A DNA stretch of 34,441 nucleotides. Origin: Alphaproteobacteria bacterium. Lineage in GTDB: Bacteria > Pseudomonadota > Alphaproteobacteria > Methylaequorales > Methylaequoraceae. Under the pieces are notes generated by a model, which saw nothing but the letters and a program-made list of their open reading frames with translations, was not told the origin of the DNA and did not search any database. Below, in pieces: positions 1 to 34,441 of the stretch (positions are counted from its first letter, which is position 1; each line of letters begins with the position of its first letter). The stretch is taken from the NCBI GenBank assembly GCA_002712255.1, contig PATB01000007.1, forward strand, positions 33,490-67,930, in the 5' to 3' direction. A program made the position numbers and the translations under genes.

Positions 1-740
1 GCACATATTGGATCAACTTCAGTAACTAAAACTCTACAACCTGCATTTCTTAAACTTTCCGCAGAGCCTTTACCAACATCACCATAACCAGCTACCACTG
101 CAACTTTTCCAGCCATCATAACATCTGTTGCTCGACGAATTCCATCAACAAGACTTTCTCTACATCCATATTTATTATCAAATTTTGATTTTGTAACCGA
201 GTCATTCACATTAATTGCTGGAACCTTTAAAGTTCCATTCTTTTCCATCTCAATTAATCTCAAGACTCCAGTTGTAGTTTCCTCAGACAAGCCTTTAATT
301 TCGTTCATCATTTGTGGATACTTTTCATGCATTAATTTTGTGAGGTCTCCTCCATCATCTAGAATTAAATTAGGTACCCAACCATCAGGTCCTTTAATTG
401 TTTGTTCTATACACCACCAAAACTCTTCTTCAGTTTCACCTTTCCAAGCAAAAACTGGTATTTTTTTTTCAGCAATTGCTGCTGCAGCTTGGTCCTGCGT
501 TGAATAAATATTACAAGAACTCCATCTAACAGACGCACCTAACTCTATTAAAGTTTCAATTAAAACGGCAGTTTGAATTGTCATATGTAGGCAGCCCGCT
601 ATTCTCGAACCACTAAGAGGTTTTGTTTGTGCATATTCTTCTCTTAATTTCATTAAACCTGGCATTTCCGTTTCTGCTATATTTATTTCTTTACGGCCCC
701 ATTCTGATAGTTTTATATCTTTTATCTTATAATCATTCAT
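1..740 (-). CDS. ahcY: Adenosylhomocysteinase, 3' part cut by window edge
   Basis: Hydrolyses S-adenosylhomocysteine to adenosine and homocysteine in the cytoplasm, removing the inhibitory product of SAM-dependent methylation. Translating the minus strand from the ATG at 738-740 gives about 246 residues that match the N-terminal half of the family: [37 protein letters not shown], the substrate loop [17 protein letters not shown], and the NAD-binding glycine motif GYGDVGKG near residues 218-225. The remaining C-terminal part lies outside the window. The start sits 22 bases after the stop of the HPr-EI gene on the same strand, so it is probably the last visible gene of that operon. A purine-rich GTGAG precedes the ATG. 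The gap is too short for a SAM or SAH riboswitch of its own. Family assignment is secure. Confidence 0.96.
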
Positions 741-762
741 AATATTTATCTCACTTTAAGTT

Positions 763-2823
763 CTAATTATTAATCATACGGTTAATCTTATTGTAATAAG
801 ATTTAAGAATTTGTTTTATGCGTACACTATCATCTTCTTCTAAAATTTCATCAGAAATTTTTTTAACTTCTTCATAATTAATATTTTCTATAAATTGTTT
901 TACTTTTAAAATCCTAGAAATACTCATCGATAGTCCATTAATTCCCATTCCCAATAATAATGATGTAAAATTTGTGTCTCCTGCCATTTCACCACAAACA
1001 CTAACTGGAACTCCAACTTTTTTTGCAGACTCTGCGGACAATTTAATTAATCTTAAAACTGACAAATGTGCAGGGTCGTATATTTTTGCTACTTCCTCAT
1101 CACCACGATCAATTGCTAATGTATACATCGTAAGGTCATTGGTTCCAATTGCCAAAAAATCACAATTTTTAGCTATTGCCTCTGAAATTAGCGCTGCTGC
1201 TGGTGTTTCTATCAAAACACCAACGTCAGGTGGAGTTGATGAAATTTTAACTTTTTTTAATAATAAATCTTTTCTCACATTATCTATTAACTTTTTAGCT
1301 TCAGTTAATTCTGAAACATTAGATACCATTGGTAACATTATTCTTACATTCCCATGCCTACTTGCTCTAAGTATAGCAGAAATTTGCCTTCTAAAGATTT
1401 TTGGAAATGCTAGGGTCAGCCTAATTGCCCTTAGTCCAAGTGCCGGATTCGGTGATTTATTTAAATACTTTTCAATTGAAGGAACTTTTTTATCATTTCC
1501 AATATCTAATGTTCTAATTGTTAAAGGTTTACCTTTAAGATATTTTAAAGTTTTTTTTAAGGAATCATATTGCGCATTTTCTGATGGCATTCTTTTTTTA
1601 TTCATAAAAAGATACTCACTTCTGTACAATCCAATTCCATCGATTCCTCTTTTCATCGATTCTTTTGCTTCATCAGAATTATCAATATTAGCCTCGATTT
1701 TAATACGTACATTATCTTGGGTTTTTGGAATGATTTTTTTTAAGTAATTTAGTTTTTTATCTTTATTTTTTTGTTCCTCAATTTTTTTTTTATAAAAATT
1801 TACAGTCTGATTTGTTGGATTTTTAATCAATAAACCTTTCTCACCATCAAGTACAATTTTTTCATTATTTTTTATATTTTTTAAGAAGTTTTTTACTCCT
1901 ACAACTGTAGGAATAGACAAGGATCTTGCAACAATGGCAAAATGCCCTTCCGGTCCTCCAAGTATACTAACTAGCCCAGAAATTTTTGATTTCGAATGGG
2001 ATAGAAGATCTGCAGGGCTTAATTCTGAGGCTACAATTATTTGATTTTCTTGAGGCTTTCTTTTTTTCTTTTTTTTATTTTGTAAGTTTTCTAAAATTCT
2101 TTTACATACATCCCTTACATCGTCAAACCTATCTTTTAAATAATCATCTTTTATTTTTTTAAATATTTTTGAATGCTTGTTTAACTCTTCAATAATTGCA
2201 AATTCAGCATTAATTAAATCTGTTTGAATTCTTTTTTTTGAGTCCTTTATCAAAGAAGATGATGTAATTATGGATTTGTTTGCTTGAAGCATAAATTTCA
2301 TTTCTTTGTATATATCATTCCTTGAACCCTTGATTTTTTCAATAATTTTTGATAAATCATCAAGTGATTTTTTTACAGCTAAATCTAACCTTTTGTGCTC
2401 TTTTTTAATTTCATAAATTGGGATATTATATTTCGAATATGTGATGTCATTTCCTTCTACTACAAAACAATTTCCTATTGCATAACCATTTGATACTGGG
2501 ATACCCTTGAATGAAACCTCCCTAATAATATTATCACTTAACGGTTTTTCTTCACCAAAGTTATTTTTAATTAAATTTACTAACTTTGATAAATCCTCCT
2601 GTGAATTTTCTCCTATACATTGAATTTTGATTTCTGTACCCTTCGATGCAGCTAGTGTCATCAAACCTAGAAGAGAAGAACCGTTCACTATATTCTTTCC
2701 TTTTCTTATTACAAATTTTGATTTACATTTTGAAATTAATTCTACAAATTTAGCAGACGCTCTTGCATGCAATCCAAGTCTATTAGTAATTAAAATTGTT
2801 TTCTCTAGTCTTTTTTCTTGCAA
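763..2823 (-). CDS. HPr-Enzyme I fusion phosphotransferase (PEP-protein phosphotransferase)
   Basis: Takes phosphate from phosphoenolpyruvate and passes it on to a PTS chain. Residues about 6-92 are an HPr domain: RLGLHARASAKF carries the phospho-acceptor His19, and NGSSLLGLM carries Ser50, aligned with the regulatory serine that HPr kinase modifies. From about residue 105 it is a complete Enzyme I: phospho-His domain GGPEGHFAIVARS (His294), PEP-barrel motifs GLYRSEYLFM and IGTNDLTMYTLAIDRGD, and the acid-base cysteine in SVCGEMAGD (Cys610). There is no GAF domain, so it is not the classical PtsP(Ntr). The start is TTG at 2821-2823, inside the end of the EIIA gene, with GGAGAG about ten bases upstream; no ATG exists before residue 55, which lies inside HPr. 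The 686-residue length fits HPr plus Enzyme I. In most alphaproteobacteria HPr is a separate small protein. Function is secure; the fusion is directly visible. Confidence 0.93.
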   Translation of the reverse strand: MQEKRLEKTILITNRLGLHARASAKFVELISKCKSKFVIRKGKNIVNGSSLLGLMTLAASKGTEIKIQCIGENSQEDLSKLVNLIKNNFGEEKPLSDNIIREVSFKGIPVSNGYAIGNCFVVEGNDITYSKYNIPIYEIKKEHKRLDLAVKKSLDDLSKIIEKIKGSRNDIYKEMKFMLQANKSIITSSSLIKDSKKRIQTDLINAEFAIIEELNKHSKIFKKIKDDYLKDRFDDVRDVCKRILENLQNKKKKKRKPQENQIIVASELSPADLLSHSKSKISGLVSILGGPEGHFAIVARSLSIPTVVGVKNFLKNIKNNEKIVLDGEKGLLIKNPTNQTVNFYKKKIEEQKNKDKKLNYLKKIIPKTQDNVRIKIEANIDNSDEAKESMKRGIDGIGLYRSEYLFMNKKRMPSENAQYDSLKKTLKYLKGKPLTIRTLDIGNDKKVPSIEKYLNKSPNPALGLRAIRLTLAFPKIFRRQISAILRASRHGNVRIMLPMVSNVSELTEAKKLIDNVRKDLLLKKVKISSTPPDVGVLIETPAAALISEAIAKNCDFLAIGTNDLTMYTLAIDRGDEEVAKIYDPAHLSVLRLIKLSAESAKKVGVPVSVCGEMAGDTNFTSLLLGMGINGLSMSISRILKVKQFIENINYEEVKKISDEILEEDDSVRIKQILKSYYNKINRMINN

Positions 2824-3227
2824 TTGGTTGTCTCTCCAAAAAAAGCTGATGCCACATTCATATATTTTCGGCCTGACTCTTGGGATATTTTGATCAATTC
2901 CTTAATATTACATTTATGTCTTAATGATGAAATTTTAATTAACATTGGTAAATTTACACCAGCAACAACCTCAACCTTTTCCTCATCCATAACTGAGATT
3001 GCTAAATTTGATGGTGTACCACCAAACATATCGGTTAAAACAATAACACCTTTTTTTTGGTCAACTTTTTTTATTGCTTTTATAATTTCTTTCCTTTTTT
3101 TTTCAACATCATCATCTGGAAAAATAGAAATTGCTTCAATATTTTCTTGTTTACCTACTATATGCTCTAAAACTGAAAGAAATTCAGTGGCAATATTGGA
3201 GTGGCTTACTAAAACTATACCAATCAT
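2805..3227 (-). CDS. PTS EIIA component, mannose (EIIA-Man) family
   Basis: A 140-residue cytoplasmic EIIA domain that accepts phosphate from HPr. The N-terminus MIGIVLVSHSN carries the expected phospho-histidine (His9), and the family motif VLTDMFGGTPSN and the AGVNLPMLIKI segment are present. No EIIB or EIIC permease gene is in the window, so it more likely acts as a regulatory output of the chain than in sugar uptake; in alphaproteobacteria the same protein (ManX/PtsX) is part of a regulatory PTS with HprK. It begins two bases after the rapZ stop and its last 19 bases overlap the start of the HPr-EI gene, which suggests translational coupling. The family call is firm; the regulatory role is inferred from context. 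Confidence 0.92.
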   Translation of the reverse strand: MIGIVLVSHSNIATEFLSVLEHIVGKQENIEAISIFPDDDVEKKRKEIIKAIKKVDQKKGVIVLTDMFGGTPSNLAISVMDEEKVEVVAGVNLPMLIKISSLRHKCNIKELIKISQESGRKYMNVASAFFGETTNCKKKD

Positions 3228-3229
3228 AT

Positions 3230-4069
3230 TTATAAATCCCTATGGTCTATGAAAACCTCAATATCTTTTTTATGCTTAAGAAAAGAAAAAAACATTTCAC
3301 TACTTACCACTGATCTATGTATTCCACCGGTGCAACCAAAGGCAACAGTTATATAGTCTTTACCTTCATCCTTAAACCCTCTCAACATTCTATCAAAAAG
3401 ATCTGTTATCTTATCAAAAAAAATGTGAAAATACTCCTGATTTTTTACAAATTCAATTATTTCTTTATCTTTACCATTCATACTTTTCAATGTCTTTTCA
3501 TAAAATGGGTTTCTTAAAAATCTCATATCAAAAACAAAATCTGCTTCTTTAGGCAGTCCATTTTTAAAACCAAAAGAAATAATTCTTACAGTTGTTTTTA
3601 TTTTAATGTCTTTATCAAATAATGCTTTTATTTTTTTTCTTAATAAATTAATAGATAAATCAGTTGTGTTTATATAATGATTGCTTATTTTTTTTAGAGG
3701 CTCAAGCCAGTTTCTTTCTCTATCAATTATTTCAATCATCGGCAAATCAAGTTTTAAAGGATGTATTCTTCTGCTTTCTTTAAATCTATTTAATAGTTTG
3801 GTTGTTTCACAATCAAAAAAAACTGTAGAAATTTCAATTTTTCTTTTTTTATTTTTAATCAGTTGAGAAATCTTTTTTGCATTAAAGTCTCTACTTCTTA
3901 TATCTATACCAATTGCTAGATTGGTTTTTATATTTACCTTCAATATATTAACTAATAATGATGTTGGAATATTATCAATAGCCTCAAAACCCAAGTCTTC
4001 TAATATTTTTAGGGCAGATGTTCTACCGGCACCTGATAGTCCCGTAACTATTAAAATTTTTCTAGGCAT
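3230..4069 (-). CDS. rapZ: RNase adapter protein RapZ / nucleotide-binding protein
   Basis: A 279-residue protein of the RapZ (YvcJ) family. In E. coli RapZ senses glucosamine-6-phosphate and guides RNase E to a small RNA; the alphaproteobacterial role is less clear. The N-terminal P-loop reads GLSGAGRTSA (residues 10-19), with Arg where many homologues have Lys, followed by LEDLGFEAIDNIP. The conserved C-terminal motif FGCTGGIHRS is at residues 244-253. It starts with ATG at 4067-4069, overlapping the hprK stop by 8 bases, and ends two bases before the EIIA gene, so hprK-rapZ-EIIA-HPr/EI is one transcription unit. The Arg-type P-loop is, as far as I know, common in alphaproteobacterial RapZ and not a sign of decay. 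Confidence 0.94.
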   Translation of the reverse strand: MPRKILIVTGLSGAGRTSALKILEDLGFEAIDNIPTSLLVNILKVNIKTNLAIGIDIRSRDFNAKKISQLIKNKKRKIEISTVFFDCETTKLLNRFKESRRIHPLKLDLPMIEIIDRERNWLEPLKKISNHYINTTDLSINLLRKKIKALFDKDIKIKTTVRIISFGFKNGLPKEADFVFDMRFLRNPFYEKTLKSMNGKDKEIIEFVKNQEYFHIFFDKITDLFDRMLRGFKDEGKDYITVAFGCTGGIHRSVVSSEMFFSFLKHKKDIEVFIDHRDL

Positions 4070-4487
4070 TATTTTTTATTTCATTTAACTTCAGTTTTAT
4101 CTTCGCTACTGATGATGAGTTTTTTCCATAGATTCTTATTTTAGGAATATTTAAATTCATAAACTTCCCAAACGTCTTATTAGGTAATCTATCAACTTCA
4201 TATTCTACCAATTCAACAATTAATAAAAGTTTTATATTATCTACATATGGTACAGTCATTATACCTATCTCTCTCACTTCTAACAATCCTTTGGTTTGTA
4301 AGGCAGGAAATAAAAAAATTGAATCTTTATTTTTTTTACATATCGTAACATCATCGGAAATTAAAGTTGCGCCAGAATCAATTAATCTTAAGGCTAAATC
4401 AGACTTTCCAGATCCTGAATCTCCAACAATCAATACACCAGAATCCTCAATTACAACTGAGGTTGAGTGTAAAGTTTTAGATTTCAT
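4062..4487 (-). CDS. hprK: HPr kinase/phosphorylase, short alphaproteobacterial type
   Basis: Phosphorylates, and in many homologues dephosphorylates, the regulatory serine of HPr, here part of the HPr-EI fusion two genes downstream. The protein has 141 residues and consists only of the catalytic domain; the N-terminal domain of Firmicutes HprK is absent, as is usual in alphaproteobacteria. It shows the P-loop GDSGSGKS (residues 22-29), the ISDD metal-site segment, and the family signature KGLLEVREIGI (residues 66-76). ATG at 4485-4487 lies one base after the PCuAC stop. The gene order puts kinase, target and EIIA in one operon. The call is firm. Confidence 0.93.
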   Translation of the reverse strand: MKSKTLHSTSVVIEDSGVLIVGDSGSGKSDLALRLIDSGATLISDDVTICKKNKDSIFLFPALQTKGLLEVREIGIMTVPYVDNIKLLLIVELVEYEVDRLPNKTFGKFMNLNIPKIRIYGKNSSSVAKIKLKLNEIKNNA

Positions 4488-4488
4488 T

Positions 4489-4953
4489 TTAATTTAAGTA
4501 TTTAGATTTTAAATTCTTATTTAGGACCATTGTCTTTACATTATGTGTTGTACCATTTTTAAGATTTACCTGGATATCAAAAGAGTCGCCATCATTTAGC
4601 TTTTCTTTAATTCCAAAAAACATTAAGTGTTTTCCACCTGGTTGCAAATAAAGCTCACTTTTTCCTTTAACTACAACCTCCTTTATCATAACCATTTTTG
4701 CAATATCGTTTGTGAATTTTATGTCGTGCATCTCTATTCTTGACGAAAGATCACTACTGAAAGAGTCGATTTGAATATCTTTATCCGAAGTATTGAATAA
4801 GCTCATATAAACAGCAATGTTTTCTTGTCCATCATACGTTTCAAAAGTATAAGATCCATGAATGACTAAATGATTATTTTTTTTTGAAAAAACATGTTCA
4901 AAAGGTACAATTATAAGAATAAATAATAGTAAGTATTTGAATTTTACTTTCAT
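4489..4953 (-). CDS. Periplasmic copper chaperone PCu(A)C family
   Basis: A 154-residue exported protein that delivers Cu(I) to the CuA site of cytochrome oxidase in characterised homologues. The N-terminus (residues 1-23) is a signal peptide with a basic start and a hydrophobic core. The copper motif is exact: His76, ten residues, Met87, twenty-one residues, then His109-x-Met111, within the LQPGGKHLM segment. It is the first gene of the minus-strand block leading to hprK, one base before that start, and it diverges from the HugZ-like gene across a 44-base gap. Its usual partner, a SCO protein, is encoded at 23669 in this window. Link to the PTS genes is only positional. Confidence 0.9.
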   Translation of the reverse strand: MKVKFKYLLLFILIIVPFEHVFSKKNNHLVIHGSYTFETYDGQENIAVYMSLFNTSDKDIQIDSFSSDLSSRIEMHDIKFTNDIAKMVMIKEVVVKGKSELYLQPGGKHLMFFGIKEKLNDGDSFDIQVNLKNGTTHNVKTMVLNKNLKSKYLN

Positions 4954-4997
4954 AATTAATATTTAATATTTATATAAAATTTTTAGTTTGTAAATAA

Positions 4998-5795
4998 ATG
5001 AATATCAATTTTAAAACAAGACAATTAATTAGGTCAGCTTCAAGAGGTTATCTTTCAACTGAGTTTGTTCCAAAAAATTTTAAAAAACTTAAGCTTAGTA
5101 TTTCAAAACCATTTTCATATTCAACTTTTGTTATGACAGCCTTTGATTATGATCTGTCTCCATTACTTCTATTATCAAATTTATCTGAACATACTACAAA
5201 TATTATCAATAACAGTTCAGTCTCTCTAATGGTTTGTGAGGAAAATAATCTTTATAATTTTTTTCCAAAATTTAAAAATAAGTTTCCCGGTATCGATTAT
5301 GAAGATCCTATGTCGCGACCAAGGGTAACACTAATTGGTAATATAAAAAAAACAACAGATACTAATCATCGTAGAAGATTTTTAAACAGACATCCTGCAG
5401 CAAAGCTCTATTCTAACTTTGGGGATATGAATTTTTATAAGATTGAAATAAAAACTGCACACCTAATTGGAGGATTTGCTCATGTAAAATGGTTTAAAAA
5501 AAATGAACTAGTCAACAAGCAAAACCTAAATTACATAAATAGTGAGGCCAATATAATCAGTCATATGAATGATCATCATAATGAGAGTATCAAACTATAT
5601 TTACAAAAATTTATAAAAAATATCAAATCAATTGAAAAAAGGGGGAATTGGAAAATTGTAGGAATTGATCCTGATGGTTTTGATCTGAGAAAGAAAAAAT
5701 TACTAACTAGACTTTTTTTTGATAAAGAAATTTCAAATGCAAAAAAACTTAGAGGGATGTTTGTAAAGCTTCACAAGGAAGCTATTAAAAACTAA
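4998..5795 (+). CDS. HugZ-like heme/FMN split-barrel protein with DUF2470 domain
   Basis: A 265-residue cytoplasmic protein of the pyridoxamine-phosphate-oxidase-like split-barrel superfamily. Characterised HugZ/HutZ members bind heme and help release iron from it. The split barrel covers residues 1-160, with DPMSRPRVTLIG and the RHPAAKLYSNFGDMNFYKI segment that typifies this group; the DUF2470 region (about 175-260) contains HMNDHHNESI and IDPDGFDLR. It starts with ATG at 4998, 44 bases from the divergent PCuAC gene. Its stop overlaps the stop of convergent polA. A true PNPOx is less likely because the C-terminal half is the HugZ type. Substrate is not proven. Confidence 0.82.
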   Translation: MNINFKTRQLIRSASRGYLSTEFVPKNFKKLKLSISKPFSYSTFVMTAFDYDLSPLLLLSNLSEHTTNIINNSSVSLMVCEENNLYNFFPKFKNKFPGIDYEDPMSRPRVTLIGNIKKTTDTNHRRRFLNRHPAAKLYSNFGDMNFYKIEIKTAHLIGGFAHVKWFKKNELVNKQNLNYINSEANIISHMNDHHNESIKLYLQKFIKNIKSIEKRGNWKIVGIDPDGFDLRKKKLLTRLFFDKEISNAKKLRGMFVKLHKEAIKN

Positions 5796-8584
5796 TGAGC
5801 TTCGTCCCAATTCAATCCTTCACCCACATCAACTTTAATGGGCACATTTAATTCTAACAAACTTTGATGTGAACCAACCATAATTTTAGGGATTTCTAGT
5901 TTAATAAAATCAATCTCATTTTCTGGTACCTCAAAAATTAATTCATCATGTACTTGAATTAACATTTTCGTTTTTAATCCTTCAGTTTTTAAAAAATTAT
6001 AAATCTTAGGCATTATTATTTTTATCAAATCAGCTGCACCTCCTTGAATAGGTGCATTAATTGCCGACCTTTCAGCAAAATTTCTTCTACTTGCAATTTT
6101 ATCATTGATAAATGGGATATATATTCTTCTACCAAATGGAGTAAAAACGTGTCCTTTGCCTCTGCATAAATCAATTGTATTCTTCATATATTCTTTAATA
6201 CCAGGATATTTTAAAAAATAATTTTCAATGTAACTTTTTGCTTCAGAGTTTGAAATCTCCAATTGAAGAGCTAGACCATAAGGAGAAATTCCATAAATAA
6301 TACCAAAATTTATGATTTTTGCTTTTCTTCTTAGATCATTATTTAACGATTCTTTATTTACTTGAAATACTTCCATTGCAGTCACACTATGAATATCTTC
6401 ATCATTGCTAAAAGCATTTAGTAGTGATTTTACATTTGCTACATGTGCCAAAATTCTTAGTTCTATCTGGGAATAATCTATTGACACGATTTTGTGATTG
6501 GGCGCAGGAACAAAAGCTTTTCTTATTTCTCTCCCTTCATTAGTCTTAATAGGAATATTTTGTAAATTTGGGTCATTAGATGAAAACCTACCTGTTAAAG
6601 TACTTGCCATTCCAAAAGATGTATGAATTCTTTTTGTTTTTTTGTTTTCTCTTGATAATAAACCTTCACAATATGTATTTCTTAGTTTTGAAAGATGTCT
6701 CCAATCCAAAACTAATGACGCCACCTCATACTTTTCTGATTTTAATTTTTCTAATATCTTCACATCTGTTTGAAAATTACCACTCTTTCCTTTTTTTCCA
6801 TGCGGAAGTTCTAATTTTGTAAAAAGAATCTCACCTAGTTGTTTAGGTGAACCAATATTAAATTTTTCTCCAACAAGTTTAAAAACATCGGACTCTAAAA
6901 TTTCAATTTTTTTTAAAAAAACTTTTGAAATTTTTTCTAGATGCCTATTATTTACTTTACAACCATTTATTTCCATCATTCCCACTATTTCAATAAGAGG
7001 TCTTTCAACATAAAAATAAAAATAATATAATTTACTTTTTATCAACTCTAATTTTAAAATTTCCCATAAGCGAAAAGTTATGTCTGAATCTTCTGCTGAA
7101 TATAAAAGTGCTTTATCTAAATCTACCTCAGAAAAAAGAATTTTTTTCTTATTAAAAGTTGTTACATCAGAAAATTTAATTGTTTCATGAGATAAAAAAT
7201 CCATTGCTAACTCATCAAGATTATGTCCTCGAAATCCAGTTCTTAAAACGTAAGACATTAGCATGGTATCATCCATATTTTTTAAGGTTATGCCTAAAGC
7301 CTTAAGAATAATAAAATCATACTTTATATTTTGACCAACTTTAAGGATTGATTCGTCTTCCAAAATAATTTTAACTCTGGGAATAAATTCATCTAATTCA
7401 AGTTGGTCATCTTTTCTTTCTTTATGTTTTAATGGAATGTAACAAGCTTTACTATTTTCAAATGACATTGAAAATCCAACTATTTCAGCTTCTACCGGGT
7501 TAGTTGATGTAGTTTCGCAATCAATTGCTAAAACTCCTTTTTCATTGGCCAAGTTACACCAAACCTCCAACGCATTTAAATTGGTAATTAATTCATAATT
7601 ATTTTTATTAATTCGATTTCTAATTGGAGTTCTAAATTCTTTAGTTTCTGATAAATTTAAGTCTCTCTTATTTTTACCAAAATCTTTATTACTACCGTTT
7701 CCAAATTTAGAAATTACATTTGCTTTTACTTTATTAAATTCCATTTCATCAAGAAAGTTTAAAAGTTTATTAACATCTAATGGTCGAAATTTTAGTTTAT
7801 CTAAGGAGACCGGTAATTTTACATCTTGTCTTAAAGTAACTAATTGCTTAGAAATAAACGCTAAGTCTTTGTTTTCTTCTAATGAGAGTCTTCTTTTCTC
7901 CTGCTTAATTTTATGAGTATTTTCAATTAAATTTTCCAAATTATCGAAATCATTAATTAACTGGGCTGCTATTTTAGGTCCTATGCCAGGAACACCAGGA
8001 ATATTATCTGACGAATCTCCAGCTAATGCTTGTACATCAATTACTTTTTCTGGATACACTCCAAATTTCTCAAAAACACTCTCTCTACCAATTTCTTTTT
8101 TTTTAAGTGGATCAAACATTAGAATATTTTTATCAATTAATTGCATTAAATCTTTGTCAGATGAAACTATTGTTACTTTTTTATTTTTTTCAATTGCAAT
8201 TTTTGAATATGATGCGATCAAATCGTCAGCCTCGAAACCTTTGTATTCAATGGACTTAAGATTAAAATGCTCTGGAACTTTTTTAATTATATCAAATTGA
8301 GGTTTAAGGTCATCAGGAGGATCTGATCTATTGGCTTTATATTCAGAATAAATTTGATTTCTGAACGTTTCACGAGCTGCATCAAATATTACGGCAATTT
8401 CTATATTTCCACCTTTTTCTGCTTGTATATCTTCAACAAGTTTTAAAAGCATATTACAGAATCCAAATACGGCATTTACTGGTAATCCATCAGATCTATA
8501 CATTGGTGGAAGCGCGTAATATGCTCTAAATATATACCCAGAGCCATCAACAAGAACTAATTCTTCTTTACTAATATCAGTCAT
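5792..8584 (-). CDS. polA: DNA polymerase I
   Basis: A 930-residue repair and Okazaki-fragment polymerase with all three domains. The 5'-3' exonuclease domain (LVLVDGSGYIFRAYYALPP, VSSDKDLMQL, GDSSDNIPGVPGIGPK) is followed by an intact 3'-5' proofreading domain (LAIDCETTSTNP, VGQNIKYDF, YSAEDSDITFRL) and the polymerase domain (VSIDYSQIELRILAH, KIINFGIIYGIS, LIQVHDELIFE). I chose ATG at 8582-8584. A TTG at 8615-8617 would add 11 residues, but those bases match another reading frame of an upstream zinc-ribbon gene (PYCGMKFQKK), whose stop overlaps this ATG as ATGA. The last bases overlap the stop of the convergent HugZ-like gene, with no terminator between. Call is certain. Confidence 0.97.
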   Translation of the reverse strand: MTDISKEELVLVDGSGYIFRAYYALPPMYRSDGLPVNAVFGFCNMLLKLVEDIQAEKGGNIEIAVIFDAARETFRNQIYSEYKANRSDPPDDLKPQFDIIKKVPEHFNLKSIEYKGFEADDLIASYSKIAIEKNKKVTIVSSDKDLMQLIDKNILMFDPLKKKEIGRESVFEKFGVYPEKVIDVQALAGDSSDNIPGVPGIGPKIAAQLINDFDNLENLIENTHKIKQEKRRLSLEENKDLAFISKQLVTLRQDVKLPVSLDKLKFRPLDVNKLLNFLDEMEFNKVKANVISKFGNGSNKDFGKNKRDLNLSETKEFRTPIRNRINKNNYELITNLNALEVWCNLANEKGVLAIDCETTSTNPVEAEIVGFSMSFENSKACYIPLKHKERKDDQLELDEFIPRVKIILEDESILKVGQNIKYDFIILKALGITLKNMDDTMLMSYVLRTGFRGHNLDELAMDFLSHETIKFSDVTTFNKKKILFSEVDLDKALLYSAEDSDITFRLWEILKLELIKSKLYYFYFYVERPLIEIVGMMEINGCKVNNRHLEKISKVFLKKIEILESDVFKLVGEKFNIGSPKQLGEILFTKLELPHGKKGKSGNFQTDVKILEKLKSEKYEVASLVLDWRHLSKLRNTYCEGLLSRENKKTKRIHTSFGMASTLTGRFSSNDPNLQNIPIKTNEGREIRKAFVPAPNHKIVSIDYSQIELRILAHVANVKSLLNAFSNDEDIHSVTAMEVFQVNKESLNNDLRRKAKIINFGIIYGISPYGLALQLEISNSEAKSYIENYFLKYPGIKEYMKNTIDLCRGKGHVFTPFGRRIYIPFINDKIASRRNFAERSAINAPIQGGAADLIKIIMPKIYNFLKTEGLKTKMLIQVHDELIFEVPENEIDFIKLEIPKIMVGSHQSLLELNVPIKVDVGEGLNWDEAH

Positions 8585-8738
8585 TTTTTTTGAAATTTCA
8601 TTCCACAATATGGGCAACTAACAACTTTTCTGATGATAAATCTAAATAGACAATAGGATGAGAATCTGACCCAACACCCTTACAACTTACTTTTGAAGAA
8701 GTTATGTATTTTATTTGTTTAAAAAGCTCTTCATCCAT
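8581..8738 (-). pseudogene. zf-CHCC (NDUFS6-like) zinc-ribbon gene with apparent one-base frameshift
   Basis: Too short for routine ORF calling. From ATG 8736-8738 the minus strand encodes MDEELFKQIKYITSSKVSCK, then GVGSDSHPIVYLDLSSEK, and then runs into nonsense and a stop near 8598. If one extra A is supplied in the GAAAAG run (plus 8626-8629), the frame continues as KVVSCPYCGMKFQKK and stops with TGA at 8581-8583. Together the two pieces give the zf-CHCC pattern, Cys...His-Pro-x-VYLDL...CPYC, seen in a small zinc protein related to the complex I accessory subunit NDUFS6. The corrected stop overlaps the polA ATG as ATGA, typical of an intact operon pair. The defect could be a sequencing error, a real mutation or a slippage site; the sequence cannot tell. 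Confidence 0.75.
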
Positions 8739-8751
8739 GGGATTAAATTAA

Positions 8752-8780
8752 TTGTCGCATTTTTATAAAAAAAATATAAC
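8752..8780 (+). promoter_or_regulatory. Candidate sigma-70 promoter for the ABC ATPase gene
   Basis: TTGTCG at 8752-8757 and TATAAC at 8775-8780 are separated by exactly 17 bases. Transcription would begin near 8787, leaving a leader of only about seven bases before ATG 8794. This makes the in-frame TTG at 8752 part of the -35 box and not a start codon. In an AT-rich region such matches occur by chance, so this is a moderate call. Confidence 0.45.
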
Positions 8781-8793
8781 TTTATTTTATAAA

Positions 8794-9708
8794 ATGGAAA
8801 ACAAAATAATAGAAGTTATAGGTTTAACAAAGAAATATTCTACTAATAATTCTTTCGCCTTAGATCATATAGACTTAAACATAGCTGCTGGTTCAATCTT
8901 TGGGTTACTTGGACCTAATGGAGCTGGAAAAAGTACCTTCATAAATATTCTATCAGGGCTTACTAATAAAACATCAGGAAAAGTAAAAGTTTGTGGTATT
9001 GACCTAGATGAAAATCCAAAAACTGTAAGAGGCAACATTGGAGTTGTTCCACAGGAAATAAATATTGATCCCTTTTTTTCACCAATACAAATTATGGATA
9101 TTCAAGCAGGGCTTTATGGTGTAAACAAAAATAATAATAGAAACTTAGAGATTCTAAAAAATCTAGATCTACTTGATAAAGCAAAGGCCTATTCCAGAAG
9201 TTTATCAGGAGGAATGAAAAGAAGATTAATGGTTGCTAAAGCTATGGTTCATAATCCCCCACTCCTAATTTTAGATGAACCCACTGCTGGAGTTGATGTC
9301 GAATTAAGAAGTAAATTATGGGATTCCATTCGAGAATTAAATAAAAAGGGAGTGACGATTATTTTAACAACTCATTACCTTAAAGAGGCGGAGATTTTGT
9401 GTGATAGAATAGGAGTAATTAACAAAGGAAGAGTTATAGCTTGCGATACAAAAAAAAAATTTATGAAACTTTTAGACGAGAAAGAATTAATTATAGATTT
9501 TTCAGAACCAATTAAAGAAATTCCTCGCGAAATAAAACAGTATTGTATAAAAAAAGAATATAGATCATTAACACTTAAGTTTAAGAAAAGTAAAATAAGC
9601 ACAGCAGATATTATTAAAATTTTCGTTAATAAAAAATTTAAACTTAAAGAAATATCAACTAAAGAATCTGATTTAGAGGACATATTTATAAAATTATTAA
9701 AAGACTAA
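8794..9708 (+). CDS. ABC-2 type transporter ATP-binding protein
   Basis: A 304-residue ATPase that powers an exporter of the ABC-2 class (YadG/CcmA/NodI-like). Visible are Walker A GPNGAGKST (40-48), Q-loop VVPQE, signature LSGGMKRR (137-144), Walker B LLILDEPTAGVD and switch His194 in LTTHYLKEAE. The C-terminal 80 residues are the regulatory tail usual for this group. The start ATG 8794 was preferred over the TTG at 8752, since the added residues are unlike the family and that TTG fits a -35 box. No ABC-2 permease gene follows; the next gene is a hydrolase. The permease must be elsewhere or the ATPase has another partner. Substrate unknown. Confidence 0.88.
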   Translation: MENKIIEVIGLTKKYSTNNSFALDHIDLNIAAGSIFGLLGPNGAGKSTFINILSGLTNKTSGKVKVCGIDLDENPKTVRGNIGVVPQEINIDPFFSPIQIMDIQAGLYGVNKNNNRNLEILKNLDLLDKAKAYSRSLSGGMKRRLMVAKAMVHNPPLLILDEPTAGVDVELRSKLWDSIRELNKKGVTIILTTHYLKEAEILCDRIGVINKGRVIACDTKKKFMKLLDEKELIIDFSEPIKEIPREIKQYCIKKEYRSLTLKFKKSKISTADIIKIFVNKKFKLKEISTKESDLEDIFIKLLKD

Positions 9709-9716
9709 AAATTTTT

Positions 9717-10682
9717 TTGATTTCTTTTTCAATTTTAGGTTGCACATTGAATGAAAATTTATCCTACAATGAGAAAACTGTTTACAATCTCAATGCATCT
9801 AAATGGGGTGATGAAATAAATAGTTCAATTATTATTCTAGCAATACATGGATTCAACGATTATTCAAAATCATTCGAGATACCAGCAAACTTTTTTAAAA
9901 AATTTGATTTATTTACAATTGCTATTGATCTTCGTGGTTTTGGAAAAAATCCAAATCCTGGGGATTGGTATTCGTTAGAAAATCACATAAAAGATTTAGA
10001 AATTCAAATACAAAAAATTAAAAAAAAATATCCTAAAAAAAAATTATTTTTAATGGGGGAAAGTATGGGTGGAGCTATCGTTATTACTCTTCTAAATTCA
10101 AATAAAAATTTACCTATTGATGGCTCTATACTAATAGCCCCAGCGATATGGAATTTCAAAGAAAGAAACTTTTTTAAAAGTTTAACTCTAAACATATTTT
10201 CAAAAATTTTACCAAACCTTCGTGTAAGCGGAAAAGGATTCATCAAAGTTCAAGCTAGCAATAATTTAGAAGTGTTAGAAGAATTATCAAAAGATCCATT
10301 TTTTATTCATAAACCAAAATTAGAAAGTTTGAATGGTGTAACAAATTTAATGAATAAATCTTTTATCGATGCCAGAAAGTATTTAAAAAATCCTTATTAC
10401 AAAACCTTAATTGTTGTTCCAATAAATGATCAGATTGTTCCTAGGAAACCATTAATTGGACTTCTTCAGGAACCAGATATTAAAAAAAACATTGGAAATA
10501 GCTTTGATTTAGGTGTTTATGTTAATAGTTACCATATGATGCTAAGAGATTTAGAAGGAAATTTTATTTCAAGGGAGATAAAAGAATGGATTCTGAATAG
10601 AAAAAATATTTTAAATTTGAATAGTTTTAAAGCCCCTCTAGAAAAACTTATGAATGAACCTTATTATCATATACTAGATTAA
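9717..10682 (+). CDS. Alpha/beta hydrolase (monoacylglycerol lipase/S33-like), probable lipoprotein
   Basis: A serine hydrolase resembling monoglyceride lipase and lysophospholipase L2. Oxyanion region LAIHGFNDYS and nucleophile elbow GESMGG (Ser116) are clear; Asp238 in VVPINDQIVP and His273 in NSYHMMLRD complete the triad (numbered from TTG). The start is uncertain. The TTG at 9717 leaves only eight residues before a lipobox-like ILGC. The same frame upstream, overlapping the end of the ABC gene, reads IIKRLKIFLISFSILGC, a good lipoprotein signal, but it offers only ATT or ATA codons (9684, 9693 or 9696). Membrane-attached localisation is therefore inferred. It follows the ABC gene by eight bases and shares TAATG with the next gene. 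Physiological substrate unknown. Confidence 0.83.
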   Translation: MISFSILGCTLNENLSYNEKTVYNLNASKWGDEINSSIIILAIHGFNDYSKSFEIPANFFKKFDLFTIAIDLRGFGKNPNPGDWYSLENHIKDLEIQIQKIKKKYPKKKLFLMGESMGGAIVITLLNSNKNLPIDGSILIAPAIWNFKERNFFKSLTLNIFSKILPNLRVSGKGFIKVQASNNLEVLEELSKDPFFIHKPKLESLNGVTNLMNKSFIDARKYLKNPYYKTLIVVPINDQIVPRKPLIGLLQEPDIKKNIGNSFDLGVYVNSYHMMLRDLEGNFISREIKEWILNRKNILNLNSFKAPLEKLMNEPYYHILD

Positions 10683-10936
10683 TGAAATTTATTACCAAAA
10701 TAGTTTTCTTGTTTTTCCTAACTTTTTCAAGCTCAGTTATTTCTGATGAAATCATTCAAGATCGTAACGGAAATTACTTCTTAATGAAGGATGATGGTAC
10801 ATTTGTAAAATTACCTAAACCAAAACCAGGTAATAAATATGTCATACAAAAAAAAAAAGTAAAAAAAGTAAAAAAAAATATTGTTAATGAACCAAAAAAA
10901 AAGGCAAGGAGAAGAACAAACCAGGGAATTAGATAA
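10682..10936 (+). CDS. Small secreted basic protein, unknown function
   Basis: I do not recognise this 84-residue protein. Residues 1-21 form a signal peptide (MKFITKIVFLFFLTFSSSVIS). The mature part begins DEIIQDRNGNYFLMKDDGTF, a short segment that resembles small periplasmic proteins with a NGxYFLMxxDGT hairpin, then turns into a lysine- and proline-rich tail (KPKPGNKY, KKKVKKVKK, KKKARRR). The tail could bind nucleic acid, lipid or peptidoglycan, but nothing proves it. ATG at 10682 overlaps the hydrolase stop as TAATG, and its own stop overlaps the next ATG in the same way, so three genes are translationally coupled. Confidence 0.7.
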   Translation: MKFITKIVFLFFLTFSSSVISDEIIQDRNGNYFLMKDDGTFVKLPKPKPGNKYVIQKKKVKKVKKNIVNEPKKKARRRTNQGIR

Positions 10937-11154
10937 TGAATGATAAAAATAAAAAGGCAATCTGGGCACTAATTCAAAGTCGTGGTGATTTTCTTTCAAA
11001 TAAACTATCTCCTCATCCTAGTCATCCTAATGGACGTAACCCTTATGCACATATCTGTAGTTTAATTAAGTTACATTTTGGGTGTTCATACAAAGAGGTT
11101 AAAGATGAAAGGCTAGTCGAGTTAGTGAAGTTTATTGAAGGCCTTAAAGACTAA
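10936..11154 (+). CDS. Small cytoplasmic protein, unknown function
   Basis: A 72-residue protein without a signal peptide or membrane segment. It reads like a compact helical domain: a central SPHPSHPNGRNPYAHI loop followed by IKLHFGCSYKEVKDERLVEL and a final helix. The pattern YxxI...LxxxFGxxSYKxV....ExxxFI recalls the C-terminal region of some phage antirepressor-associated domains (ORF6C/P22_AR type), but the likeness is weak and I would not name it. It starts by TAATG overlap with the preceding gene. The bases right after its stop begin the unusual inverted-repeat segment. Confidence 0.65.
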   Translation: MNDKNKKAIWALIQSRGDFLSNKLSPHPSHPNGRNPYAHICSLIKLHFGCSYKEVKDERLVELVKFIEGLKD

Positions 11155-11250
11155 ATGAACGGGAAGATCTCATTTTATAAGGGAGGAAATATTATGCTTT
11201 TAGATCTTCCCATCGTTCAATTTTCTGACACTAAGTCAGTTACACTATAA
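11155..11250 (+). CDS. Candidate short ORF (31 or 18 codons) inside an inverted repeat
   Basis: Directly after the preceding stop (TAAATG) an ATG opens a 31-codon frame ending at TAA 11248-11250. An in-frame internal ATG at 11194 has the best ribosome-binding site I noticed in the window, GGGAGG at 11181-11186 with seven bases to the ATG, and would give MLLDLPIVQFSDTKSVTL. The peptide has no recognisable domain, membrane segment or run of one amino acid that would suggest classic attenuation. It could be a real micropeptide, a leader peptide, or chance within a structured RNA. Confidence 0.35.
   Translation: MNGKISFYKGGNIMLLDLPIVQFSDTKSVTL
11157..11218 (+). other. Interrupted inverted repeat / candidate structured RNA
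   Basis: Left arm GAACGGGAAGATCT (11157-11170) pairs with right arm AGATCTTCCC (11202-11211) plus GTTC (11215-11218), leaving a three-base ATC bulge and a 31-base loop. The stem is far richer in G and C than its surroundings. The loop holds a strong Shine-Dalgarno sequence and an ATG. There is no T run after the right arm, so it is not an intrinsic terminator. It may be a regulatory element, a small RNA or a mRNA-stabilising structure at the 3' end of the upstream operon. Two further small overlapping hairpins follow at 11225-11252. Confidence 0.5.
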
Positions 11251-11252
11251 CT
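11225..11252 (+). other. Two mutually exclusive small hairpins
   Basis: CTGAC-ACTAA-GTCAG occupies 11225-11239 and AGTTA-CACTA-TAACT occupies 11238-11252. Each is a perfect five-base-pair stem with a five-base loop, and they share the AG at 11238-11239, so both cannot form fully at once. The stop of the candidate short ORF lies in the second. Between here and 11334 I see only AT-rich sequence with a possible -35 box TTGACT at 11276. Confidence 0.35.
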
Positions 11253-11334
11253 AAGCAATTTATATGCCAAATTTTTTGACTTAATTTCATTGGTGATTTA
11301 AAAAAAATGTAATAATTTAGGTTTTTATATAATT

Positions 11335-11754
11335 ATGATTTCTAGCTTTGAGTTAACATACGCAGCATTTTTGTTTCCTGCTATCCCTTTAATGATGATT
11401 TCATTCAATAATAGGTATACATCTTTAAGCAGATTAATAAGAAAAATTCACGATGAATTTATTAATAAAAAAATTTCAAAGAAAGATAAATCTGCAATGA
11501 GATACTTGGCTCAAATAGATATTTTGAATAAAAGATTAGTTTACGTTAAGCTAATGCAACTTTTTTCTGGCTTATCTTTTTTTTTTAATCTACTGACCAT
11601 TTTAATTGGAATTTATGAAATAAAATCTTCTGTTTTTTTTTTCATTGTTGCATTAACTTTTTTTTGTATCGCAATTATCGTTTTTTTGATTGAGATTCAC
11701 TTGAGTAGTAAAGCACTTAAAACACACCTTAAAGACTTAGAGGATCTAGAATAA
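11335..11754 (+). CDS. DUF2721 family membrane protein
   Basis: A 139-residue inner-membrane protein of unknown function. It has an N-terminal membrane segment including FLFPAIPLMMISFNNRYTSL, the phrase that marks DUF2721, a cytoplasmic stretch (RLIRKIHDEF to RYLAQIDILNKR), then two membrane helices (about residues 75-120) and a charged tail. ATG at 11335 follows an AT-rich 84-base spacer with a possible -35 TTGACT at 11276-11281 but only a weak -10 (TAAAAA at 11299). It is 12 bases upstream of the peptide transporter and probably co-transcribed with it. Confidence 0.8.
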   Translation: MISSFELTYAAFLFPAIPLMMISFNNRYTSLSRLIRKIHDEFINKKISKKDKSAMRYLAQIDILNKRLVYVKLMQLFSGLSFFFNLLTILIGIYEIKSSVFFFIVALTFFCIAIIVFLIEIHLSSKALKTHLKDLEDLE

Positions 11755-11766
11755 TCATTTGATATT

Positions 11767-13074
11767 ATGTTAGGATTACTTAAAGAAATTAGAAATCATC
11801 CAAAAGGTCTGTTAATACTTTTTTTAACCGAACTTTGGGAACGTTTTAGTTACTACGGCATGAGGGCAATTCTTGTTCTCTACTTAGTTTCTGAACATAG
11901 CAATTCTAATCCAGGACTTGGTTGGTCAAATAGTGAAGCAATAAAACTTTATGGCTGGTATACCGCTTTAGTTTATTTGGCATGTATTCCTGGTGGAATA
12001 ATTGGAGATAAATTCTTAAACAACAGAGATGCAGTTTCTCTGGGTGGTGCTTTGTTATGTGTTGGACATTTATCACTTGCTATACAAAACGAATCTTTTT
12101 TTTATATAGGATTAATTTTGATAATAACTGGAGTTGGGCTTTTAAAACCTAATATTTCAACTCTTGTAGGTAATCTTTACAGAGAAAATGATCATAAACG
12201 AGACCAAGGGTTTACAATCTTTTACATCGGTATAAATATTGGTGCTTTTTTTTCTAGCTTAATTGTTGGTTATATAGGTGAAGTATATGGATGGCATTAT
12301 GGTTTTTCTCTTGCAGGATTTGGTATGCTTATTGGTCAATATTTTTTTTTAAGTGGGAAGAATAGTCTTCACGAATTGAATTCAAAAAAAAAATTATCAA
12401 ACTTTAATTTTTCATTCTCTTCAATCGAAAAAGATAGAATTAAACTAATTTTAATATCATCCCTAATTTTAATTATTTTCTGGGCTTCTTTTGAACAGGC
12501 TGGAGGATTAATGAATATATATGCATTTGAAAAAACTAATAGAAATTTAAGTTTTGTTAATTTTGAAATTCCTGCTAGTTGGTTTCAATCTATTAATCCA
12601 TTGATGATAATTTTACTTGGATTTCACGTTTCAGCATTTTGGGTTTTTATGAGGAAAAAAAATATAACTAGTTCTTCACTATTTAAAATATCAGTGGGAA
12701 TTATTATTATGGGATTAGGTTTCGTATTTATGTGCTTTGCATCACACGAGTCTTCAATATATGGAAAGTCTTCAATGTATTGGCTAATTTTAGCATATTT
12801 ATTTCACACCGTTGGAGAGCTTTGCGCTTCTCCAGTAATATTATCTTACATCACAAAACTTTCACCAAAAAAATTGGTTGCAAGCATTATGGGTATTTAT
12901 TTTGCAACAATCGGTTTAGGAAATAAATTGGCTGGAATAATTGGAGAAAATTCCTCAAGTTTGGGAGAAACAACGATATTTTTAGGTATAACAATCTTGT
13001 GTTTAGTTGTAGGTTTTACAGTAATTTTTTTTCATAAAAAACTAGTTAGGTTGTCTCATGGTATCGATAATTAG
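11767..13074 (+). CDS. POT/PTR-family peptide:proton symporter
   Basis: A 435-residue major-facilitator protein importing di- and tripeptides with protons (DtpT-like). The first helix carries the family's ELWERFSYYGMRAILVLYL with the ExxER proton-coupling motif; the GGxxGD loop (IPGGIIGDKFL) and the second PTR signature-like FTIFYIGINIGAFFSSLIVG follow. The C-terminal half shows FWASFEQAGG and the helix with HTVGELCASPVILS. The length is somewhat short for the family but all twelve helices can be placed. No peptidase is adjacent. It ends eight bases before the tRNA gene. Confidence 0.92.
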   Translation: MLGLLKEIRNHPKGLLILFLTELWERFSYYGMRAILVLYLVSEHSNSNPGLGWSNSEAIKLYGWYTALVYLACIPGGIIGDKFLNNRDAVSLGGALLCVGHLSLAIQNESFFYIGLILIITGVGLLKPNISTLVGNLYRENDHKRDQGFTIFYIGINIGAFFSSLIVGYIGEVYGWHYGFSLAGFGMLIGQYFFLSGKNSLHELNSKKKLSNFNFSFSSIEKDRIKLILISSLILIIFWASFEQAGGLMNIYAFEKTNRNLSFVNFEIPASWFQSINPLMIILLGFHVSAFWVFMRKKNITSSSLFKISVGIIIMGLGFVFMCFASHESSIYGKSSMYWLILAYLFHTVGELCASPVILSYITKLSPKKLVASIMGIYFATIGLGNKLAGIIGENSSSLGETTIFLGITILCLVVGFTVIFFHKKLVRLSHGIDN

Positions 13075-13082
13075 TTTCTTTG

Positions 13083-13159
13083 GCGCCCGTAGCTCAATTG
13101 GATAGAGCATTTGATTTCGGCTCAAAAGGTTAAGGGTTCGAATCCTTTCGGGCGCACCA
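13083..13159 (+). tRNA. tRNA-Arg (anticodon UCG), CCA encoded
   Basis: A full cloverleaf can be drawn. Acceptor GCGCCCG (13083-13089) pairs with CGGGCGC (13149-13155); D stem GCTC/GAGC has a loop with GG; the anticodon stem TTTGA/TCAAA has loop TTTCGGC, anticodon TCG at 13117-13119; the variable loop is five bases; the T stem AAGGG/CCTTT has loop TTCGAAT; discriminator A and an encoded CCA at 13157-13159. It reads the codon CGA and possibly other CGN codons by wobble. No integrase or att duplication is nearby. Confidence 0.95.
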
Positions 13160-13210
13160 TTTTCATTAAATTTACTTTGAAATAATTATTTTTATTATAA
13201 AATCTGCTTT

Positions 13211-13426
13211 ATGGAAACAGTTCTGAAAACTAATAATCATATAACGCTATCTTGGGTTAAACACATTCTTAGGTGTAGTAACATAAAATTTTATATTTTA
13301 GATGAATCAATGTCATCTGTTGAAGGAAATATTACTGCAATTCCCATGAGAATTCTTGTGGATAGAGAAAATCTTAAGAGAGCAAAAAAAATAATAGATC
13401 AAGCTCAGCAAGAACTTAAAAAATAA
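13211..13426 (+). CDS. DUF2007 domain protein
   Basis: A 71-residue protein of the DUF2007 (putative prokaryotic signal-transducing) family, a small ferredoxin-like alpha/beta fold. The family pattern is visible: an N-terminal TVLKTNNHITLSWVKHIL stretch, a short-lived aligned motif YILDESMSSVEGNITAIPMR, then a RILVDRENLKRAKKII strand-helix. Function is unknown; members are often found as small domains near metabolic or membrane genes. It begins 51 bases after the tRNA and may share its transcript. It ends 11 bases before the convergent YgjP-type gene. Confidence 0.82.
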   Translation: METVLKTNNHITLSWVKHILRCSNIKFYILDESMSSVEGNITAIPMRILVDRENLKRAKKIIDQAQQELKK

Positions 13427-13437
13427 TCACAAAAAAG

Positions 13438-14145
13438 CTAATTAAATTTTATGAACTTATTACCGTTTTCTCTTAACCAATCTTTTTTTTCAATGTAATT
13501 TTGATCCAATTGCTCCACATTAAACCAAAATTTTTTTGAATGGTCAGGAACTAATATATGTGCTAATTCATGAATAATAACATAGTCTATTATTTTCTTG
13601 GGTAATAAAATAAGTTTCCAATTTAAAAAAATCTCTGATTTACTAGTACAACAACCCCATCTAGCTTTATATGTTTTTACAACAACTGATTGAAATTTAA
13701 TATCTGTACTTTTAGATAAATTTATTACTCTTTTTGTTAAGTAATTCTTGGATTCATTTTTTAACCACGAAATAAAAATAAATTTCATCTTTATCTTTTT
13801 TTTACATGAAATTTTAATTATGTTTTCATTAATTTTAACTTTATTGTTTTTTGACTCAAAAAACTTAATTACGTAATTTTTACCTAAAATTGGAAATTTT
13901 TTTTTTTCGGAAAATTCAATAATGTTTATTTTTTGTTTTAACTTACTATCAATCCATTGTTTTTTTTTCAAAATAATTTCTCTAAGATAATTATCATCAA
14001 CAAAGTTTGGACAAAATATTACTGCCTTTCCATTTTTTATTTTCAGGGAAATAGTTCGACTCCTTCTCAAAGATCTTTTAATCTCGACGCCTTCAATATT
14101 TTTAGAATTTCTTTTCTTTTTAAAAAAAATATCAAAAATTTTCAT
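13438..14145 (-). CDS. YgjP-type (DUF45) M48-like metallopeptidase
   Basis: A 235-residue predicted zinc metallopeptidase of the DUF45/YgjP group. The zinc motif is HELAH at 192-196 with a third ligand candidate His202 in VPDHSKKFW, and the family's RWGCCTSKSEIFLNWKLILLP segment (162-182) precedes it. The N-terminal half (RSLRRSRTISLKI) is the usual beta-rich part. No signal peptide, so it is cytoplasmic. ATG at 14143-14145 overlaps the end of the NDH-2 gene by 14 bases, making it the last gene of that operon. Natural substrate not known. Confidence 0.88.
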   Translation of the reverse strand: MKIFDIFFKKKRNSKNIEGVEIKRSLRRSRTISLKIKNGKAVIFCPNFVDDNYLREIILKKKQWIDSKLKQKINIIEFSEKKKFPILGKNYVIKFFESKNNKVKINENIIKISCKKKIKMKFIFISWLKNESKNYLTKRVINLSKSTDIKFQSVVVKTYKARWGCCTSKSEIFLNWKLILLPKKIIDYVIIHELAHILVPDHSKKFWFNVEQLDQNYIEKKDWLRENGNKFIKFN

Positions 14146-15748
14146 TCAACTCTTTTAAACTAAGGGTCTTAAATGTTTTTGGTAGATAATTATTAAAGTA
14201 CTTATTGAGAACCGGAAAATTTTCAGCTAAAACTTTAAAACTATCCTTTTCGATTTTTAATACTATAGAGTTTTTCTTTGCTGTTATAGTCCCGGTTCTT
14301 CTTCCCCCCTCTAAAATTACCCGCGAACCAAAATGCGAACCAACTTTGTAAGTTTTTTTAAAAATTTTTCCATTTTTTGTTTTTCTGAAAATATTCTCAA
14401 ATTCACCTGTTTGTACTATATAGAAGCCATCAGCAATCATACCCTCTTCAAAAACTATATCTCCTTTTTTATACACCTCATATGAAACAGATTTCTTATT
14501 CAATGATTCAGTCAAAACTGCTTTTCTGGGAACAAAAAATTCTAATATCCAGTTAAACAAAACCCTTATCTTTGTTGAAAATGAAGGAATAAATGTTAAA
14601 TAAAAGGCCCTCCAAATTATCCAACCTAGTAAACCTTTAATTGTAAAAAAAAAAACTTTACCCACTCCCACTTTAAATCCCAAAGATGCTAATGAACCCT
14701 TAGATGTATACTTAAATTTTCTTAAATTTCTACTTTTGGACTTGAGAACTATATTTTTAGCTAAATTTTTTGCTTGGCGAACTGCAAACTGAGCGGTAGG
14801 AGGTGAATATTCATCTTTAACGTTTGAAGAGTTGGGAACTATTGCTGCGTCACCCAAAGCCCAAACATTTGAAAAACCTTTCACTTGTAAAAATTCATCC
14901 GTTATAATTCTTCCATATTTAAGAGGTAATGATGATTTTTTTACAATTTTTGTAGCCACTGAACCAATAGTAGAAATTAAAGTATTAGTTTCAATAGTTT
15001 TTCCATTACTTAGGATTGCATTATATTTAGAAACCTCTTTAAGAGCAGTTTTTAAATATATTTTTATTTTTCTCTTTTTAAATACTTTTTGAGTATAATC
15101 CCCAATATCATTGCCCAATTCTGGTAAAAGATTTTTAGAATATTCGACAATAAAAAATTTTAGCTCTTCTTCATTAATATTTTTGTAGAAAGGAAGTAGT
15201 CGATCAGTCATTTCTTTAAGTTCCCCAACTGTTTCGACACCTGAAAATCCTCCACCAACAACCACCATGTTTAATAATCTTTTTTTTAATTTTGCATCTT
15301 GTGTGACATCAGCTAACTCAAGACATTGCAGGATATGATTTCTTACATTGTAAGCATCATGAAGATTTCTCATTGTTAAGGAATGATGCTTAAGTCCAGG
15401 GATAATCTCTAAGTTACATTCTTGGCCTAGTGCTATTACTAAATGATCATAATCAATTTTATGTTGTCTTCTCCTAAACCCTTGCAAAATTTTTATGTTT
15501 TTATTTTTTAAATCAATATACTGAATTTCTGCATTTCTAAACTTTACATTAGGTAACATTTGTCTTATCGGAGTAACAGCATCACTTGCTGATATCGTTC
15601 CTGAAGCTACTTCAGGTAAGAGAGGCTGAAAAATAAAGTAATTATTATCACTTATCAATTCAACATCCATGTAACTTTTTTTTATTTGTTGTAATTTTTT
15701 TGCACAATAGACACCACCAAATCCTCCACCTAAAATTAAAATTTTCAA
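14132..15748 (-). CDS. NDH-2-like FAD/NAD oxidoreductase fused to a cyclic-nucleotide-binding-type domain
   Basis: A 538-residue peripheral-membrane flavoprotein, probably passing electrons from NADH to quinone without pumping protons. Residues 1-350 hold FAD motif GGGFGG (7-12), QPLLPEVASG (41-50), NAD motif GGGFSG (165-170) and ALGDAA (298-302). A hydrophobic/amphipathic stretch (about 364-405, FFFTIKGLLGWIIW) is the likely membrane anchor. Residues about 422-516 are a CRP-like nucleotide-binding domain (KGDIVFEEGMIADGFYIVQTG). Its binding cassette reads FGSRVILEGGRRTGTITA, with Ser in place of the Glu that normally contacts cyclic-nucleotide ribose. The start is TTG at 15746-15748 with GGAAGG just upstream; an ATG is absent before the FAD motif. 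It lies five bases after the CobC-like gene. The domain fusion is clear; the ligand is open. Confidence 0.9.
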   Translation of the reverse strand: MKILILGGGFGGVYCAKKLQQIKKSYMDVELISDNNYFIFQPLLPEVASGTISASDAVTPIRQMLPNVKFRNAEIQYIDLKNKNIKILQGFRRRQHKIDYDHLVIALGQECNLEIIPGLKHHSLTMRNLHDAYNVRNHILQCLELADVTQDAKLKKRLLNMVVVGGGFSGVETVGELKEMTDRLLPFYKNINEEELKFFIVEYSKNLLPELGNDIGDYTQKVFKKRKIKIYLKTALKEVSKYNAILSNGKTIETNTLISTIGSVATKIVKKSSLPLKYGRIITDEFLQVKGFSNVWALGDAAIVPNSSNVKDEYSPPTAQFAVRQAKNLAKNIVLKSKSRNLRKFKYTSKGSLASLGFKVGVGKVFFFTIKGLLGWIIWRAFYLTFIPSFSTKIRVLFNWILEFFVPRKAVLTESLNKKSVSYEVYKKGDIVFEEGMIADGFYIVQTGEFENIFRKTKNGKIFKKTYKVGSHFGSRVILEGGRRTGTITAKKNSIVLKIEKDSFKVLAENFPVLNKYFNNYLPKTFKTLSLKELNENF

Positions 15749-15753
15749 ACTAG

Positions 15754-16332
15754 TTACCTTCCAATGAATTCTATTCTAAATTTCTTAGAAGTTAATTTTA
15801 CAAGCGATAAGGATCCATAGCTTATTTTTTCCCAATAATTTTTTAATAACTTATCAAATGGCTCTTCTATTAAATTTGAAATCATTCCATTTATTGAACC
15901 AGCATGAGCAACTATTAGAACATCATGTTTATCCTCACAAATTTCATCTGTAAATTCCTTTAGTCTTTTTAAAAAAGCATTGTTACTCTCTCCATTTGGT
16001 ATAGTAAAGTTCATCATATCTTTCTCCCAATTTTCTACCAACTCTTTTGGAATAGATTGCTTAGGCTTCATTTCCCAGTCACCTAAATTTAGTTCCATTA
16101 TCCTGGAATCAATATAAATATTTTCTGATATTTTTTTTGCAAGTTTAACACATCTTTTTAACGGGCTGGAAAAGATTTTTACTCGACTTAATTCTTTAAT
16201 TTCATGAGTAATTTTCTTTTTAATTAACTTTACTTCCTCTTCAAAAGATGATGAAACATCTAAGTCTGTTTGCCCATAAAAAATATCGGTTTCTACATTA
16301 AGCGAGGTATGTCGTAAAAAAAAAATTTTCAT
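15754..16332 (-). CDS. Histidine phosphatase family protein, CobC-like
   Basis: A 192-residue member of the phosphoglycerate-mutase-like phosphatases. The catalytic LRHTS (Arg7-His8), FSSPLKRCVKLA, the MELNLGDWE acid segment and VAHAGSINGMI are in order. YGQTDLDV after the first motif matches alphaproteobacterial proteins annotated as CobC (alpha-ribazole-5'-phosphate phosphatase of cobalamin assembly), but the family is broad and the substrate is not certain. It starts by TAATG overlap with the acylphosphatase stop and precedes the NDH-2 fusion by five bases. Two other tetrapyrrole-type genes lie at 21712 and 23013, but no complete cobalamin pathway is present here. Confidence 0.82.
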   Translation of the reverse strand: MKIFFLRHTSLNVETDIFYGQTDLDVSSSFEEEVKLIKKKITHEIKELSRVKIFSSPLKRCVKLAKKISENIYIDSRIMELNLGDWEMKPKQSIPKELVENWEKDMMNFTIPNGESNNAFLKRLKEFTDEICEDKHDVLIVAHAGSINGMISNLIEEPFDKLLKNYWEKISYGSLSLVKLTSKKFRIEFIGR

Positions 16333-16613
16333 TAAAATCTTATCTCGAAACCTTTAAATTTTTTAAAAGATGTTTCATTAGCTTTCACATCTTGAACATT
16401 GCTGAATATTGGTCCCTTATAGCATTCTATTAAAAACATTTTAATATTTTTTTTTTTTCCTGAAATTTTAATTCTTACAGATTTATCTTCACAATTCATT
16501 ACCCAACCTACCAAATCAAAATTTTTCGCAGTTTTCTCAACCCACGCTCTATAACCGACACCTTGCACTCTTCCCTTAACTTCAATACTAAATGTGGTTA
16601 TATCACTTATCAT
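16332..16613 (-). CDS. acyP: Acylphosphatase
   Basis: A 93-residue enzyme hydrolysing acyl phosphates such as acetyl phosphate or 1,3-bisphosphoglycerate. The signature VKGRVQGVGYRAWVEKTA carries catalytic Arg22, and GWVMNCEDKSV carries the catalytic Asn40. Length is normal for a stand-alone acylphosphatase, so it is not a HypF fragment. Start ATG 16611-16613 overlaps fxsA by 11 bases, and its stop shares TAATG with the CobC-like gene. Cytoplasmic housekeeping function; the call is firm. Confidence 0.92.
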   Translation of the reverse strand: MISDITTFSIEVKGRVQGVGYRAWVEKTAKNFDLVGWVMNCEDKSVRIKISGKKKNIKMFLIECYKGPIFSNVQDVKANETSFKKFKGFEIRF

Positions 16614-16992
16614 CTAAGTCTCTGTATTCAACTTCAATAACGTCATCAGCATTCTTGGATTTATTTTTTTGATTGTTATTTTTTTTATTAATTATTAGCT
16701 TCCAAACAGTCGACCTTAACTGTTTAACCAATAATATTAAACCTAAAATATCTGTAAAAAAACCTGGAATTATTAATAAAATTCCAGCAATCTTTTTGTA
16801 CACCCATTCATTTGGTTCTAATGCTAAATCTTTAATGTCATTTAAGTTTATTTTACTTCTTAATAAGATAATGCCAAAAATACTTGTAAAAATTATTAAA
16901 AAAACTACTAGAAAAAAACCAAGAAAATCGCCAAATAAGATAAATAGAAGAATTTCGATTATTGGTATTAAAAGAATAAATTTCAAATTCAT
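16603..16992 (-). CDS. fxsA: FxsA family membrane protein
   Basis: A 129-residue inner-membrane protein of the FxsA family, whose E. coli member alleviates phage T7 exclusion by the F plasmid when overexpressed; its natural role is unknown. Four hydrophobic segments can be seen: LKFILLIPIIEILLFILFG, GFFLVVFLIIFTSIFGIILL, the conserved KKIAGILLIIPGFFTDILGL (about residues 66-85), and a short amphipathic end. A hydrophilic, lysine/asparagine-rich tail ends in IEVEYRDLDD. It heads the five-gene overlapping chain running to 13438 and diverges from the DUF4149 gene across 61 AT-rich bases. Confidence 0.88.
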   Translation of the reverse strand: MNLKFILLIPIIEILLFILFGDFLGFFLVVFLIIFTSIFGIILLRSKINLNDIKDLALEPNEWVYKKIAGILLIIPGFFTDILGLILLVKQLRSTVWKLIINKKNNNQKNKSKNADDVIEVEYRDLDDK

Positions 16993-17053
16993 ACTTATTT
17001 TTTACCACCATTGTTTTTTTTTTTTAAATATAATTAAATATACATATTATAAA

Positions 17054-17458
17054 ATGACTGAAACCTTAAATATTCTTGCAAACTTTTTAATTCCTTTTTT
17101 AATTGGGAGCTTAATCTTTTTCTCTTCAATTGTAGCTCCAAATACCTTTATCAATCTTGATGAAAAAAATGCGAGAAAGTTTATACGAACTTTATTCCCA
17201 AAAATATACACATATGCAGGCATCTTAAGCTTATTAATAGCCATTTTTCTTCTTAAGGTTGAAGTTTTCTACTCTTTTATTTTTTTTGTGATCTCTCTTG
17301 GATATTTTTATTCCAAATTTTTCCTAATGAAAAAAATTAACATTGCCTCTGATTTAAAGGATAATAAAAAATTTAAAATCTTACACAGATTTAGCGTTAT
17401 AATTTTTATATTACAAATCATCTTAATGGGATTTGTTTATTATTTACTTATGAATTAA
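17054..17458 (+). CDS. DUF4149-like four-helix membrane protein
   Basis: A 134-residue membrane protein with four hydrophobic helices: LANFLIPFLIGSLIFFSSIV, TYAGILSLLIAIFLL, VFYSFIFFVISLGYFYSKF and VIIFILQIILMGFVYYLL. The APNTF segment after helix 1, the RTLFPKIY run and the HRFSVIIF start of helix 4 are typical of DUF4149/TMEM205-like proteins. Function unknown. I chose ATG 17054; the longer open frame upstream (from 16673) is antisense to fxsA and has no protein-like character. Its 3' end overlaps the end of the convergent HAD gene by 11 bases. Confidence 0.8.
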   Translation: MTETLNILANFLIPFLIGSLIFFSSIVAPNTFINLDEKNARKFIRTLFPKIYTYAGILSLLIAIFLLKVEVFYSFIFFVISLGYFYSKFFLMKKINIASDLKDNKKFKILHRFSVIIFILQIILMGFVYYLLMN

Positions 17459-18203
17459 TAATTTTTGATAATAATTCTACGCCTACATATTTAAAACCAA
17501 AGCTTTCACCTTCGATTAAATCAAAACCTTTTTCAGGTTCACCTAAATCTGAGATTATTAATCTTGCACCTTTAAATTCTTCATCTAATGTAAGAATTGA
17601 AGGGGTTACGATTGTGTTAATGTTCACTTTTCTTGCTGCGTCTAAACCTCTTGGTGAATCTTCTATAGCAACACATGCTTGAGCTGGTAATCTTAGTTTT
17701 TCCAAGGCCCACTCATAAATTTCTGGGGATGGTTTTTTGTTTTGAGTACAATCTCCATGAGCAACAATATCAAAAATTTCCTTATGATTAATTTTTAACC
17801 CTTTTTCAAATAAATTTATTAAATTGACTTCCGATGTTGAAGACACTAAACCAATTTTAATGGACTTTTGCTTTAATTCATCTATTAACCTCATAATTCC
17901 TGGTCTTGTTTTTATTTTAGATTCGACTAAATAATCTTCGTAAATTTCGTTTTTTGCTTTATGTATTGAATCTACATATTTAGTCAGGTTTTTATAGGTA
18001 AGCATTTCAGGCCAAGCCCTTTTAATATGATATATAATTCTTTCTTTACCACCTCCAATATTTATTAATTCCTTATATATAGCTTCATCCCAAAACCAAT
18101 CTAAGTTAAATTCCTTAAAAGCATCATTAAAAGCCTTTCTATGGAAATTTTCAGTCTCAGCAATTGTTCCATCAACATCAAAAAAAACTGCACTAAGTTC
18201 CAT
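17448..18203 (-). CDS. HAD-IA hydrolase, CbbY-like
   Basis: A 251-residue HAD phosphatase. Motif I is FFDVDGTIAETENFHRKAF with nucleophile Asp9 and Asp11, motif II is LVSSTSEVN, motif III KPSPEIYEWAL, and motif IV ACVAIEDSPRGLDAA. The GGGKERI segment and cap residues place it close to CbbY, which removes phosphate from xylulose-1,5-bisphosphate. No Rubisco gene is in view. It is the third gene after UDP-glucuronate decarboxylase and HldE, overlapping the HldE end by 11 bases, so a sugar-phosphate role in surface-sugar synthesis is possible. Start ATG 18201-18203 was preferred to a TTG five codons earlier. Substrate inferred only by family. Confidence 0.85.
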   Translation of the reverse strand: MELSAVFFDVDGTIAETENFHRKAFNDAFKEFNLDWFWDEAIYKELINIGGGKERIIYHIKRAWPEMLTYKNLTKYVDSIHKAKNEIYEDYLVESKIKTRPGIMRLIDELKQKSIKIGLVSSTSEVNLINLFEKGLKINHKEIFDIVAHGDCTQNKKPSPEIYEWALEKLRLPAQACVAIEDSPRGLDAARKVNINTIVTPSILTLDEEFKGARLIISDLGEPEKGFDLIEGESFGFKYVGVELLSKIINS

Positions 18204-19602
18204 TTTTAATTCTTTCAATAATTTTAGAGGAAGATTTATTTTTTGTACACTTTATCAGAATCACCGAACCACTCCATTTTTTTATTTCATTATTACCAAT
18301 AACTTGATTAATTTTGTAATCATCACCTTTAAAAATAAAATTTGGTTTTATTTTTTTTATAATATTTAATGGCGTTATTTCGTCAAAAATAACAATTCTA
18401 TCTATGAACTCAAAGCTTGACAATATACATGACCTTTCATAGTGGTTTATAATTGGTCTGCTTTTTCCCTTTAGTTTTCTGACAGAATTATCACTGTTAA
18501 GTCCAACTATTAAAAAATCGCATTTCTCTTTTGCCTTCTTTAAGTAGTCGATATGACCCTGATGAATCAAATCAAAGCAACCATTAGTAAAGCCAATCTT
18601 ATGCGATCCCAAACTTCTTAACTCGTTAACAAGATAATTAATAGACAAAACTTTATGATCAATTTTTTTTGTTTTTGTCATTTCTGTACGGTTTACTACC
18701 GCCGTTCCAAACTTACCTACTGCGATTCCTGCAGCTTCATTAGCTAGTTCAATAGACTCATTGAAATCTTCATTTCTTGCTATACCAGATGCAATGTATG
18801 AAACTACCGTATCACCTGCACCGGAGACATCAAAAACTTCCTTGGCTTTAGAAGGAATATGAAAATTCCTGCCATTTTTTCTAACAACTGAAATTCCATC
18901 TGATCCTCTGGTTGTAATGACCGATTCAAAACCATGTTCCCTAATAAGTTTTTTTGATACTTTCTCAATTATTTGATCATTTACATTGTTTTCATTCTTA
19001 CCTAATAACTCTTTTTGGTTGGGAGTAATGATAGTTGAATTTTTGTAATATCCAAGATTAATATTTTTGGGATCAACAATTATAACTTTTCCTTTTTTGT
19101 TACATATTTTTATCAACTTAGCTATTAATTTTTTTGTCAGTAACCCCTTTTGGTAGTCAGAAATAACAACAACATTAGAATTCTTAATATTTTTTGTGAA
19201 TTTTTCTATTATCTTTCTTTCAATATTTTCATTTACAGAATTAACATCTTCATTATCAACTCTAAGAATTTGTTGGTTTCCCGAAACAAACCTGTGTTTT
19301 TTTGTTGTACACCTACCTTTATCAACTATTAAGTCGAAAGATAAATGTTTTTCTTTCTTACATAACGAAATAATGGTTTTTGATTCAATGTCATCCCCAA
19401 CAACGGAAATTAAATGACATTTAGTTTCTGCGGCACAAATATTTCGAGCAACATTCCCTGAGCCACCAAGAACTTTTTTATTGTATTTGGATAACTTTAA
19501 AATAGGTATTGGTGCCTCTGGTGATATTCTTTCAACTCTACCATCGCTGTAGCAATCTAATATAATATCACCAACACATAAAACTTTGCCAACAGACTTC
19601 AT
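18193..19602 (-). CDS. hldE: Bifunctional heptose-7-phosphate kinase / heptose-1-phosphate adenylyltransferase
   Basis: Makes ADP-heptose for lipopolysaccharide inner core. The 469-residue protein has a PfkB-type kinase domain (1-310; [20 protein letters not shown], and DVSGAGDTV with catalytic Asp264) and a nucleotidyltransferase domain (335-469; [16 protein letters not shown] with HxGH at 347-350, [13 protein letters not shown], and RIVIFDE). The fusion of both activities is the usual Gram-negative form. Its ATG overlaps the upstream stop as ATGA. A phosphatase, normally GmhB, must act between its two reactions; the neighbour is a CbbY-like HAD instead. The gene implies heptose-containing LPS. 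Confidence 0.95.
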
Positions 19603-20549
19603 TTTTGCTTTTCCTTTTTTAAAAGCATATCAAAATATTCGATAGTTTTCTTTAACCCTGTTTCTCTATCAAAAGATGGTTCCCATCCAAGTTTCTGTTT
19701 TGCAATGTCAATGTCTGGACATCTTTGCCTGGGATCATCTGTTGGAAGTTTTTGATTTATAAGTTTGGATTTACTCCCTGTTAGGTCAATTATTTCCTGG
19801 GCAAGGTTTTTAATTGAAATTTCTGATGGATTTCCAAGATTAATTGGTCCTGGTAAGTTTTTCTTTTTCATCATCAAAAAAATCCCATCCACTAAATCGT
19901 TTACATAGCAAAATGATCTTGTTTGAGATCCATCACCATAAACAGTAATATTTTTATTAGTCAAAGCTTGAATTATAAAATTTGAAACTACTCTACCATC
20001 ATTTTTCTGCATTCTTGGACCATAGGTATTGAAAATTCTAATTACCTTAACATCAACATTATGTTGTCTTTTATAATCCCAAAAAATAGTTTCAGCACAT
20101 CTTTTTCCTTCATCATAACATGCTCTTGGCCCATCTATGCTTACGGCTCCTTTATAGGATTCACTTTGCGGATGAACCTCTGGATCACCATAAATTTCAG
20201 AGGTTGATGCCTGCATAATCCTAGAGCCAGTTCTCTTAGCTAATCCGAGCATATTAATTGCTCCATGAACGCATGTTTTAACAGTTTGAACTGGATCATT
20301 TTGATAGTGAACGGGAGATGCAGGGCAAGCAAAATTAAATATTTCGTCCACTTCTAAATAAGTAGGGAAGGTTATATCATGCCTTAAAATCTCAAAATTT
20401 TTATTATCTAAAATTTTAGTTAAATTATTTTTATTACCAGTATAAAAGTTGTCGCAGCAAATTACATAGTTTCCTTCATCGACAAGCCTTTCACAAATAT
20501 ATGAACCTATGAATCCTGCACCACCAGTAACTAAAACTCTCTTTTTCAC
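19599..20549 (-). CDS. UDP-glucuronate decarboxylase (UDP-xylose synthase)
   Basis: Converts UDP-glucuronate to UDP-xylose with NAD bound, for cell-surface polysaccharide. It is an extended short-chain dehydrogenase of 316 residues: [10 protein letters not shown] (8-17), the family's [13 protein letters not shown], catalytic ASTSEIYG and Tyr145-x-x-x-Lys149 (CYDEGKR), then [28 protein letters not shown] and the ending [19 protein letters not shown]. The PASPVHYQ and RACYDEGKR phrases separate it from dTDP-glucose dehydratase and GalE. It starts with GTG at 20547-20549 behind a good GGTAGGA site. First gene of the operon with hldE and the HAD gene. Confidence 0.93.
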
Positions 20550-20570
20550 AATTCCTACCTTAAACTAATT

Positions 20571-20978
20571 TCAATTTTTAATCTTTGGTTTTTTTTTTAA
20601 ATAAAACGAAGCCTCATCAAAACTTGGAGGGCCAAAAAAAACTTTGGCGTCATTACTAAAACCAAATTTTTCTTGAGGAATTGATAAAAAGGTATCAAAT
20701 TCATTATTTGAGTTTTTATCATGATAAATAGCTATTGCATAGTAAGATTCAGCTAAGTCATTTATTGTGACCTCATCATTCACTAAATCAGTTACTTTCT
20801 TTTTAAAACCAATTTTTTTCCCCTCATTTTCAGGAAAAAAATCTGGTTTATCATATACAGCAAAATGAATTAATCCAACGTTTTCGTCAATATTCAAAAT
20901 TTTTATTGTAAGCTCTGCGCTTTTACAAACGTTGAAAAAAAATAAAGATAAAAGAAGTGAACAAATATTAATTTTCAT
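20571..20978 (-). CDS. Secreted DUF2141 protein
   Basis: A 135-residue exported protein. Residues 1-20 form a signal peptide (ICSLLLSLFFFNVCKSA), followed by a beta-sandwich-like DUF2141 domain with the typical AIYHDKNSNNEFDTFLSIP and EKFGFSNDA phrases. The D-N-rich DKNSNNEFD loop resembles a calcium-binding turn, but binding is not shown. Function of the family is unknown. It precedes the UDP-xylose synthase by 21 bases and may be transcribed with it; it diverges from the SYLF gene. Confidence 0.82.
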   Translation of the reverse strand: MKINICSLLLSLFFFNVCKSAELTIKILNIDENVGLIHFAVYDKPDFFPENEGKKIGFKKKVTDLVNDEVTINDLAESYYAIAIYHDKNSNNEFDTFLSIPQEKFGFSNDAKVFFGPPSFDEASFYLKKKPKIKN

Positions 20979-21035
20979 ATTTTTTTAATTTTTCTTTAGT
21001 ATAATATTTGTATTGATAAATTATAGTATTTTTAA

Positions 21036-21737
21036 GTGAGTTATTTTTTAAAAATTATTATCTCCATTTTTTTGTTGTGTAAACCAATTCATTCTCATTC
21101 AAATGATGAAGATAAAATAACAATATCTCACCTAATTCAATCAGCTGAATTAACCTTAAAAAAGTTAAGTAAAAATAGTGACTTAAAAAACTTTAAAAAT
21201 TATTTAGAAAATTGTAGAGCAATTCTTATTTTTCCAGAAGTCTATGAAGGAGGATTTTTTTTTGGAGCAAAGGGTGGTAGTGGATTGTTAATTATTAGAC
21301 AGTCAAAAAATAAATTCTCTGGTCCTTTTTTCTATTCAATAGGTGGTCTTAGTTTTGGCTTACAATTTGGTGCAAAATCGGGAAAAGTGGTTATGACAAT
21401 AATGACTAATAGAGGATTAAAATCTATTTTGAAAGAAAGAGTTAAATTTGGTGTTGATGTTGATGCAGTAGTTATCTCAGATGGGGTTGGATACTCTGCA
21501 GAAAGCACACTGAGGCTTGCTGATATATACTCATTTACAGACAATGCTGGTTTATTTTTAGGAAGTTCTATTGAGGGGTCATATCTTCAGCCTAGAAACG
21601 ATTTAAATAGAATTCTATTTAGAAAAGATTTAGATTCTGATGAAATATTGAAGAGTGATAGTCCAAAAAGGGAAATTAAAAATATTTTAAAAATTATTGA
21701 GAATATAACTGGTGAAAAGTCAGACAAAAAACAATAG
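21036..21737 (+). CDS. SYLF (YSC84/DUF500) domain lipid-binding protein, secreted
   Basis: A 233-residue periplasmic or envelope protein. The GTG start (21036) opens a signal peptide (SYFLKIIISIFLLCKPIHS). The SYLF domain follows: ILIFPEVYEGGFFFGAKGG, GPFFYSIGGLSFGLQFGAKS, then MTNRGLKSILKERVKFGVDV and SFTDNAGLFLGSSIEGSYL. Eukaryotic SYLF proteins bind phosphoinositides; bacterial ones are mostly uncharacterised and often envelope-associated. The CbiX-like gene starts inside its last 26 bases, which implies coupled translation. Family assignment is firm, role is not. Confidence 0.87.
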   Translation: MSYFLKIIISIFLLCKPIHSHSNDEDKITISHLIQSAELTLKKLSKNSDLKNFKNYLENCRAILIFPEVYEGGFFFGAKGGSGLLIIRQSKNKFSGPFFYSIGGLSFGLQFGAKSGKVVMTIMTNRGLKSILKERVKFGVDVDAVVISDGVGYSAESTLRLADIYSFTDNAGLFLGSSIEGSYLQPRNDLNRILFRKDLDSDEILKSDSPKREIKNILKIIENITGEKSDKKQ

Positions 21738-22446
21738 TGCTATCTTGTTATGTGGACATGGATCAAGGTCAAATACTTATTATAAGAACCTAATAAAAAT
21801 AAAAAAAATAATAGAACAAAAATTATGCCTTAAGGTTTTTAGCTGTTTTTTAGAAATAAATAAACCATCATTAGAAGATTGTCTTTCAAAAAACCTTGAT
21901 AAATATAATAAAATTTTTATTTTTCCATTTTTAATTTTTGAAGGTAAACACTTTAAAGAAGACGTAATTAGAATATTAAAAAAATATGATAATGATTTTC
22001 AAAATATTGTTTTTATAGATAAAATATCACTTTTAGATGAAATCTTACCTATCACTTTGAATATTTTAGAAAAAAAAGTTAAAAAAGGAAAAAATACAGT
22101 ATTAGTTACTAGTTCTTCCTACAGCAAGGATAGCTCAGTTTTATTAAACTTAAAAAAATACACTGAGGCACTTACAAAAAAACTCACAATTTCAAATTCA
22201 TTTTTTCATTATGTAGGTCAAGAAAAAGAGGTTATTAAAAAATTAAAATTAATTGAAAATGATAAACTTTCCATACTACTTCATCCCATTTTTCTCTTTG
22301 AAGGATTTTTATACACAAAGAATACAAAATGTTTTTATGAAAGTTTTTCAAGTAAAGTATTTGCCACAAGTTCTCTAACAAATGAAAATCAAATATTACA
22401 AATCATTATTGAAAAATTAGTCAACAGAATTGCTACCACTAATTAA
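21712..22446 (+). CDS. CbiX/SirB-like sirohydrochlorin chelatase
   Basis: A 244-residue member of the CbiX family, which inserts Co2+ or Fe2+ into sirohydrochlorin in cobalamin or siroheme synthesis. The N-terminal half is well formed: LLCGHGSRS (His16 as metal ligand), FLEINKPSLEDCL, and FPFLIFEGKHFKEDV (His80). The C-terminal half keeps only the outline (TVLVTSSSYSKDSSVL, LLHPIFLFEGFLY) and lacks a clear second HGSR. The start is GTG at 21712, within the SYLF gene. Its 3' end overlaps the convergent ankyrin gene by 30 bases. A divergent tetrapyrrole methylase lies 570 bases further, so both may serve one pathway. The metal cannot be predicted. Confidence 0.8.
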   Translation: MKSQTKNNSAILLCGHGSRSNTYYKNLIKIKKIIEQKLCLKVFSCFLEINKPSLEDCLSKNLDKYNKIFIFPFLIFEGKHFKEDVIRILKKYDNDFQNIVFIDKISLLDEILPITLNILEKKVKKGKNTVLVTSSSYSKDSSVLLNLKKYTEALTKKLTISNSFFHYVGQEKEVIKKLKLIENDKLSILLHPIFLFEGFLYTKNTKCFYESFSSKVFATSSLTNENQILQIIIEKLVNRIATTN

Positions 22447-22989
22447 CTTTTTTATACTTTCGTCTCTAGTTTTTTTGGCGTAATCAAAAATATTTTTTCC
22501 AGAGTAATCAGTTATTTCCTTATCAAAATCTTTTTCAGCTAAAATATTTATAGCACTCAAATTTTTTTTTTCTATAGCATTCATTAATGCTGTTCTACCA
22601 ATCCTATCTTGAAAATTTATATTTACCCCTGAATCAATTATTTTTTCAATTAGTTTGTATCTCCTATTAGAGATATAAAAAATTAAGTGAGAATTACCAT
22701 CCAAAATCTTTCTATTTATATCCGCTCCTTTAGAAATTAAAAGATCAAACATTTTTTCATCGTCATTTTTCAATGCATAAGCCAAAGGAGTTAAACCATC
22801 AGAATCATTAGTATTCAATAAAATACCCTCTTCAATCATCCTTGAGGCTTTTTCGTAATTAGATTTTTTTACAGCGGAAAAAAAAACTGCATCTAAAAAA
22901 ATGTCACTATCATCTAATGCTTTTAAATTATAAGAAAAAAAAAACACTGTTAAGAGTAAAGAGATTAATTTCCAGTTTTTTTTTACCAT
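22417..22989 (-). CDS. Secreted ankyrin-repeat protein
   Basis: A 190-residue protein with a signal peptide (residues 1-24, ending NLKA) and about four ankyrin repeats from residue 30 on. Recognisable repeat cores are DGLTPLAYALKNDDEKMFDL, LISKGADINRKILDGNSHLI, IIDSGVNINFQDRIGRTALM and the last SGKNIFDYAKK. Such repeats bind other proteins, here probably in the periplasm. It lies alone on the minus strand between two tetrapyrrole-type genes. Its 3' end overlaps CbiX by 30 bases and its 5' end is only 23 bases from a divergent ATG at 23013. Partner unknown. Confidence 0.85.
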   Translation of the reverse strand: MVKKNWKLISLLLTVFFFSYNLKALDDSDIFLDAVFFSAVKKSNYEKASRMIEEGILLNTNDSDGLTPLAYALKNDDEKMFDLLISKGADINRKILDGNSHLIFYISNRRYKLIEKIIDSGVNINFQDRIGRTALMNAIEKKNLSAINILAEKDFDKEITDYSGKNIFDYAKKTRDESIKKLISGSNSVD

Positions 22990-23012
22990 ATTTAGTTTAT
23001 CCTAGGTTTGTA

Positions 23013-23073
23013 ATGTTTACACAAAAAAAAAAATTTCTATATAATTGGTTCAAATCCTAAAGATTTTTTTGAT
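23013..23073 (+). other. Out-of-frame 5' end of the tetrapyrrole methylase gene
   Basis: ATG at 23013 begins MFTQKK and runs into an uninterrupted run of 11 A (23023-23033). In the frame of the downstream gene the bases after the run read NFYIIGSNPKDFFD, the usual N-terminal strand and glycine loop of this enzyme family. The ATG frame and that frame differ by one base; ten A instead of eleven would join them into one protein. Without slippage or correction the ATG frame stops at 23058-23060. Confidence 0.65.
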
Positions 23074-23676
23074 ATGACAATTGAAGGAACTGAGGCAATA
23101 CTTAAATCTGACGTTGTAATAATTTCCAAAAATTTCCATAATTCTTTTATAAATTTCTTAATGGAAAATAATAAAAATATCATTTTTAAAGAAGATTTAG
23201 CAGTTGATAATGGTGTTAAGCTGTTGAATAAGTTTTATTCTCTACTAAAAAAATATAATTCAATAGGATATCTTGTATCTGGAGATCCGTATTTTAGTGA
23301 GAAAAATTATATAGAAGACTTTTTAAAAAAGAAAAAAATAAATGTAATTAAAACTCTTGGCTTGCTTGAAGTTGCTAGTTGGGTAAATAAAAAAAATGAT
23401 TTTCTTACAAATAGAGAAAAAAATTCTTCTGTCTTCTTTTGTATACCATCATCTCTCGATGAGATTAAAAAAAATTTGAGTAGAAGGTTGTCAGGAAAAT
23501 TAGTAATAATTTTTAGAGAAGAAAAACTTCTAAATAACTTTTTAAAAAAATTTCAAAATAAATCTAAGGTAAGATATAAACTTTATATAAATGGAAATAG
23601 ACAATATTTAAAAAATATGCCTTTTATACTTGAAAGACAGTTTTCAAACGCTTATTTAGTTCTTAATCGTGAATAA
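23074..23676 (+). CDS. Divergent tetrapyrrole (corrin/porphyrin) methylase family protein
   Basis: The intact frame from ATG 23074 encodes 200 residues, but the true gene very probably begins at ATG 23013 (see the separate upstream entry), because the SAM-binding strand FYIIGSNPKD is encoded before 23074. Visible features are MTIEGTEAILKSDVVIIS (the TxxAxxxLxxADVV element), YLVSGDPYFSE (the GDP motif), and a C-terminal ILERQFSNAYLVL strand. The usual PG.SS motif is replaced by TLGLLEVAS, so it is divergent and the methylated position in the corrin or siroheme ring cannot be given. It overlaps the SCO gene by 8 bases (GTGAATAA). With CbiX upstream it suggests siroheme- or cobalamin-type chemistry. 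Confidence 0.65.
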   Translation: MTIEGTEAILKSDVVIISKNFHNSFINFLMENNKNIIFKEDLAVDNGVKLLNKFYSLLKKYNSIGYLVSGDPYFSEKNYIEDFLKKKKINVIKTLGLLEVASWVNKKNDFLTNREKNSSVFFCIPSSLDEIKKNLSRRLSGKLVIIFREEKLLNNFLKKFQNKSKVRYKLYINGNRQYLKNMPFILERQFSNAYLVLNRE

Positions 23677-24268
23677 ATATAAACAATCTTTTAAAAAAAA
23701 CTCCGCCATGATGATCCTGATCGTCACTGTAATTCTTATCGGATTATTGCTAATAAATTATATTTCAAAAAAAAATAATCTAAATCAAAGTATCGGAGGT
23801 AGTTTCTTGTTAACGGACCATCAAGGAAACTCATTTAATTCAAAGAAAATTAACCTAAAAAAATTAATTTATTTTGGCTACACATTTTGTCCAGACATAT
23901 GTCCTATGGATATGTTAAAAATTTCTCAAATTTTTGATCAAAACCCAAATCTTAAAAAAAAAATATTACCCATTTTTATAACAGTTGACCCTTCAAGAGA
24001 TAATCAGAAGATACTTAAAAATTTTATGGAAAATTTTAATGATGCCTTTGTCGGTTTAACTGGAGATAAAAATGAAATTAGTACAGTTATTAAATCCTAC
24101 AAAATTTATGTAAATTATAATAAAAAAAATGATAATGATAAAACCTATTTAGTTGACCATAGTTCTCTTATTTTTTTGATTGATGAAAATGATCAATTTT
24201 TAGCTTTAATAAGACCAAACGAATTAAGTGTTGACAAAATTGAAAAATATCTAAAAGAAATTATCTAA
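23669..24268 (+). CDS. SCO1/SenC/PrrC family copper chaperone
   Basis: A 199-residue membrane-anchored thioredoxin-like protein that helps assemble the CuA site of cytochrome c oxidase. An N-terminal transmembrane anchor (about 13-32, MMILIVTVILIGLLLINYI) precedes the domain with FGYTFCPDICPMDML (Cys74, Cys78) and the third copper ligand His164 in LVDHSSLIFL. The FITVDPSRD phrase is typical. The start is GTG at 23669, inside the methylase end. Together with the PCuAC gene at 4489 it supplies both canonical copper chaperones for an aa3-type oxidase. Its stop overlaps the convergent penicillin-binding protein by 18 bases. Confidence 0.93.
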   Translation: MNKYKQSFKKNSAMMILIVTVILIGLLLINYISKKNNLNQSIGGSFLLTDHQGNSFNSKKINLKKLIYFGYTFCPDICPMDMLKISQIFDQNPNLKKKILPIFITVDPSRDNQKILKNFMENFNDAFVGLTGDKNEISTVIKSYKIYVNYNKKNDNDKTYLVDHSSLIFLIDENDQFLALIRPNELSVDKIEKYLKEII

Positions 24269-26128
24269 GATAGTTTCAAAAACATTCTTCCTTTTGTCTA
24301 GTTCTTTACTTTTTTTGATAAGCCTTTCAATTCTACTTTTATTTTTCTTATCTTTGTCTGCATTCATTATTGGGTCAGTTAAAGCTTTAGGTGCTCTTCC
24401 AACATGAGCCTTTTTCATAAAATCGCTCCATAAAATTGCTGGTGCAGTCCCTCCGGTTATATTATTCATGGGTGAGTCATCATCATTACCAAACCAAACA
24501 CCAACTACAAGGTCAGAACTAAAACCTATAAACCACGCATCTCTAAGTGATTGACTAGTACCTGTTTTTCCAGCAGCAGGTCTATTAATTTTAGCATTTT
24601 TTCCAGTACCAGTTTCAATTGTATTTTCCATCATTTTTATCATCGTGCTAACTAGTTCTGAATCTAAGACTTTTCCTGGTCCCTTACCTTTTCTCATAAA
24701 TAAAGTTTTTCCAGAAGTATTTTCAATTGAACGGATTCCATGTACTAAAATTCCATTCCCACTGTTTGCTAAAACATCATATGCAGCAGTTAATTCGAGT
24801 AAATTTACTTCAGACGTACCTAAAGCGAGAGAAGGGGAGTTTAAGATTGGACTAGTAATACCCATTGATCTGGCCATATTAATAACATTTTCTCGTCCGA
24901 TACTTTCTGATAATTTTACTGCTACAGTATTTATTGATTTAGCAAATGCATCAACTAATGATATTTCTCCTAAATATTCCTTTTTATAATTTTTAGGCGA
25001 CCAACCATTAATATCAATTTCTGAATCAACTATTTCGTCTTGTGGCTCGTACCCTTGTTCTAGACTTGCTAAATAAACAAAAATTTTAAACGCTGAGCCT
25101 GGCTGTCTTTGTGCCTGAGTTACTCTGTTAAATTGCGTGTCACCATAATCTCTTCCTCCTATCATTGCTTTTACCCCACCGTCAAGGTCTAGTGCAACTA
25201 AGGCTGATTGATCGGCAGATAAAAATTTTGAGGTAACTGAGTTTACTGAATTTTCAGCAATTTCTTGAAGTTTCACATCAAGAGTAGTTCGTACAATAAG
25301 GTCCTCATTAATTTCTCCTAAATATGATTTAACTCTGGGAAGTAACCAATCAACAAAATACCTTGTACTTTTTGGTGCTGATGTAAATTTATTGTAAGTT
25401 TTATTATTTAATTTAGCTTCTGTTATATTTTTAGAGCTAATTAATTTATTTTTTTTCATATTTTCTAAAACCTTTGAAGTTCTCTCTCTTGATAGTTTTT
25501 CATTAGCTATTGGATTATATTTGGATGGAGCCTTTAGTAAGCTTGCTATAAGTGCGCATTCATATAAGTTAAGTTCCTCAACTTTTTTATTAAAATATTT
25601 TTCTGATGCCGCTTGAACACCGTATGTTCCTGAACCCAGATAAACTCTATTAAGATAAATACTTAACAACTGTTCTTTTGAAAATCTCATTTCTAACCAA
25701 AAACTTAGAATTAGTTCATGAAGTTTTCTTGTAAAAGATCTTTCAGGAGTTAAAAAAAGATTTTTTGCTAATTGCTGAGTGATTGTACTACCCCCTTGAA
25801 CGATTCTTCCAGCTTTTAGATTAACGTATGTAGCTCTCATAATGCCTTTTAAGTCAACGCCTGGATGAAAAAAGAATCTTTTATCCTCAGTAACAATTAC
25901 TGCATTAATGAGGTCCTTTGGAAGATTATCGAACTGTATTGATTGTCCATAAATATCTCCATAAGAGGCTATTATTCTGCCCTCTTTGTCCAAAAAAGTA
26001 ATACTTGGCTGTCTTGAAATTTGTATTGATTCAGTTTCAGGAAGATTTAGTAGCGACCAGGTTACTGCAATGCTTAAGAAAAGCACCAGCCAAATAAAAG
26101 TCAGAAACAACCATTTTATAACCCTCAC
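24251..26128 (-). CDS. Class A penicillin-binding protein, PBP1A type
   Basis: A 625-residue bifunctional peptidoglycan synthase. An N-terminal membrane anchor (4-27) is followed by a glycosyltransferase domain (EDKRFFFHPGVD with catalytic Glu81, GGSTITQQLAKNLFL, and RVYLGSGTYG) and a transpeptidase domain with SxxK in QPGSAFK (Ser345), SIN at 398-400 and KTGTS from 521. It is shorter than E. coli PBP1A because the OB-like insert is small or absent, as in several alphaproteobacteria. The start is GTG at 26126-26128. It lies 42 bases after gyrB with no terminator visible, so it may be the last gene of the dnaA block. Confidence 0.92.
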   Translation of the reverse strand: MRVIKWLFLTFIWLVLFLSIAVTWSLLNLPETESIQISRQPSITFLDKEGRIIASYGDIYGQSIQFDNLPKDLINAVIVTEDKRFFFHPGVDLKGIMRATYVNLKAGRIVQGGSTITQQLAKNLFLTPERSFTRKLHELILSFWLEMRFSKEQLLSIYLNRVYLGSGTYGVQAASEKYFNKKVEELNLYECALIASLLKAPSKYNPIANEKLSRERTSKVLENMKKNKLISSKNITEAKLNNKTYNKFTSAPKSTRYFVDWLLPRVKSYLGEINEDLIVRTTLDVKLQEIAENSVNSVTSKFLSADQSALVALDLDGGVKAMIGGRDYGDTQFNRVTQAQRQPGSAFKIFVYLASLEQGYEPQDEIVDSEIDINGWSPKNYKKEYLGEISLVDAFAKSINTVAVKLSESIGRENVINMARSMGITSPILNSPSLALGTSEVNLLELTAAYDVLANSGNGILVHGIRSIENTSGKTLFMRKGKGPGKVLDSELVSTMIKMMENTIETGTGKNAKINRPAAGKTGTSQSLRDAWFIGFSSDLVVGVWFGNDDDSPMNNITGGTAPAILWSDFMKKAHVGRAPKALTDPIMNADKDKKNKSRIERLIKKSKELDKRKNVFETILDNFF

Positions 26129-26170
26129 AATTTACATTATTCCATTTTTTTTTTTAAATCAAATAAGCAA

Positions 26171-28603
<2,433 letters not shown>

Positions 28604-28622
28604 TTAATTATTATATCTTCTT

Positions 28623-29765
28623 TTAGTTAACTTTAAACCTTTTATCGTCAATATTTATCCTATCAATGATTTCTTTATATTTATTATTTTCAAAGATCCA
28701 GTCACCTTTTACATCTGTCATCCATGTTTGTACTTTTAGTTCATTTAACTTTTCAAGGACCATGTTAACGAACTTATTATCAAGATAAGAAAAAACATCG
28801 TCTAGTAAAAAAATTGTTTTGTTATATGGAGCTTGTTCTAAACATTTAATAAATGCAAAAATTAACAAAAAAAGGATTGTTTTTTGTTGTCCAGTAGAGA
28901 ATAGTTTTACATCTTTATGTGATTCTTTTTCTAAAACATTAAAATCAGTTTTATTGGCACCATAATTAGTTCTTCCCGTTAGGAGATCTTTTTCTCTATT
29001 TTTTTTTAAAGTTGATGCAAAAATTTCTTCAACCTCAATTGCTGGTTTTTCCAATAATAGTTTATCTAGATCACCTTTCAATTTAATTTGTAACAAAGGA
29101 AATTCTTTATCTATATTAGCCAGCATGAAATTTAATTTTTTTAAAAAATTTCTTCGGTTATCACTGATGATTAATCCATAAGATACCATTTTCTTTTCTA
29201 CGGCATCTAACCATTCACCATTTTGAATTTTCCATTTTTTTAAAATTTTGATTCTCTCAATTTTATGTTTTTCATAATCTAAAATATTTTTCTTGTGATT
29301 ACTATCTATCACAAAAATCATTTTATCTAGAAAGTTTCTCCTTTCCTCAGAGTTACTTTGGAAAAGAAAAGTCATTTTTGGAATAACAGAATAAATATTA
29401 GGTGTATTTTTTATAAGATCTCCTCTGGTTTTTTTACCCTCAATGCTGATTATTTTTTGAAACTTATCCATTGTTTTTTTTAAACCAATTCCAATTTTTT
29501 TTAGGTTGTTTGAATCATTTAATAATAGATTAACGCCAAACATTTCTAGAGGACCTTGAAGGTCATTGTTAATTATTTCACTAAGATTACTAGCCTTAAA
29601 ACCGTGGGAAGTATCAAACAATGAAATTGATTCTAGAACGCTAGTTTTTCCAGAACCATTTTCTCCATAAATTAAAACCATATTTTTGGAAATATCTAGC
29701 TTAAGAAATTTGTGATTTCTAAAATTATTTAGTGTTAATTTTTCAATCCTGATATTCGAATCCAT
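28623..29765 (-). CDS. recF: DNA replication and repair protein RecF
   Basis: A 380-residue SMC-like ATPase that helps load RecA at single-strand gaps. The first 50 residues contain LTLNNFRNHK and Walker A GENGSGKT (34-41); the C-terminal half contains the ABC-type signature FSTGQQKTILF and Walker B IFLLDDVFSYLD. It begins six bases after dnaN and ends 25 before gyrB, in the classical dnaN-recF-gyrB order. Length and motif set are normal. Confidence 0.95.
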   Translation of the reverse strand: MDSNIRIEKLTLNNFRNHKFLKLDISKNMVLIYGENGSGKTSVLESISLFDTSHGFKASNLSEIINNDLQGPLEMFGVNLLLNDSNNLKKIGIGLKKTMDKFQKIISIEGKKTRGDLIKNTPNIYSVIPKMTFLFQSNSEERRNFLDKMIFVIDSNHKKNILDYEKHKIERIKILKKWKIQNGEWLDAVEKKMVSYGLIISDNRRNFLKKLNFMLANIDKEFPLLQIKLKGDLDKLLLEKPAIEVEEIFASTLKKNREKDLLTGRTNYGANKTDFNVLEKESHKDVKLFSTGQQKTILFLLIFAFIKCLEQAPYNKTIFLLDDVFSYLDNKFVNMVLEKLNELKVQTWMTDVKGDWIFENNKYKEIIDRINIDDKRFKVN

Positions 29766-29771
29766 TGAAAA

Positions 29772-30875
29772 TTATGCTCTCATTTGCATAATCAAGAAAA
29801 GCGAGTTATTCAGTGAATCAGACTCAAGAATAGTAGGTGCTGTTTTTTGAGAAAAGTGAAACTTTACTTTTCCGTTCTTAATAATATTAAGAACATCAAG
29901 AATATATTTTGCGTTGAAATTAATAGATATTTCAGATCCTTCAAAATCTACGTTCACGTTTTCTGTTCCAATTGATTTATCATTTCCAAATGAACTAACA
30001 ATACAATTATTTCCTTTAATTGAAAATTTAACAGTTCTAAATTTTTCGTCAGAAATTGTTGATACCCTATCTATTGTTTGACTAAAACTTTTACAATCTA
30101 CAATCATAATTTGGTTATTATCTTTAGGAATAACACTTTCATAATCGGGAAAAGACGCATTTACAAGTTTTGATACAATTACTAAATTTCCAAAAACAAA
30201 TCTAATTCTTGTTTTGGAAAAACTTAACAAAATTTTCTCTTCAATATCTTCAGCAATTTTTGATACTTCTAATACAGTTTTTTTTGGAATTATTATTCCT
30301 TCAAAAGATTTAATTTCATTCTCATTAATTGTGCATTTAGCAAGTCGATGTCCATCTGTGGCAACTGTTGAAATGGCGTTCTCACTACTGTGAAGGTAAA
30401 TTCCATTTAAATATTGCCTAGATTCGTCCAATCCCATGCAGAATTTACAATTGTTTATCAAGTTTTTAAAATCTTTTGATTCTATCTCAAGTGAAACTTC
30501 AAGTTTTTGTGCGTCCATTATTGGGAAATCGTCAACTGGCAAAGTGGGTAAAGAAAATTTTGATTCGCCAAATAAAACAAATACTGAACCTGTTTTCTCA
30601 TCAACTTTTAGAGTTACATCTGCGTTGTCTGGTGCTTTTCTAATTATTTCAAAAAAAAGTTGTGATGAAATTGTAACTCCTCCAACTTTTTTTACACTCG
30701 CAACCAATTTTTCACTTAATTCCATTACCAGATCTGTAGCTGTAAGGGTAAGTCCGCCTTCCAGGGCACTAATTTTGATATTTGAAAGGATTGGAATTGT
30801 ATTTCTTCTCTCAACAACACTTTGGAAATGCGCAAGACAATCTAAAAGCGTCTTCTTTTTTATTGAAAATTCCAT
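29772..30875 (-). CDS. dnaN: DNA polymerase III beta subunit (sliding clamp)
   Basis: A 367-residue ring-forming clamp of three similar domains. The N-terminus MEFSIKKKTLLDCLAHFQSV, the VERRNTIPILSNIKI and ATDLVMEL segments, the middle-domain VATDGHRLAKC, and the ending LIMQMRA are typical. The start ATG lies two bases after the dnaA stop, and recF follows after six bases, so the three genes are tightly coupled. Nothing unusual was seen in the hydrophobic cleft region. Confidence 0.96.
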   Translation of the reverse strand: MEFSIKKKTLLDCLAHFQSVVERRNTIPILSNIKISALEGGLTLTATDLVMELSEKLVASVKKVGGVTISSQLFFEIIRKAPDNADVTLKVDEKTGSVFVLFGESKFSLPTLPVDDFPIMDAQKLEVSLEIESKDFKNLINNCKFCMGLDESRQYLNGIYLHSSENAISTVATDGHRLAKCTINENEIKSFEGIIIPKKTVLEVSKIAEDIEEKILLSFSKTRIRFVFGNLVIVSKLVNASFPDYESVIPKDNNQIMIVDCKSFSQTIDRVSTISDEKFRTVKFSIKGNNCIVSSFGNDKSIGTENVNVDFEGSEISINFNAKYILDVLNIIKNGKVKFHFSQKTAPTILESDSLNNSLFLIMQMRA

Positions 30876-30877
30876 TT

Positions 30878-32254
30878 TTAAGATTCCAACATTCTTATTA
30901 ACAATTGTACATCTTCATCAAAGCTAACATCTTTATTTCTTAATTCCTCAACTTTTTTTACTGCATGGATAACTGTTGTATGGTCTCTGTTACCAAATCG
31001 CCTTCCAATTTCAGGTAAAGATCTAGAAGTTAAGTTTTTGGAAAGATACATTGCTACTTGCCTTGGCCTGGCTACAGTCCTTGATCTTCTTGCAGAACTC
31101 ATATCTGAAACTTTTATGTTAAAGTGTTGGGAAACTTTTTTTTGAATTTCTTCAATATTTACTTTTCTTTGAGAAGATTTTAACAAATCTTTAAGTAAAT
31201 CTTGAACCATATCTAAGCTAATTTCTCTACCTACTAAGGAAGAAAAAGCTGACAATCTATTCAGCGCTCCTTCCAACTCCCTAACATTAGTTGTTATTTT
31301 ATGAGCTAAAAATTCAAGAATATTTGATGAAATCCTAGAAGATAGTTTTTCCTCTTTTGCCTGAAGAATTCCTAGTCTTAACTCATAGGTTAGGGGATGT
31401 ATATCAGCAACAAGCCCCCACCCAAGCCTTGATCTCATTCTCTCTTCTATGCCTTCAAGGTCCTGCGGGGACTTATCGGCGGATATAATTAATTGTTTTC
31501 TTTGATCAATAAGTGAATTAAAGGTGTGAAAAAATTCTTCTTGTGTTGAGTCTTTTCCAGAGATGAATTGTACATCATCAATCATTAAAACATCAACGTT
31601 TCTAAATTGTTCTTTAAAATCAACGGTATTTTTGAATCTAAGTGCCTTAATGAAATGATACATAAATTTTTCGGCTGACATATAGATTACTCTTCTAATA
31701 GGGTTTCTTTTTTTTATTTCATGAGCAATTGCATGCATTAAATGAGTTTTACCAAGACCTACACCTCCATACAAAAAAAGTGGGTTAAAAGGAACATCCT
31801 CAGATTCAGATACCCTTCTTGCAGCAGCAAATGCTAACTCATTGGGTTTACCTACGATAAAATTTGTAAAAGTGAATCTACTATCTAAATCAGAACTTAT
31901 AGATTTAAAAACATCCTGAGGGTTTTTTTTTTCTTTTTTACCTAAAACTGTTTTTTGCAATTCTTCTAAATTTGTCTTGTCATTTTTTGTTACAATAATT
32001 TTAATATCATTTATCTTAAGATTTTGTACGTACCAATAACTTTTAATTATATCTAGATATTGCTCTATTATTCTTGTCCTTATAAAACTGCTTGGAACGC
32101 TAAGTGTAACTTTTTGATCACTGTAATCCTCTAAGGTTAATACTTTTATCCAACTCGCAAACTGTGCATCCCCAATTTTTTGACGAATTTTACCTCTTAC
32201 AGTAACCCACTGAGCCTGTATTTCTGATAGATTGTTTGGGCCCTCATTTACCAT
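30878..32254 (-). CDS. dnaA: Chromosomal replication initiator DnaA
   Basis: A 458-residue AAA+ initiator that binds DnaA boxes and opens oriC. Domain I (1-85) and a short linker precede the AAA+ domain, with NFIVGKPNELAFAAAR, Walker A GGVGLGKT (163-170), Walker B VLMIDDVQF (222-230) and sensor RLGWGL. The C-terminal DNA-binding domain contains RRSRTVARPRQVAMYLSK and RFGNRDHTTVIHAV. The ATG lies four bases after the rhodanese stop. I found no cluster of TTATCCACA-like boxes near the gene, so the origin is probably elsewhere. Confidence 0.97.
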   Translation of the reverse strand: MVNEGPNNLSEIQAQWVTVRGKIRQKIGDAQFASWIKVLTLEDYSDQKVTLSVPSSFIRTRIIEQYLDIIKSYWYVQNLKINDIKIIVTKNDKTNLEELQKTVLGKKEKKNPQDVFKSISSDLDSRFTFTNFIVGKPNELAFAAARRVSESEDVPFNPLFLYGGVGLGKTHLMHAIAHEIKKRNPIRRVIYMSAEKFMYHFIKALRFKNTVDFKEQFRNVDVLMIDDVQFISGKDSTQEEFFHTFNSLIDQRKQLIISADKSPQDLEGIEERMRSRLGWGLVADIHPLTYELRLGILQAKEEKLSSRISSNILEFLAHKITTNVRELEGALNRLSAFSSLVGREISLDMVQDLLKDLLKSSQRKVNIEEIQKKVSQHFNIKVSDMSSARRSRTVARPRQVAMYLSKNLTSRSLPEIGRRFGNRDHTTVIHAVKKVEELRNKDVSFDEDVQLLIRMLES

Positions 32255-32257
32255 ATT

Positions 32258-32680
32258 TTATCCTTGCTTCCAAGGTAAACCAGAAAATTTCCATCCATTA
32301 ACGGTACTCCTTTGTCCAACCTCATTATGATTACCTTCAAATCCTTCAACACAATTATAACATTCATTGAAACCTTGAGCTGTTAAAAATTCTGCGGCTG
32401 ACCTGGATCGGGCTCCAGATCTGCACAATAATACAATTTTTGTAGACTTATCACTTATATTCTCTGATATTTCTTGAAAAAATCTTGGGTTTTTTTCCAT
32501 CATAGGAAATGTTTGCCATTCGACAAAAATTGGAAGTTTTTGTATAGATTCTAACTCTGGAACCCCAACTAAAGACCATTCTGCGGAGGTCCTACAGTCA
32601 ACAAGTTGACAATTTTTATTCTCTTTAAGCAGACTCCAAGCCTGTTTGGGTGTTAAATCCCCAGCATAATCTAGTTCCAT
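32258..32680 (-). CDS. Single-domain rhodanese-like protein
   Basis: A 140-residue sulfurtransferase-fold protein. It begins AGDLTPKQAWSLLKE, has QLVDCRTSAEWSLVGVPEL, and an active-site loop LLCRSGARSRSAAEFL with a catalytic cysteine that can carry persulfide sulfur. The ending NGWKFSGLPWKQ is typical of a group of alphaproteobacterial rhodaneses. It is the first gene before dnaA, starting 66 bases after rpsT and behind a candidate terminator. Why it precedes dnaA is not known; co-transcription is likely given the four-base gap. Confidence 0.9.
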   Translation of the reverse strand: MELDYAGDLTPKQAWSLLKENKNCQLVDCRTSAEWSLVGVPELESIQKLPIFVEWQTFPMMEKNPRFFQEISENISDKSTKIVLLCRSGARSRSAAEFLTAQGFNECYNCVEGFEGNHNEVGQRSTVNGWKFSGLPWKQG

Positions 32681-32736
32681 AAAATTTCCTACAGCGTATT
32701 AGAGTAACTAATTCGAAAAACTGAATCAATAAAAAC

Positions 32737-32765
32737 AAAAAAAAAATTACTTTGTAAGTAATTTT
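32737..32765 (-). terminator. Candidate intrinsic terminator overlapping the rpsT stop
   Basis: On the minus strand the last codons of rpsT form AAAATTACTT-ACA-AAGTAATTTT, a perfect ten-base-pair stem with a three-base loop, followed directly by a T run. The stem has only one G-C pair on each side of the loop, so strength is uncertain. It would separate rpsT from the rhodanese-dnaA operon, at least in part. Confidence 0.55.
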
Positions 32766-33013
32766 AGCTTTTGTGATAACCTAGATATGAGCCTTGAAGC
32801 TGTATTTTGTTTGTAAACACCCTTCGATACCGCCTTTGCAATCTCAGATTCTAAATGCAAAAATCCCTTTCTAGAGTCATCCTTTTTCTTACTAGTGATT
32901 AATTTAGTTAAACTTTTAATTCCACTTCTTATTCTAGACCTTCTAAATCTATTAATCTCAGCTTTTTTGTTGTTTTGTAAGATTCTTTTTTTTGCTGATT
33001 TTATATTTGCCAT
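32747..33013 (-). CDS. rpsT: 30S ribosomal protein S20
   Basis: An 88-residue, very basic ribosomal protein that binds 16S rRNA in the 30S body. The start MANIKSAKKRILQNNKKAEIN and the SRIRSGIKSLTK and KGVYKQNTASRLISRLSQKL phrases are diagnostic. ATG at 33011-33013 has almost no leader if the candidate promoter upstream is correct. Its 3' end overlaps a candidate terminator. The position next to dnaA is common in alphaproteobacteria. Confidence 0.96.
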   Translation of the reverse strand: MANIKSAKKRILQNNKKAEINRFRRSRIRSGIKSLTKLITSKKKDDSRKGFLHLESEIAKAVSKGVYKQNTASRLISRLSQKLKLLTK

Positions 33014-33023
33014 AACATTGAGA

Positions 33024-33052
33024 TTTATACTTTTGAAAAGCTATATGGTCAA
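33024..33052 (-). promoter_or_regulatory. Candidate sigma-70 promoter of rpsT
   Basis: TTGACC (33047-33052) and TATAAA (33024-33029) on the minus strand are spaced by exactly 17 bases. The transcript would start around 33017, only three to five bases before the rpsT ATG. This is the best promoter match I noticed in the window, but it implies a nearly leaderless message. Confidence 0.6.
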
Positions 33053-33066
33053 GGGTAATTTGTTTA

Positions 33067-33411
33067 TTATTTTGGATAAATACTAAACTTGATCTTTGAA
33101 AAGGCGTCACTGGACTGAAATTTAATCTCCAAATACTCTTTATCTCTTTGAAACAAATTTTCATCAACCTCTTCCCAACCTAAATTTGGAAGAACTGACA
33201 TATAAAATTTTCTAATATCCTTAATGCTGTAATTTCCAACCATTTCTGATGAAACAAATCTACCATCTATTTTGTCAAATAGTACGTTTGAATTTTCAAC
33301 GTACTTCATCTCTTTAAAAACTGGAATATCATCAAGACCATAAACGAAATCTTCAGCTATTACAGCACAAGAAAACAACAGATAAAATTTCAAGATCAAA
33401 AAAAAATTCAT
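33067..33411 (-). CDS. Small secreted protein, unknown function
   Basis: A 114-residue protein from ATG 33409-33411, which lies one base after the mutM stop. Residues 1-19 are a signal peptide (MNFFLILKFYLLFSCAVIA). The mature part contains DDIPVFKEM and a repeated-looking IRKFYMSVLPNLGWEEVDEN, a FYxxxLPxxGW pattern met in several small periplasmic or lipoprotein-like proteins of alphaproteobacteria, then a beta-strand-rich end. The longer open frame with 14 more residues starts inside mutM and spoils the signal peptide, so I rejected it. Function not recognised. Confidence 0.75.
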   Translation of the reverse strand: MNFFLILKFYLLFSCAVIAEDFVYGLDDIPVFKEMKYVENSNVLFDKIDGRFVSSEMVGNYSIKDIRKFYMSVLPNLGWEEVDENLFQRDKEYLEIKFQSSDAFSKIKFSIYPK

Positions 33412-33412
33412 T

Positions 33413-34231
33413 TTATTTCTGACAATTAGAGCAATAAAAGGTAGATCTCCCATTTTGTATAATTTTTTTAATTTTAATTATCTTAGAGCATCTTATACAA
33501 TTGATGTTTTCTTTACCATAAACTTTTAATTCGTTCTTAAAATATCCAATTTTCTCTTCTGAAACAGCAAAGTTTTTAATTGTCGTTCCTCCAAACTTTA
33601 TAGCTTTCAGAAGAATTTTTTTTGTTGATCTTATTATTTTTTTTATTTGAGTATTATCAAGATTTTTACAAATCTTATTAGGATTTACTCGGGCATCAAA
33701 TAAAATTTCAGAACAATAAATATTACCTAATCCAGCTACAAAATTTTGATTCATAAGAAGATTTTTAATATTGGTCGTTTTGTTTGAGTTTAGTTTGAAA
33801 TAATGAAAATTATATTTTTTTGAAAATGGTTCCGGTCCAATTTTTTCTAAATGAGAAGAGTTTAAGACTTCCTCTGGCTTATAGAATTTTATAAATCCGA
33901 ACTTTCTAATATCGTTATAAATTAGTAATTTAGATTTAAAATAGAAAATCAAATGGTCATGTTTAATAAAATGTTCTTTACTTAAAACTCTAAAATATCC
34001 TGTCATCCCAAGATGAATTAGCAAAGAATAGTTATTCTCAAACAGTAGTATTAAATATTTACCTTTTCTATAAATTTTTTTTATTATTAAATTGATAATT
34101 TTTTTTGCAATATTAGACTTGATTTCATAGCGTAATTTTTTATTAATAATTTTTGTTTTTTGAATTCTTTTTCCATTAAAATTTGAACTCAAAAAATTTT
34201 TTACAACTTCAACTTCTGGTAACTCAGGCAT
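33413..34231 (-). CDS. mutM: Formamidopyrimidine-DNA glycosylase
   Basis: A 272-residue base-excision enzyme that removes 8-oxoguanine and cuts the abasic site. The N-terminus MPELPEVEVV supplies the catalytic Pro2 and Glu3; RKGKYLILLF holds the conserved lysine; HLGMTGYFR and GLGNIYCSEILF are typical; and a C-terminal zinc finger runs from CIRC to CSNC. ATG at 34229-34231 overlaps the start codon of divergent ubiE (CATG), so its promoter and ribosome site lie inside ubiE. Nothing else is unusual. Confidence 0.95.
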   Translation of the reverse strand: MPELPEVEVVKNFLSSNFNGKRIQKTKIINKKLRYEIKSNIAKKIINLIIKKIYRKGKYLILLFENNYSLLIHLGMTGYFRVLSKEHFIKHDHLIFYFKSKLLIYNDIRKFGFIKFYKPEEVLNSSHLEKIGPEPFSKKYNFHYFKLNSNKTTNIKNLLMNQNFVAGLGNIYCSEILFDARVNPNKICKNLDNTQIKKIIRSTKKILLKAIKFGGTTIKNFAVSEEKIGYFKNELKVYGKENINCIRCSKIIKIKKIIQNGRSTFYCSNCQK

Positions 34232-34441
34232 GAAAAACGACTTTTTAAATAATTTTAAATACTTGGATAAAAGTAAAAAGGAAAAGTTTGTTAGTCAAAT
34301 ATTTTCTAATGTGGCTGATAATTATGATTTAATGAATGATCTAATGAGCTTCGGGCTTCACCGAACTTGGAAAAAGAAAATGGTGTCACTAATGAAAGTA
34401 AATAAAAAATCAACTGTTCTTGATCTTGCATCAGGCTCTGG
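34230..34441 (+). CDS. ubiE: UbiE/MenG methyltransferase, 3' part cut by window edge
   Basis: The first 70 codons of a demethylubiquinol/demethylmenaquinol C-methyltransferase needed for quinone synthesis. The family phrase IFSNVADNYDLMNDLMSFGL, followed by HRTWKK, is present, and the SAM-binding motif LDLASGSG is reached at the edge. ATG at 34230-34232 overlaps the mutM start. Later starts would shorten the conserved N-terminal region. The rest lies outside the window. Confidence 0.92.
   Translation, partial: MKNDFLNNFKYLDKSKKEKFVSQIFSNVADNYDLMNDLMSFGLHRTWKKKMVSLMKVNKKSTVLDLASGS

Follow-up and report, generated by a model that had tools for sequence, protein, structure and literature searches.

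Background

Stand-alone genes for sigma-54-dependent small RNAs (sRNAs) with -24/-12 promoters are known from Gammaproteobacteria (Qrr, GlmY/Z, NrsZ), and many sigma-54 sRNAs are nitrogen-regulated. In Rhodobacter, the CcsR or cuckoo RNAs present a CCUCCUCCC-type motif in hairpin loops; they are arranged in tandem after the gene of a small protein and are linked to stress sigma factors. The known systems nearest to the locus described here are the anti-Shine-Dalgarno (anti-SD) sRNAs alpha-r14/NfeR1 of Sinorhizobium and the RpoN-dependent RNA CJnc230 (FlmE) of Campylobacter jejuni. In the alpha-r14/NfeR1 RNAs the unpaired regions hold an ultraconserved, C-rich anti-SD motif, and the stem sequences vary widely; each of their three hairpins carries CCUCCUCCC, the promoter is of the sigma-70 type, and translation is repressed by pairing at start regions, as by NfeR1 on ntrB (PMC10746234). 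CJnc230 belongs to the flagellar cascade, is processed from the flgE mRNA, has a putative anti-SD CCUU between two stem-loops and represses translation, for instance of flgM (PMC11187230).

The locus which we describe is, like alpha-r14/NfeR1, alphaproteobacterial and combines a conserved anti-SD loop with variable stems. Where those RNAs have three CCUCCUCCC hairpins and a sigma-70 promoter, it has two hairpins, a single UUUCCUCCC loop and a conserved sigma-54 -24/-12 element. With CJnc230 it shares an anti-SD stretch and the link to RpoN, here through a predicted promoter; however, its sequence is unrelated, its anti-SD stretch lies in a hairpin loop, and instead of an origin from the 3' end of the flgE mRNA it has a stand-alone sigma-54 promoter among non-flagellar neighbours. 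Because it departs from them in the number of hairpins, the motif, the promoter class or the origin of the gene, we assign it to neither family. Qrr, GlmY/Z and NrsZ have other structures and seeds, the comparison by sequence consisting only of a negative Rfam scan. The CcsR/cuckoo RNAs have a similar loop motif, but differ in copy arrangement and sigma factors.

Judged from the sequence, this locus is probably the gene of a trans-acting, translation-repressing sRNA on the minus strand, driven by sigma-54 and co-expressed with the flagellar programme, whose targets are candidates only. The basis for this is the promoter, the structure with its covariation, the strand bias, the conserved loop, the presence of rpoN and the flagellar neighbours of other sigma-54 sites; transcription, activator, action in trans, repression and targets are what we infer from it.

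Results

The window, that is the whole stretch of 34,441 nt analysed here, had been noted in a first-pass annotation for an inverted repeat at 11155-11250. This repeat is genuine: TGAAC-GGGAAGATCT (11156-11170) pairs with AGATCTTCCC-ATC-GTTCA (11202-11219) in 10/10 plus 5/5 pairs, with a fold z of about -3 to -4. It encloses GGGAGG (11181-11186), followed after 7 bases by an ATG (11194), the plus side lacks a T tract and the segment holds no long ORF, all as originally described. Folding of 11150-11260(+) yields -25 kcal/mol (z -3.0; 1/200 shuffles equally good) and that of 11145-11242 on the minus strand -25.8 (z -4.2; 0/200). Both strands thus fold beyond shuffles, the minus strand more strongly (z -4.2 vs -3.3 on plus). 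With 2 occurrences of GGGAGG in the window against 3.8 expected, this motif is not in itself a surplus; what sets the element apart from chance is its conservation (BLASTN matches down to about 75% identity and 15 invariant loop bases across 22 loci). The annotation missed a second hairpin (CTGAC..GTCAG, 11225-11239), the promoter at 11254-11269(-) and the minus strand.

A covariance model, built from the first loci and then refined, yields 22 strong copies and two diverged ones (L211 and L212), thus homologues in 24 of 32 family genomes and seven genera. The element of the window itself (G000:C6:44638-44735(-)) scores 87 bits (model R2, E 1.7e-15), being among the rows from which the model was built. 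In the 24-row alignment 95.6% of the cells are paired, and on checking the homologous regions for covariation the stem proved conserved and covarying, with double changes in 13 of the 22 pairs that make up the structure (0/500 shuffles, and no more than 4 in slid controls), in an alignment that is biased in favour of the structure because it was fitted to it. For the 22-row set alone, double-change cells and covariation score are above shuffles (0/500), but the number of covarying pairs, four, is not (160/500); much of the covariation signal therefore sits in the two diverged rows. In these, which come from one genus, AGGAAACCU/AGGUUUCC replace GGGAAGAUC/GAUCUUCCC, so that the stem is largely rewritten and still paired, next to the same 72-aa gene and with promoter and UUCCUCCCUU retained. 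Unless a stem that presents the loop is under selection, such a replacement around a kept loop is difficult to account for.

On the minus strand, the main hairpin (11156-11219; stem UGAAC..GGGAAGAUCU / AGAUCUUCCC..GUUCA) exposes the loop AUAUUUCCUCCCUUA (11178-11192). All its 15 bases are invariant across 22 loci; the two most diverged loci keep just UUCCUCCCUU, a core found in 24/24 homologues. Within the loop lies the anti-SD core UUUCCUCCC (11189-11181), hence a conserved, unpaired sequence complementary to the Shine-Dalgarno (SD) motif. The 5' hairpin, CUGAC-UUAGU-GUCAG (11225-11239(-)), is conserved as well, its outer C-G pair being changed to U-A in 6 rows. There are 16 G-U cells on the minus strand against 2 that would be G-U on the plus strand, and the fold z is more negative on the minus strand in 7/7 loci tested. 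From both observations the functional strand is most likely minus, opposite to the first proposal.

The 'strong ribosome-binding site' of the annotation is thus present as a sequence, but is simply the complement of the anti-SD loop. Its ATG is kept in only 10 of 24 homologues and replaced in 14, and loop indels that are not multiples of three leave no reading frame on either strand. Neither start codon nor frame being kept in relatives, the segment does not encode a peptide, and the suggested micropeptide of 18 or 31 residues has to be dropped. A leader peptide for the DUF2721/transporter genes is not supported either, since in several genera DUF2721 is missing and the transporter follows directly. 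A structured small RNA, the remaining suggestion, is supported, though for the minus strand.

BLASTN against 60 related genomes detected the segment in 22, which belong to the same family and include the own genome, with identity down to about 75%. No convincing match was found in 8 of the 32 family genomes, which may reflect incomplete assemblies, divergence or true absence, and a search of 380 further genomes sampled from the class, under stricter filters, gave no copy. The relatives that bear names, AG-343-F10 and TMED13 among them, are single-cell genomes and MAGs of uncultured bacteria, which we take to be marine. Rfam holds no RNA family matching the element up to E = 1 (window, L008, L012, L020 and L211 copies); the scan returned only a tRNA and a spurious tRNA-antisense match. 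The own genome has no second copy, weak covariance-model matches there being chance. BLAST matches at L023, L026 and L027 and weak covariance-model matches at L213-L215 and L218 were rejected, as promoter and matching element were absent on inspection. Viral carriage was rejected likewise: the exact 15-mer occurs in 97 IMG/VR stretches, and none of the 80 examined has promoter or stem.

The sRNA promoter lies between a 72-aa gene and the DUF2721/PTR2 genes. The 72-aa gene (10936-11154(+), from the ORF list) is convergent and outside the RNA; its stop codon is 1-2 nt from the hairpin, a synteny kept even in the diverged genus, and its relatives, 60-64% identical, also have the hairpin adjoining. 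It adjoined the sRNA in all loci where we looked. Together with an 84-aa gene it occupies 10682-11154(+), and neither has a significant Pfam match. Divergent and upstream of the promoter is the DUF2721 gene (11335-11754(+); PF11026, E 1.8e-23). At L006, L007, L013, L014, L019 and L022 (near position 1600) no DUF2721 gene separates the sRNA from the peptide-transporter gene; the latter then starts right beside the sigma-54 promoter, on the other strand.

The conserved block reaches from the hairpin to about 11271, past the limit first assigned, and ends with AAGCAA-N5/6-TGCC. Its minus-strand reading, TGGCAT-N5-TTGCTT, corresponds to the -24/-12 element of sigma-54 promoters. The promoter TGGCATATAAATTGCT (11269-11254(-)) contains a perfect TGGCAT-N5-TTGCT and is the sole match to TGGYAYN5TTGC in the window (0.11 expected); TGGYAY-N5-TTGC stands at the same place in 24/24 homologues. 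The locus thus carries the correctly spaced TGGCAY-N5-TTGCW expected of a sigma-54-dependent sRNA gene, and its genome encodes rpoN (E 9e-63). Among the 32 family genomes rpoN was not found in eight, one of which, G002, is 92% complete and carries the RNA. The -24/-12 geometry predicts the transcription start at a G at 11243(-), 12 nt past the C of the -12 GC. The predicted sRNA, matched by the covariance model, would extend over about 90 nt from there to about 11150(-), the 3' end being approximate. A U tract 3' of the hairpin is not clear in most genomes carrying the element; L211/L212 carry TTTTATTC/TTTTTTC after it.

In the 1.23 Mb genome there are six strict sigma-54 sites, and none with a reversed-pattern control. 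Of the other five, four lie ahead of flagellar genes (flgB, a FlgE/F/G-family gene, flhA and fliS), and one (G000:C22:5795-5810(+), L045) stands before a small SLT-domain lytic transglycosylase gene on a contig that also holds rpoN and motA. Under relaxed criteria, a scan of about 0.4 Mb of this genome also brought up sites at motA and at a 2OG-Fe(II) oxygenase gene, besides one more. Enhancer-binding proteins of the genome resemble NtrC in one case and NtrX in another, and a truncated one has FleQ as its closest relative in the PDB; as submitted, some being fragments, none reaches an NCBIfam equivalog cut-off. Flagellins occur in 29 of 32 family genomes. Given the genes behind the other sigma-54 sites, the enhancer-binding proteins and the flagellins, it is likely, albeit indirectly, that the promoter belongs to the flagellar programme.

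Two of these sites deserve separate mention. The SLT lytic transglycosylase is a possible flagellar peptidoglycan opener. The oxygenase gene, preceded at a distance of 28 bases by TTGGTAT-N5-TTGCA (L234:12559(+), G000:C34), shares its contig with fliS and a flagellin-like gene; its product could be a flagellin-modifying enzyme, or the site could be chance.

Candidate targets were sought at 416 ORF start regions in about 0.4 Mb (window and sampled stretches; best of up to eight starts), where pairing with the loop averages -6.7 kcal/mol (sd 3.0). At the top, with -18.3 kcal/mol in the own genome, is the gene of a 138-aa secreted protein, whose SD overlaps the coding end of the upstream gene (..KKGGK*). 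Pairing energies of its orthologues span -4.9 to -18.9, with weak values also in genomes that bear the sRNA. As a conserved target it was therefore rejected: pairing is strong in the own genome (G000) and in several more, and weak in G003, G005 and G012. This gene (G000:C19:1408-1749(-); L053, L088, L124) belongs to no known Pfam family, has an unusually strong SD and is conserved, with identities of about 69-88%, in most of the family. The ribosome-binding site of flagellin was rejected too, as it is mostly GGAG only, with ordinary pairing of about -4 to -11 in most loci. Among the candidates compared, none is conserved throughout the sRNA-bearing genomes, and no near-complement of the loop (up to 3 mismatches) exists elsewhere in the genome. 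GGGAGGA...ATG has many matches in the 32 genomes, most of those inspected lying inside coding sequence; genuine starts recur in subsets only, for example cytochrome c oxidase subunit I in genus g7.

Discussion

According to our model, RNA polymerase with sigma-54 (RpoN) would transcribe the locus from 11243 to about 11150(-) in concert with the flagellar regulon; the activator would be an enhancer-binding protein, at a guess most likely a flagellar FleQ/FlbD-like one. The RNA of about 90 nt would form a 5' hairpin followed by a large one that exposes the unpaired ...UUUCCUCCC... loop, which may pair with purine-rich SD regions of target mRNAs. By blocking 30S binding it would lower the translation of well-translated messages while flagella are built. 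A tentative, rather doubtful extension would make the RNA a translational allocator: once the sigma-54 flagellar programme is on, the anti-SD loop might selectively mute strong-SD messages, in genomes with few such SDs, and ribosomes shift towards flagellar proteins.

The same sigma-54 sRNA could instead stand under NtrC, as an RNA of nitrogen limitation which represses SD-led genes. The genome does encode NtrC-like and NtrX-like proteins, and nitrogen regulation is generally common among sigma-54 sRNAs. NfeR1, moreover, is tied to NtrBC (PMC10746234). We regard this as unlikely, because the other strict sigma-54 sites are at flagellar genes and the 350 bp upstream of each of the 24 loci contain neither TGC-N11-GCA nor GCAC-N5..9-GTGC, a count for which the expectation was low anyway. 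Less likely still is an effect in cis on the convergent 72-aa gene, by the transcript as antisense RNA or by the plus-strand hairpin as a bidirectional terminator or stabiliser. The short distance to the stop codon, the synteny and the good folding of the plus strand would fit, but an invariant single-stranded loop, a minus-strand promoter and the wobble bias would stay unexplained, and a terminator on the plus side would have no T tract.

For a plus-strand leader, riboswitch or micropeptide serving DUF2721 and the peptide transporter, as initially proposed, there are the GGGAGG-7-ATG and the plus-strand genes downstream. The loss of ATG and frame, the G-U changes in favour of the minus strand, the negative Rfam result and a downstream gene that varies between genera make this very improbable. 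A sigma-54-driven, trans-acting sRNA of the flagellar programme is thus the reading which we prefer.

Conclusion

To our knowledge, the free-living ocean group to which the host belongs is little studied and few regulatory RNAs have been described there. If our reading is correct, the loop would be a directly testable seed, and further members could be searched for in metatranscriptomes by a simple motif, a hairpin loop with UUCCUCCCUU downstream of a sigma-54 promoter. The element would then constitute a new, covariation-supported sRNA family of uncultured marine Alphaproteobacteria with small genomes, and an alphaproteobacterial sRNA tied to the sigma-54 (flagellar) programme through a promoter of its own.
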